Shown here piece by piece: positions 1 through 44,593 of a stretch of DNA of 44,593 nucleotides. Under the pieces are notes generated by a model, which was not told where the DNA came from, did no database searches, and worked only from the letters and a program-made list of their open reading frames with translations. Both the position numbers and the translations under genes were made by a program. The first letter of the stretch is position 1. Each line of letters opens with the position of its first letter. This DNA is from Anaerolineales bacterium (GTDB lineage Bacteria > Chloroflexota > Anaerolineae > Anaerolineales > Villigracilaceae), in contig JABWAU010000015.1 of the NCBI GenBank assembly GCA_013360875.1, positions 1 to 44,593 of the forward strand. Direction: 5' to 3'.

Positions 1-51
1 AGCGGATCGGAAAAATAAAGCCACTCTCCGTTTTGCCTGAGGAGGATCTCG

Positions 52-462
52 TTGATCTGTGGTTCAATTGGGCGCATGTCAAAATTCGAACAGATTGTAC
101 CCCGTTGGCTTCCCGCCTTGTTGTTGATGTTTGCGATCTTTATCTTCTCGTCCCAGCCATCCGACAAACTGCCCGACTTCGATCGGGCGGACCGGATCGT
201 CAAAAAGGGCGGGCATATACTTGGCTATGGATTGCTGGCAATTTCCTATTGGCGCGCGCTCGCATGGGATGGGAGGAAACGCCCGCTTGCGTGGCTGCTG
301 ACCGTGTTATACGCCGTGACCGATGAATACCACCAGTCTTTCGTGCCGGGCAGGGGCGCGTCTGCCTGGGACGTGGCGATCTTCGACAATCTCGGCGCGT
401 TGACTGCATTATGGTTCGCGGGAATGTTTTTGAAAAGGGAACGAACGGGCAAAGACGCCTGA
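52..462 (+). CDS. VanZ-like small membrane protein
   Basis: A 136-residue protein of the VanZ/PhoA-inducible family. A hydrophobic helix near the N-terminus (PALLLMFAIFIFSSQ) is followed by the family core, with DEYHQSFVPGR and then DVAIFDNLGALTAL in the last helices. VanZ gives low-level teicoplanin resistance in enterococci, but most family members have no known role, so resistance should not be assumed. I chose the TTG at 52 because a perfect AGGAGG lies at 40-45 with a 6-nt spacer. The first ATG, at 76, lacks such a site and would remove eight residues. It stands alone and ends 32 bp before the 3' end of convergent scpA. Confidence 0.8.
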   Translation: MICGSIGRMSKFEQIVPRWLPALLLMFAIFIFSSQPSDKLPDFDRADRIVKKGGHILGYGLLAISYWRALAWDGRKRPLAWLLTVLYAVTDEYHQSFVPGRGASAWDVAIFDNLGALTALWFAGMFLKRERTGKDA

Positions 463-494
463 TCGTTGCTAATGGCTAATCGCTAAAAGCCAAC

Positions 495-1265
495 CTACTC
501 AAACTCGATCTCGATCTCCTCGTCCTCCGACCAGTCCTCCATGCGTTCGATCTCGATGTCGCCGAACAGACCTTCCTGATGCGCCTGCACGCGATAACGT
601 TTGATGAGTTCCAGCATCGCCAAAAACGTGACGACGATCTCCAGGCGGGACTGACTGTCCCTGACCAGCGCGCTGAAGGTGGCTCGTTGGACCTCCTTCA
701 TCATCTTCGAGATCAATTCGATCTTCTCGCGGATGGTCACGCGCGGCGCGGCGATCACGCTGGCGAGCGGTTTCTTGTTCTTTTCGCGCGCAAAGACCTC
801 CGCCGCCGCGGCGACCAGTTTCCCGAGCGTGACGTTCGAAAGGTCGAGTTTCGGCTCCACTTTGGGAGGCGGAGCGACGCGCAGATACGTCCGCAGGTTC
901 GCCTGTTCGCGCGCGCTCAGCCACGCGCCGATCTCCTTGAAGCGTTTGTATAACTTCAACTGGTCAACGAGCGCCTGCCCCGCGTCCTCCTCGCCCGGCT
1001 CGCGCGCGGGCGGACGCGGCAGCAACGCCTCCGATTTGATCTGGATCAGTTTCGCGGCAATCACTAAAAACGCGGAGATCTCGTCCGCGTCGAGTTCCCC
1101 CATGCTGTTGATGTAGGCGAGATACTGATCGGTCACCATCGCCAGCGAAATGGTCGTGATGTCCAATTCGGCGTGTTCGATGAGGTCGAGCAGAAGGTCG
1201 AGCGGTCCTTCATAGACCGGCGTTTGCACTTTGTAATTCAACTGGCGTCCCAGCAAATTTTCCAT
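495..1265 (-). CDS. scpA: Segregation and condensation protein A
   Basis: ScpA is the kleisin subunit that bridges SMC heads with ScpB and helps condense and separate chromosomes. The 256-residue product starts with the typical N-terminal kleisin region ([19 protein letters not shown]) and the following helix (VTDQYLAYI). The middle is charged, and the C-terminal winged helix contains [19 protein letters not shown]. Length is normal for the family. No scpB lies beside it, which is unusual because scpA and scpB are often adjacent. It is transcribed away from moaC. A TATAAT at 1273-1278 (minus strand) lies 7 nt before the ATG with no Shine-Dalgarno sequence, so a leaderless mRNA is likely. Confidence 0.93.
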
Positions 1266-1271
1266 GGATCG

Positions 1272-1310
1272 GATTATATCGTAACGCCGAATTAATTCGG
1301 CGATATAATC
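1272..1310. promoter_or_regulatory. Mirror-symmetric divergent promoter of scpA and moaC
   Basis: The 50-bp gap between the two start codons is an inverted repeat. GATTATATCG (1272-1281) is repeated inverted as CGATATAATC (1301-1310), and between them lies a perfect 16-bp palindrome GCCGAATTAATTCGGC (1286-1301). Each arm holds a perfect TATAAT, 7 nt from the scpA start and 6 nt from the moaC start. No -35 box is recognisable on either side. The central palindrome could bind a dimeric regulator acting on both genes, which is inference. Confidence 0.7.
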
Positions 1311-1315
1311 TCGAC

Positions 1316-1795
1316 ATGCCCAACAAACTGTCTCATCTCGACGAACACGGACGCGCCAGAATGGTGGACGTGAGTCACAAACCCGATACCGAACGCATCG
1401 CGGTCGCGCGCGGCGAAGTCCGCATGAAGAAGGAGACGCTGGAATTGATCCGTGCGGGACAGATCAAAAAAGGCGACGTGCTGACCGTCGCGCAGATCGC
1501 GGGAATCACCGCCTCGAAACGGACCTCGGACCTGATCCCGTTATGTCATCCTCTTCCCCTCTCCAAAATTGACGTGGAGCTCGCGCTGGAGGATTCCCTG
1601 CCCGGCGTGGTCATCACCGCCACCGCGAAAGCGACCGGCAAGACCGGCGTCGAAATGGAGGCGTTGACCGCGGTCTCCGTCGCGGCGTTGACGATCTACG
1701 ATATGGCGAAAGCCGCCGAAAAGACGATGCAAATACAGAATATTCGTCTGGTCGAAAAACACGGCGGGCAGAGCGGCGATGTGGTGAATGAGTAA
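1316..1795 (+). CDS. moaC: Cyclic pyranopterin monophosphate synthase MoaC
   Basis: MoaC turns the MoaA product 3',8-cyclo-7,8-dihydroGTP into cyclic pyranopterin monophosphate, the second step of molybdenum cofactor synthesis in the cytoplasm. The 159-residue protein carries the family motifs [10 protein letters not shown] (71-80), [20 protein letters not shown] (109-128) and D129/K132 in DMAKA, which correspond to the catalytic Asp and Lys of E. coli MoaC. Full length. It heads a cluster with a cupin, moaD and moaE. moaA, mogA and moeA are not in the window. A perfect TATAAT at 1304-1309 lies 6 nt before the ATG with no Shine-Dalgarno sequence, suggesting a leaderless transcript. Confidence 0.95.
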
Positions 1796-1800
1796 TTTAT

Positions 1801-1851
1801 GGAATCAACCAGCTTGCTGGTTGGGCTTACGGGATCAAGTTCTCTGATTCC
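1801..1851 (+). repeat. Palindromic repeat, TTTGGAATCA family, copy 1
   Basis: The 51-bp unit is bounded by GGAATCA and TGATTCC and contains a hairpin with AACCAG arms (1807-1822). It fills the gap between moaC and the cupin gene and ends 12 nt before the cupin ATG. Copies with the same outer arms lie before hflX (17360-17416) and before a methyltransferase gene (21845-21900). Confidence 0.7.
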
Positions 1852-1863
1852 AAAAGAGGAAAC

Positions 1864-2229
1864 ATGAAGTATCAACCGGTAAACCTTCAGGGGAAGTTAT
1901 CCAAATTCTCCGAGTATTGGTCGCCGAAGATCATCGCGCAAATGAACGATTATCATTTCAAACTGGCGAAGGTGCAGGGAGAATTCATCTGGCACGACCA
2001 CCCCGAAACGGACGAGGTTTTCCTGGTGGTAAAAGGTCAACTTGACATTCGTTTCCGTGATGGGATGATAACTTTGAATGAGGGCGAACTGTACGTCGTT
2101 CCCAAAGGGGTGGAGCACAAGCCTGTCGCCGAACAGGAATGTCACATCCTGTTGATCGAACCGGCGGGTACGGTAAACACGGGAGGCGTAGTCAATGAGA
2201 AGACAGCCCCAAATGATGTCTGGATATAA
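1864..2229 (+). CDS. Cupin-domain protein
   Basis: A single-domain cupin of 121 residues. Cupin motif 1 is visible as [17 protein letters not shown] and motif 2 as [16 protein letters not shown]. The two histidines and glutamate of motif 1 and the histidine of motif 2 form the usual metal site. Small cupins of this type have many roles and the substrate cannot be told from sequence. It sits between moaC and moaD, but no link to molybdenum cofactor synthesis is established for this family. The start has a good site, GAGGAAAC just before ATG. The upstream gap is filled by a palindromic repeat. Confidence 0.85.
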
Positions 2230-2235
2230 AGGATC

Positions 2236-2484
2236 ATGAACCGAATCAAATTGTTGTTTTTTGCCACCCTGCGCGACCGCGCCGGAACCAAATCGCTGGA
2301 ACTGGAGGTTCCCGAGAATATGACCGTGCAGGGATTGAAAGGGAAACTCGCGCAGGAGTATCCCAATCTCAGTGAATCCATGAAAAGCGTATTGATCACG
2401 ATCAACCGCGAATACGCCTTCGACGAGGCGGTCATTCCGCCCGGCGCCGAGATGGCGATGTTCCCGCCGGTCAGCGGAGGTTAA
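2236..2484 (+). CDS. moaD: Molybdopterin synthase sulfur carrier subunit MoaD
   Basis: MoaD is the ubiquitin-like small subunit of molybdopterin synthase. Its C-terminal thiocarboxylate donates sulfur to the MoaE-bound precursor. The 82-residue protein has the expected beta-grasp pattern (LLFFATLRDRAGTK near the start, INREYAFDEAVIPPGAEMA later) and ends in the required Gly-Gly (PPVSGG). It begins 6 nt after the cupin stop with an AAAGGATC ribosome site, so it is probably co-transcribed. moaE follows after a repeat-filled gap. Confidence 0.93.
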   Translation: MNRIKLLFFATLRDRAGTKSLELEVPENMTVQGLKGKLAQEYPNLSESMKSVLITINREYAFDEAVIPPGAEMAMFPPVSGG

Positions 2485-2485
2485 T

Positions 2486-2544
2486 GTCATTGCGAAGCAA
2501 CCTCCCGGTTGAACTGGTGATTACTTCCCGAAGGTCGCAATGAC
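2486..2544 (+). repeat. Palindromic repeat, GTCATTGCGA family, copy 1
   Basis: The unit starts with GTCATTGCG and ends with its exact inverse CGCAATGAC, spanning the whole moaD-moaE gap except 12 nt before the moaE start. Related copies carrying GTCAT(T/G)GCGA and CAATCTCC lie at 18990-19041 and 43355-43392. This resembles intergenic palindromic repeats common in many bacterial genomes. Confidence 0.7.
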
Positions 2545-2555
2545 GGGATACGAAT

Positions 2556-3038
2556 ATGAATTACCCAACTATCTTTTCTGTCACAGAAGATGAGATTGAC
2601 CTGAACGAACTGCTCGCTCAGATCACGCTCACCTCCACGGGCGCGGCGGCGATCTTCACCGGCATGGTGCGCGGCGAAACGCTTCGACGAGGCTCAGCGC
2701 AGGCTTCACGCGGCGAGGCGCACGAGACGGAGTACCTCGAATACGAAGCCTACATCCCAATGGCAGAAGCAAAGATGAAGCAGGTGGCGGACGAGATACG
2801 CGCAAAATGGAACGGTATCGAAGGAATTGCCATTGTCCAGCGGATCGGCAAACTTTATCCGAAAACGCCGACCGTGCTGATCGCCTGCACCGCCGCGCAT
2901 CGCGATACGGGCGTCTTCGAGGCGGCTCGCTACGGCATTGACCGCCTGAAGGAGATCGTGCCGATCTGGAAGAAGGAGGTCAACCCGAACGGGGAGGAGT
3001 GGGTGGAGGGCGACTACATTCCAAAGGCGGGAGAATGA
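2556..3038 (+). CDS. moaE: Molybdopterin synthase catalytic subunit MoaE
   Basis: MoaE is the large subunit of molybdopterin synthase and adds two sulfurs to cyclic pyranopterin monophosphate using MoaD thiocarboxylate. Visible family segments are the N-terminal strand region with AAAIFTGMVRGE (31-41), TEYLEYEAYIPMAE, IGKLYPKTPTVLIACTAAHR, and the C-terminal WKKEVNPNGEEWVEG with the active-site lysines. At 160 residues it is full length. Residues 42-51 (TLRRGSAQAS) look inserted in the loop that normally joins MVRG directly to the LEYEAY strand, and the DNA there resembles a dispersed repeat. The GNAT gene overlaps its stop by ATGA. Confidence 0.93.
   Translation: MNYPTIFSVTEDEIDLNELLAQITLTSTGAAAIFTGMVRGETLRRGSAQASRGEAHETEYLEYEAYIPMAEAKMKQVADEIRAKWNGIEGIAIVQRIGKLYPKTPTVLIACTAAHRDTGVFEAARYGIDRLKEIVPIWKKEVNPNGEEWVEGDYIPKAGE
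2679..2708 (+). repeat. Repeat-like segment inserted in frame in moaE
   Basis: Thirty bases containing CGCTTCGACGAGGCTCAGCG encode TLRRGSAQAS in a loop where MoaE proteins usually have no such residues. The motif resembles short repeats of the type CTTCGAC..GCTCAGCGC that are widely dispersed in intergenic DNA of many bacteria. The reading frame is kept. Assignment to a repeat family is from memory of the motif and is moderately sure. Confidence 0.5.
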
Positions 3039-3568
3039 CCCAGGCGGTCGTTCGGGCGGCTGGCATCGAAGACGCCGAAGGGATTGCAACTGTCCACGTG
3101 GCTGCGTGGCGTGAGACGTATCGCGGCATGGTTCCCAATGCGTTTTTGGAGAACCTGTCCGTTGCACGACGGGCGGCGCAGTGGATGGGTTCCCTGTCCG
3201 ATCCATCGAGCGTCTATCATCGCGCATTGGCGGCGGAACTGAATGGGCAGATCGTGGGTTTCGCGAACTATGGTTTTCCGCAGGAGGAGGACGAGGAATT
3301 CGACGGGGAGTTGTATGCGATCTATCTCCTGAAATCCGCGCAGGGACGAGGGATTGGTAGGGCGTTGTTTACCGAAGCGGCGAAGGGATTGCTCGAACTC
3401 GGTTCATCGTCCATGTTGGTGTGGGTGTTGAAGGAGAATCCCGCGCGCGGGTTCTATGAACACCTGGGCGGCGTGTATCTGCGGGAGAAACCCATCGAGA
3501 TCGGCAGCGTGGAATTGATGGAAGTCGCCTACGGTTGGCGGGAGTTGAAAACCTTCCGGCGCGGGTGA
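3035..3568 (+). CDS. GNAT-family N-acetyltransferase
   Basis: A 177-residue acetyltransferase using acetyl-CoA. The fold is recognised by AAGIEDAEGIATVHVAAWRE at the start, the acetyl-CoA pyrophosphate loop QGRGIGRALF after strand 4 (LYAIYLLKSA), and the late strand-helix pair SMLVWVLKENPARGFYEHLG. The substrate is unknown. I start it at the ATG overlapping the moaE stop (ATGA), which has a GGGAG site upstream and suggests translational coupling. An upstream start in the same frame would lie inside moaE. The YEHLGG segment is typical of small-molecule or protein N-terminal acetylating relatives, but this does not fix the substrate. Confidence 0.85.
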   Translation: MTQAVVRAAGIEDAEGIATVHVAAWRETYRGMVPNAFLENLSVARRAAQWMGSLSDPSSVYHRALAAELNGQIVGFANYGFPQEEDEEFDGELYAIYLLKSAQGRGIGRALFTEAAKGLLELGSSSMLVWVLKENPARGFYEHLGGVYLREKPIEIGSVELMEVAYGWRELKTFRRG

Positions 3569-3694
3569 CGGCTTGGGAGGCTAGGCAGGCTTGGGCGGCG
3601 CGCGAAGCGGGCTTCCATCCCGAAAGCGTGACGAGGGAACGGAAGCGGGGTTTTAGGGGATGCGAATCTCACGACGAATATTAGCGAGGTGTGA

Positions 3695-4930
3695 ATGGAA
3701 CGAGTTGTCATTACAGGGATGGGGACGGTCAATCCGCTGGGGTTGACGGTGGAGGAAAGTTGGAGGAACGCGGTCAACGGCGTGTCGGGTGTGGGTCCGA
3801 TCACTCTGTTCGATCCGACTCCGTTGAACGTTCATATTGCGGCGGAGGTGAAAAATTTCGTTCCCGAAAAGTACATGGATGCAAGGGAGGCGCGACGGCG
3901 CGACCGTTTCGAACAACTGGGTATTGCCGCGGCGAAGGACGCGATCGCAAGTTCGGGACTCGAGATCACGGAAGAGAACGCCGGCAGGATCGGCGCGCTG
4001 GTTTCCTCGGCGATCGGCGGGATCAAGTCGTTGAGCGATGCGGTGATAACAAATCATGAGGAAGGACCGCGCCGCGTCAGCCCGTTTTTGATTCCCATGC
4101 TTATGCCGAACGGCGCGGCGGGAATGATCGCCATTGACAATCAGATCAAGGGACCGTGTTTTTCGGTCGCCTCGGCGTGTTCCTCGGGGGCGGATGGCAT
4201 CGGGACCGCGTTTCTGATGTTGAAGGCGGGGATGATTGACGCCGCAGTAACCGGCGCGGCTGAGATGACGATCTGTTCGGTGGGCGTGGCGGCGTTCGAC
4301 CGTGTGGGGGCAATGTCGCGCCGCAACGACGATTATTCGATGACGCCCCAGCCGTTCGACAAAAACCGTGACGGCTTGGTGATGGGAGAGGGCGCGGCGG
4401 TTCTGATTCTGGAGCGCGAGTCGCATGCAAGGAAGCGCGGCGCGAACATCCTGGCGGAACTTGCCGGTTACGGCGCGACCGCGGATGCCTTCCACGTGAC
4501 CGCCCCGCATGAGACCGGAGCGGGCGGCGCGGCGGCGATGCGCATGGCGCTCGACTCTGCGGGCGCAAACGTGGACGAACTCGGTTACATCAGCGCACAC
4601 GGCACAGGCACGCCGCTGAACGACGTATCAGAAACGAGAGCCATCAAAGCCGCGTTCGGCGAACAGGCATATCGGATTCCCATCTCTTCCACCAAATCCA
4701 TGACCGGACACATGATGGGCGCGACCGGCGCGCTGGAAGCCATCTTCTGCGTGCAGGCAGTGTGCGAGGGTGTTCTGCCTCCGACCATTCATTACGAAAC
4801 GCCTGATCCTGAATGCGACTTGGATTACATCCCCAATCAGGCGCGGGAGAAGAAGATCACCCTGGCGATCAGCAATGCTTTCGGATTTGGCGGGCATAAC
4901 TCCGTGCTGGCGATACGGAAGTATTCGTAA
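3695..4930 (+). CDS. fabF: 3-oxoacyl-ACP synthase II (FabF)
   Basis: FabF condenses malonyl-ACP with a growing acyl-ACP in fatty acid elongation. The 411-residue protein starts with ERVVITGMGTVNPLG and has the catalytic triad of the condensing enzymes: C162 in SVASACSSGADG, H302 in ISAHGTGTPLND and H339 in KSMTGHMMGATGALEA. The C-terminal glycine-rich NAFGFGGHNS is intact, so the enzyme should be active. GAGGTG upstream gives a ribosome site. The gene stands alone, without acpP or fabD beside it. Confidence 0.95.
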   Translation: MERVVITGMGTVNPLGLTVEESWRNAVNGVSGVGPITLFDPTPLNVHIAAEVKNFVPEKYMDAREARRRDRFEQLGIAAAKDAIASSGLEITEENAGRIGALVSSAIGGIKSLSDAVITNHEEGPRRVSPFLIPMLMPNGAAGMIAIDNQIKGPCFSVASACSSGADGIGTAFLMLKAGMIDAAVTGAAEMTICSVGVAAFDRVGAMSRRNDDYSMTPQPFDKNRDGLVMGEGAAVLILERESHARKRGANILAELAGYGATADAFHVTAPHETGAGGAAAMRMALDSAGANVDELGYISAHGTGTPLNDVSETRAIKAAFGEQAYRIPISSTKSMTGHMMGATGALEAIFCVQAVCEGVLPPTIHYETPDPECDLDYIPNQAREKKITLAISNAFGFGGHNSVLAIRKYS

Positions 4931-5207
4931 GCATCGAGGGAATTAACGCCAGGGTGGCGAAGAAAATCCTTGAATTCTTTGCGCTCTTGGCGGTCTTTGC
5001 AGTGGACAGCAATTCCAAATCTAAAATTCTTGATTCTGTCGAAAGAGGCTGTTTTGCGAGATTTCTCAAACCGTCCACCAATTTTTTCACGAATACTCGA
5101 ATGTCGAGGCGCAAATTCGTTCATTCGTGGCTTATTCGTGGATGGTTGGCGACTCGAAGCCCGCAATCGTGAACAGTTTAGTTTCAGATTTGGAATTGCT
5201 GCATTTT
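4931..5207. other. Non-coding stretch with degenerate repeats
   Basis: No credible gene lies between fabF and the rplS promoter. Open frames here are short and resemble no family. The stretch holds a 195-bp segment with inverted ends (listed separately). Inside it are repeated ATTCGT words and CACGAAT/ATTCGTG inverted words, a style common in decayed intergenic repeats. Confidence 0.6.
5007..5201. repeat. 195-bp element with 16-bp perfect inverted ends
   Basis: CAGCAATTCCAAATCT at 5007-5022 recurs exactly inverted at 5186-5201, with more matches inward after one mismatch. The internal DNA has no gene. The size, inverted ends and lack of coding sequence fit a miniature non-autonomous element or a long RNA hairpin. 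No flanking target duplication was obvious. The right end lies 8 bp before the -35 box of the rplS promoter. Confidence 0.55.
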
Positions 5208-5209
5208 CC

Positions 5210-5238
5210 TTGTACGACTCGGAAAGGCGTGCTATAAT
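5210..5238 (+). promoter_or_regulatory. rplS promoter
   Basis: A -35 box TTGTAC (5210-5215) and a perfect -10 box TATAAT (5233-5238) are separated by exactly 17 bp. Transcription should start near 5245, giving a leader of about 40 nt with an AAGGA ribosome site before rplS. This is the most regular housekeeping-type promoter in the window. Confidence 0.8.
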
Positions 5239-5285
5239 CCGCCCGCTCTGGAACCGAGTAATCCCATACGCAAGGAAGAAAGACA

Positions 5286-5636
5286 ATGGCAGATATTATC
5301 AAGGCTCTCGAAGCCGCTAAAAACGAAAACATCCCCGCGATCCGTTCCGGCGACAGCGTGAGCGTGCACGTAAAGATCAAGGAAGGCAATCGCGAACGCA
5401 TCCAGGAATTCAAAGGCACGGTCATCCGCGCCCATAAAGGCGGCAACGACGAGTCCATTACCGTCCGCCGCGTGGCGTCCAACGGCATCGGCGTGGAACG
5501 CACCTTCCTGCTCCGCTCCCCGCGCATTGACAAGATCGTGGTCGAGCGCCACAGCCAGGTGCGGCGCGCCCAACTTTATTTCATGCGCGAACGCACGGGC
5601 AAATCCGCCCGCCTCAAGCAAAAGTTCGATAATTAG
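5286..5636 (+). CDS. rplS: 50S ribosomal protein L19 (bL19)
   Basis: bL19 sits at the 30S-50S interface of the ribosome. The 116-residue protein has the family core: SGDSVSVHVKIKEGNRERIQ (21-40), FKGTVIRAHKG, SITVRRVASNGIGVERTFLL and the basic C-terminus VRRAQLYFMRERTGKSARLK. Length is normal. It has its own promoter and is followed by a strong terminator, so it is a single-gene unit here. In many bacteria rplS follows rpsP-rimM-trmD, which are absent from this site. The start has AAGGA eight nt upstream. Confidence 0.97.
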   Translation: MADIIKALEAAKNENIPAIRSGDSVSVHVKIKEGNRERIQEFKGTVIRAHKGGNDESITVRRVASNGIGVERTFLLRSPRIDKIVVERHSQVRRAQLYFMRERTGKSARLKQKFDN

Positions 5637-5642
5637 TCGCGC

Positions 5643-5680
5643 AGACCTTGAAGGTTTCGGAAACCTTCAGGGTCTTTTTT
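5643..5680 (+). terminator. Intrinsic terminator of rplS
   Basis: A 14-bp stem with one G-T pair (GACCTTGAAGGTTT pairing with AAACCTTCAGGGTC) and a CGG loop is followed by six T residues. It begins about 7 nt after the rplS stop. The next gene's -10 box follows directly. Confidence 0.88.
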
Positions 5681-5695
5681 GTTTACAATCGGGAT

Positions 5696-6415
5696 ATGAA
5701 ACCGCTCATCGGAATCACCACCTACCAATCCACGAACGTCAACGGGCATCCGACCGTCGCGCTCATGCAGTCCTACATCCATGCCGTCATGCAGGCGGGA
5801 GGCGCGCCGGTCCTCATCCCTTCCATGATCCATGTGGATGGATGGGATGCGCTTTATTCCCGCCTCGACGGGATTCTCTTTTCCGGCGGCGGGGACATCG
5901 CCATCGAGCGTTTCTCCGGCGAACCGCATCCCCGCGTCCACGACGTGGACCCGCAGCGGGATTCCATCGAACTGAACATGATCCAAGCCTCAGCCTCCGA
6001 CGGCAAACCCTTCCTCGGCATCTGCCGCGGATGCCAACTGGTCAACGTGGGTCTGGGCGGAACGCTGTACACGCATCTCGCCGATCAATTCCCCAACGCG
6101 CTGGATCACGCCTACCCCGGCCATTTGCGGACGACGCTCGTCCATGAGGTCAAAATCGAGGAGGGGACGCGCATCTCGGAGATCATGGGCGAGCCCATCC
6201 TCAAGGTCAACAGCCTGCACCACCAGGGACTCAAAGACCTCGCGCCGCCGCTGCGGATCGCCGGTTACGCCCCGGATGGACTCGTCGAAGCCGTGGAACT
6301 GCCCGACCATCCCTTCGGCGTCGCCGTGCAATGGCACCCCGAATGGTTGACGGATCAGGAACCGACGAGAAATCTGTTCAGGAAGTTTGTAGAGGCGGCG
6401 GGAAGAGAAGCGTAG
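5696..6415 (+). CDS. Gamma-glutamyl-GABA hydrolase-like class I amidotransferase (peptidase C26)
   Basis: A 239-residue protein of the PuuD/peptidase C26 family, which hydrolyses gamma-glutamyl bonds such as in gamma-glutamyl-GABA. The nucleophile elbow is GICRGCQLVNVGLGG, with the family Cys in the first ICRG, and the His-Glu pair is in VQWHPEWLTD near the C-terminus. The N-terminus KPLIGITTYQS is typical. No putrescine genes lie nearby, so the real substrate is uncertain. I start it at 5696. A longer frame begins at 5648 inside the rplS terminator. TACAAT at 5684-5689 lies 6 nt before this ATG and there is no Shine-Dalgarno sequence, so it is probably leaderless. Confidence 0.88.
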   Translation: MKPLIGITTYQSTNVNGHPTVALMQSYIHAVMQAGGAPVLIPSMIHVDGWDALYSRLDGILFSGGGDIAIERFSGEPHPRVHDVDPQRDSIELNMIQASASDGKPFLGICRGCQLVNVGLGGTLYTHLADQFPNALDHAYPGHLRTTLVHEVKIEEGTRISEIMGEPILKVNSLHHQGLKDLAPPLRIAGYAPDGLVEAVELPDHPFGVAVQWHPEWLTDQEPTRNLFRKFVEAAGREA

Positions 6416-6450
6416 GAGACTCTCCAGCGTCGGAAGGCAATAGACGCTGA

Positions 6451-7593
6451 TTAACCCCTGAGCAAAAACCGGATATGCGCGCGCAAAAGGTGATAGATCG
6501 TTCCTCCAAACAACGCGCTGAGGATCGCCATCGCGGCGCGGATCCCGCTCGCGCCCGGTCCAACTTGAAAGCCGACGAAGAATTCCAAAACCAGGGCAAT
6601 TACGCCTGCGTTTAGAAACAGAACCGGAAGGTCCCGCCGCAGCGGGATTTCGGAACGTCCGCGCCATTCGGCAAGGAGATAGCCCAATATCGTAAACGCC
6701 GCCAGATACTCGATGCGGGGAACCAGACTCTGCATGCTCGTTTCTGATATCGAATCCGTAAAACCCAAAATCCAATGCCAGGCGGTCAGGGGGCGGAACG
6801 GTTCCCAAAGCGCCAGCAGACTCAAATACAGGAAGAAGAACGGAAACGCCTTTTTCAGCGTGGCGCGCTCGAAACGGCGTTCACTTGAATCTTGTGGAAG
6901 AGAGGTTAATACCGCAGTGAGAACCATTACGCCCAGACCAATTCCCAACGTGAATCCCCTATGGCGAAGAGCGAAACCGGTTCCAAGAAAGTACCAGGCT
7001 CCAGCCGTGAGCGACGCGTATATGATGACGCGAAGATCAACCTTTTCCCACCAATGGCGGAACAGTTCGTTCAGAACGATCGCGCCGATGACGCCGATCA
7101 GCAGGGTTAATATCCTGCGCTCCGGTGCGTTTTCGGCGGCGAGCGCGTTCACCCATAAAAGGGACATCAGCAAATAGATCAAACCCATCAGCGGGGTTTC
7201 GAGTCGAAGCCGTCCGATCATTCCACGTGAAATGACAATTCGGGCGGAAATAAAATCGTGCAGGAATGCGCCCAGCCCGGCGCCCGCCGTATTCGCCAAA
7301 ACATCAACCACAGAAGGCGTGCGCGCCGGTATGAACAGTTGCAACGTCTCGATACCGAGACTTACGACGCCTCCCACAAGGAACGCGCCGCGTTGCTTCG
7401 TTGCCAGACGGTAAAAGAACCCGACCGGCAGAAACAACAGGAGATTGGAAACCAGGTTGTTGAGATCGCTCTGGAATGTAAAAACGACCTCCCCAGGCAG
7501 GGCAAGATAAAACGGGTTCAACGTCAGCAAAAGGATGATGAGGATGAAATATCCCAACAGGGCGGCGGCAAGTCGTGTCCCGGTTTGACGCAT
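6451..7593 (-). CDS. VanZ-domain polytopic membrane protein
   Basis: A 380-residue membrane protein. The first third is a VanZ-like domain: a helix near the start (LGYFILIILLLTLNPFYL), NLVSNLLLFLPVGFFYRL, and GIETLQLFIPARTPSVVDVL followed by a glycine-rich helix. The rest carries about seven further hydrophobic segments with no recognised domain. The VanZ domain probably sits in the membrane with the extra helices as a family-specific extension. Function is unknown. It is divergent from the glycosyltransferase gene, with 75 bp between starts. Upstream there is an AAAGG about 11 nt from the ATG and a TACAAT further back, so it appears to have a leader, unlike its divergent neighbour. Confidence 0.75.
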   Translation of the reverse strand: MRQTGTRLAAALLGYFILIILLLTLNPFYLALPGEVVFTFQSDLNNLVSNLLLFLPVGFFYRLATKQRGAFLVGGVVSLGIETLQLFIPARTPSVVDVLANTAGAGLGAFLHDFISARIVISRGMIGRLRLETPLMGLIYLLMSLLWVNALAAENAPERRILTLLIGVIGAIVLNELFRHWWEKVDLRVIIYASLTAGAWYFLGTGFALRHRGFTLGIGLGVMVLTAVLTSLPQDSSERRFERATLKKAFPFFFLYLSLLALWEPFRPLTAWHWILGFTDSISETSMQSLVPRIEYLAAFTILGYLLAEWRGRSEIPLRRDLPVLFLNAGVIALVLEFFVGFQVGPGASGIRAAMAILSALFGGTIYHLLRAHIRFLLRG

Positions 7594-7668
7594 GTGAGAG
7601 AGCCTTTAAATTCATTGTAATTCGCAATCGCGAAAATCGCCTCGGCGCGGCGCAAGTATAATCAAAGT

Positions 7669-8814
7669 ATGCGCCTTCTCTTCGTCGTGGATGCCCGCTC
7701 CCCCATCGCCATGAACTGGATCCGCCATTTCGTGGAGCGCGGGGACGAGGTTTTCATCGCCTCCACGTTTCCAGTTCATCTGGAACTTCCCATTCAGCGC
7801 CTGGAAATCGTCCCCGTAGCCTTTTCCTCCGCAAAGAAACCGAATCAACGCCCCGGCTCCGCCTCCGCGCGGACCTTGAGCCTGCGCACCAAAATCCGAC
7901 AGTGGTTCGGACCGCTGACGATTCGCCGCGCGGCGGGAAGACTGCGCGCCTTTATCGAGGAGGTCGAACCCGACCTCGTTCATGCCATGCGGATTCCCTA
8001 CGAAGGCATGATTGCCGCGGACGCGTACACCGGCGCGCCGTTGATCGTTTCCGTATGGGGCAACGACTTTACCCTGCACGGACCCTCCACACCGCTGATG
8101 CGTCACTACACGCGTTGGACAATGCAGGTCGCCGACGCTCTTCACGCGGACTGCCGCCGCGATATCCGTCTGGCGCGGGAGTGGGGTTTCGGGGTGGATA
8201 AGCCCAGTCTGGTCGCGCCGGGCAACGGCGGAGTCCGAAGCGGGGTCTTTTATCCGCTTGAAAGTCCGGTGCAAGAACCGGTCGTCTTAAATCCGCGCGG
8301 GGTTCGTCCCTACGTCCGCAACGATTCTTTTTTCAAAGCCATTCCGCTCACGCTGGCGAAACACCCGGACGCAAAGTTCATTTGCGCAGGCATGGCGGGC
8401 GAGCCGCAGGTAATACGATGGATCGAAGAATTGGGGATCGGCGACGCGGTTGAATTGCTCGGTTTGATCCCCTCGGATCGAATTGCGGACGTGTATCGCC
8501 GCGCGCAGATTCTCGTTTCGCCGAGCGTCCACGACGGCACGCCGAACACGTTGCTCGAAGGAATGGCTTGCGGGTGTTTTCCCGTCGCGGGGGATCTGGA
8601 ATCGATCCGTGAATGGATCACGCCGGAGGAAAACGGTCTGCTGTGCGACCCGACCGACCCGAAGTCCATCGCGTCCGCGATCGTTTCCGCCATCGAAAAC
8701 AAAAACCTGCGGGAGAAAGCCGCAGGTTTGAACCGGGAGATCGTCTCCGCGCGGGCGGAATATTCGCAGAACATGCAGAGGGCGGAAACGTTCTATTCGC
8801 AAGCGCGCCGCTGA
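7669..8814 (+). CDS. Glycosyltransferase, GT-B fold (GT4-like)
   Basis: A 381-residue GT-B glycosyltransferase, likely cytoplasmic and membrane-associated, that would move a sugar from a nucleotide donor onto a lipid or polysaccharide acceptor. The acceptor-side N-terminal domain has MRLLFVVDARSPIAMNW and VHAMRIPYEGM. The donor-side domain has ICAGMAG, LLGLIPSDRIADVYRRAQIL and the GT4 signature SPSVHDGTPNTLLEGMACGC with the conserved Glu. Neither sugar nor acceptor can be told. TATAAT at 7657-7662 lies 6 nt before the ATG with no Shine-Dalgarno sequence. The gene ends 4 bp from the convergent response regulator. A perfect 10-bp inverted repeat (8703-8729) lies inside its 3' coding part. Confidence 0.88.
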   Translation: MRLLFVVDARSPIAMNWIRHFVERGDEVFIASTFPVHLELPIQRLEIVPVAFSSAKKPNQRPGSASARTLSLRTKIRQWFGPLTIRRAAGRLRAFIEEVEPDLVHAMRIPYEGMIAADAYTGAPLIVSVWGNDFTLHGPSTPLMRHYTRWTMQVADALHADCRRDIRLAREWGFGVDKPSLVAPGNGGVRSGVFYPLESPVQEPVVLNPRGVRPYVRNDSFFKAIPLTLAKHPDAKFICAGMAGEPQVIRWIEELGIGDAVELLGLIPSDRIADVYRRAQILVSPSVHDGTPNTLLEGMACGCFPVAGDLESIREWITPEENGLLCDPTDPKSIASAIVSAIENKNLREKAAGLNREIVSARAEYSQNMQRAETFYSQARR

Positions 8815-8818
8815 CCTT

Positions 8819-9550
8819 CTACTTCTCCACTTCGTACAAATAGCCGGTGCCTCTCACGCTCACGATGCTTTCCGAAAGCGAGGGGAAGGATTCGAGTTTG
8901 TGGCGCAAGCGGCTTACGAGCGGGCGCAGGATCTCCGGGGCTTCGCGCTGGGAGGTGTCGTATCCCTGCACAAGTAGGACCAGTTCGCGATGTGTGAAGA
9001 CGCGCCCCGGATTTTCGATCAGGACACGCAACAGCCGTCCTTCGGCGGGCGTCAGGTGGATCAACTGATCTTTCTTCTGGATCAGGCGGCGGGAGAGGTC
9101 AACGTGCGTTCCATCCTTCAACGAGAATTCGAGCGCCTCTTCCACGTCCACGCTGGCGGGACCGCCGCGCGCCTTCAAGCGCGCTTCGCGGCGCGTCAAA
9201 CCCTTCCTGACACTGTTGATCACATGCGAAGGCGCAGCGGGCTTGAGCAGGTAATCGTGTACGCGCAATCGCAGCGCCTGGATGGCGGACTCGGTCGTGC
9301 CGAACGCGGTAAGCAGGATCACCTCCGTCTCCGGCGAAACCTGGTTGACCACCTGAACCACCTCCAGCCCGTCCATGCCGGGCATGCGCAGGTCCACGAT
9401 CATCAGGTCCACGGGGTGCGTGCGGACGTACTCGACCGCCGCCTGCCCGTTCGGGACGGAATTGACGCCGTACCCCTCCAGGCGCAGGATCTCGGAAAGC
9501 GACTGGCGGGCGACGGGTTCGTCATCAACGACGAGGATGTTGGGTTTCAT
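8819..9550 (-). CDS. OmpR/PhoB-type response regulator
   Basis: A 243-residue two-domain regulator. The receiver domain (about 1-120) has the acidic pair in VVDDEP, phospho-acceptor D53 in MIVDLRMPGMDG and the conserved Lys in YLLKPAA. The C-terminal part is a winged helix with LTPAEGRLLRVLIENPGRVFT and RPLVSRLRHKLE, followed by the hairpin SVRGTGYLYE. It should bind DNA when phosphorylated. Its ATG overlaps the stop of the upstream receiver-kinase gene (ATGA), so the two are translationally coupled and probably partners. The long open frame extending to 10642 is an out-of-frame artefact over the kinase gene. Confidence 0.92.
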   Translation of the reverse strand: MKPNILVVDDEPVARQSLSEILRLEGYGVNSVPNGQAAVEYVRTHPVDLMIVDLRMPGMDGLEVVQVVNQVSPETEVILLTAFGTTESAIQALRLRVHDYLLKPAAPSHVINSVRKGLTRREARLKARGGPASVDVEEALEFSLKDGTHVDLSRRLIQKKDQLIHLTPAEGRLLRVLIENPGRVFTHRELVLLVQGYDTSQREAPEILRPLVSRLRHKLESFPSLSESIVSVRGTGYLYEVEK

Positions 9551-11142
9551 GGTGCATCTCCCAGCGGTAGGAATAATCGGAAGCAGGCGCCGCTTCCATT
9601 GCCTTGCGCGAGGTCGAGCGTGCCTCCGTGCGCGGTGACGATATTGTAACTGACGGTCAGCCCCAAGCCCGTGCCTCCCTCCTTCGTGCTGAAGAACGGC
9701 TCGAAGATGTTGTTCCGCAGTTCCTTCGGGATGCCGGGACCCGAATCCTCGAATTGGAACTCGACCCCGTTTTCCACGCTTTTGGCGCGGATCCATAGGC
9801 TCCCTCCACCGGGCATCGCGTCGAACGCATTCAGGATCAGGTTGAAGAAAATCTGCTGGATCTGGCTGCTCACGGCGAATATGAGGGGAAGCGATTCCGG
9901 CAATTCGGTGATTACCCTGATGTGCCTCTGCCCCAATTGTTGCGACGCGAGGTTCAGCACGTGCTTCAAGAGGTCCAACACGTCCACCCTCTCGACCCTG
10001 GTGGAACCGGGGCGGTAGAAGTCCAACATCCTTTGCATGGTCTTCATCAGGCGTTCGAGTTCGGTGCGGGCAAGATCGAAATATTCCCTGCGTTTTTCCT
10101 CTGAAATATCCTCGCGCCCCGCGAGATGCAAACAATTCTGAACGGATTGCAGGGGGTTGTTGACCTCGTGCGCGATGGAGGCGGTCAGCCTGCCCGCCGC
10201 CGCCATCTTTTCCGAACGCAACAACGCCTGTTGAGACTCCTCCACCTTGCGAACGTAGGCGCGCAGGTCGGCGTACAGGCGCGCGTTCTCGAGCGCGACG
10301 AGGGATTGATTGGCAAGGATGTGGAACAGTTCGAGGTCCGTGCCTCGAAACGGAGAGACGCCCGCGTCGCGCGCCGCGAACAGGACGACGCGCGCCGCCG
10401 AAGGCGTCGAGCGTGAGATCGGGATCAGGATTGCCGCGCCAAGTTTGAGTTCCGCGAGAAGCGCCTGCGCGTCCGCCTCCCCGGGTCCTGTCGCGTTGAC
10501 AATGATCGGTTTCCCGTCCGAATCCACGCGGCTCAAGAGATGGTGCGCGAAGCCGCCCTCTTCCGGGAGGAGAACGTTGCCGCGTTTTGCGAGCGTCGAA
10601 ATCTTGCCGTTCTCGACCTGATAATACGCGGCGTTCGGACATTGCAGGTGTTCGCAGATCGTTTCCACGATCAAGCCGCGCAGTTTTTGCGTATCGGTTT
10701 CGGAGAACAATTTCTCGGTGGCGTCGAACAGCGGGCGCAATGCCTGCGCGCGCGCCGTCTCACGCTTGCGGCGGTTGTCGGTCAGCGCCTGTTGCGCCGC
10801 GGAGACGAGTTCCTCGCTTTTTTCGAACGGTTTGAGCAACAAGCCGTCCACGCCCTGGCGCAGGGCGCGTATGGCGGTTTCCACCGTGCCGAAGCCGGTC
10901 ATCACCAGCACGGCGATATCGGGCTGCGCGCGTTTGGCGCGCGAGATGACGTCGAAGCCGTCCACTTCGGGCATGCGGATGTCAACGAGCAGGAGGTCGA
11001 GGCGGTGTTGACCGAGGTATTCGACCGCGGCGCGCGGATTGGTTTCGGAGACGACATCGTACCCGGCGCGCTTCAGGACGCGGTTGCACAGGAGCGCAAT
11101 GCCGGGTTCGTCGTCCACAACGAGGATGGAGGCTGATTCCAT
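9547..11142 (-). CDS. Receiver-GAF-histidine kinase (reverse hybrid kinase)
   Basis: A 531-residue cytoplasmic kinase. Domain order is receiver (about 1-120, D54 in LLVDIRMPEVDG), linker helix, GAF sensor (about 165-300, LFDATEKLFSETDTQKLRGL onward), HisKA with the phospho-His in ASIAHEVNNPLQ, and an ATPase domain with LNAFDAMPGGG, DSGPGIP and GGTGLGLTVSYNI. A receiver placed before the kinase core lets another kinase control it, plausibly the large GAF kinase just upstream. I place the start at 11142, 10 nt after the upstream kinase stop. A longer frame reaching 11340 lies inside that gene. No membrane segment is present. Confidence 0.9.
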   Translation of the reverse strand: MESASILVVDDEPGIALLCNRVLKRAGYDVVSETNPRAAVEYLGQHRLDLLLVDIRMPEVDGFDVISRAKRAQPDIAVLVMTGFGTVETAIRALRQGVDGLLLKPFEKSEELVSAAQQALTDNRRKRETARAQALRPLFDATEKLFSETDTQKLRGLIVETICEHLQCPNAAYYQVENGKISTLAKRGNVLLPEEGGFAHHLLSRVDSDGKPIIVNATGPGEADAQALLAELKLGAAILIPISRSTPSAARVVLFAARDAGVSPFRGTDLELFHILANQSLVALENARLYADLRAYVRKVEESQQALLRSEKMAAAGRLTASIAHEVNNPLQSVQNCLHLAGREDISEEKRREYFDLARTELERLMKTMQRMLDFYRPGSTRVERVDVLDLLKHVLNLASQQLGQRHIRVITELPESLPLIFAVSSQIQQIFFNLILNAFDAMPGGGSLWIRAKSVENGVEFQFEDSGPGIPKELRNNIFEPFFSTKEGGTGLGLTVSYNIVTAHGGTLDLAQGNGSGACFRLFLPLGDAP

Positions 11143-11152
11143 TGAGATTACC

Positions 11153-13780
11153 CTATGCCTTTGGAAGCCAGACCGTGAAGGTGGAGCCAAGCCCGGGCTG
11201 GCTGACGAGTTCGATCTCCCCGTTGTGATCGGAGACGATCCCATAGGTGACCGAGAGTCCCAGCCCCGTGCCGCCGTGGTCGGCTTTGGTGGTAAAGAAC
11301 GGTTCGAAGATGCGGGTTTGATCTTCCGGCGGGATACCAACGCCGGTATCGCTCACAGAGACGATCACACCCTCCCGTCCGATCTTTTGTCGTTCGGCGG
11401 TGGCGATCTCCATGCGGCCGCCTTCGGGCATGGCTTGTAGTGCGTTATGAACCAGATTGAGAAGCACCTGCTTCATTTGATTTTCGTCCATGGATACCCA
11501 GGGCAGGTCGTCCTGCATCTTTAGCGATAATTCTACACCGTTTGCATGGATCAGGTGACGAGTCAGGGTTAGCACGTCCTCCACCACCTTGTTCAGAGAG
11601 GCGTTGGCGCGGGCGCTCTCGCTTTGCCTTGCGAAATCGAGCAGACGTCTCACCACGTCGCGGGCGCGGCGGGCTTCGCGAATGACGAGGTCCAGGTCGG
11701 CGCGGGAGGCGGAGTCGGCGGGCAGGTCTTCCATCACCAGTTCGGCAAATCCGGTGACGGAGGTGAGCGGGTTGTTCAATTCGTGCGCGATGCCGGCCGC
11801 CATCTCGCCGACCGCTGCAAGTTTGGCGGCTTGCACGAGGCGGTTTTCCGCCAGTCGTTGTGCTTCCATGCGCGCGTTCAATTCCATTTCGGTCTCGCGC
11901 AATTGGTAGATTGTATCCTGCAAGCGGCGATACTGGTCCGCGCTGGTAATGACGGTGGCGAGGATACCAGCCAGGGATTCGAGCGCGAGGTAATCGTTGT
12001 GCGTGAAGGCGTTGCGCGAACTGCTTTCCACATCAATGATGCCCAAAACCGTCGAGCCGTCTCGAATGGGGACGCAGATTTCCGACCCCGCCTGCCAGCC
12101 TTTGATGGGAATGTAGCGTTCATCCCGAAGGACGTCGTTGACAAAGACTCCGCGCCCGGTCTCGAACACGTGACCGGTGATCCCGCCGATCAACGGATAT
12201 TCCACAGACTTCATCGCGCGTTTGACCACCTTCCGGCTCGCGCCGCCGAAACCGCCGATGGTCAGTTTGCCGGTTTCGTCCGCGATGAAAACCGCCGCAA
12301 GTTCGTAGGAGAAATACCGCGCCAGCAGGTCGGCTGTCCGTTCCGCCACCTCGTGCGGGTCGGTGAGACCGACGACCTGCTGCACCACTTCGTGGATCAC
12401 GCCGAGATTGCGCGCCCTGCCCTCCGCCTCCTCGCGCACGCGCGTATAGTCCGCCAGGCTGGCGAGGTGACTGGCAATGAGGACGATCAAACTCTCGTCG
12501 TAGGAATTGAAGGCGTTCGCGCGCCGGTTTTCAACGCTGAGCATTCCGATGGATTGACCGTGGAACCGCAGGGGGACGTAGACGCCGGATTGCGCTCCGT
12601 TGTAAAAAGGCAGTGTATGGGTCGGGGGAAGGTCGCTCAAGCGGATCTTTACGTCGCTGGCAAGCAGGGATTCGATCGGATGTCCCTCGATGCTCCGCAA
12701 TAACGCGACCAGATCGCCGTCGTTGATGCGATATTCCTGCAAAACGTTGTCGTCGAAGGAGAACAGGTCGAGGACGATCAATTCGGTGTTGAAGGCGCGC
12801 GAGAGCAGGGCGAACATGCGGCGCGCGATCTGGTCGAGGCTGCGCCCGGTGGAAACGGTGAGGGCAAAATCGTTCAACATTGCCAGACGGCGCAGGTGAC
12901 CCGCCATTTCGGCGAAGGTGATCAGCGTTTCGAGCGCGGGCGCGATCTGCGTGGCAAGGTCCACGAGACGGTTCCATTCCTCGCCTGTGAATGCGGAGGC
13001 GCGCCACAATCCCACCGCGCCGATCAACCGCTGACCGATGAGCAGCGGCACGCTGATCCAAGCCCTAGTGTTCGACTTCAATCCCTTGTGCGGGATCTGC
13101 GACCAGAGTGGGTCTCCGCGGCTGACGGTCATGGGCGTCAGGTTGCGGTTCATGCGGCGGAGCAGGGTGTGGGAATCGATCGCGAGGACGAGGTCGGCGC
13201 AGGCAGGCGCGTTCCATTGGGCGCGGACTTCGAGTGAGTCGCCGCGTCGGATGGCGAACCAGCCTCCCTGTACGGGGACGAGGCGGATGAAGGCGGTCAG
13301 AGCGCGTTCCAACGCGCGCGGCAGGTCGTAGGGGCTTTCCGAATCCAGGTCGGGAGTCAGCAGGGATGCCGCCACCGAGGCGGCGGGCGAGGGCTCCGGC
13401 ATCCCTGATGCGGCGTTCATGCCGGGGATTGCCAGACGCCAGACGCGCTGCGCCGCGTTATCCAACTGCCCCGCCCCGACAAGCGCCGCCTGTGAGGACC
13501 CGCGCAATGGAAACGCATACAATCTCCCGGCCTCCAACTGGTTGGAGGCGGATAACGATACGGAACGGCTTTGTCCGCCGCTCAACGCGCCGCTCAACCA
13601 CGAATCCACTTCGGGGCTGCCGAGAAATTTGACGAGCGCGGCGCGAAGTTTTTTGCCTAGTTTGTAATGCGCCACCACGCGCCATTTTCCCGCCTCCCGT
13701 TCGACCAGCGCCGCCCATGAGGCGCCGGTCAACTGGCTGGCTTCCTTGAGCAGATCGTCAATCGTGGTGGTATCAGCCAT
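11153..13780 (-). CDS. Multi-GAF sensor histidine kinase
   Basis: A soluble histidine kinase of 875 residues. Several GAF-like sensor segments fill the first two thirds. The clearest contain [39 protein letters not shown] and [20 protein letters not shown] coiled coil ([20 protein letters not shown]) leads to HisKA with the His in [16 protein letters not shown], then an ATPase domain with [19 protein letters not shown] and [16 protein letters not shown] domains bind small molecules or sense redox state, but the ligand is unknown. It heads a three-gene signalling operon. TATAAT lies 7 nt before the ATG at 13780, so I prefer that to the adjacent ATG at 13783. Confidence 0.9.
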
Positions 13781-13787
13781 CATGGGT

Positions 13788-13814
13788 ATTATACAGCAGG
13801 GAAAATGATAAAAT
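13788..13814. promoter_or_regulatory. Back-to-back promoters of the kinase operon and trmFO
   Basis: The 41-bp gap between the two start codons holds a minus-strand TATAAT (13788-13793) for the kinase operon and a plus-strand TAAAAT (13809-13814), preceded by TGA as an extended -10, for trmFO. Each box is 7 nt from its start codon. No -35 box or Shine-Dalgarno sequence is seen for either gene. Confidence 0.6.
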
Positions 13815-13821
13815 CACCTCC

Positions 13822-15189
13822 ATGACCGATCTTATTGTTATAGGCGGCGGGCTGGCGGGGAGCGAAGCCGCCTGGCAAGCCGCCGAACGCGGACTCAAAG
13901 TCCGCCTCTACGAAATGCGCCCGGGTCTGCAAACCGGAGCGCATCAGACTCACGACCTGGCTGAACTCGTCTGCTCGAATTCGCTCGGCTCGAACCTGCC
14001 CGACCGCGCCTCCGGTCTGCTCAAGAATGAGACGCGCCTGCTCGGTTCGATGCTGCTGGAATGCGCGGAGGAAGCCGCGCTGCCCGCAGGCGGCGCGTTG
14101 GCGGTTGATCGCGAACTTTTCGCGCGGCTCGTCACTGAAAGGATCGAAAATCATCCCAACATCGAAATCGCCCGCGAGGAGGCAAGGACCGTCCCCGATG
14201 CGCCTGCGATCATCGCCAGCGGGCCGTTGACTTCGCCCGCGCTTTCCGATTCCATTGCGAAACTGAGCGGCGGGGAACATCTCTTTTTCTTCGACGCCAT
14301 CGCGCCGGTCATCCACGCGGATTCGATCAACATGGAGATCGCCTTCCGCGCTTCGCGGTATGGCGCCGGCGAGCAGGAAGCGGGCGATTACATCAACTGT
14401 CCATTCACGAAGGAGGAATACTACGCGTTCGCGGACGCGCTTCGTCACGCGGAACGGATCGAACTGCGCGCGTTCGAGGAGGCGATCAAGAGCGGGGTCA
14501 AAGCCGGGCATTTCTTCGAGGGATGCCTGCCGGTCGAGATCATCGCCGAACGCGGCTTGGATTCGCTGGCGTTCGGTCCCATGCGCCCGGTGGGATTGCG
14601 CGATCCGCGCACTGGAAAACGTCCGTATGCGGTTGTTCAACTCAGGCAGGATAATTTGGCGGGCAGTTTATATAACATGGTCGGCTTTCAGACCAATCTG
14701 AAATTCCCGGAACAAAAGCGCGTCTTTCGCATGATCCCCGGATTGGAAAACGCGGAGTTCATGCGTTACGGTCAGATGCACCGCAACACGTTCATCGCCT
14801 CGCCGAAACTCCTGCGCCCCACGCTGCAATCCATCCAACGCGAGGATCTTTTCTTCGCGGGTCAGATTACCGGCGTGGAGGGATACATGGGCAACATCGC
14901 GACGGGCTTGCTGGCGGGAGTCAACGCGGCGCGGCTGTTGCGCGGCGAGGAACCGATCACGCTTCCGCGAACGACGATGCTCGGCGCGTTGTGTCACTAC
15001 GTCACGCACGCCGATCTCAAGGACTTCCAGCCGATGAAGGCGAATTTCGGCATCCTTCCACCGCTCAATGCGAAAGTGAATAAACGCGAACGAGGCAGGG
15101 CTTACGCGGAACGCGCGCTGGCAGACCTTTTGGGATGCAAAAACTTGCTTTTGCACAACACCGGCAAGCTGGTTGATTCCACGATATGA
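13822..15189 (+). CDS. trmFO: Folate-dependent tRNA (uracil-54-C5)-methyltransferase TrmFO
   Basis: TrmFO methylates U54 in the T-loop of tRNA using 5,10-methylenetetrahydrofolate and FADH2. The 455-residue protein begins with the FAD-binding Rossmann motif [20 protein letters not shown], followed by [12 protein letters not shown] and [20 protein letters not shown]. Later it has [25 protein letters not shown]-like [14 protein letters not shown], and [20 protein letters not shown], all typical of TrmFO and not of the related GidA. Full length. The M28 peptidase gene overlaps its stop. TAAAAT 7 nt before the ATG and no ribosome site suggest a leaderless mRNA. Confidence 0.95.
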
Positions 15190-16094
15190 AAAACAAAGCC
15201 ATTGCGATCTATCTGATCATCATCGGATTCCTGCTCGCCGCCACGCTCGGATGGTACGCTTTTGCGTTTCGGACCCAGCCGGAACCTGTCTCTGCCTTAT
15301 TCGAGGGGGAACGCGCTTACGCCGACGTGATTACGCAGGTCGGTTTCGGGGCGCGAACGCCCGGGTCGGAGGGGCATGCCAAAGTCCGCGCATGGATGCG
15401 TGAGGAACTGGAGTCGGCGGGCTGGCAGGTGGAGGTCCAGGAATCCGAGGCGCTGGGTCATCCCGTTTTCAACGTCGTGGCGAAGAGAGGGGATGAAAAT
15501 CCGCAGATCATTTTGGGAGCGCATTACGATACGCGCCTGTTCGCGGATAACGACCCCGACCCGGCGAATCGTTCCAAGCCGGTGCCAGGCGCGAACGACG
15601 GGGCATCGGGCGTGGCTGTGCTGCTGGAACTGGCGCGCGTCCTGCCGGAGGATACCGTTCCCGTATGGCTGGTGTTTTTCGACGCGGAGGATAACGGGAG
15701 GATCGAAGGCTGGGATTGGATCCTCGGTTCGCGTGAGTTCGTGAAGCGAAATCCCGTCCAGCCGCGCGCAGCGGTGATCGTGGATATGATCGGCGACGCG
15801 GACTTGAACATCTACAAGGAACGCAATTCGGATCGCGCCCTGACGGACGAGATCTGGGCGGTGGCGCAAAGCCTGGAGAACGATACCGTCTTTCTCCCGG
15901 ATTACAAGTATTCGATGATTGACGATCATACGCCTTTCATCGAGTTGGGCATCCCCGCCGTGGACATCATTGACTTCGATTATCCGTACTGGCACACGGT
16001 GGAAGACACGCCAGACAAGGTCTCGCCCGCAAGTTTGCAGGCGGTCGGAGAGACGTTGCAGGCATGGATCATGGGACAAAGCAGTCAACCCTGA
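15186..16094 (+). CDS. M28-family zinc peptidase or glutaminyl cyclase-like enzyme
   Basis: A 302-residue secreted or membrane-anchored zinc hydrolase. An N-terminal hydrophobic segment (5-27) acts as signal or anchor. The M28 metal ligands are all present: H113 in GAHYDTR, D138 in [10 protein letters not shown]168 in DAEDNG, an Asp in the VDMIGDADL segment (200-204) and H270 in YWHTVEDTP. The [11 protein letters not shown] stretch after the DAED motif resembles glutaminyl-peptide cyclotransferases, so either aminopeptidase or cyclase activity is possible. The start codon overlaps the trmFO stop (ATGA), so it is likely read by translational coupling. A link between tRNA methylation and this enzyme is not expected; the pairing is probably operon convenience. 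Confidence 0.85.
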
Positions 16095-16111
16095 TAAAAT
16101 GAAGGGGCGAC

Positions 16112-17356
16112 ATGCCGAAGAAGAAAACAGCGACGATTCCAATTCAAAAGATTCTTGCGAAGATTCGCCCCGTATGGATCGAACGCGTCGGCGACGAGTT
16201 GGCGCAGGGCTTGGAGGTGCGCGCCGGCCTCGAAGAGCAATTGGAGCGTTTCTTCGATCTGCTCGTGCAGTCGGCGGCGAGCCAGGACCCCGCCTGGATG
16301 GATGCCCTCCTGCTCGATTGGGCAAAATCCTCCACGGAAACGGATCTCGAGGAGGGTCTGTACCAGGTCACGTACATCATCAACCGCATGATGGCGCTGA
16401 CCATTCAGGTCGCCAGCGAAACGCTCACCAAGCAGCAGGCGCTCCACCTGCTGGCGGCGGTCATTCCGATCTATACCTACGGGCTGGGCGTGGTGGCGCG
16501 CTACGAAATGGAGACCCGCGTGACGCACATTTCGAGCGAAATGGAAAAAGTGCAGGAGCAAATGGAACGCGTGGATCGGAGCAAATCCGCTTTCATTTCG
16601 GTGGCGGCGCACGAACTTAAGACGCCCATCACTTTGATTGACGGTTACGCCGCGATGATGGAGGATTTGATACGGGAAGGCAGGGGCGTGCCGTTGGACG
16701 GCTTGCTGACCGGAATGCAGACCGGCATCCGTCGCCTGCGCTCCATCGTGGACGACATGCTCGATATTTCGATGATTGACAACCACCTGCTCAGCCTGAA
16801 CTTTCAGCCGATCCAGATCGAAAAACTGCTCGACGTGTTGAAGGGGGAATTGGAGGAAACGGTGGGCAGGCGCAGGCAGACGCTCGAAATCCATCCGTTC
16901 GAGGGCAGCAAACAATGGATCTACGTGGACCCGGCGCGCATCATGCAGGCGATACGCAACATCCTCAACAACGCCGTCAAATACACGCCCGATGGCGGCC
17001 GCATCGTCATTGACGGAAGGACGCTGCCGGGCTTGATCGAAGTCACCATTTCCGATACGGGCATCGGCATCTCGCCGGAAGACCAGGCGGTCATCTTCGA
17101 GAAATTCGGTCAATTGGGACGGCTGGACCTCCACTCCAGCGGCAAGACCAAGTTCAAGGGCGGCGGACCCGGATTGGGTCTATCCATCTCGCGCGGAATC
17201 CTCGAGGCACACGGCGGTTCGATCTGGGTGGAGTCGGAGGGATACGACGAACAGAAGTGTCCCGGCTCCACGTTCCACGTGCTGATCCCCATCCGCACCG
17301 AGTCGCCGGAATCGAGAATGGCGAAGTTGTTCGAGGAACTCGAAAGGAAGGAATGA
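16112..17356 (+). CDS. Sensor histidine kinase with RsbR-like N-terminus
   Basis: A 414-residue cytoplasmic histidine kinase. Residues about 10-140 form a helical domain resembling the N-terminal sensor domains of RsbR-type proteins, with no membrane segment. A coiled coil (141-158) joins it to HisKA with H167 in SVAAHELKTPITLIDGY. The ATPase domain has NNAVKYTPDGG, DTGIGISPEDQAVIFEKFGQ and GGGPGLGLSISRGI. No response regulator is adjacent on the same strand. The nearest free receiver is at 19962. It starts 17 bp after the peptidase gene with a GGGG site before the ATG. Confidence 0.88.
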   Translation: MPKKKTATIPIQKILAKIRPVWIERVGDELAQGLEVRAGLEEQLERFFDLLVQSAASQDPAWMDALLLDWAKSSTETDLEEGLYQVTYIINRMMALTIQVASETLTKQQALHLLAAVIPIYTYGLGVVARYEMETRVTHISSEMEKVQEQMERVDRSKSAFISVAAHELKTPITLIDGYAAMMEDLIREGRGVPLDGLLTGMQTGIRRLRSIVDDMLDISMIDNHLLSLNFQPIQIEKLLDVLKGELEETVGRRRQTLEIHPFEGSKQWIYVDPARIMQAIRNILNNAVKYTPDGGRIVIDGRTLPGLIEVTISDTGIGISPEDQAVIFEKFGQLGRLDLHSSGKTKFKGGGPGLGLSISRGILEAHGGSIWVESEGYDEQKCPGSTFHVLIPIRTESPESRMAKLFEELERKE

Positions 17357-17359
17357 GGC

Positions 17360-17416
17360 TTTGGAATCAGACCGCTTGCTGTCGCAATGCGCAGAAGCAG
17401 GTTTCCGCATTCCAAA
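17360..17416 (+). repeat. Palindromic repeat, TTTGGAATCA family, copy 2
   Basis: The unit runs from TTTGGAATC to GATTCCAAA-like CATTCCAAA and carries the GCTTGCTG core also seen in copy 1. It fills the gap between the kinase stop and hflX, ending 10 nt before the hflX ATG. Confidence 0.65.
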
Positions 17417-17426
17417 ATAAAAACCC

Positions 17427-18776
17427 ATGGCTAAAAAGAATCCCGAACCCACAATACTCCCTCGCGAACGGGCGTTCCTCGTCGGCGTGGAACTCTTCCA
17501 GCAAAGGACGCTTCTGCCGCTCGAAGATTCGCTGACAGAGCTCGCGCTTCTGGCGGACACCTCCGGGCTGGACGTGGTCGGCGAGTTGACGCAGAAACTG
17601 GATCGTCCGCACGTGAAGACCTACATCGGTCCCGGCAAAGTGGACGAGTTGAAAGCGCTCGTCGAAGAAACCCTGTCGCAGGTGATCATCTTCGACGACG
17701 AACTTTCCCCGCGTCACCAGCGCGAATTGCAGGAAATCCTGGGCAACAACGTCCGCGTGCTCGACCGCACCGCGTTGATCCTCGACATCTTCGCGCAGCA
17801 CGCGCACACCAGCGAGGGCATGTTGCAGGTGGAGCTCGCGCAATACGAATATTATCTTCCGCGCCTGACCGGTCAATGGACGCACCTCGAACGCCAGGCG
17901 GGCGGCGGAGGCGGGCGCGCCGGGTCAACGGGCGGCGTGGGTTTGCGCGGTCCCGGCGAAACGCAATTGGAAGTGGACAAACGCGCCATCCGCAAACGCA
18001 TCGCGCATCTCAAGAAGGAACTGGAGAAAGTGCGCGCACACCGCATGAGATACCGCGCCCAGCGCAAACGCTCGCGCATCCCAACCGTCGCGCTGGTCGG
18101 ATATACCAATGCCGGCAAGTCCACGCTGCTGAACCGTATCGCCAGGTCCGAGGTCTATGTGGCGGACCAGTTGTTCGCGACGCTCGACCCCACCACGCGG
18201 CGCGTCGAACTCTCCGGCGGTTACCAGGCGTTGTTCACGGATACGGTCGGCTTCATTCAAAAACTGCCGACCACGCTGGTCGAAGCCTTTCATGCCACGC
18301 TCGAAGAGATCGCGGAAGCCGACCTGTTGTTGCACGTCGTTGACATTTCGCACCCCAACGCCATGAACCAGGCGGAAGCCGTGCAGGAAACGCTGGACAA
18401 GATCGAAGCGCATCACATCCCCGTCGTCACCGCGCTCAACAAGGTGGACCGCCTGCGCGATCCGGAGTCCGCGCGGGAGGCGGCAAGCCGCTTCTCGAAG
18501 GCAGCGGCAATCTCTGCCGTGGACGGAACCGGGGTAAAGGATCTGTTGAGGCTCATCCAGGAGGAATTGTACGAGACGTACACCCCCATCCGCGTGAAAC
18601 TCCCCTATCAACAGGGCGCGTTGATCTCGCTCTTCCACGAGGCGGGCCAGGTCGAATATGTCGAGCATGGGCGCGGCGGCGTGCTGATGCAGGGACGCAT
18701 CCCCGGGCGGCTGGTGGCACAGTTCACCAACTGGCAGGTCCCGAACGATCACAGGGAAATCACGGAGGAAGTATGA
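17427..18776 (+). CDS. hflX: Ribosome-associated GTPase HflX
   Basis: HflX binds the 50S subunit and can split stalled or hibernating ribosomes, especially after stress. The 449-residue protein has the HflX N-terminal domain (DTSGLDVVGELTQKLDRPH, then TYIGPGKVDELK), the glycine-rich linker with LRGPGETQLEVDKR, and a G domain with G1 GYTNAGKST, G3 DTVGFIQKLP and G4 NKVD. The C-terminal domain is present, so it is full length. A palindromic repeat fills the 5' region and no ribosome site is evident. The next small gene overlaps its stop by 4 nt. Confidence 0.95.
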   Translation: MAKKNPEPTILPRERAFLVGVELFQQRTLLPLEDSLTELALLADTSGLDVVGELTQKLDRPHVKTYIGPGKVDELKALVEETLSQVIIFDDELSPRHQRELQEILGNNVRVLDRTALILDIFAQHAHTSEGMLQVELAQYEYYLPRLTGQWTHLERQAGGGGGRAGSTGGVGLRGPGETQLEVDKRAIRKRIAHLKKELEKVRAHRMRYRAQRKRSRIPTVALVGYTNAGKSTLLNRIARSEVYVADQLFATLDPTTRRVELSGGYQALFTDTVGFIQKLPTTLVEAFHATLEEIAEADLLLHVVDISHPNAMNQAEAVQETLDKIEAHHIPVVTALNKVDRLRDPESAREAASRFSKAAAISAVDGTGVKDLLRLIQEELYETYTPIRVKLPYQQGALISLFHEAGQVEYVEHGRGGVLMQGRIPGRLVAQFTNWQVPNDHREITEEV

Positions 18777-18985
18777 AATGGCTTTCCAAACTCGTTGACA
18801 AGGCGTCGGAATTCTTCGCGCACCGCAAGGGATTATTGCCGATGATCGGCATCCTGCTCATCGTCGTCAACTACGTCCTGCCGTTCGTCTTCGGACCGTA
18901 CACGATCATCACAGGCACGAACCTGTTTCTGCACCTGGGCGTGATCATTGCCATCTTCGGCTTCATGCTCGCGTGGGCGTTGTAA
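18773..18985 (+). CDS. Small two-helix membrane protein
   Basis: A 70-residue protein of unknown family. An amphipathic basic N-terminus (MKWLSKLVDKASEFFAHRKG) precedes two hydrophobic helices (about 21-40 and 47-69, the second ending at the C-terminus). It starts within the hflX stop codon (ATGA), so it is likely translated with hflX. I do not recognise it. Being coupled to a conserved GTPase gene makes it a plausible real gene and not noise. Confidence 0.65.
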   Translation: MKWLSKLVDKASEFFAHRKGLLPMIGILLIVVNYVLPFVFGPYTIITGTNLFLHLGVIIAIFGFMLAWAL

Positions 18986-18989
18986 CTCC

Positions 18990-19041
18990 GTCATGGCGAG
19001 TGGCGACGCATAGACGAAGCGCAGGCGGTGAAGCAATCTCC
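18990..19041 (+). repeat. Palindromic repeat, GTCATTGCGA family, copy 2
   Basis: The unit starts GTCATGGCGAGTGGCGACG and ends GAAGCAATCTCC, matching the common form of this dispersed repeat. It fills the gap between two convergent genes and ends just before the murI stop codon. Confidence 0.65.
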
Positions 19042-19042
19042 A

Positions 19043-19894
19043 TCACGGGGCAGGGGCTTGTTTCGTTTCGCCTGCAAGGACGGAGTCGCCTACCCACTTG
19101 ACTCTTTCCACCTCCCCACTCTCTCCCAACAACAGCGGCAACATGGACTTCAACGCTTCGGGGTCGCCGGACGTAAAAAACCTGACGTCTCCCCGCGCGG
19201 ACGGATCGCTCTTCATCCCTCCCGCCTCAAGCAGACGTTTGACCTGCCGCGCCACCGCCGGAGCCGGGTCTATCACCCGAACCTTTTCCCCCGCGATCTC
19301 CCGGATGAGCGGGATCACGAACGGATAATGTGTGCATCCCAGCACGACCGTATCAATGTTCTTTTCGAGCATCGGGCGGAGCGCGCCTTCCAATATCCTG
19401 CGCGTTTCGCTTCCCGTCAGGTTTCCCTTTTCGATCTCCTGAACAAGTCCTTTGCACGTATCCTGGAACAACTCCACGCCATTCGCGAATCGTTCCACAA
19501 CGGAGGCATACAACGCGCCCTGGAACGTCGCTGGCGTGGCAAGCACTCCGACTTTTCCCGTCCTCGTGGTCTCCGCCGCCGGTTTGACCGCAGGCTCCAT
19601 GCCCACGAACTGAAGGTTGGAAAATCTTGCGCGCAAATACTTCAACGCCGCGGCGGAGGCGGTGTTGCAGGCGACGACGACGATCTTCGCGTTGTGAGCA
19701 AGCAAAAAATTGGCGATCGCCTCGGAGAACCTTCGTATCTGTTCCATCGGGCGCGGACCGTACGGGATGTGTCCCTGGTCGCCGAAATAAAGGACCGACT
19801 CTTCCGGCATCTGCGCGCGTATCGCCCGCAGCACGGAGAGTCCGCCCACGCCCGAGTCGAACACGCCGATGGGATGATTGAACGAGTCGGACAT
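19043..19894 (-). CDS. murI: Glutamate racemase
   Basis: MurI makes D-glutamate for peptidoglycan from L-glutamate without a cofactor, using two cysteines. Both are present: C76 in VVACNTASAAAL and C187 in VVLGCTHYPF. The N-terminus IGVFDSGVGGLSVLRAI and YFGDQGHIPYG are typical. The 283-residue length is normal. I start it at 19894. A longer frame reaching 19999 would overlap the divergent regulator gene. TATACT on the minus strand lies 7 nt before this ATG and no Shine-Dalgarno sequence is seen. Confidence 0.93.
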   Translation of the reverse strand: MSDSFNHPIGVFDSGVGGLSVLRAIRAQMPEESVLYFGDQGHIPYGPRPMEQIRRFSEAIANFLLAHNAKIVVVACNTASAAALKYLRARFSNLQFVGMEPAVKPAAETTRTGKVGVLATPATFQGALYASVVERFANGVELFQDTCKGLVQEIEKGNLTGSETRRILEGALRPMLEKNIDTVVLGCTHYPFVIPLIREIAGEKVRVIDPAPAVARQVKRLLEAGGMKSDPSARGDVRFFTSGDPEALKSMLPLLLGESGEVERVKWVGDSVLAGETKQAPAP

Positions 19895-19961
19895 TCGATA
19901 AAGTATAACGCAACCGCAGGCGTCATTGCCCGGATGAATGAGACGCGGTATATTTAGTCCG

Positions 19962-20375
19962 ATGAGCAAGGGCCGCATCCTTATTGTCGAAGACAACATG
20001 GATAATTACGAACTTGTCCGCTTCGTGCTGGAGCGCGCCGGATACGACGTGTTCCTGGCAGTGAACGGGCGGGACGGCGTGGATGCGGCGCGCGCCCAAA
20101 AACCGGACTTGATCCTGATGGACCTGGGACTACCTCAAATGGACGGGTGGAACGCAGCCCGGGAATTGAAAACCAGCGAAGAAACGAAATCCATTCCGCT
20201 TTACGCGCTGACCGCGCACACGCTGCCCAGCGAGCGCAAACGCGCCATCCTGGCAGGCTGCGACGGCTACGTCGCCAAGCCCATCCAGATCAAGGATTTT
20301 CTGGATCTTGTGGAGGAAGCCCTGCTCGTCGAAAGGATCAAAAGAGAAAATCCCGATCCCTTCCAGGATGGTTGA
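19962..20375 (+). CDS. Single-domain response regulator
   Basis: A 137-residue stand-alone receiver (CheY/DivK-like) without an output domain. Acidic pair in IVEDN, phospho-acceptor D54 in ILMDLGLPQMDG, Thr in ALTAH and Lys in YVAKPIQ are all present. The short acidic tail (VERIKRENPDPFQDG) is not a known domain. Such proteins relay phosphate or act by protein contact. It could serve the orphan kinase at 16112, but this is only proximity. I start at 19962, where TATATT ends 7 nt upstream, and not at the longer frame from 19938. Confidence 0.9.
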   Translation: MSKGRILIVEDNMDNYELVRFVLERAGYDVFLAVNGRDGVDAARAQKPDLILMDLGLPQMDGWNAARELKTSEETKSIPLYALTAHTLPSERKRAILAGCDGYVAKPIQIKDFLDLVEEALLVERIKRENPDPFQDG

Positions 20376-20464
20376 ATATGATGTAGCCGTTCGGGGATGT
20401 TCATCGTCTCGTAATGGGTTGACGCCACAACCCAAAAATCACACGAAGTAAAAGGAAAATCAAC

Positions 20465-21775
20465 ATGAAACAAATCTGTGTCGTCGGCGTTGGATATGTT
20501 GGCTTGGTGACCGCCGCCTGTTTTGCCGATCTGGGCAACCGCGTGGTCGCTCTCGATGTGGATGAAAAACGCGTCGAAAATCTCAAAAAAGGAATCATGC
20601 CGATCTACGAGCCCGGTCTGGAGGAACTCGTCAAGCGCAATGTGAAGGGCGGCAGGTTATCCTTCACCACCTCTTACGAAGATGCCTTGAAAGGGGCCGA
20701 GTTTGCCTTCATTGCTGTTGGCACTCCCTCCGGCGTGGACGGCAACGCAGACCTGCAATACGTGGAGGTCGCCGCGCGTTCCATCGCCAAAGCCATGACC
20801 GCGCCGCTCATCGTCATCAACAAGTCCACGGTCCCGATCGGAACCGGGGACTGGGTTGCGGACATCATCAAACAAGCCCAGCCCAAGCCGATTGACTTTG
20901 CGGTGGTTTCCTGTCCCGAATTCCTGCGCGAAGGCTCGGCGATTGCAGACTTTATGAGCCCGCACCGCAACGTGATCGGCTCGCTGGACAAGGACGCCGC
21001 GAACAAGGTCGCCCAACTGCACCTGCCTTTGCGCGCCCCCATCGTCATCACGGATCTGCGCACGGCGGAAATGATCAAATACGCCAGCAACGCCTTCCTT
21101 GCCACGAAGATCTCCTTCATCAACGAACTCGCCGACCTGTGCGAACTCGTAGGCGCGGACGTGAAGGAGGTGGCGGCGGGCATGGGCTACGACGCGCGCA
21201 TCGGCCGTCATTTCCTCGATGCAGGCTTGGGCTGGGGCGGATCGTGCTTCCCCAAGGACGTGCAGGCTCTCGCGTACATGGCAAAGGAGAAGGGACTTAA
21301 CCCGCGCATCCTGAACGAAGTGATGAACGTCAATTATGACCGCCGCCAGAACGTTTCCAAACAGGTCCAAGCCCTGCTCGGCGGCAGCCTCATAGGGAAG
21401 ACCATCGGCTTGCTGGGGCTGGCGTTCAAGGAAAACACGGACGATATGCGCGACGCTCCCTCCATAGATATTGCCAACGCGTTGATCGCCGGCGGCGCAA
21501 CCGTGCGCGGCTACGATCCCGTCGCGCGGCATACCGCCGCGCCGCTCATGCCTGCGGTGGAGATCTTCGACGACATGTACAAAATGGCGGAGGGATGCGA
21601 CGCGTTGGTCGTCGTCACTCCCTGGAACGAATTCAAACAACTCGACCTCGAGAGGGTCAGGGATTTGCTCAAGACGCCGGTCATCTACGACGGGCGCAAC
21701 ATCTACGACCCCGCCCGCATGCAGGAGATGGGATTCTCCTACCAATCCATCGGACGCCCCAACAACGGTCGGTAG
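20465..21775 (+). CDS. ugd: UDP-glucose 6-dehydrogenase
   Basis: The enzyme oxidises UDP-glucose to UDP-glucuronate in two NAD-dependent steps, feeding polysaccharide synthesis. The 436-residue protein begins with the Rossmann motif [18 protein letters not shown], has [14 protein letters not shown] (150-163) and the catalytic C261 in [12 protein letters not shown]. The C-terminal UDP-binding domain with [16 protein letters not shown] is intact. AAAGGA precedes the ATG. UDP-mannuronate or UDP-GlcNAc dehydrogenases are related, but the motifs fit the UDP-glucose enzyme best. The methyltransferase gene downstream is 147 bp away. Confidence 0.92.
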
Positions 21776-21844
21776 TCGCAGTTTTTCGCATCGTCGGATG
21801 GTCGGGTACAATACTCCCGCCATCCGACTTTTTAGTTATCCAAT

Positions 21845-21900
21845 TTTGGAACGCAGGGGCTTACTCCTGCAAATTCGCCAGCGAACTGGCTGATTCCAAA
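21845..21900 (+). repeat. Palindromic repeat, TTTGGAATCA family, copy 3
   Basis: Outer arms TTTGGAA and TTCCAAA enclose two hairpins (GCAGG/CCTGC and GCCAG/CTGGC). It ends 22 nt before the methyltransferase ATG, similar to the placement of the other two copies. Confidence 0.65.
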
Positions 21901-21922
21901 GTGCCAATCATAAACCGACCAT

Positions 21923-22828
21923 ATGACCACCCCTCCCGTTTGCAACTACGAAGGCTCCGATTACCAGGCTTCCTTTTGGGACAAAGGCGGACGCGAATAC
22001 GAGGACCGCGCGGAAGCCATCGCCCTCAAGCGCCTCCTCCCTCCGGGCGGACGCCTCTTACTCGAACTGGGGGCTGGCGCGGGACGAAATACCTCGCGCT
22101 ACCCCGGCTTTGACCGCATCATTTTGCTCGATTATTCGCGCACCCAACTCGAACAGGCGCAACAACGACTGGGCAGATCGGAAAAATACGTTTACGTCGC
22201 GGCGGACGTCTACCGCCTCCCGTTCGTGAATGGCTTGTTCGACGCGGCGACGATGATCCGCGTCCTGCATCACATGGCGGACGCGCCGAAGGCATTGGAA
22301 CAGGTTGGGAATGCGCTTCGAATGAATGGCGTGTTCATCCTGGAATTCGCCAACAAACTGAACCTCAAGGCGATCCTTCGTTTTCTGCTCGGCAGGCAAA
22401 AATGGAATCCGTTCTCGTTGGAGCCGGTCGAGTTTGCGAGACTTAACTTCGACTTCCACCCGAAAACCGTGCGGAACTGGCTAAGGGAACTCGGCTTCTC
22501 GATTGAAAGGACGCTCACGCTCTCGCACTTTCGTGTCGGGCTGTTAAAGCGCATCGTTCCGACAGACATTCTGGTCTTCTTCGATTCGATCCTGCAATGG
22601 ACGGGCGCGTGGTGCCAGTTGAGTCCTTCCGTGTTCGTGAGGGCAACAGTAATGCGAGATTCCATCCCGTACGCCGCACAAAATGACATCTTGTCCTACT
22701 TCAAGTGTCCCGATTGCGGTCATTCGCCGTTGACGGACAAGAAGGATTATCTGGAATGTTCCAGTTGCAAAAAGAGGTGGGAAATCAGAGACGGGATTTA
22801 CGATTTCAGGGAACCGATAAAGCACTAA
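21923..22828 (+). CDS. SAM-dependent methyltransferase with C-terminal zinc ribbon
   Basis: A 301-residue class I methyltransferase. The SAM-binding motif I is LLELGAGAGRNTSRYPGFD, then ILLDYSRTQLEQAQ, ADVYRLPFVNGLFDAATMIR and HHMADAPKALEQVGNAL. After the fold comes a zinc ribbon with CPDCGHSP and CSSCKKRWEIRDGIYDF, like Trm112 or the zinc finger of rRNA guanine methylases but placed at the C-terminus. This order suggests a fused activator-type domain. The substrate is unknown. It lies downstream of UDP-glucose dehydrogenase, but no pathway link can be drawn. Confidence 0.82.
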   Translation: MTTPPVCNYEGSDYQASFWDKGGREYEDRAEAIALKRLLPPGGRLLLELGAGAGRNTSRYPGFDRIILLDYSRTQLEQAQQRLGRSEKYVYVAADVYRLPFVNGLFDAATMIRVLHHMADAPKALEQVGNALRMNGVFILEFANKLNLKAILRFLLGRQKWNPFSLEPVEFARLNFDFHPKTVRNWLRELGFSIERTLTLSHFRVGLLKRIVPTDILVFFDSILQWTGAWCQLSPSVFVRATVMRDSIPYAAQNDILSYFKCPDCGHSPLTDKKDYLECSSCKKRWEIRDGIYDFREPIKH

Positions 22829-22846
22829 CAGTGAATCGGGGGATGT

Positions 22847-23584
22847 TCAAAAATCAACCTTGAAAACGCGTTCCCCGGTCGGCTGGTCGCTTCCGCCAGC
22901 GGGTTCGATAGTCACGCCGACGCCTACAAAGTCAGTTACGCTCTGCTCCGGGAAGACGATGTACGTGGTATATACGCGGTCGTCTTCCGGGCGGAAGATC
23001 CCGGCGCTGACTCGTTCATCCTGCGGGTTGATGAGCCAGATCTGGTAGGTTTTGGTCTCGTCGAGTTGGGGCATGTTCCAGACAATGAGCGCGACAATGT
23101 TGCGCTCCCTATCCAACAGGAGCGAACCCACCACAGACTCCGAATTGATGGCGAGCCGTTCGGTGGCTGGGTAGGACAACATGGACATGACCGTCTGACC
23201 GGTGCGAATCTGGCGATTGAGGCGGGCTTGCTCCAGTTGCAGGCTCCGCATTTGCGTAATGGAATAGAAACTCATGGCGAGCAAAACCACCAGCGCGATT
23301 CCCGTCGCCAGTTGGCTGAACGACCAGTTGAACGTCAGTCTCTTTGTTTTTTGCGCGCCCAACAAGCGGCTTTGCAGGCGCTTACGGAGCGCGGCGGGAG
23401 GCTGCCGGGGCGGGAGGGCTGTCAGCAAGGATTCGCCCAGGGCGCGGTATTCAGCCAGTTCGGTCCGGCAAGAGGCGCATCCTTCCAGATGGGATGCGAG
23501 CGCGGCGGTTTCGTCCGCGTCCAATGCGCCGATGGCATAGGCAGGGATGTTTTCGAGAAAGGGAGCGTGTTCGTCGCGCGTCAT
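22847..23584 (-). CDS. RskA-like anti-sigma factor
   Basis: A 245-residue single-pass membrane protein. The cytoplasmic zinc-finger anti-sigma domain has the HxxxCxxC motif in HLEGCASCRTEL, then a linker and a transmembrane helix (ATGIALVVLLAMSFYSI). The outer part is the RskA-type domain, with VVGSLLLDRERNIVALIVWN and TYQIWLINPQDERVSAGIF. It should hold the adjacent ECF sigma factor inactive until a signal leads to its cleavage. I start at 23584 because a GGAG lies 9 nt upstream. An ATG at 23590 is too close to that site. It follows the sigma gene by 47 bp. Confidence 0.88.
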   Translation of the reverse strand: MTRDEHAPFLENIPAYAIGALDADETAALASHLEGCASCRTELAEYRALGESLLTALPPRQPPAALRKRLQSRLLGAQKTKRLTFNWSFSQLATGIALVVLLAMSFYSITQMRSLQLEQARLNRQIRTGQTVMSMLSYPATERLAINSESVVGSLLLDRERNIVALIVWNMPQLDETKTYQIWLINPQDERVSAGIFRPEDDRVYTTYIVFPEQSVTDFVGVGVTIEPAGGSDQPTGERVFKVDF

Positions 23585-23631
23585 GTGCATTTACTCCAAG
23601 TAGGTGTACGCCGCCGAGGATGGGTTTGGAT

Positions 23632-24177
23632 TTATCCTTCCTTCCAAATCTCGCGCAGTTTTTCCATGGCGGCGCGCAGGCGGGTCTTGACCGTGCCGAG
23701 GGGCATGTTGAGGACCTCGGCAATTTCGCTCTGACTCATGCCCTGATAGTATGCCAGTTCGATTACTTTGCGCTGGTCGGGATGAAGGGACAACACGGCA
23801 AAGTAGAGGGTGCGCCAGCGCGATTCCTCCGCCGTTGACCCGGGATCGGGGACGGTGTGCCACACATTTTCGGGATCGTTCACGTCGGACAGGAGAGGGC
23901 GGCGGGATTCGAGGCGCAGGCGATCCAACGCGACGCGGCGCGCGATGGTCAACAGCCAGGGAAGAAAAGGTCCGCGTTCGGCTAGGTATTGGCGGGCGCG
24001 GCTCCACAGTTTGAGGAAGGTATCCTGTGTGACTTCCTCCGCCAGCATGGGGTCGCCCAAAATGCGAAGGGTAAGACCGTACACGCGGCTGGCGTGGCGG
24101 TCGTAGAGTTCGAGGAAGGCTCGTTCATCGCCCCGCGCCACCCGTTCGATCAGTTTGCTTTCGTTTGCGTCGGTCAC
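23632..24177 (-). CDS. ECF-family RNA polymerase sigma factor
   Basis: A 181-residue extracytoplasmic-function sigma factor. Region 2 is seen as FLELYDRHASRVYGLTLRIL and AEEVTQDTFLKLWSRARQYL, and region 4 as LHPDQRKVIELAYYQGMSQS followed by the helix-turn-helix EIAEVLNMPLGTVKTRLRAA. It is paired with the RskA-like anti-sigma factor downstream, as in the SigK group. The start is GTG at 24177. TAAAAT on the minus strand lies 6 nt upstream and there is no ribosome site, so the mRNA is probably leaderless. The divergent secreted protein gene is a candidate target, though I found no shared promoter motif. Confidence 0.92.
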   Translation of the reverse strand: MTDANESKLIERVARGDERAFLELYDRHASRVYGLTLRILGDPMLAEEVTQDTFLKLWSRARQYLAERGPFLPWLLTIARRVALDRLRLESRRPLLSDVNDPENVWHTVPDPGSTAEESRWRTLYFAVLSLHPDQRKVIELAYYQGMSQSEIAEVLNMPLGTVKTRLRAAMEKLREIWKEG

Positions 24178-24316
24178 ACATCCATTTTACTGGATATATT
24201 GTTTGGTCTGTGGGGGATGTTCCCGGTAATTCGCGTCAGCGTTGCAATCCAAAAGCGGAGGCGGCGGCGTACTATGGGGTGAAGACCAAATCCAACCCAA
24301 AACGGAGGAACAAAAT

Positions 24317-24841
24317 ATGAAAAGATCGTTTCTTGTTGTCCTGGTGGCGATACTGGCCTTGAGCCTCTTCTCTTCTTCAGGAGCGGTTTCCAGCGCCAGC
24401 GCGGATGAATCGAAGTTGCTGGAGTTCAACACGATGATCGGCGTGCCGCGTCCCTACACCGGCGCGGGCAACGCGATCCGCGGCGTGCCGGGCGGCGGTT
24501 TGCCCTGGGTCATCGCATTTGGCAAAGGGAAGGTTAGCCCCGAAGGCAGGGTGGACGTGAAGGTCAAGGGACTGGTGTTCGACCCCAACGACCCGGCGGT
24601 GATCGAGCGCGGTATCGGCGGCACGAATACGGTCCCGAACTTCAAGGCGATCGTCAGTTGTTTGAGCAAGGATGCCGACGGAAACCCGGTGACAGTCAAC
24701 GTTTCGACGGGTCTCTTCCCGGCGGACGCGGAAGGGAACGCCCACATCAAGGATATGGTCGCATTACCCTCGCCCTGCATCGCGCCCATTCTATTCGTCA
24801 CCAGCCCGAGCGGAGCGTGGTTCGCTGCCACCGGTTTCTAA
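24317..24841 (+). CDS. Secreted protein of unknown function
   Basis: A 174-residue protein with a classic signal peptide (MKRSFLVVLVAILALSLFSS, cleavage probably after SASA near residue 30). The mature part of about 145 residues is rich in Gly and beta-prone segments, with repeated GxG (GAGNAIRGVPGGGLPW) and two cysteines (VSCLSK and PSPCIAP) that may form a disulfide. I do not recognise the family. The start at 24317 has a strong GGAGG site. An open frame from 24242 has no signal. It is divergent from the ECF sigma gene and ends in a strong terminator, so it is a single-gene unit. Confidence 0.75.
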   Translation: MKRSFLVVLVAILALSLFSSSGAVSSASADESKLLEFNTMIGVPRPYTGAGNAIRGVPGGGLPWVIAFGKGKVSPEGRVDVKVKGLVFDPNDPAVIERGIGGTNTVPNFKAIVSCLSKDADGNPVTVNVSTGLFPADAEGNAHIKDMVALPSPCIAPILFVTSPSGAWFAATGF

Positions 24842-24855
24842 ACCATAAAGAGAAA

Positions 24856-24887
24856 GCGGGCGGAGAACATCCGCCCGCCATTTTTTT
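24856..24887 (+). terminator. Intrinsic terminator of the secreted protein gene
   Basis: A perfect 9-bp GC-rich stem GCGGGCGGA/TCCGCCCGC with a GAACA loop is followed by CCA and seven T residues, 15 nt after the stop codon. Confidence 0.9.
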
Positions 24888-24901
24888 GCCGTGCACAGTT
24901 C

Positions 24902-24955
24902 GACGCTAGAGAGCGTCTTTTACGCTATGGCGTAACGGACGTTCTCTAACGTCCG
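24902..24955. repeat. Hairpin cluster, CGTTCTCTAACG family, copy A
   Basis: Three adjacent perfect hairpins each with a 4-nt loop: GACGCT/AGCGTC (24902-24917), TTACGC/GCGTAA (24920-24935) and CGGACGTT/AACGTCCG (24936-24955, loop CTCT). The last shares ACGTTCTCTAACGT with copy B at 40145-40166. It lies between two convergent genes. Confidence 0.7.
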
Positions 24956-24997
24956 CTAAACCTAGCAACGAATCAGGCTTACGGCGCGCGGCTGGCG

Positions 24998-25516
24998 TTA
25001 CGCTTTGCGAGTTTTGAAGCCGGAAGCGACCAGCCTCGTCAGCGTCTGCCAAATGGGACAGCGGTCGTACACGCCCAGAAAGGCGACGAGCCCGCCGATG
25101 CCCAGCGCCAGCCAGTTGTTCGTTGAAATGCCGACCATCGCCAGCAATGCGCCCGCGCCCAGCCGCAGCATACGGTCGAATGCGGATATGGGGACTCTAA
25201 CCTCCCTTCCCTCCACAAGCGCCTCGAACATGGCGCGGTAACCGGCTTCGTTCTGCGCGCCGGTCACGCGACCGACCGCCTCCCCATTGCGAAACGCCAT
25301 CACGGTTGGAATGCCAATGATCCTGAAATGCTCCAGTATCTCGCGCGAGTCGTCCGCATTGACAGGCAGGAACTCGACCCGGTCGCGGTATTCGCGCGCA
25401 AGTTTTTCAAGGATGGGTTTGGTCGCCTTGCAGGGCATACACCAGGTCGCCCAAAAATCCACGACAACGGGTTTGTCGGAGGAGGAAACTGCTTTTTGAA
25501 ACTGTGATAGGTTCAT
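24998..25516 (-). CDS. Thioredoxin fused to a DUF2892 membrane domain
   Basis: A 172-residue fusion. Residues 1-105 are a thioredoxin fold with VVVDFWATWCMPCKATKPIL, where the active site is C26-M-P-C29 in place of the usual CGPC. The cis-proline segment GIPTVMAFRNGEAVGR is present. Residues about 115-172 form two hydrophobic helices ending in LGVYDRCPIWQTL, matching the DUF2892 (YgaP-type) membrane domain. The fusion would hold a thioredoxin at the inner membrane. Just upstream is a stand-alone DUF2892 gene, so the two share a domain. It starts 57 bp after that gene. The pair may handle sulfane sulfur or redox stress, which is inference. Confidence 0.85.
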   Translation of the reverse strand: MNLSQFQKAVSSSDKPVVVDFWATWCMPCKATKPILEKLAREYRDRVEFLPVNADDSREILEHFRIIGIPTVMAFRNGEAVGRVTGAQNEAGYRAMFEALVEGREVRVPISAFDRMLRLGAGALLAMVGISTNNWLALGIGGLVAFLGVYDRCPIWQTLTRLVASGFKTRKA

Positions 25517-25573
25517 GGTTAAGAGAGGGAAGCGGATGATCGCTCATCCGCTCCATCGTTGGCAGGGATCGAA

Positions 25574-25774
25574 TTATCCCTTGTAGGTGCTGAATTTGAA
25601 CGGCGCGTACAGCGGGCAGAACCCCACAATGGAGGTAAGCAGGAACACCCCGCCCAGCGCGAGCAGGACGACGCCGAGGCCGCCGGTCGCGATGCCGCCA
25701 AAATACAGCCAGGCGAAGAGCGCGGCGACGATCACACGAACGATACGGTCGGTATTGGACATATTGCGTTTCAT
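25574..25774 (-). CDS. DUF2892 (YgaP-type) small membrane protein
   Basis: A 66-residue protein with two membrane helices (about 10-28 and 30-50) and the family ending FCPLYAPFKFST. DUF2892 domains often occur with rhodanese or sulfur-handling proteins, but their exact role is unknown. AAAGGAG lies 8 nt before the ATG at 25774. A promoter with TACAAT (minus strand, 25805-25810) and an inverted repeat centred about 41 bp above the likely start suggests activation by a Crp/Fnr protein. The Crp/Fnr gene itself lies directly upstream. Confidence 0.85.
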   Translation of the reverse strand: MKRNMSNTDRIVRVIVAALFAWLYFGGIATGGLGVVLLALGGVFLLTSIVGFCPLYAPFKFSTYKG

Positions 25775-25831
25775 TGGAAAATCTCCTTTCGGTTTGATGA
25801 CCGTATTGTAGGAGATTTACCGTCCCCCGTC

Positions 25832-25846
25832 TGTGACAAAGTCACA
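25832..25846. promoter_or_regulatory. Crp/Fnr-type operator before the DUF2892 gene
   Basis: A perfect inverted repeat TGTGAC-AAA-GTCACA overlaps the stop codon of the Crp/Fnr gene. It is centred at 25839. With TACAAT at 25805-25810 as -10 box, transcription should begin near 25798, placing the centre at about -41, the usual class II activator position. The spacing is one base shorter than the E. coli CRP site. No good -35 box is present, as expected for an activator-dependent promoter. Confidence 0.6.
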
Positions 25847-26516
25847 CAACCGCGCGGGATTTCAGACCTTCGAAATCAAGCGCCTCGATGGTTCCGCGTC
25901 CCGATTCGATCAAGCCCTCCCTGGAAAAATCCTCGATGATGCGGCTGATCACCTCGCGGGAACTGCCCAATTCCGCGGCGATCTCCTGATGAGTGACACG
26001 CATCGGATTCTGGACCTGAGCCTGATTCAACAAAAACGAGGCGACGCGGCGATCCATGCGTTTGAAGACCACCTCGTCCACCACCGCCATGACCGTGGAG
26101 AGCCGCTCCGATAAAAGGTCGAAGACGAACTCGCGCCACAGGTCGTATTTGTTCACCCACGCGCGGAACACCTCCGCGGGGATCATCACCGCTTCTGCAT
26201 CCTCCTCCACCGTGGCAATCGCCGGAAAGGACTTTTGACTCAGGATGGCGTTCGCGCTCAAAATGCAACTTTGACCGAAACCGAAACGATATAACGTGAT
26301 CTCGCGTCCCGTTTCGCCGATCTTGTACACGCGCACCACGCCGGAGAGGAGCAGCGCGATTCCATCCACGCGGTCGCCGTCCACAAAGACGTCATGTCCC
26401 GCCGGGATCTCCGAGAATTGAGCCTCGCGTTTCAACTCATTGATGAGCGAAGCGTCCGCCCGCCCCAAAAAGGGCAGGGCGAGCGTCAACCGGTTGAGTT
26501 GGTTTGTATCGAGCAT
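25842..26516 (-). CDS. Crp/Fnr-family transcription regulator
   Basis: A 224-residue regulator. The N-terminal cyclic-nucleotide-binding-type barrel contains SEIPAGHDVFVDGDRVDGIA and LLLSGVVRVYKI, then the long dimer helix, then a winged helix with THQEIAAELGSSREVISRIIEDF. It lacks the N-terminal cysteine cluster of Fnr (only one Cys, near residue 82), so it does not bind a 4Fe-4S cluster as Fnr does. The CRP cAMP-contact residues are not clearly kept. It follows the YihY gene by 17 bp in an operon and probably acts on the operator overlapping its own 3' end. Confidence 0.9.
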   Translation of the reverse strand: MLDTNQLNRLTLALPFLGRADASLINELKREAQFSEIPAGHDVFVDGDRVDGIALLLSGVVRVYKIGETGREITLYRFGFGQSCILSANAILSQKSFPAIATVEEDAEAVMIPAEVFRAWVNKYDLWREFVFDLLSERLSTVMAVVDEVVFKRMDRRVASFLLNQAQVQNPMRVTHQEIAAELGSSREVISRIIEDFSREGLIESGRGTIEALDFEGLKSRAVV

Positions 26517-26533
26517 GTGTTGACCTCATTATC

Positions 26534-27460
26534 CTATGGATCGTTCCGCGCCGCGTCAGTCGGCGATAATTTCACGCCCACTGCGTTCGAGCCCGGCAGG
26601 ATGGGTTTGCCGACGGCAAAGCCATACACCAGCGCGAACTTCGCGCCGAAGAAAACGATTTGCGCGGAATAAGCGATCCAGATCATGAAAACCACGAGGG
26701 AACCCGCCGCGCCCAGTATGCTCCGCGCGCCTCCATAGCCAAAATACAGACCGAGCAGAAACGCGCCGACGTTGAACAACAGGGACGTAACGAGCGCGCC
26801 GACCCAGACCACGCGCCATGAAATCCGAACGTCGGGCAGCAATTTGTAGGTGAGCGCGAATAACAAGGTCGTCAACCCAAAGCCTATCAAAATGTTGCCT
26901 CCCTCCATGAGAAAGGACGTGTCGGGTGTGATCGTGGTTCTAAGCCATCCGTTCAGGGCAGCCAAGCCCGCGCTGATGGCGAGCGCGGCAAGCAGGATGA
27001 CTCCCAAACCGAACACCATGATGGCGGCAAGCAACCGGGTCCTGGCTACTTCGAGGATGCCTCCCAAAATGTGGCTGCGCGGTTTGGGACGCACGTGCCA
27101 GAGGGTGTTCAAGGCATCCTTCAACTGGCTGAAGAGGTTGGTTGCGGCAAAGATCAGAACCACCGCGCTGAGGATCGTTGCGGAGAGGCTGGAACCCGAT
27201 CCCTGCACATCCACCAGCAGCCGCTCGATGTCCGCCGCGGCTTGCGGACCGATCTGGTCCGAGATGGCGTGGACGATTTGACCCTCCACTGCCGCCTCGC
27301 CAAATACCGAACCGGCGATGGCGATCATAATGACCATGAGCGGGGCGAGGGAGAAGAGCGCGTAATAAGCCAGCGCCGCGCCGAGCCGCGCGGCGTGGTC
27401 GTGCGACCATTCGATGTAGGCATCGCGGATCAATCGAAGGACGAATTTGAATGTGGACAT
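26534..27460 (-). CDS. YihY/BrkB-family inner membrane protein
   Basis: A 308-residue integral membrane protein with six predicted helices. The N-terminus has the family motif WSHDHAARLGAALAYYALFS followed by LAPLMVIMIAIAGSVFGE, and later helices include IMVFGLGVILLAALAIS and SLVVFMIWIAYSAQIVFFGA. The family was once called ribonuclease BN in error. Its real function is not settled. It starts 6 nt after the methyltransferase stop and 17 nt before the Crp/Fnr gene, forming one operon. Confidence 0.88.
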   Translation of the reverse strand: MSTFKFVLRLIRDAYIEWSHDHAARLGAALAYYALFSLAPLMVIMIAIAGSVFGEAAVEGQIVHAISDQIGPQAAADIERLLVDVQGSGSSLSATILSAVVLIFAATNLFSQLKDALNTLWHVRPKPRSHILGGILEVARTRLLAAIMVFGLGVILLAALAISAGLAALNGWLRTTITPDTSFLMEGGNILIGFGLTTLLFALTYKLLPDVRISWRVVWVGALVTSLLFNVGAFLLGLYFGYGGARSILGAAGSLVVFMIWIAYSAQIVFFGAKFALVYGFAVGKPILPGSNAVGVKLSPTDAARNDP

Positions 27461-27466
27461 GAACGA

Positions 27467-28258
27467 TCAAATCTTTTCCACGACCCAAAAGTGAGACAAG
27501 CCAAATATCTTCAACGGCGTCTTTTCAAGGAACTGCAATACGCCGCGCAAGACTTTCCCAAACGCGCCGAAACGCGCGATGATGTTATCGTACGCGCCGA
27601 AGATGATCGCGCGTTCGATGAATTTGACGGGCAGGCCGGCAAATAATTTCTCAAGGTCTTTCGCCGAATAAACCCGAACGTGCGGGGCGAGTTTGTCGCG
27701 CAGCGCACGCGGCAGGTAGTTCACGAACAACTTGTTGCCAAAATGATATTCCCCTTTCCAGTAAATGCCGTGCGTCTCGAAGGGATAACCGCGATTCGGG
27801 CAGAAGATGACGGCGCGTCCGCCGGGTTTAAGGATGCGGATCATCTCGCGAATCGCAAGGCGGTCGTCCTGGACGTGTTCGATCACCTCGTGGCTGAGGA
27901 TCAGGTCGAAGGCGGCGCCCTGAGTTGGCAGGTTGACCGGCGAAGCCGTATCGAAACTCCGCCGAAGGGTCGAGGGGGGAAGCGGGAGGAATTCCCCGGC
28001 GGCATTGAAGATGTGCGGGGAGTTTTTTCGCGCCTCCTTTGCGCGTTCGAAATCGTATTCCAATCCGATCACAGTTCCGCCAAATTGAGCGAGGTGTTCG
28101 ACGTACGTTCCCACCCCGCATCCGTTTTCAAGGATCAGCCCCTTGACGCGTTCGCCTGCGGCTTTGAGGATCATATCGAGCCGTCGTTGTTGTCCCGCCC
28201 GCCAAACGTAGGAAGGTTCGCCACGCAGGGCGGCTTTGGATAGGTTTCTGTCGGTCAT
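27467..28258 (-). CDS. SAM-dependent methyltransferase with inserted repeat segment
   Basis: A 263-residue class I methyltransferase. Motif I is LILENGCGVGTYVEHLAQFG (41-60), then GLEYDFERAKEAR. The acidic motif, FDLILSHEVIEHVQDD (117-132), is preceded by 20 residues (95-114, PSTLRRSFDTASPVNLPTQG) that relatives lack between FLPLP and the FDLI strand. The DNA there resembles a palindromic repeat. The C-terminal motif GGRAVIFCPNRGYPFETHG is normal. The frame is intact, so a working enzyme is possible. Substrate unknown. GGAG precedes the ATG. It is divergent from nusA and heads the operon with YihY and Crp/Fnr genes. Confidence 0.82.
   Translation of the reverse strand: MTDRNLSKAALRGEPSYVWRAGQQRRLDMILKAAGERVKGLILENGCGVGTYVEHLAQFGGTVIGLEYDFERAKEARKNSPHIFNAAGEFLPLPPSTLRRSFDTASPVNLPTQGAAFDLILSHEVIEHVQDDRLAIREMIRILKPGGRAVIFCPNRGYPFETHGIYWKGEYHFGNKLFVNYLPRALRDKLAPHVRVYSAKDLEKLFAGLPVKFIERAIIFGAYDNIIARFGAFGKVLRGVLQFLEKTPLKIFGLSHFWVVEKI
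27917..27976 (-). repeat. Palindromic repeat inserted in frame in a methyltransferase gene
   Basis: Sixty bases, read on the minus strand, include GTTTCGATACGGCTTCGCCG, a motif typical of short intergenic palindromic repeats in high-G+C genomes. It encodes residues 95-114, which fall in a loop absent from related methyltransferases. Length is a multiple of three, so the frame survives. Confidence 0.6.
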
Positions 28259-28314
28259 TAATCTCCGAGGGTTTCAAATTTGCTCATTTGCAGATTTACC
28301 CCCACAATTATATC

Positions 28315-28343
28315 TTGCATCTTTTTTTACCCCGTGCTAAAAT
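28315..28343 (+). promoter_or_regulatory. nusA operon promoter
   Basis: TTGCAT (28315-28320) and TAAAAT (28338-28343) are 17 bp apart. Transcription would start near 28350, giving a leader of about 85 nt before nusA. A TATAAT on the opposite strand (around 28308-28313) may serve the divergent methyltransferase operon. Confidence 0.7.
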
Positions 28344-28380
28344 ATTTGCGCACGTCGAACCGATCACCGAACACACCGAG

Positions 28381-28403
28381 AAGTGGGCGCCCCCCACTTT
28401 TCT
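28381..28403 (+). promoter_or_regulatory. Hairpin with T-run in the nusA leader (candidate attenuator)
   Basis: A 7-bp perfect stem AAGTGGG/CCCACTT with a 5-nt loop is followed by TTTTCT, inside the predicted nusA leader and 33 nt before the start codon. It looks like a weak terminator. In Bacillus subtilis nusA is autoregulated by NusA-stimulated attenuation, so a similar role is possible here. Confidence 0.5.
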
Positions 28404-28435
28404 GCTTGTAATAAGGAGTATACGGAGCAACCGGC

Positions 28436-30331
28436 ATGGCTAAGAACGAATTTACCCTGGCTTTCAACGATGTGTTGGAAGACAAACAACTTTCCAAGGA
28501 AGTGATCATTTCCGCGATCGAGTCCGCGATGGTTTCAGCCTATCGGCGGGCTGTCGGCGCGTCCGCAGCGCAGCACGTGGAAGCCAGGATCGATCCCGAG
28601 TCGGGCAAGGTGATGGTCTTCGCCGAAAAGGAAGTGGTCGAGGACATCATCGAACCGAAGACCGAAGTCCTGCTCGAGGAGGCGCGCAAGGTCAACCCGG
28701 AGGCGCAACTCGGCGACATGGTGATCGTCGAGTGCACGCCCGCGGATTTCGGGCGCGTCGCCGCGCAAACCGCGCGCCAGGTCATCCAGCAGCGCATCCG
28801 CGAGGCGGAGCGTTCGAATCAGATGCAATACTTCGAGCGGCAGGTCAGCGAGATCATCAGCGGTATCGTGCAGGCGACGAACGCCCAAACCACCACCGTT
28901 GGGCTCGACATGAAGGCGGAAGGCACACTGCCCGCCAACCAGAGGATCCCCGGCGAAAGATACAAGGTGCATGAACGCATCCGCGCGGTGGTGATGGAAG
29001 TGAAGGACGGGCCGCGCGGACCGCAGATCATACTCTCGCGCGCGCATCGCAACTTCCTGCGTCGCCTGCTCGAAAACGAAGTGCCGGAAATCTATCACGG
29101 CGTGGTCGAAATCCGCGCCATTGCGCGCGAACCCGGCGCGCGCGCCAAAGTGGCTGTCTCCGCGACCCAGCCTGGCATTGACCCGGTCGGCGCGTGCGTG
29201 GGGATCAAGGGCGTGCGCATCCAGGCGATCGTGAAGGAACTGCACGACGAAAAAATTGATATCATTCAATGGGACCCCGATCCCATCGTTTATATTTCCA
29301 AGGCGATCAGCCCGGCGCGCGTCAGCGGCGTCTATTTGCAGGAGACGGAGGGCGCGCGCACGGCGACCGTCGTCGTGAGCGAGGATCAGTTGAGCCTGGC
29401 AATCGGGCGCGACGGACAGAACGCGCGCCTCGCCGCAAAATTGACCGGCTGGCGCATTGACATCAAATCCACCCTGGAAGCTGCGGCGGATACCATCGTC
29501 AAATTGCAGAACGATCCCGAACTTGCCGCGTTGATGCCCAGCGCCGTCGAAGCCATCCCCACCGTCGAAGACATACTCGCCAGGAAAGCCGAAGGAAAAC
29601 CCATTACGCCGGAAGAGTACGACATGATCGCCAAATTCGTGGATCGTGTTGAACGCCGCACAAGCGAGATGAAGGCGGAGGCGGTGCGCGTGGCGGAGGG
29701 CGACGTTTCCCTCGCCGAGCAGGCGGGCGTCCCTGCCGCCGCGTTCAACATGCCTCTCGAACAGGCTGGCATCAAGGAACATGTCTTCAACATTTTGACG
29801 GAAGCCGGCATCGAGACGGTCGGCAGCCTGATGGTCAAAATGAAACTGGACCCCAACAGCGTGCTTGGATTGCCCGGCATCGGACCGAAAGCCATTCAGA
29901 ACATCGAGGAGGCTCTCGCCGCGTTGACGTTCCCTGAAACGCCTCCCGCGCAGCCGGAGGCTGAACCTGCTCCCGAGGCTGAGCCGCAGCCCGAAGTCGA
30001 GGCGGTCGCGCTCGAGTTCGCCCAACTACCGGCGGAGGAAATGCCGGTTGCCGAGAAACAGGTTGCAGCGAAGAAGGAAGCGAAAAAGCACGTCGAAGAG
30101 AAGGAGGAGGACGAAGGTCACAAGGACGGCGTCTCCCTCGACGAACTCTTCTCGATCAAGCCCGAGATCTTCCAAGCCCCCGTCGAGGAGGATGAAGAAA
30201 CAAAGGACAAGAAGAAGGGCAAGAAATCCAAGAAAAAGAGCGTCGAATTGGAGTTCGACGAGGAACTCGGCGAAGTGATCAGCCGCAAGAAACACAAACG
30301 CGGCGGCGACGACCTTGTCGAGGACTGGTAG
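28436..30331 (+). CDS. nusA: Transcription termination/antitermination factor NusA
   Basis: NusA binds RNA polymerase and nascent RNA and controls pausing, termination and antitermination. The 631-residue protein has an N-terminal RNAP-binding domain (1-130), S1 (about 137-205, [17 protein letters not shown]), KH1 (about 235-280, [18 protein letters not shown]) and KH2 (about 305-350, [20 protein letters not shown]). A helix-hairpin-helix segment follows ([19 protein letters not shown]). A low-complexity, highly charged tail of about 130 residues ends in DDLVEDW and is longer than in E. coli or Bacillus. The usual upstream rimP gene is absent. It has its own promoter and leads the cluster with rnpM, infB and rbfA. 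Confidence 0.96.
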
Positions 30332-30345
30332 AATCTCGCGCGGGA

Positions 30346-30663
30346 ATGAAGGTGTCCAAAAAGAAACCTGTCCAGCGTGTCAAGCATGTGCCCCAGCGGA
30401 CGTGCGTGGGCTGTCGGGAAGTCCTGCCCAAACGGACGATGATCCGCATTGTGCGTACAGCCGAGGGCGTGCGGATGGACCCAACCGGTAAACTTGCCGG
30501 GCGGGGAGCCTACCTGCACGACCGCCGCGAATGTTGGGAGCGAGGGTTGAAGGGCGCGCTCGCCCATGCCCTGAAGACAACGATCCGCCCGGACGAACGC
30601 GCAATGCTCGAAAATTTTATGAATACGTTGCCGCAAGAGGCAATAATCGGGGAGACCCTGTGA
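30346..30663 (+). CDS. rnpM: YlxR family protein RnpM (DUF448)
   Basis: A 105-residue YlxR protein. The family hallmarks are QRTCVGCREVLPKRTMIRIV at the start and the basic turn KLAGRGAYLHDRRECWERGL. In Bacillus the protein binds RNase P RNA and modulates its activity, hence the name RnpM. It starts 14 nt after nusA, as is usual for this cluster. The ribosomal L7Ae-type gene (ylxQ) that often follows is missing, and a 115-nt non-coding stretch leads to infB. Confidence 0.92.
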   Translation: MKVSKKKPVQRVKHVPQRTCVGCREVLPKRTMIRIVRTAEGVRMDPTGKLAGRGAYLHDRRECWERGLKGALAHALKTTIRPDERAMLENFMNTLPQEAIIGETL

Positions 30664-30706
30664 TGTAAGCCGCAGAATACTCACGGGTCTCCGTCTCGAT
30701 AACTAC

Positions 30707-30758
30707 GCAAATGGCAAGCCTGCAAGCGCCGGTGCTCATTGCATGTTTGCCCATTTGC
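30707..30758 (+). promoter_or_regulatory. Long imperfect hairpin upstream of infB
   Basis: GCAAATGG at 30707 pairs with CCATTTGC ending at 30758, with inner pairs CAA/TTG and TGCAA/TTGCA around a 13-nt loop. The hairpin ends about 8 nt before the infB ribosome site (GTGGAGG). It could tune infB translation or be a processing site. No T-run follows, so it is not a terminator. Confidence 0.45.
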
Positions 30759-30778
30759 TGAATTGTGGAGGCAGTCCC

Positions 30779-32551
30779 ATGAGTACCAACGGAAAGAAAA
30801 TCGAACTACCGGGCAGCATTATTGTCCGAGACCTTGCCCAGAAGATCGGCAAGAGCCCCATTGATCTGATTAAAAAATTGATGTCGAACGGCGTGATGGC
30901 GACCATCAACCAGTCCGTTGATTTCGATACCGCCGCGATCGTGGTGGAGGAATACGGCTTCGAGGCTGTGCCGGAGGTGGTCGAAGACGCGATCATCGAA
31001 ACGGGAGAGGTTCCGCTCTGGCGCAAGTTGATCGCGAACGAGGACAGTTCGAAGTTGAAACCCCGCCCGCCGGTGGTGACCATTCTCGGTCACGTGGATC
31101 ACGGCAAGACCAGCCTGCTGGACGCCATTCGCCAGACGGACGTGGCGGCGGGCGAGGCGGGAGGGATTACACAGCACATCGGCGCCTATCAGGTCGAGAT
31201 GAAGGGACGTACCATTACGTTCCTCGATACGCCCGGTCATGCCGCGTTCACGCAGATGCGGGCGCGCGGCGCGCAGGGCGCGGATATCGTCATCCTGGTT
31301 GTTGCGGCGGACGACGGCGTGATGCCGCAAACCAAGGAAGCGATCGCCCACGCCAAAGCCGCGCGCGTGCCGATCATCGTCGCCTTGAACAAGGTGGACA
31401 AAGCCAACGCCAATCCCGAACGCGTCAAACAACAACTTGCCGAACAGGAACTCGTCCCGGACGAATGGGGCGGCAATACCATGGTCGTCCCGGTCTCCGC
31501 CAAACAAAAAAAAGGCATTGACGATCTGCTCGAAGGCATCCTGTTGGTGGCGGACAACATGCAAATCAACGCCAACCCTTCCGGGAAGGTGATCGGCACG
31601 GTCATAGAAGCGGAACTGGACAAATCCAAAGGCGTGATCGCCACGCTCCTCATCCAGAACGGGACCCTTTCTTCCGGCGACGTGGTCGTGGCGGGAACGG
31701 CGCACGGCAAATTGCGCGCCATGTCCGATTACAAGGGCAAGCCTGTCAAGAAGGCGGGTCCTTCCATGCCGGTTCTCGTGCTGGGGCTGAACGAAGTCCC
31801 CTCCGCCGGCGACCTGTTCCAAGTGGTCAATTCGGACAAGGAAGCGCGTCACATTGTCGCTGAAAGGATGAACGCCGCCAAAGAACAGGCGCAGGCAAAG
31901 AAGAAGGTATCCCTGGAGGATCTGTTCGCGAACGTCCAGGCGGGCGAAGCAAAGGAACTGAACCTGATCGTCAAGGCGGACGTGCAGGGATCGCTCGACC
32001 CCATCGTCTCCGAATTGAACAAACTCGGCGAAGGCGAGATCGGCATCAACATCCTCTACTCGGAAACCGGCAACATCACCGATAACGACATCATGCTCGC
32101 CTCCGCGTCCAACGCCATCATCATCGGCTTCAACGTCCAGGCGGACGTTTCCGCGCGCCGCCTCGCCGAAAAGGAAGGCGTGGACATCCGCCTCTACGAG
32201 ATCATCTACCGCATGACCGAGGATATCGAAAAGGCGCTCAAGGGGATGCTCGAGCCGGTGGTCCGGGAAAAGGTCATCGGGCGCGCGCAGGTCCTGGCGG
32301 TGTTCTCCGCCTCCAAATTCGGCAAGGTGGCGGGATGCAGGGTGACGGACGGCGAATTGCGTCGCAATGCAAAGGTCAGGCTGTATCGCGGTTCCGACCT
32401 TGTTTACGAAGGCGAAATGGGATCGCTCCGACACGAGAAAGAGGACGTGAAAGAGATCAAACAGGGTTTCGAGTGCGGCGTCGGGTTTAAGAACTTCAGG
32501 GACATTCAGGTCGGCGATCAGTTAATCTGTTACGTTTTGGAGGAATCTTAA
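30779..32551 (+). CDS. infB: Translation initiation factor IF-2
   Basis: IF-2 brings initiator tRNA to the 30S subunit and drives subunit joining using GTP. The 590-residue protein is a short form: one IF2_N domain (about 8-60), then the G domain with G1 GHVDHGKT (104-111), G3 DTPGHAAF and G4 NKVDKANANP, then the beta barrels and C-terminal fMet-tRNA-binding domain. The long N-terminal extension of E. coli IF-2 is absent, as in several other phyla. I start at the ATG 30779 with GGAGG upstream. A longer frame from 30743 begins inside the upstream hairpin. rbfA follows after 3 nt. Confidence 0.96.
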   Translation: MSTNGKKIELPGSIIVRDLAQKIGKSPIDLIKKLMSNGVMATINQSVDFDTAAIVVEEYGFEAVPEVVEDAIIETGEVPLWRKLIANEDSSKLKPRPPVVTILGHVDHGKTSLLDAIRQTDVAAGEAGGITQHIGAYQVEMKGRTITFLDTPGHAAFTQMRARGAQGADIVILVVAADDGVMPQTKEAIAHAKAARVPIIVALNKVDKANANPERVKQQLAEQELVPDEWGGNTMVVPVSAKQKKGIDDLLEGILLVADNMQINANPSGKVIGTVIEAELDKSKGVIATLLIQNGTLSSGDVVVAGTAHGKLRAMSDYKGKPVKKAGPSMPVLVLGLNEVPSAGDLFQVVNSDKEARHIVAERMNAAKEQAQAKKKVSLEDLFANVQAGEAKELNLIVKADVQGSLDPIVSELNKLGEGEIGINILYSETGNITDNDIMLASASNAIIIGFNVQADVSARRLAEKEGVDIRLYEIIYRMTEDIEKALKGMLEPVVREKVIGRAQVLAVFSASKFGKVAGCRVTDGELRRNAKVRLYRGSDLVYEGEMGSLRHEKEDVKEIKQGFECGVGFKNFRDIQVGDQLICYVLEES

Positions 32552-32554
32552 TCA

Positions 32555-32905
32555 ATGCCCTCCGGTGTACGGCTCCAACGCATCGCAAACCGTTTCCGCG
32601 AAGAACTCTCGGAAATGCTCCTCCGCGAGATCAACGACCCGCGTCTGAAACTTATTTACGTGACGGACGTAAAAGTGGATAAGGAACTGGCGTACGCGGA
32701 CGTGTACGTCTCTGCGGTCGAGGGAGTCTCGCGCTCCAAAGACGTTCTCGCGGGGCTGGAATCTGCCTCCGGTTTCATCAGGCGAACCCTCGCCTCACGC
32801 ATTGAACTGCGCGCCTTCCCGCGCCTGCGCTTCCACTGGGACATGACTCCCGAAAAAGCGGATCACATCGAAAAGGTACTGGCTGAGTTGCGAAATAAAA
32901 AATGA
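32555..32905 (+). CDS. rbfA: Ribosome-binding factor A
   Basis: RbfA binds the 30S subunit and helps 16S rRNA mature, especially at low temperature. The 116-residue KH-like protein has the family segments RIANRFREELSEMLLREIND, VTDVKVDKELAYADVYVSAV and SGFIRRTLASRIELRAFPRL, with the ending LRFHWDMTPEKADHIEKVL. Length normal. It starts 3 nt after infB, so the two are co-translated. About 200 nt of non-coding DNA follow before nrnA. Confidence 0.93.
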   Translation: MPSGVRLQRIANRFREELSEMLLREINDPRLKLIYVTDVKVDKELAYADVYVSAVEGVSRSKDVLAGLESASGFIRRTLASRIELRAFPRLRFHWDMTPEKADHIEKVLAELRNKK

Positions 32906-33054
32906 CGGCTCGACCGTGTAAAAAATGTGTGGGCGTTGAAGAACGTCCGCCTGTACAAGCAACATGAATGTCGCGTTCGGAAAAAATCTTCGCGGTTGCG
33001 ATGGATACCCGGGAACGATACTTCAAGGGCTTGTAACAAATTTCCTACACAATA

Positions 33055-33087
33055 TTGACAAAAGATTTTTGATTTTTGTGATACAAA
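33055..33087 (+). promoter_or_regulatory. Possible nrnA promoter
   Basis: A perfect -35 TTGACA (33055-33060) is followed by an AT-rich stretch with TGATACAAA. The best -10 candidates (TGATAC, 18 bp spacing, or TACAAA, 21 bp) are weak. The 200-nt gap from rbfA to nrnA contains no gene. A 7-bp stem hairpin (GGGCGTT/AACGTCC) lies near its start. Confidence 0.35.
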
Positions 33088-33106
33088 TGACGGAGAGAAA
33101 ACAGGA

Positions 33107-34063
33107 ATGGACAAGGAAATCACCGGGGCTATAAAAGACCGCCTCGCCAAAGCCAACAAGATCGTCATTGCCTCCCACGTCCGCCCGGACGGTGATGCGA
33201 TCGGTTCGCTGCTCGGTCTGGGACTGGCTTTGATGGACAGCGGCAAGTCGGTGCAAATGGCGCTTGTGGACGGGATCCCCGCCTCCTTCAGGCATCTCGA
33301 AGGAAGCGAACTTGTCCTCAAACAACCGAACGGGGATCACGACACGTTCATCACGGTGGATTGCGCCGATTTCAAACGAACGGGAAAGGTTTTCGAGAAT
33401 TTCGGTCAACCCGACATCAACATTGACCATCACGTCACCAACGAAAGATACGGCACACTAAACCTGATCGAAGCGGAGGAGGTCGCCACGGCCGCCATTC
33501 TGGCAAAGCGCCTGCCGGAGTGGGGCTTCAAGATCACCAGACCCATCGCGGCGGCTCTATTGACCGGCATCGTCACCGATACGCTCGGGTTTCGCACTTC
33601 GAACACGAATCCCTCCGCCCTGCGTTTGTGCGCGGAGTTGATGGAAACCGGCGTGGACATGCCGGACCTGTACATGCGCTCGCTGGTCAGGAAATCGTTT
33701 GCGGCGGCGAAGTATTGGGGCGCCGGGCTATCGAGCATGGAACATCGGAACGGCATCGTCTGGGGAACGCTGACGCTCGAAGACCGCAAACGAACCGGCT
33801 ACGGCGGCAACGACGACGCCGATCTCATCAATCTCATTTCGGCAATTGATGGGAACAAAGTGGGTATGATTTTCGTCGAACAAAACGACAATCATGTCAA
33901 GGTCTCGTGGCGCGCGTTGGAACCGGGCATTGACGTCTCGCAGGTCGCAAAACACTTCAAAGGCGGAGGTCACGCCGCGGCGGCCGGGGCAGACATCCCC
34001 GGCGCGTTGAACGAAATCCAACCGCTGGTACTTAAGGCTACCTGTGAAATGTTGGGTCTCTAA
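33107..34063 (+). CDS. nrnA: DHH phosphoesterase NrnA (nanoRNase / pAp phosphatase)
   Basis: NrnA degrades very short RNAs and removes the 3' phosphate of pAp. The 318-residue protein has the DHH-domain metal ligands RPDGDA (26-31), TVDCAD (83-88) and the name-giving NIDHHVTN with D107-H108-H109, then the C-terminal DHHA1 domain with HFKGGGHAAAAGADI. Full length. Its place between rbfA and truB is conserved in many genomes. AGGA precedes the ATG. Confidence 0.93.
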   Translation: MDKEITGAIKDRLAKANKIVIASHVRPDGDAIGSLLGLGLALMDSGKSVQMALVDGIPASFRHLEGSELVLKQPNGDHDTFITVDCADFKRTGKVFENFGQPDINIDHHVTNERYGTLNLIEAEEVATAAILAKRLPEWGFKITRPIAAALLTGIVTDTLGFRTSNTNPSALRLCAELMETGVDMPDLYMRSLVRKSFAAAKYWGAGLSSMEHRNGIVWGTLTLEDRKRTGYGGNDDADLINLISAIDGNKVGMIFVEQNDNHVKVSWRALEPGIDVSQVAKHFKGGGHAAAAGADIPGALNEIQPLVLKATCEMLGL

Positions 34064-34122
34064 CCATAAAATCAGACAGTCATGTCATAATTAGGATCGC
34101 AAATCCTTAACAGGAGGAAAGA

Positions 34123-35049
34123 GTGAACAGTCAAGACGTAAAGAATGCCATCTCAGGGGTGCTGGTCGTGGACAAGCCCGTTGGAATGACATCCCATGAC
34201 GTAGTGCAGGCTATTCGTAACGGAACCGGACTGCGACGCGCGGGGCATACCGGCACGTTGGATCCGCGCGCCTCCGGTGTGCTTGTCATTCTGGTCGGAC
34301 CGGCCGTGCGTTTGAGCGAGTACGTTTCCGCTTCGGATAAAAGATATCAAGCCATCATCCGTCTGGGCGGCCGGACCGACACCTTCGACGCGGACGGCAA
34401 ATTCACGCAGACAAACCAACCGATCAACATTACCGAAGAGCAATTCGAGGAAGTGTTGAAGACCTTCATCGGCGAGATCGAACAGACCCCGCCTCCCTAT
34501 TCCGCCGTCAAGGTGCAGGGACGCAAAGCCTATGAAATGGCGCGCAAGGGCGAGGAGGTCGAACTGGAACCGCGCAAGATCACGGTGCATCACCTGGAAG
34601 TGCTGGAATGGGCGCCGCCGGAAGTGGTGATTGACGTGCATTGTTCTTCCGGCACGTACGTCCGTTCACTGGCGAACGATCTGGGCGAGAAACTCGGCTG
34701 CGGGGCGTATCTCGTCGGCCTGCGCCGCACCAAAAGCGGACGCTTTTCCCTGCGCGACGCAGTGCCCCTGCGAAAATTGCAGGAAGCCTTCCACGCGGGC
34801 AACTGGTATCAATATTTGATCCCCGCCGCGGAAGCGCTGGGCGATTGGGCTGCCATCGAACTCAGCCCGGATGACGTGGAGGGCGTGCGCCACGGTCACC
34901 GCGTAAAAGCCAAAGCGGATACGCCCGTCGGCACCCGCGTACGCGGCGTCAGCACACAGGGCGAATTGGTCGCGCTGATGGAATGCGTGATCGGCGAGGA
35001 CGGCGAACCAGCCTGGCAGCCGAAGAAGGTGTTCTTCACCAGCGATTAG
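34123..35049 (+). CDS. truB: tRNA pseudouridine(55) synthase TruB
   Basis: TruB makes pseudouridine 55 in the T-loop of nearly all tRNAs. The 308-residue protein has the catalytic motif GHTGTLDPRASGVL with nucleophile D47, the YQAIIRLGGRTDTFDADG strand, and QTPPPYSAVKVQGRKAYEMA. The C-terminal PUA-like part is present. It starts at GTG 34123 after a perfect AGGAGG. With trmFO in the same window, two enzymes that modify the T-loop are present. It precedes ribF, as in many bacteria. Confidence 0.95.
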   Translation: MNSQDVKNAISGVLVVDKPVGMTSHDVVQAIRNGTGLRRAGHTGTLDPRASGVLVILVGPAVRLSEYVSASDKRYQAIIRLGGRTDTFDADGKFTQTNQPINITEEQFEEVLKTFIGEIEQTPPPYSAVKVQGRKAYEMARKGEEVELEPRKITVHHLEVLEWAPPEVVIDVHCSSGTYVRSLANDLGEKLGCGAYLVGLRRTKSGRFSLRDAVPLRKLQEAFHAGNWYQYLIPAAEALGDWAAIELSPDDVEGVRHGHRVKAKADTPVGTRVRGVSTQGELVALMECVIGEDGEPAWQPKKVFFTSD

Positions 35050-35112
35050 CGGCGGCTCATTCCGACGTTTTCGGTGAATGACGATGTTCCGCAATAAAGC
35101 GCAACTTCCGTT

Positions 35113-36033
35113 ATGTTGCATTTTCGTTCCCTCGAGGAAGTTACCCTCCCCGCTTCGTGGCTGACCGTCGGCGTGTTCGACGGCGTCCACCGCGGACATC
35201 AACGGATCATCAACAGACTTGTGGCAGGCGCCCATGAAAATGGGCTGCCTGCCGTTGTTTTGACGTTCGATCCGCACCCGGCAAAATTCTTCGGGCGCGG
35301 CGACATCAAACTGCTGACGTTGCCCGGCGAACGCGCCCGGCTGCTCGGGGATTTGGGCGTGGACGTGGTGGTCACCCATCCGTTCAACAGGGACGTGGCG
35401 AACACCACCGCCTACGATTTCATGAAATACCTGAAATCCCGCATCGGACTCACCCACATCCTGCTCGGCTACGATTCGACCCTCGGCAAGGACCGCGAGG
35501 GCAACGCCTCGCGCCTGTCCGAGATCGGCGCGGAGTTGGGATATGCCGTCGAGGTGATATCAGCCCTGGGCGACGAAAGCGGCGTAATCTCGTCCACGGA
35601 GATCCGCAAATTGATAACGGTCGGGAAGGTCGCCGAAGCCGCTCGCCTGATGGCACATCCGTATGCCTTGCAGGGAATGGTTTCGCGCGGCGATCAACGC
35701 GGCAAGGCGATCGGCTTCCCGACCGCGAACCTGGCTTATGCGCGCGAAAAGGTCGTCCCTGCCGGGGGGATCTATGCCTGCTGGGCGTATCTTGGCAGGG
35801 AGAAACATCAAGCCGCGGTCAATATCGGGACGAACCCAACCTTCACGCCCGATAAAACGACCCTGAACGTGGAGGCATATCTCCTCGACTTCGATCGGGA
35901 CATCTACGGCGAAGTCCTGCAATTGGAGTTCGCGGCGCGCCTGCGCGATGAGTTGAAATATGATTCGGTAGCGGCATTGGTCGAACAGATCAGACGCGAC
36001 GTGGAGCAGACGAGGGAGGTCTTGCGACGATAG
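35113..36033 (+). CDS. ribF: Bifunctional riboflavin kinase/FAD synthetase
   Basis: RibF converts riboflavin to FMN and then to FAD. The 306-residue protein has an N-terminal nucleotidyltransferase domain (WLTVGVFDGVHRGHQRIINR, then LTFDPHP and VVTHPF, then GYDSTLGKDREG and ISSTEIRKL) and a C-terminal kinase domain (GKAIGFPTANL, GGIYACWAYL, VNIGTNPTF, VEAYLLDFDRDIYG). All catalytic parts are present. No clear ribosome site precedes the ATG. A strong terminator lies 30 nt after the stop, closing the translation cluster. Confidence 0.95.
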   Translation: MLHFRSLEEVTLPASWLTVGVFDGVHRGHQRIINRLVAGAHENGLPAVVLTFDPHPAKFFGRGDIKLLTLPGERARLLGDLGVDVVVTHPFNRDVANTTAYDFMKYLKSRIGLTHILLGYDSTLGKDREGNASRLSEIGAELGYAVEVISALGDESGVISSTEIRKLITVGKVAEAARLMAHPYALQGMVSRGDQRGKAIGFPTANLAYAREKVVPAGGIYACWAYLGREKHQAAVNIGTNPTFTPDKTTLNVEAYLLDFDRDIYGEVLQLEFAARLRDELKYDSVAALVEQIRRDVEQTREVLRR

Positions 36034-36062
36034 GCGCGCGACTTGCGAATGATCGAGCAAAG

Positions 36063-36089
36063 GACCAGGTTGTAAGACCTGGTCTTTTT
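36063..36089 (+). terminator. Intrinsic terminator of ribF
   Basis: Perfect 8-bp stem GACCAGGT/ACCTGGTC with a TGTAAG loop and five T residues. It follows ribF by 29 nt and probably ends the nusA-ribF transcription unit. The 200 nt beyond it, up to the ABC ATPase gene, hold no convincing gene. Confidence 0.92.
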
Positions 36090-36288
36090 GATTTCAGAAA
36101 AGGGTAAATAGGGGCATGAAGTGGAAACGGTCAGATACTCCGTTACTGAAAAACATTCACCGCGAAGGATTGCCAGCATGAAGAATCGGACTCGGAAGTA
36201 CCTTGATAGGGCGTTGGATACCATCAAAGTTGCTGAGGCTGATCCTGACATGCACAAGCCAGAAATGGCTGCTGGGCGCGACGCGCCC

Positions 36289-37197
36289 TCACCGCGCCAA
36301 CGAAATAAACACATCCTCCAGCGTTGGCTCACCTACAGCGATATCTTTCACATTCACATTTTTCCCCTTCAATGCTTTCAACAGGTCATCTTTCCTCTTT
36401 CCTCTTTTCGTGATCGTCCGTAAATGATCGCCAGCCAGCCCCACTCGTAACACCCCTTCAATCTCAGGCAACGCCTCCAGCCCTGCTTCCAGCGGCTCGG
36501 CGTACACCTCCCACACGTCGCCAGGGATGATGTCGCGCTTCAGGTTGGAGGGCGTGTCCATCGCCAGCAGTTTGCCGTTGCGCATGATGCCCACGCGTTC
36601 GCAGTATTCGGCTTCGTCCATGTAGTGCGTTGTGACCAAAATCGTCACGCCGTTATTGGCAAGTTCGTAAATCAAATCCCAGAAGGCGCGTCGGGCGGTG
36701 GGGTCAACTCCCGATGTCGGTTCGTCGAGGAAGAGCAGTTTCGGTTCATGCACCAAAGCGATGCCCAGCGCCAACCTCTGCCGCCAGCCGGCGGAGAGAG
36801 TCTGCGTCAGCGTGGACTCATGCCCATTGAGCCCGACCAGGTCAAGGGTCCGTGCGATGCGGGCTTTGTCGCGAATCCCATACACGCCGCCGTAAAAGGT
36901 CAGATTTTCCAGCACAGTCAGGTCATCGTAGATTGCAAACTTCTGCGACATATATCCCGAGCGGGCGCGCACTTGCTCACTTTGACGGAACGCGTCGAAT
37001 CCCAACACGGTTGCCTTGCCCTCGCTGGGTTCGAGCAAGCCGAGCAGCATGCGGATGGTTGTGGTCTTGCCCGAGCCGTTCGGACCGAGATAGCCAACCA
37101 CTTCCCCTTCGTTCACTTGAAAGTTGATGTGATCCACTGCGACGAAATCGCCAAAGCGCCGCGTGAGATTTTCGACCAGGATGACGGGTTCGTTCAT
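36289..37197 (-). CDS. ABC-2 exporter ATPase, catalytic subunit
   Basis: A 302-residue ABC ATPase. Walker A is GPNGSGKTTTIRMLLGLLEP, the signature is TLSAGWRQRLALGIALVHEP, Walker B is LLFLDEPTSGVDP, and the switch histidine is intact in LVTTHYMDEAEYCERVG. This matches the second nucleotide-binding domain of the fused YbhF ATPase. It would drive the permease at 40204 together with the preceding ATPase. Its ATG directly follows the TAA of that gene without any gap, so they are coupled. The C-terminal regulatory part (GLEALPEIEGVLRVGLAGDH) is present. Confidence 0.92.
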   Translation of the reverse strand: MNEPVILVENLTRRFGDFVAVDHINFQVNEGEVVGYLGPNGSGKTTTIRMLLGLLEPSEGKATVLGFDAFRQSEQVRARSGYMSQKFAIYDDLTVLENLTFYGGVYGIRDKARIARTLDLVGLNGHESTLTQTLSAGWRQRLALGIALVHEPKLLFLDEPTSGVDPTARRAFWDLIYELANNGVTILVTTHYMDEAEYCERVGIMRNGKLLAMDTPSNLKRDIIPGDVWEVYAEPLEAGLEALPEIEGVLRVGLAGDHLRTITKRGKRKDDLLKALKGKNVNVKDIAVGEPTLEDVFISLAR

Positions 37198-38187
37198 TTA
37201 TTTGGACTCCGACAATGCAATGAACACATCTTCGAGGACGGGCGGCACGGGACGGAGTTCGTCCACCTGACCGCCTGCGCTTCGTATTTTGGACTTGAGC
37301 CTGCTCAACACGCCCTGAGCCTTTCCCTCGCCGACGCGGATGTGCAGCCTGTCGCCGAATGCCTGCACGTCTTCGACATCTTCATCCTGATGCGCGACAT
37401 GACGGAGGAGATGCAACGGTGAGCCGCGCAGTTCGAGGATGCGTCGGTTGAGGCGGGCGCGCAGGTTGGAGGGCGTGTCCTCAGCGATGAGTTTTCCATC
37501 TTTCATGAACCCAACGCGGTGACAGCGCGAGGCTTCGTCCATGTAGGGGGTGGAGATGAGGACCGCGACGCCCCCCTCGCCCCCCCTCCATCTTCCCCCC
37601 AAATTCCCCAAATTGGGGGAGAGATGGAGAGGGGACGAAACAAGTTTGATGACTAATTGCCAGAAATCCTGCCGCGTGACGGGGTCAACGCCGGTGGTGG
37701 GTTCATCGAGGAGGAGGACGCGGGGTTTGGTCACAAGCGCAGAGGCCAAGCCGAGTTTTTGCTTCATGCCTCCCGAAAGTTGACCTGCTTTGCGGTCGGT
37801 GAATTTTTCGAGTCCGACGAATTCGAGGATTTCCATGCAGCGCGGGAGCCACTCGTTCGCTTTCAGTCCGCGCACTTCGGCGAAGAAGCGGATGTTTTCG
37901 AGGACGGTCAGGTCTTCGTAGAGGGAAAATCTCTGCGAGAGGTAGCCGAACTGCGAGCGCGCCTGTTCGGTTTGTTTGTTGATGTCGTAGCCGCAGATCT
38001 TCACGTCGCCGGCATCCGCTTTGAGCGCGCCGACGAGCAGGCGGATGGTGGTGGTTTTGCCTGCGCCGTCCGCGCCGACGAGGCCGTAGATTTCGCCCGC
38101 GCGAATGTTTAGTGACACATCATTGACTGCGTGCATGTCGCCAAAGGATTTGCTTATATTTGTAGCAGAAACAAGAAGGTTAGTCAT
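37198..38187 (-). CDS. ABC-2 exporter ATPase with altered switch residue and inserted repeat
   Basis: A 329-residue ABC ATPase matching the first half of YbhF. Walker A GADGAGKTTTIRLLVGALKA (38-57), signature LSGGMKQKLGLASALVTKP and Walker B VLLLDEPTTGVDP are intact. The switch histidine is replaced by proline (VLISTPYMDEASRCHRVG), as is usual for this half. Residues 184-206 (SSPLHLSPNLGNLGGRWRGG and three more) interrupt the strand before that motif and are encoded by a palindromic repeat. The frame stays open. The insert lies between Walker B and the switch, so function may suffer, but this is uncertain. Confidence 0.88.
   Translation of the reverse strand: MTNLLVSATNISKSFGDMHAVNDVSLNIRAGEIYGLVGADGAGKTTTIRLLVGALKADAGDVKICGYDINKQTEQARSQFGYLSQRFSLYEDLTVLENIRFFAEVRGLKANEWLPRCMEILEFVGLEKFTDRKAGQLSGGMKQKLGLASALVTKPRVLLLDEPTTGVDPVTRQDFWQLVIKLVSSPLHLSPNLGNLGGRWRGGEGGVAVLISTPYMDEASRCHRVGFMKDGKLIAEDTPSNLRARLNRRILELRGSPLHLLRHVAHQDEDVEDVQAFGDRLHIRVGEGKAQGVLSRLKSKIRSAGGQVDELRPVPPVLEDVFIALSESK
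37570..37638 (-). repeat. Palindromic repeat inserted in frame in an ABC ATPase gene
   Basis: About 69 bp containing inverted arms around CCCCAAATTCCCCAAATTGG, with TCTCCATCTC matched by AAGATGGAGG, encode residues 184-206. Related ATPases run straight from the KLV strand into VAVLIST. The insertion adds 23 codons and keeps the frame. Confidence 0.65.
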
Positions 38188-38207
38188 TGTCGGGATGGAA
38201 GAATGTT

Positions 38208-38257
38208 AAGAGTCAAAAGTCGAAGGTCAAAGGTCGGTCGGTTGATGGTCAGACTTT
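38208..38257 (+). repeat. Left heptad-repeat array of the four-helix-bundle cassette
   Basis: Four clear 7-bp units of the form NNAGGTC or near it on the plus strand (AAGAGTC, AAAAGTC, GAAGGTC, AAAGGTC) followed by decayed units. The stop codon of the four-helix-bundle gene lies at its inner edge. The array at the other end has the same units on the minus strand. Confidence 0.6.
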
Positions 38258-38659
38258 GTAATCCGCTTCGTCGTCGGAGATGCGGCGCTTTCTCGGGTTG
38301 GATTCCAGATACGCAATGAATTTCGCAATCTGACGGGCGCATGATTCAGCCAGTGAATACGCCTCTTTGAATTGTTCCTCAGCGATGTATTTTTGATCGA
38401 GCGCTACATACAATTGTGCGCGCACTTCGCCAGCCGAGGCTTTTGCCATTCCGAGATAATTGATGAATTGCACATCCGTGCGGCTCTCGAATCCTTCAGC
38501 AATATTACTCATGGCAGAAACGCCCGCGCGGCGAATTTGATCGCGTAAGCCAAAATCCCGATTAAAGCCTGTCTGGTTGCTCAATTCATATACCTTGTTG
38601 GTTAACTGCCGTGCTGTTTTCCAAGCCTCGATCTCCTCGAAACGGGTAATGCCAGCCAT
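38249..38659 (-). CDS. Four-helix-bundle protein (23S rRNA intervening-sequence family)
   Basis: A 136-residue all-helical protein of the family first seen in intervening sequences of 23S rRNA genes, and related to Avd of diversity-generating retroelements. Typical segments are ITRFEEIEAWKTARQLTNKV near the start, GLRDQIRRAGVSAMSNIAEG, and KASAGEVRAQLYVALDQKYI, with a helix later containing SLAESCARQIAKFIAYLESN. Its biochemical role is unknown. The family is often found as single genes in odd places. Here it sits between the HlyD and ATPase genes of an export operon, flanked by inverted heptad arrays. I start at 38659 after AAGGAG. The extra open frame upstream just translates the repeats. 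Confidence 0.88.
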   Translation of the reverse strand: MAGITRFEEIEAWKTARQLTNKVYELSNQTGFNRDFGLRDQIRRAGVSAMSNIAEGFESRTDVQFINYLGMAKASAGEVRAQLYVALDQKYIAEEQFKEAYSLAESCARQIAKFIAYLESNPRKRRISDDEADYKV

Positions 38660-38700
38660 GCTATTCTCCTTTTTGTTACACCAATCTGACTTTGAACGCC

Positions 38701-38777
38701 GACCTTCGACTTGCGACCTGTGACCTTCGACCTGCAACCTTCGACCTGCGACCTTCGACCTGTAACCTTTGATCTTT
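38701..38777 (-). repeat. Right heptad-repeat array of the four-helix-bundle cassette
   Basis: Eleven head-to-tail 7-bp units (GACCTTC, GACCTGC, GACCTGT and variants on the plus strand, so NNAGGTC on the minus strand) run without a break from 38701 to 38777 and enter the stop codon of the HlyD gene. Orientation is opposite to the left array, giving inverted ends. Confidence 0.75.
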
Positions 38778-40122
38778 ACTTGAACACCACATCTGCCGGC
38801 ATGCCAATCTTCAACTTTCCTTCGGTATCTGTGACTTTCAACTTCACCGCAAAGACTGTGCTGCTCCGTCCTTCGACGGTTTGAACATTACGCGGGGTGA
38901 ATTCGGCTTTATCTGCAATGTGGATAATCTCGGCGTCGAAGACGGGGCTTTCGCCCGAGGCAACGTCAATGGTGACGGAGGCAGACTGCCCCAGGCTGAT
39001 TTCGTTGAGGCGCGGTTCAGGAACGTACACGGTAATCGTCAAATCGCTCAGGTTTGCCATCGTCAGCGCCACAGCGCCCGGCTGGATGAATTCGCCAGGT
39101 TCGACGCTGCGCGTGAGAATGACCCCGTCCATGGGGGCATAGACGGTGAGTTTGGACATTTGCGTGTCAATCAACGCCAGGTTCGCTTCGGCGGTCCGCA
39201 CTGCGGCTTGCGCCTGTTCCAGGGCGGCTTTTGCCTGCTCGACGGCTTTTTCAGCGGCGGCAACGGCGGGCGAGTGGAGGCCGGTTTGCAGGGCGCGGAG
39301 GTTGTCTGCGGCGGTATCGTAGATTTCCTGAGCGATGGCAAGATTACTGCGGGCTTCGAGGATGTCGTCTGCCGCGGTGGAGGTCAGCGCGTCATCGTAA
39401 GCCTTTTGTGCGTCCTCAAGGGCGAGTTCAGCCTCGTCGAGGGCGGTCTGCGCGGCGTCGCGCAACTTTTGGCTGTCGGATGCGCCCGAAGTCTTGTCGT
39501 ACACTGCCTTTGCATTTTGATAGGCGATACGCGCCTGATTGAGTGAGGCTTCGATTTCGAGGAACTGCGCGCCGCCTTCGGTCTTTTGCAAGTCATCCAG
39601 TTTTTTCTTGGCATCTTCCAGTTTGAGGGCGGCAGAGTCCACTTCGGCTTGCGCGGCGGCGAGACGCTCCGCTTTGGAGAAGTACCAGACAGGCTGGTCG
39701 AATTGACTCGGTTTGGGCGTACGCCAGACGGCGAGGCGCGTGGCGGCTTCCTGCGCGACCGCGTTGGTGAGGGTCAGTTCGTATTGTTGTTGGGCGGCGG
39801 CGGAGGCGGCGGAGGCGGTGTTGAGGGCGGCTTTGGCAGAGTCGAGTTGGGCGGAGGCAACGGCTCGTTGGGCAGTCAGCAGGCTGTCGTCGAGGGAAAG
39901 AAGCGGGTCTCCCTTCCGAACGGTTTGTCCCTCGGTGACGAAGACATCCTTCACTCTGCCAGCCAGTTCGGGCGCGATGTTGACCTGGGTCGCTTCGATG
40001 ACGCCCGAGGCTTTGAGCGCGCCGTTTTCGTCGGCAGTGAGCGCACCGAAAGCGTAATACAGAATTGCCGAAAGGACGAGCAGGATGACAACGATACGAA
40101 GGGCGAGGGGTGGTTTGTGCAT
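38776..40122 (-). CDS. HlyD-type membrane fusion/adaptor protein
   Basis: A 448-residue periplasmic-side adaptor of ABC-2 exporters of the YbhG type. One N-terminal membrane helix (LRIVVILLVLSAILYYAFGA), then the split biotinyl-lipoyl domain (ASGVIEATQVNIAPELAGRV, matched later by LTVYAPMDGVILTRSVEPGE), a very long coiled coil (about 85-330, Ala-rich), and a beta barrel (SLGQSASVTIDVASG). The AVWRTPKPSQFDQPVWYFSK stretch interrupts the coiled coil. AAGGAG precedes the ATG. The stop codon merges into the heptad array. Works with the permease and the two ATPases. Confidence 0.9.
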   Translation of the reverse strand: MHKPPLALRIVVILLVLSAILYYAFGALTADENGALKASGVIEATQVNIAPELAGRVKDVFVTEGQTVRKGDPLLSLDDSLLTAQRAVASAQLDSAKAALNTASAASAAAQQQYELTLTNAVAQEAATRLAVWRTPKPSQFDQPVWYFSKAERLAAAQAEVDSAALKLEDAKKKLDDLQKTEGGAQFLEIEASLNQARIAYQNAKAVYDKTSGASDSQKLRDAAQTALDEAELALEDAQKAYDDALTSTAADDILEARSNLAIAQEIYDTAADNLRALQTGLHSPAVAAAEKAVEQAKAALEQAQAAVRTAEANLALIDTQMSKLTVYAPMDGVILTRSVEPGEFIQPGAVALTMANLSDLTITVYVPEPRLNEISLGQSASVTIDVASGESPVFDAEIIHIADKAEFTPRNVQTVEGRSSTVFAVKLKVTDTEGKLKIGMPADVVFK

Positions 40123-40138
40123 GGTAGGCTCCTTGTGC

Positions 40139-40194
40139 TGCGTAGGATACGTTCTCTAACGTATCCGTCGGCGTAAGAGAACGCCGGCTACGCA
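40139..40194. repeat. Hairpin cluster, CGTTCTCTAACG family, copy B
   Basis: An outer stem TGCGTA/TACGCA encloses two perfect hairpins, GGATACGTT/AACGTATCC with loop CTCT (40145-40166) and CGGCGT/ACGCCG (40169-40186), forming a three-way junction. It fills the gap between the permease and HlyD genes. Shares ACGTTCTCTAACGT with copy A. Confidence 0.7.
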
Positions 40195-40203
40195 TAGAGG
40201 GGG

Positions 40204-41331
40204 TTAATCGAGACGTTTGCGGAAACGCAACGCGGCGAGGGTCATGATGCCGACCGCGAAGAGGGTCATGGCAAGGACATCGAGTTGAATCATGTCGAGA
40301 CCGACGCCCTTAAGCAGCAGTGAACGAATGATGACGAGGTAATAACGCAGGGGCATGAGATAGGAAATCCATTGCAGGATTTTGGGCATGGCTTCGAGCG
40401 GAAAGAAAAAGCCCGAAAGGAAAATGCTCGGCAGGAGCGTCATCCACACGGTAAGCATGGCTTCCTGCTGGGTGTTGGCGATGGTGGAGGCAAGCAGACC
40501 GATGCCCAGCCCTGTAACCATGAACACGCCTGAAAGCAGGATGATGAGACCCAGATCGCCGCGGATTGGCACGCCAAACCACCAATGTCCCACCGCGAGC
40601 ACTTCGATAGTGTTGAAGAATCCAAGGAGGACATAGGGCATGAGTTTGCCGACGATGAGTTCCCAGGGGCGGATGGGTGTGACGATGAGTTGTTCGATAG
40701 TGCCACGCTCGCGCTCGCGCACCACCGAGGTGGCGGTGAGGATGGCGGCGATGGCGTAGAGAATCATGCCAATCACGCCGGGAATCATGAAGTGCGCGCT
40801 GATGAGGTCGGGGTTGAACCAAACCGTAGTGCGCACTTCGACAGGCGGCTGGACGCGCAGGTTCATGCCGCTGCGTTCGAACCTTTGCATGAGAATGCCC
40901 GTCGAATGCGCCTGCCCGATGAGTTGCGCGGCAGAGAGCGCGGTGGAGGCGCTGGTCGGGTCGGAGCCATCGAGGATGAAGGCGATTTGGGCGTTTCCGT
41001 CAGCGAGGCGCTGGGCGTAATCGGGCGGGATGATGACGGCGGCGCGCGCCTCACCCGACATGATGAGGGTTTCGATTTCGGTTTCTGAATCCACCGCATA
41101 GGCGATGCGGAAGTAATCTGCGGCGCGGTAGGAATCGAGCAGGGCGCGTGATTCCACACTGCGGCTGCGGTCCAGCACCGCCAGCGGGACGTTGCGCACG
41201 TCGTTGGTGGCAGAATAGCCAAGCAGGAACAATTGCATGATAGGGATGACCAAAATCAACACGAGCGTGCGTGTGTCGCGGAAGATTTGGATGAATTCCT
41301 TGCGGATGATGGAGAGGAGGCGGGAGTTCAT
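40204..41331 (-). CDS. ABC-2 type permease
   Basis: A 375-residue permease. After one N-terminal membrane helix (LVLILVIPIMQLFLLGYSAT) comes a large outer domain (about 50-180), then five helices including MIPGVIGMILYAIAAILTAT and FMVTGLGIGLLASTIANTQQ. The cytoplasmic segment VVRERERGTIEQLIVTPIRP is the coupling motif of this family. YbhS/YbhR-type systems usually have two permeases. Only one is present here, so it may form a homodimer. The product is likely an efflux pump for small lipophilic compounds, but the substrate is unknown. Confidence 0.9.
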   Translation of the reverse strand: MNSRLLSIIRKEFIQIFRDTRTLVLILVIPIMQLFLLGYSATNDVRNVPLAVLDRSRSVESRALLDSYRAADYFRIAYAVDSETEIETLIMSGEARAAVIIPPDYAQRLADGNAQIAFILDGSDPTSASTALSAAQLIGQAHSTGILMQRFERSGMNLRVQPPVEVRTTVWFNPDLISAHFMIPGVIGMILYAIAAILTATSVVRERERGTIEQLIVTPIRPWELIVGKLMPYVLLGFFNTIEVLAVGHWWFGVPIRGDLGLIILLSGVFMVTGLGIGLLASTIANTQQEAMLTVWMTLLPSIFLSGFFFPLEAMPKILQWISYLMPLRYYLVIIRSLLLKGVGLDMIQLDVLAMTLFAVGIMTLAALRFRKRLD

Positions 41332-41395
41332 GGAGGCTCCGTATGACAGCAGTTATCAGTAGGCGAGCTACGAATTGCAAATCACGAATCACCAG

Positions 41396-42001
41396 TTACG
41401 GTTTGAGAATGCCATGCAGGAAAATATCCACGTAGGCATCGGCGGCGTCCTTGGGCATGAGTTTACTGATGACGGAATTGGCGATGACCATTTCGGTAAT
41501 GAAGTAGGAAATGATCATGCCAAAAAACGAACGCAGGAACAGGGCAGGGTTAGAAATGCGCAATCCCTTGCGAACTTTGAGCATTTGCTCGAACATGGGT
41601 AGAACTTTGGGCGCGATTTCTTTCAACATCACTGCGCCGTGCCTGCCGTTGAACTCCACCATCTCGATCAGCATGAGTTTGATATAGACAGGGTTGCCGC
41701 CGAGTTCACTCACGGTGATTTTGAAGGCGTTCCGCAGGAATTCCTCCGCGGTCTCGCCGGGCGCTTCCATCACCAACGGCAGGATGCGCTTGTAAGGGTG
41801 CTTATCCACGATGATGGCTTCGAAAATTTCGTCTTTGCTGGCAAAATGATTGTAAATACCCCCCAGTGCCAGCCCAACCTTATCTGCAATCTGTCGCATG
41901 GAGGTGGCGTGATAACCCTGTTCCATGAACAATTCAATCGCGGCATCTTCGATAGCGAGGCGGGTGGCTTCGCCCTTTTTGAGTTTATCCCTGGGCATCA
42001 T
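41396..42001 (-). CDS. TetR-family regulator of the export operon
   Basis: A 201-residue repressor. The helix-turn-helix is at the N-terminus (AAIELFMEQGYHATSMRQIA, then ADKVGLALGGIYNHFASKDE). The C-terminal ligand and dimer domain (about 60-201) has FLRSFFGMIISYFITEMVI near its end. It is first in the operon with the permease 64 bp downstream. Similar operons in E. coli are controlled by the TetR-type CecR. A promoter and operator lie just upstream, so it probably represses itself and the exporter. Confidence 0.93.
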   Translation of the reverse strand: MMPRDKLKKGEATRLAIEDAAIELFMEQGYHATSMRQIADKVGLALGGIYNHFASKDEIFEAIIVDKHPYKRILPLVMEAPGETAEEFLRNAFKITVSELGGNPVYIKLMLIEMVEFNGRHGAVMLKEIAPKVLPMFEQMLKVRKGLRISNPALFLRSFFGMIISYFITEMVIANSVISKLMPKDAADAYVDIFLHGILKP

Positions 42002-42020
42002 GGTTCTCCAACAAAAAAAT

Positions 42021-42069
42021 GAACGTTCGTTCGTTTTTCATTGTAGTCCAACAAGATGAACTTTGTCAA
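42021..42069 (-). promoter_or_regulatory. Promoter and operator of the tetR-exporter operon
   Basis: On the minus strand TTGACA (42064-42069) and TACAAT (42040-42045) are 18 bp apart. Just downstream of the -10 box is the inverted repeat GAACG-TT-CGTTC (42021-42032), placed to overlap the transcription start. This is the usual arrangement for TetR self-repression. Confidence 0.75.
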
Positions 42070-42209
42070 GGTGGGAGATCATCAAATTGGAATGAATCAA
42101 TAAATCCCGCCTGACGGGATCAAGAGGGGAAATTTCCAATCTTTACCTGCAACTCGTCCCCCTGGGCTATAATTTTCGAAAACCGGTTCGACCCATTTTA
42201 GAGGAATCC

Positions 42210-42299
42210 ATGCCCAACCAATTAGTCGCGTGCGCAGGGACATGCGTTAACTATAATCGAAGATTGGTGATTACGGCGAATGGCAGAATTACAAGGTGA
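42210..42299 (+). CDS. Possible 29-residue peptide gene
   Basis: ATG at 42210 follows an AGAGGAA ribosome site, and a perfect TATAAT lies at about 42170. The frame encodes MPNQLVACAGTCVNYNRRLV plus nine residues ending ITR and a stop. It has two cysteines four residues apart and no known relative that I recall. A hairpin with a T-rich tail lies at about 42390-42425. The unit could instead be a non-coding RNA. Weak evidence. Confidence 0.3.
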   Translation: MPNQLVACAGTCVNYNRRLVITANGRITR

Positions 42300-42389
42300 T
42301 AAAAATCTGTCCCGCGCGGTATATATCTGGTATACGGATATAAGTTTCGTTTACGGACGTAGGCGGCATAAAATGAACAAAAACCCAGA

Positions 42390-42428
42390 ACACCTTGTCA
42401 GACGATTGGCAGGGTGTTTTGTGTTTAC
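42390..42428 (+). terminator. Terminator-like hairpin in the tetR-DUF2652 gap
   Basis: AACACCTTGTC pairs with GGCAGGGTGTT (two G-T pairs) and is followed by TTGTGTTT. It could end a short plus-strand transcript started at about 42177. The run of T is interrupted, so it may be weak. Confidence 0.45.
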
Positions 42429-42433
42429 AGACG

Positions 42434-42753
42434 TTATTGCGCTCCAACAACCGCTCGACGAATCGCCTCCTGCAACATCGAAATGGAAGGACTACCCCTC
42501 AACCCCTGACGCGTGACATACACACGACACATCAAGGAATACACATCACGCTCTTCCCTTCACCAGTCCATGCCATTGACACGAAAGGATGGCGAGTCGA
42601 GGAGTTTATTTTGCGCCGCGTCATCGTCATCCACAACCCGAATCAATTCGATGGGGAAAGCCAGTCCCTCCAAGCGCTGCGTGGTTTTCAGATTTTCCCG
42701 TCCCGCCTTCCAGGACAGAGACCGTCAAAATACAAGAGTTCGATATTCGTGTT
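42434..42753 (-). pseudogene. Broken small thioredoxin-like gene
   Basis: Read on the minus strand, the DNA encodes NTNIELLYFDG and CPG in one frame, then a frameshift leads to RENLKTTQRLEGLAFPIELI, RVVDDDDAAQNKLLDSPSFR and VNGMDW. An in-frame TGA follows, and the match resumes with REERDVYSLMCRVYVTRQGL and RGSPSISMLQEAIRRA. This is the pattern of small thioredoxin-like proteins with a YFDGCP active site and a conserved SPTxRVNG strand. A frameshift and a stop make it non-functional. It begins overlapping the end of the DUF2652 gene. The exact start is unclear. Confidence 0.6.
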
Positions 42754-43354
42754 ACGCGCCTTCGCTTTTCAATTCCATTCCAAACATTCTGAATTGATCA
42801 TGGTCGAATTCTGTTCCCTGAAATTCATCGGCCGACACCTTCAGCCTCGCCAGACATTGTTCTGTGAACAGGACATATCCGCGCCAACTGACTGAGGCGG
42901 ACACCTCATCCTTCCAAACGCGACGGCGAACAAAGGTCGGATCCAGGCCATACAGCATGGGCTTTCCCTGAAGGCTGGATAAAATGGTTTCGCCAAAGTG
43001 AACCATGAATTTGAGGTCAAGGGAAGTTACTTCCCGACAAGCTGCGCAGTTGCAAGTGATATGGTTGCTGATCTCAGTGAGATTTCCTTTGAATTCAACA
43101 TAAGTTTCTTCAACAAGCCTGTGCAGTTTCTCGAAATGGACAATTCCCGCTTCGGGCGCAAAGGCAAACACGGAATCAATATCAAAATCCTGCACACGAA
43201 AGACAGACTCGATTTTTCGAGCAACGTCTTCCAGCAATTTTTGCAGGATATCGCCCGCATGTTCCAATTCAACCTTCATGAGATAGGAGGAAAACCCTGA
43301 AATATCTGCGAGCAATAAATAACCGAATTGCGATTTGTTTGATGTCATGGTCAT
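42752..43354 (-). CDS. DUF2652 family protein
   Basis: A 200-residue protein of the DUF2652 family, distantly like class III nucleotide cyclases. The N-terminal GYLLLADISGFSSYLMKVEL is the family signature, followed by ADISGF-type metal-site Asp and a helix (HAGDILQKLLEDVARKIES). Three cysteines cluster in TCNCAACREV and may bind metal. No catalytic activity is established for the family. Two ATG codons (43354, 43348) are possible starts. A palindromic repeat abuts the 5' end and no ribosome site is seen. Function unknown. Confidence 0.75.
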   Translation of the reverse strand: MTMTSNKSQFGYLLLADISGFSSYLMKVELEHAGDILQKLLEDVARKIESVFRVQDFDIDSVFAFAPEAGIVHFEKLHRLVEETYVEFKGNLTEISNHITCNCAACREVTSLDLKFMVHFGETILSSLQGKPMLYGLDPTFVRRRVWKDEVSASVSWRGYVLFTEQCLARLKVSADEFQGTEFDHDQFRMFGMELKSEGA

Positions 43355-43392
43355 GTCATTGCGAGACCCTGCAGGGATTGTGACAATCTCCT
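43355..43392. repeat. Palindromic repeat, GTCATTGCGA family, copy 3
   Basis: GTCATTGCGAG at the start and CAATCTCC at the end match the dispersed family. It abuts the first ATG of the DUF2652 gene. A hairpin word CCCTGCAGGG lies inside. Confidence 0.6.
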
Positions 43393-43436
43393 GCTTGCAG
43401 GGTGGTCATTGTCTTCATCATACGCCAAACGACAAC

Positions 43437-44593
43437 TCAGCCATTCTTCTGCAGGTACTGACGTATCATCAAAGCCGCGCTTGCTCCCTCGCCCGCCGCG
43501 GACGCCGCCTGTTTGGTGGAACCCGCGCGCACGTCGCCCGCCGCGAACACGCCACGGATGGAGGTCATCAGCGTTTTGTCGGTGACGACAAAGCCCCAGT
43601 TGTCCAGTTCCGCTTTACCTTTGAGCAGGTCGCTGTTGGGCGAAAGACCAATGAAGACGAAGACGCCGTCGTACTTCCATTCCTTGCGCTCGCCTGTGGC
43701 GCGGTCTTCGACGATCACCGCTTCCAATTTGCCATTTTTCGCGCGCAGTTCCTTGACCGCATGGTTGACCGTAACAGACATGTTTGTCATCTCTGCCACC
43801 TTGTCCTTCAGGGTTTTGCTGGCTTTTACTTGCGGCAAGAACTCGACAATATCCACCTGACTGGCGAACTTGGTCAGGAATAAACCTTCCTCAAATCCAC
43901 TGTTGCCGCCACCCACCACCAACACCTTCTTTCCTTTATAGAAGGCGCCATCACAGGTAGCGCAAAAATGAACATGCGAGCCGATCAAGTCATCCTCGCC
44001 AGGGATTCCAAGTCGGCGATAGCGCGCACCCGTCGCCAACAATACGGCAGTTGCGCCATACTCTGATCCATCGGCTGTATGCACGCATAGATACTGTCCA
44101 TCCTGCTCGAAGGAGATTACATTCTGCGCCTGAAGAATCTCCGCGCCAAACTTTTGCGCCTGACGGGTCAGGCGGGCGGCAAATTCTGCGCCAGGGATTC
44201 CCTCGTCGAACCCAGGGAAGTTATCCAGGGTTTGGGTAATGCCAGCCTGCCCGCCCAGACCAGCCTTTTCGATCACGAGCGTTTCCACACCTTCCCGCGC
44301 CAGATAGGTCGCCGCAGTCAGCCCCGTGGGTCCGCCGCCAATAATGATGGCATCGTAAAAGGCGCGCTTGGCGCGCGTCTGCATGCCCAGTTTTTCTGCA
44401 AGTTGTGCGTTGGAGGGTTCGACCAGCACGCTTCCATCAGGGAAGACGATGGTTGGGATGCTGCGAAAACCTTTGTTCACTTCCTCGACAAAAGCCGTCG
44501 CGTCGGGGTCGTTGTCAATATCCACGTAATGATAGGGGACGCGCTGTTCACCAAAGAATTGTTTGGAGCGTTTGCAATCGGGGCACCAGCCTG
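43437..44593 (-). CDS. Glutaredoxin-thioredoxin reductase fusion (partial at right edge)
   Basis: The gene runs off the window. At least 384 residues are visible. The first part, read beyond the first possible start at 44525, is a glutaredoxin fold with GWCPDCKRSKQFFGEQ (CPDC active site) and the cis-proline strand IPTIVFPDGS, similar to mycoredoxin. It is joined by a short linker to a full thioredoxin reductase: FAD motif IIIGGGPTGLTAATYLAREG, redox pair in HFCATCDGAFY, NAD(P)H motif VGGGNSGFEEGLFL, and the C-terminal FAD motif GVFAAGDVRAG. The enzyme should pass electrons from NADPH to its own glutaredoxin domain. The true start lies outside the window. Confidence 0.88.
   Translation of the reverse strand, partial: GWCPDCKRSKQFFGEQRVPYHYVDIDNDPDATAFVEEVNKGFRSIPTIVFPDGSVLVEPSNAQLAEKLGMQTRAKRAFYDAIIIGGGPTGLTAATYLAREGVETLVIEKAGLGGQAGITQTLDNFPGFDEGIPGAEFAARLTRQAQKFGAEILQAQNVISFEQDGQYLCVHTADGSEYGATAVLLATGARYRRLGIPGEDDLIGSHVHFCATCDGAFYKGKKVLVVGGGNSGFEEGLFLTKFASQVDIVEFLPQVKASKTLKDKVAEMTNMSVTVNHAVKELRAKNGKLEAVIVEDRATGERKEWKYDGVFVFIGLSPNSDLLKGKAELDNWGFVVTDKTLMTSIRGVFAAGDVRAGSTKQAASAAGEGASAALMIRQYLQKNG

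Follow-up and report, generated by a model that had tools for sequence, protein, structure and literature searches.

What is a gene of the S23 (23S_rRNA_IVP) four-helix-bundle family doing between two protein genes of an operon, and why is it enclosed by tandem seven-base repeats that face each other? The question is raised by a single locus in the window, which here means the whole analysed stretch of 44,593 nucleotides (positions 1–44,593 of contig JABWAU010000015.1, Anaerolineales bacterium).

An S23 Gene Enclosed by Opposed Heptad Arrays

The gene at 38249–38659 (minus strand, 136 aa) matches PF05635 with 110.2 bits (E 7e-32; curated cut-off 33.8) and TIGR02436 with 103.1 bits (curated cut-off 24), and belongs to the S23 / 23S_rRNA_IVP family; solved structures among the relatives of its protein are 2gsc and 2rld. 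It interrupts the junction between the hlyD membrane-fusion gene, its upstream host gene (38776–40122, minus strand; HlyD_D23, HlyD_3), and the downstream ABC ATPase gene (37198–38187, minus strand; ABC_tran), so that HlyD, S23 and ATPase are all encoded on the minus strand. A second ABC ATPase (36289–37197, minus strand; ABC_tran) and an ABC-2 permease (40204–41331, minus strand; ABC2_membrane_3) are part of the same operon.

Direct reading, a period-7 scan and Tandem Repeats Finder all recover an array on each side of the gene. The 3′-side arm (38208–38235) consists of four contiguous heptads with the plus-strand word NNARGTC (AAGAGTC, AAAAGTC, GAAGGTC, AAAGGTC); its scan span is 38201–38236 and its Tandem Repeats Finder score 34. 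The 5′-side arm (38700–38776) holds 11 heptads in the opposite orientation (CGACCTT, CGACTTG, CGACCTG, TGACCTT, CGACCTG, CAACCTT, CGACCTG, CGACCTT, CGACCTG, TAACCTT, TGATCTT), with a scan span of 38697–38778 and scores of 77–91. The last base of its eleventh unit, 38776, is the plus-strand first base of the hlyD stop triplet. The interrupted junction and the opposed NNAGGTC-type arrays of 4 and 11 units, as described in an earlier sequence-only reading of this DNA, thus hold, and the claim that the right array reaches the hlyD stop codon is correct by that one base.

The period-7 scan found no array in the window besides the two S23 arms, and no Rfam match reached the gathering score in the window. 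The predicted transcript folds with the two arms paired on either side of the S23 frame (z -2.57), and 1 of 100 shuffles folds equally well. The S23 ORF is therefore enclosed by complementary arms, as in intervening sequences (IVS) of 23S rRNA. Within the ABC ATPase frame that adjoins the cassette lies a C/G-rich palindrome (37580–37636, near codon 190), which looks like a separate small hairpin insertion.

Inverted Arms Recur Across the S23 Family

The sequence-only reading proposed a search for such arrays at other genes of the family. We compared the upstream flank with the reverse-complemented downstream flank (160 bp each) and counted a shuffle z of at least 4 as a pass. Inverted flanks carrying the same word were found at 89 of 142 S23 loci, against 15 of 343 control ORFs of the same loci; 53 of the 142 S23 loci fell under z 4, and 33 of 142 passed the same test in direct orientation. 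The 142 are what remains of 147 S23 loci after removal of the unplaceable L007, L198 and L203 and of two with short or masked flanks. Passes were spread over the sets examined: 4/6 in the window's own genome, 18/30 in relatives, 49/79 among the named loci nearest the window protein, 18/27 in non-Chloroflexi genomes and 35/59 among non-redundant loci. The heptad-flanked S23 gene is thus a real arrangement and a wider one than first stated.

Arms were seen in at least seven phyla by the labels of the records, many of which are MAGs (Chloroflexota, Cyanobacteriota, Bacteroidota, Armatimonadota, Thermodesulfobacteriota, Planctomycetota and a MAG labelled Proteobacteria). Of 20 plasmid records with S23 matches, 8 were inspected, and 5 of these 8 pass the inverted-arm test; the other three show direct arrays on both sides (by eye), a weak signal (z 2.0) and no arrays, respectively. 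The phage collection gave no S23 match. Arm order varies, and at some loci both orientations are visible by eye on a single side of the S23 gene. Two cyanobacterial plasmid loci place S23 among CRISPR-associated genes, with short tandem repeats on both sides: between cas10 and cmr3 (L351, 586–942) and between cas6 and cas4 (L353, 592–951).

The Repeat Word Follows the S23 Protein

Arms were then compared between different genomic contexts, using 110 armed cassettes (usable flanks at 153 of 155 distinct loci). Arm similarity was 0.00–0.01 for S23 proteins below 35% identity, 0.02–0.04 at 35–50%, 0.17 at 50–60%, 0.34 at 60–70% and 0.67 at 70% or more (n=18). Same-genome S23 pairs below 40% identity shared their words in only 2 of 40 cases, so the word is not a habit of the genome. 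Among same-genome pairs of at least 50% identity from different contexts, the score used found a common word in 0 of 8, compared with about a quarter of 94 different-genome pairs; one of the eight, the Moorena pair L196/L210 (both from genome G068), is 90% identical and has near-equal words, with the arm polarity of L196 relative to the gene reversed, a likeness that the score does not register.

Mapped onto the S23 tree, the period (7 or 8) needs 7 changes and the word class 21, where shuffled labels give 21.6 (lowest 17) and 43.1 (lowest 38), respectively; shared descent at one site contributes to both couplings. Cassettes at the hlyD site alone use AGTC, CGTC, CGTT, GGTT and octad words, and their arms fit their own partner beyond a within-site permutation (25 cassettes, P=0.0004). 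Ranking each arm's own partner over the named loci, which gave rank 1 in 12 of 77, is uninformative because orthologous sites share words.

The agreement between arms stops at the word. A unit order common to both arms appeared in 4 of 75 cassettes at p<0.05, which is the chance expectation; the window cassette (L002) has p 0.985, shuffles are exceeded by a small margin (mean 1.2), and the cassettes that do share order are L110, L137, L196 and L138. Judged from these sequences, it is the word that is kept between the arms, not a mirror copy or a register-exact pairing, which points to a common factor that recognizes the unit. The same test gives no support to selection for a register-exact stem. 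It also bears on the proposal of the sequence-only reading that the cassette is mobile and has inverted ends: the two arms have their word in common without being inverted copies of each other, and the window cassette was rejected as a transposon or MITE with terminal inverted repeats.

Occupied and Empty Junctions, Orientation and Selection

Junctions that lack the gene were also sought in relatives, and are present. Among 30 hlyD loci, S23 lies no more than 1 kb downstream in 13, the stretch from hlyD to the ATPase lacks S23 in 11 (in five of which it contains another gene) and 6 are unreadable. The closest relative without S23 at hlyD, G007, has a 90% identical HlyD and a 104-nt junction containing an array of another word. 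At 30 transaldolase loci, S23 follows rpiB in 7, rpiB lies within 94 nt without S23 in 12, and 11 are other or unreadable; in G007 the transaldolase–rpiB gap is 11 nt, again without S23.

In the S23 tree, genes of the transaldolase site and of the epimerase site mostly cluster by site; the hlyD site contributes one supported group (AGTC and CGTC words), one group with octads, and rows outside any resolved group. Given the site clades, absence in close relatives looks like loss, and we read the cassettes as old residents, with old gains and repeated losses. The compared loci yielded no recent insertion that could be paired with an empty site, and no sign of recent copying. At the rpiB–tal junction of G013 (L322), the S23 gene carries an in-frame stop and the arms persist, as in a decaying cassette; two rpiB–tal junctions without S23 (L343, L344) show, by eye, apparent short heptad arrays or a repeat hairpin.

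Orientation is a further point at which S23 and transposases part. At loci flanked by two genes of like direction, S23 follows that direction in 30 of 32 non-redundant cases (94 of 98 overall), compared with 4 of 9 for DDE transposases of the same relatives (24 of 30 transposase loci were assignable). The difference is confined to loci whose two neighbors run one way: by the upstream neighbor alone, S23 (44:10) and transposases (16:7) show no difference (p 0.37). Symmetric arms cannot set the orientation of S23. The gene either depends on the host transcript or reaches its place by way of it.

At the hlyD site, dN/dS is 0.026–0.078 for S23, 0.094–0.266 for HlyD and 0.063–0.206 for the ATPase, and the S23 ratio lies under those of both neighbors in each of 13 pairs; the ratios are rough, with high synonymous distances (six genomes give 15 pairs, of which two are saturated). 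These values indicate that the hlyD-site S23 protein is under purifying selection and is kept rather than decaying.

Arrays Away From S23 Genes

Heptad arrays are also present away from the S23 gene in the window's genome. The pattern AGGTC-NN-AGGTC-NN-AGGTC has 20 matches in that genome and its reversed control 0. A 295 kb sample, part of which was picked for holding AGGTC arrays, contains 27 period-7 arrays with many different words; control lags in the same sample gave 0 arrays at 4, 5 and 9–13, 3 at lag 6 and 8 at lag 8. In 452 kb not picked for AGGTC, 21 period-7/8 arrays lie away from S23. Tandem seven-base units between genes, many per genome, are thus a feature of this bacterium, as in the intergenic heptad simple repeats described elsewhere.

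Matched to the words of the genome's own five S23 genes, the 21 free arrays gave P values of 0.27, 0.032 and 0.0035 against random sets, so that in this one genome only two of the three thresholds show a match above that of random sets. A 1.67 Mb pool enriched for S23 loci contains 231 arrays, of which 147 lie more than 250 bp from any S23 gene. An inverted partner within 130 bp was found for 36 of these 147, against 1 of 145 at a distance of 3 kb; part of the free arrays are therefore hairpins without a gene. The contig of L042 carries an octad array of about 20 units (1883–2050) with the word of an S23 gene about 0.9 kb away.

Across 61 genomes, S23 and array counts correlate with a rho of 0.72, and with a partial correlation of 0.61 after removal of reverse transcriptase and Y1 transposase counts. 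Given S23, the partial correlation with arrays in the same 61 genomes is 0.26 for reverse transcriptase and 0.07 for Y1; DDE transposases reach 0.26 uncorrected. As alternative partners of the arrays, these three explain little. The S23–array correlation is 0.56 within family and 0.31 within genus, the latter not significant (p 0.20).

Motif counts over whole genomes are limited to the word searched, and the reversed control is itself common in some genomes (455 in G054, 152 in G052), so stretches were sampled with a word-free scan. Period-7/8 arrays numbered 0 in 318,802 bp from nine S23-less genomes, six of which belong to other families so that kinship may play a part, and 29 in 399,000 bp from 13 S23-rich genomes, 5 of which showed none. 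By motif, S23-less genomes gave 10 hits in G002 (87% complete), 3 in G035, 2 in G036 and 1 in G059, and the S23-rich G016 (15 S23 genes) only 3. The sequence-only reading had named arrays equally common without the gene as a finding that would speak against it. Within genomes many arrays do stand apart from S23, as the S23-enriched pool shows; between genomes, no array was found in the sampled stretches of S23-less genomes.

Resemblance to Described Repeat Systems

The closest described anatomy is the 23S rRNA IVS of Coxiella, in which a 28-bp inverted stem is cut by RNase III and three tandem GACAGAT heptads precede the S23 start, with a cut at the first repeat (PMC4990558). The window cassette agrees with the account given there: an inverted stem encloses an S23-family ORF in its loop, heptads precede the start codon of that ORF, and the unit is cleanly absent in relatives. 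It differs from a 23S rRNA IVS in lying between protein genes of an operon, and its location between hlyD and the ATPase rules out that assignment; it differs from the Coxiella IVS as reported (PMC4990558) in having longer tandem arrays as arms, with a word tied to the S23 subtype, and in that its processing is only presumed. Taken together, the nearest model for its working would be an intervening sequence paired with a cognate protein. The sequence-only reading called the unit undescribed. For the general S23–heptad association this agrees with our searches of one open-licence library, which turned up the Coxiella case alone and no statement of the association; it does not extend to every member, as that one published 23S rRNA IVS has heptads before its S23 ORF (PMC4990558).

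Intergenic heptads have been described in their own right. TAACTGA repeats occur in Beggiatoaceae, cyanobacteria and Bacteroidetes, and their author asks for a binding protein and suggests that it may be the mobile element (PMC4679880). They resemble the arrays studied here in being intergenic, in occurring many times per genome and in having a partner protein that is sought, and they differ from S23 arms in being mostly direct and upstream of starts (PMC4679880); a term search of the main text of that article gave no mention of S23. Exact TAACTGA arrays flank one S23 gene in our set (L270), the sole locus of 349 with three in a row. The heptads GGGAATC of Xanthomonas and GGGGA(C/T)T of Nostoc are likewise intergenic (PMC4692102). 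Like S23 arms, GGGAATC forms inverted pairs, 70 and 75 in two Xanthomonas genomes, unlike the Nostoc genome of the same article, which has few, and the text seen of PMC4692102 draws no link to S23. The solved structure 2gsc is an S23 protein of X. campestris (species per PMC4990558).

REP / TnpA-REP systems are genome-wide intergenic hairpins tied to one encoded protein. The arrays studied here share this property, with S23 and not a Y1 transposase as the partner; the Y1–array partial correlation given S23 (0.07, 61 genomes) led us to reject them as REP / Y1-transposase hairpins.

A Proposed Cognate Protein for Each Repeat Word, and Alternatives

An anatomy like that of Coxiella outside rRNA, combined with words that follow the S23 subtype, suggests that S23 recognizes the word and that processing of the stem makes the cassette tolerated. 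We consider it somewhat probable, a little better than an even call, that the S23 gene and its surrounding repeats are one co-inherited, IVS-like unit whose protein recognizes its own word and which is processed in the mRNA. The cassette would be an intervening-sequence-like element placed between operon genes rather than inside 23S rRNA. Each S23 subtype would have its own word of 7 or 8 bases, with opposed arrays flanking the gene and part of the arrays with the subtype word standing as free hairpins elsewhere in the genome. Recognition of that word, presumably by binding, would fall to the S23 protein, which forms a pentameric ring in a relative of solved structure. Pairing of the arms in the operon transcript would enclose the S23 frame and allow the cassette to be processed, possibly at the RNA level by RNase III cutting, leaving the host genes readable. 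The arrays, both at the gene and away from it, would depend on S23 for their upkeep, and any mode of growth assigned to them is presumptive.

That the cassette is instead a mobile DNA element, its arrays serving as terminal inverted repeats for a transposase acting in trans and S23 as cargo or helper, we think unlikely. Such an element would fit the inverted arms, the short S23-less junctions of close relatives, the recurrence of one word beside similar S23 genes across different contexts and genomes, and the S23 clades that mix phyla. It does not account for a unit order that differs between arms, for copies that differ greatly in word or for the non-random orientation of S23; counts of Y1 and DDE transposases add little, and neither a recent insertion nor a target duplication was seen. 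The interpretation given in the sequence-only reading is thus partly supported: the arrangement stands, and on mobility the absence of shared unit order, the co-directional S23 genes and the site clades with no recent copying seen (hlyD-site genes fall into several clades) speak against it.

Less probable still is that the stems themselves are selected, as terminators, processing signals or mRNA-stability hairpins, and that S23 merely tolerates such intergenic places. The inverted partners near free arrays and the folding of the window cassette, which is better than that of shuffles, are what this would predict; it is opposed by the lack of in-register pairing at variable positions, by a word and period that follow the protein, and by the array-free stretches sampled from S23-less genomes. 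Generic seven-base slippage repeats that collect between genes, with S23 as one neighbor among many, seem to us the least credible source. Work cited in PMC4679880 and PMC4692102 describes heptads as a common class of bacterial simple repeats and proposes polymerase slippage, and most arrays of the pool do lie away from S23, but slippage would predict neither the same word inverted on both sides of S23, nor subtype-specific words, nor the correlation between S23 and arrays.

Returning to S23 proteins with cognate words, we put forward a broader extension tentatively, as possible but somewhat short of an even chance. S23 could be a large class of word-specific nucleic-acid-binding proteins, each building and keeping its own 7- or 8-base arrays genome-wide; intergenic heptads such as TAACTGA and GGGAATC would then be cognate arrays of resident or former S23 proteins, and the 23S rRNA IVS a special case borne by rRNA. 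Three puzzles meet here: S23/IVS proteins that have solved folds and lack a known function, the origin of rRNA IVS, and the partner protein sought for the heptads. If S23 subtypes do have cognate words, binding assays over dozens of natural protein–word pairs could test the function, and the pairs would provide a natural recognition code.

Relation to Avd and Diversity-Generating Retroelements

S23 is related, as a four-helix-bundle family, to Avd of diversity-generating retroelements. Reverse transcriptase counts add little to S23 in predicting arrays. No reverse transcriptase was found on the window's contig, and the window cassette was rejected as a diversity-generating retroelement, with no reverse transcriptase beside its avd-like gene. 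The two reverse transcriptase hits of the genome lie on contigs C201 (L006) and C30 (L007), each near a weak PF05635 (S23/Avd) hit and with repeat-rich frames in the flanks; these loci are probably two diversity-generating retroelements.
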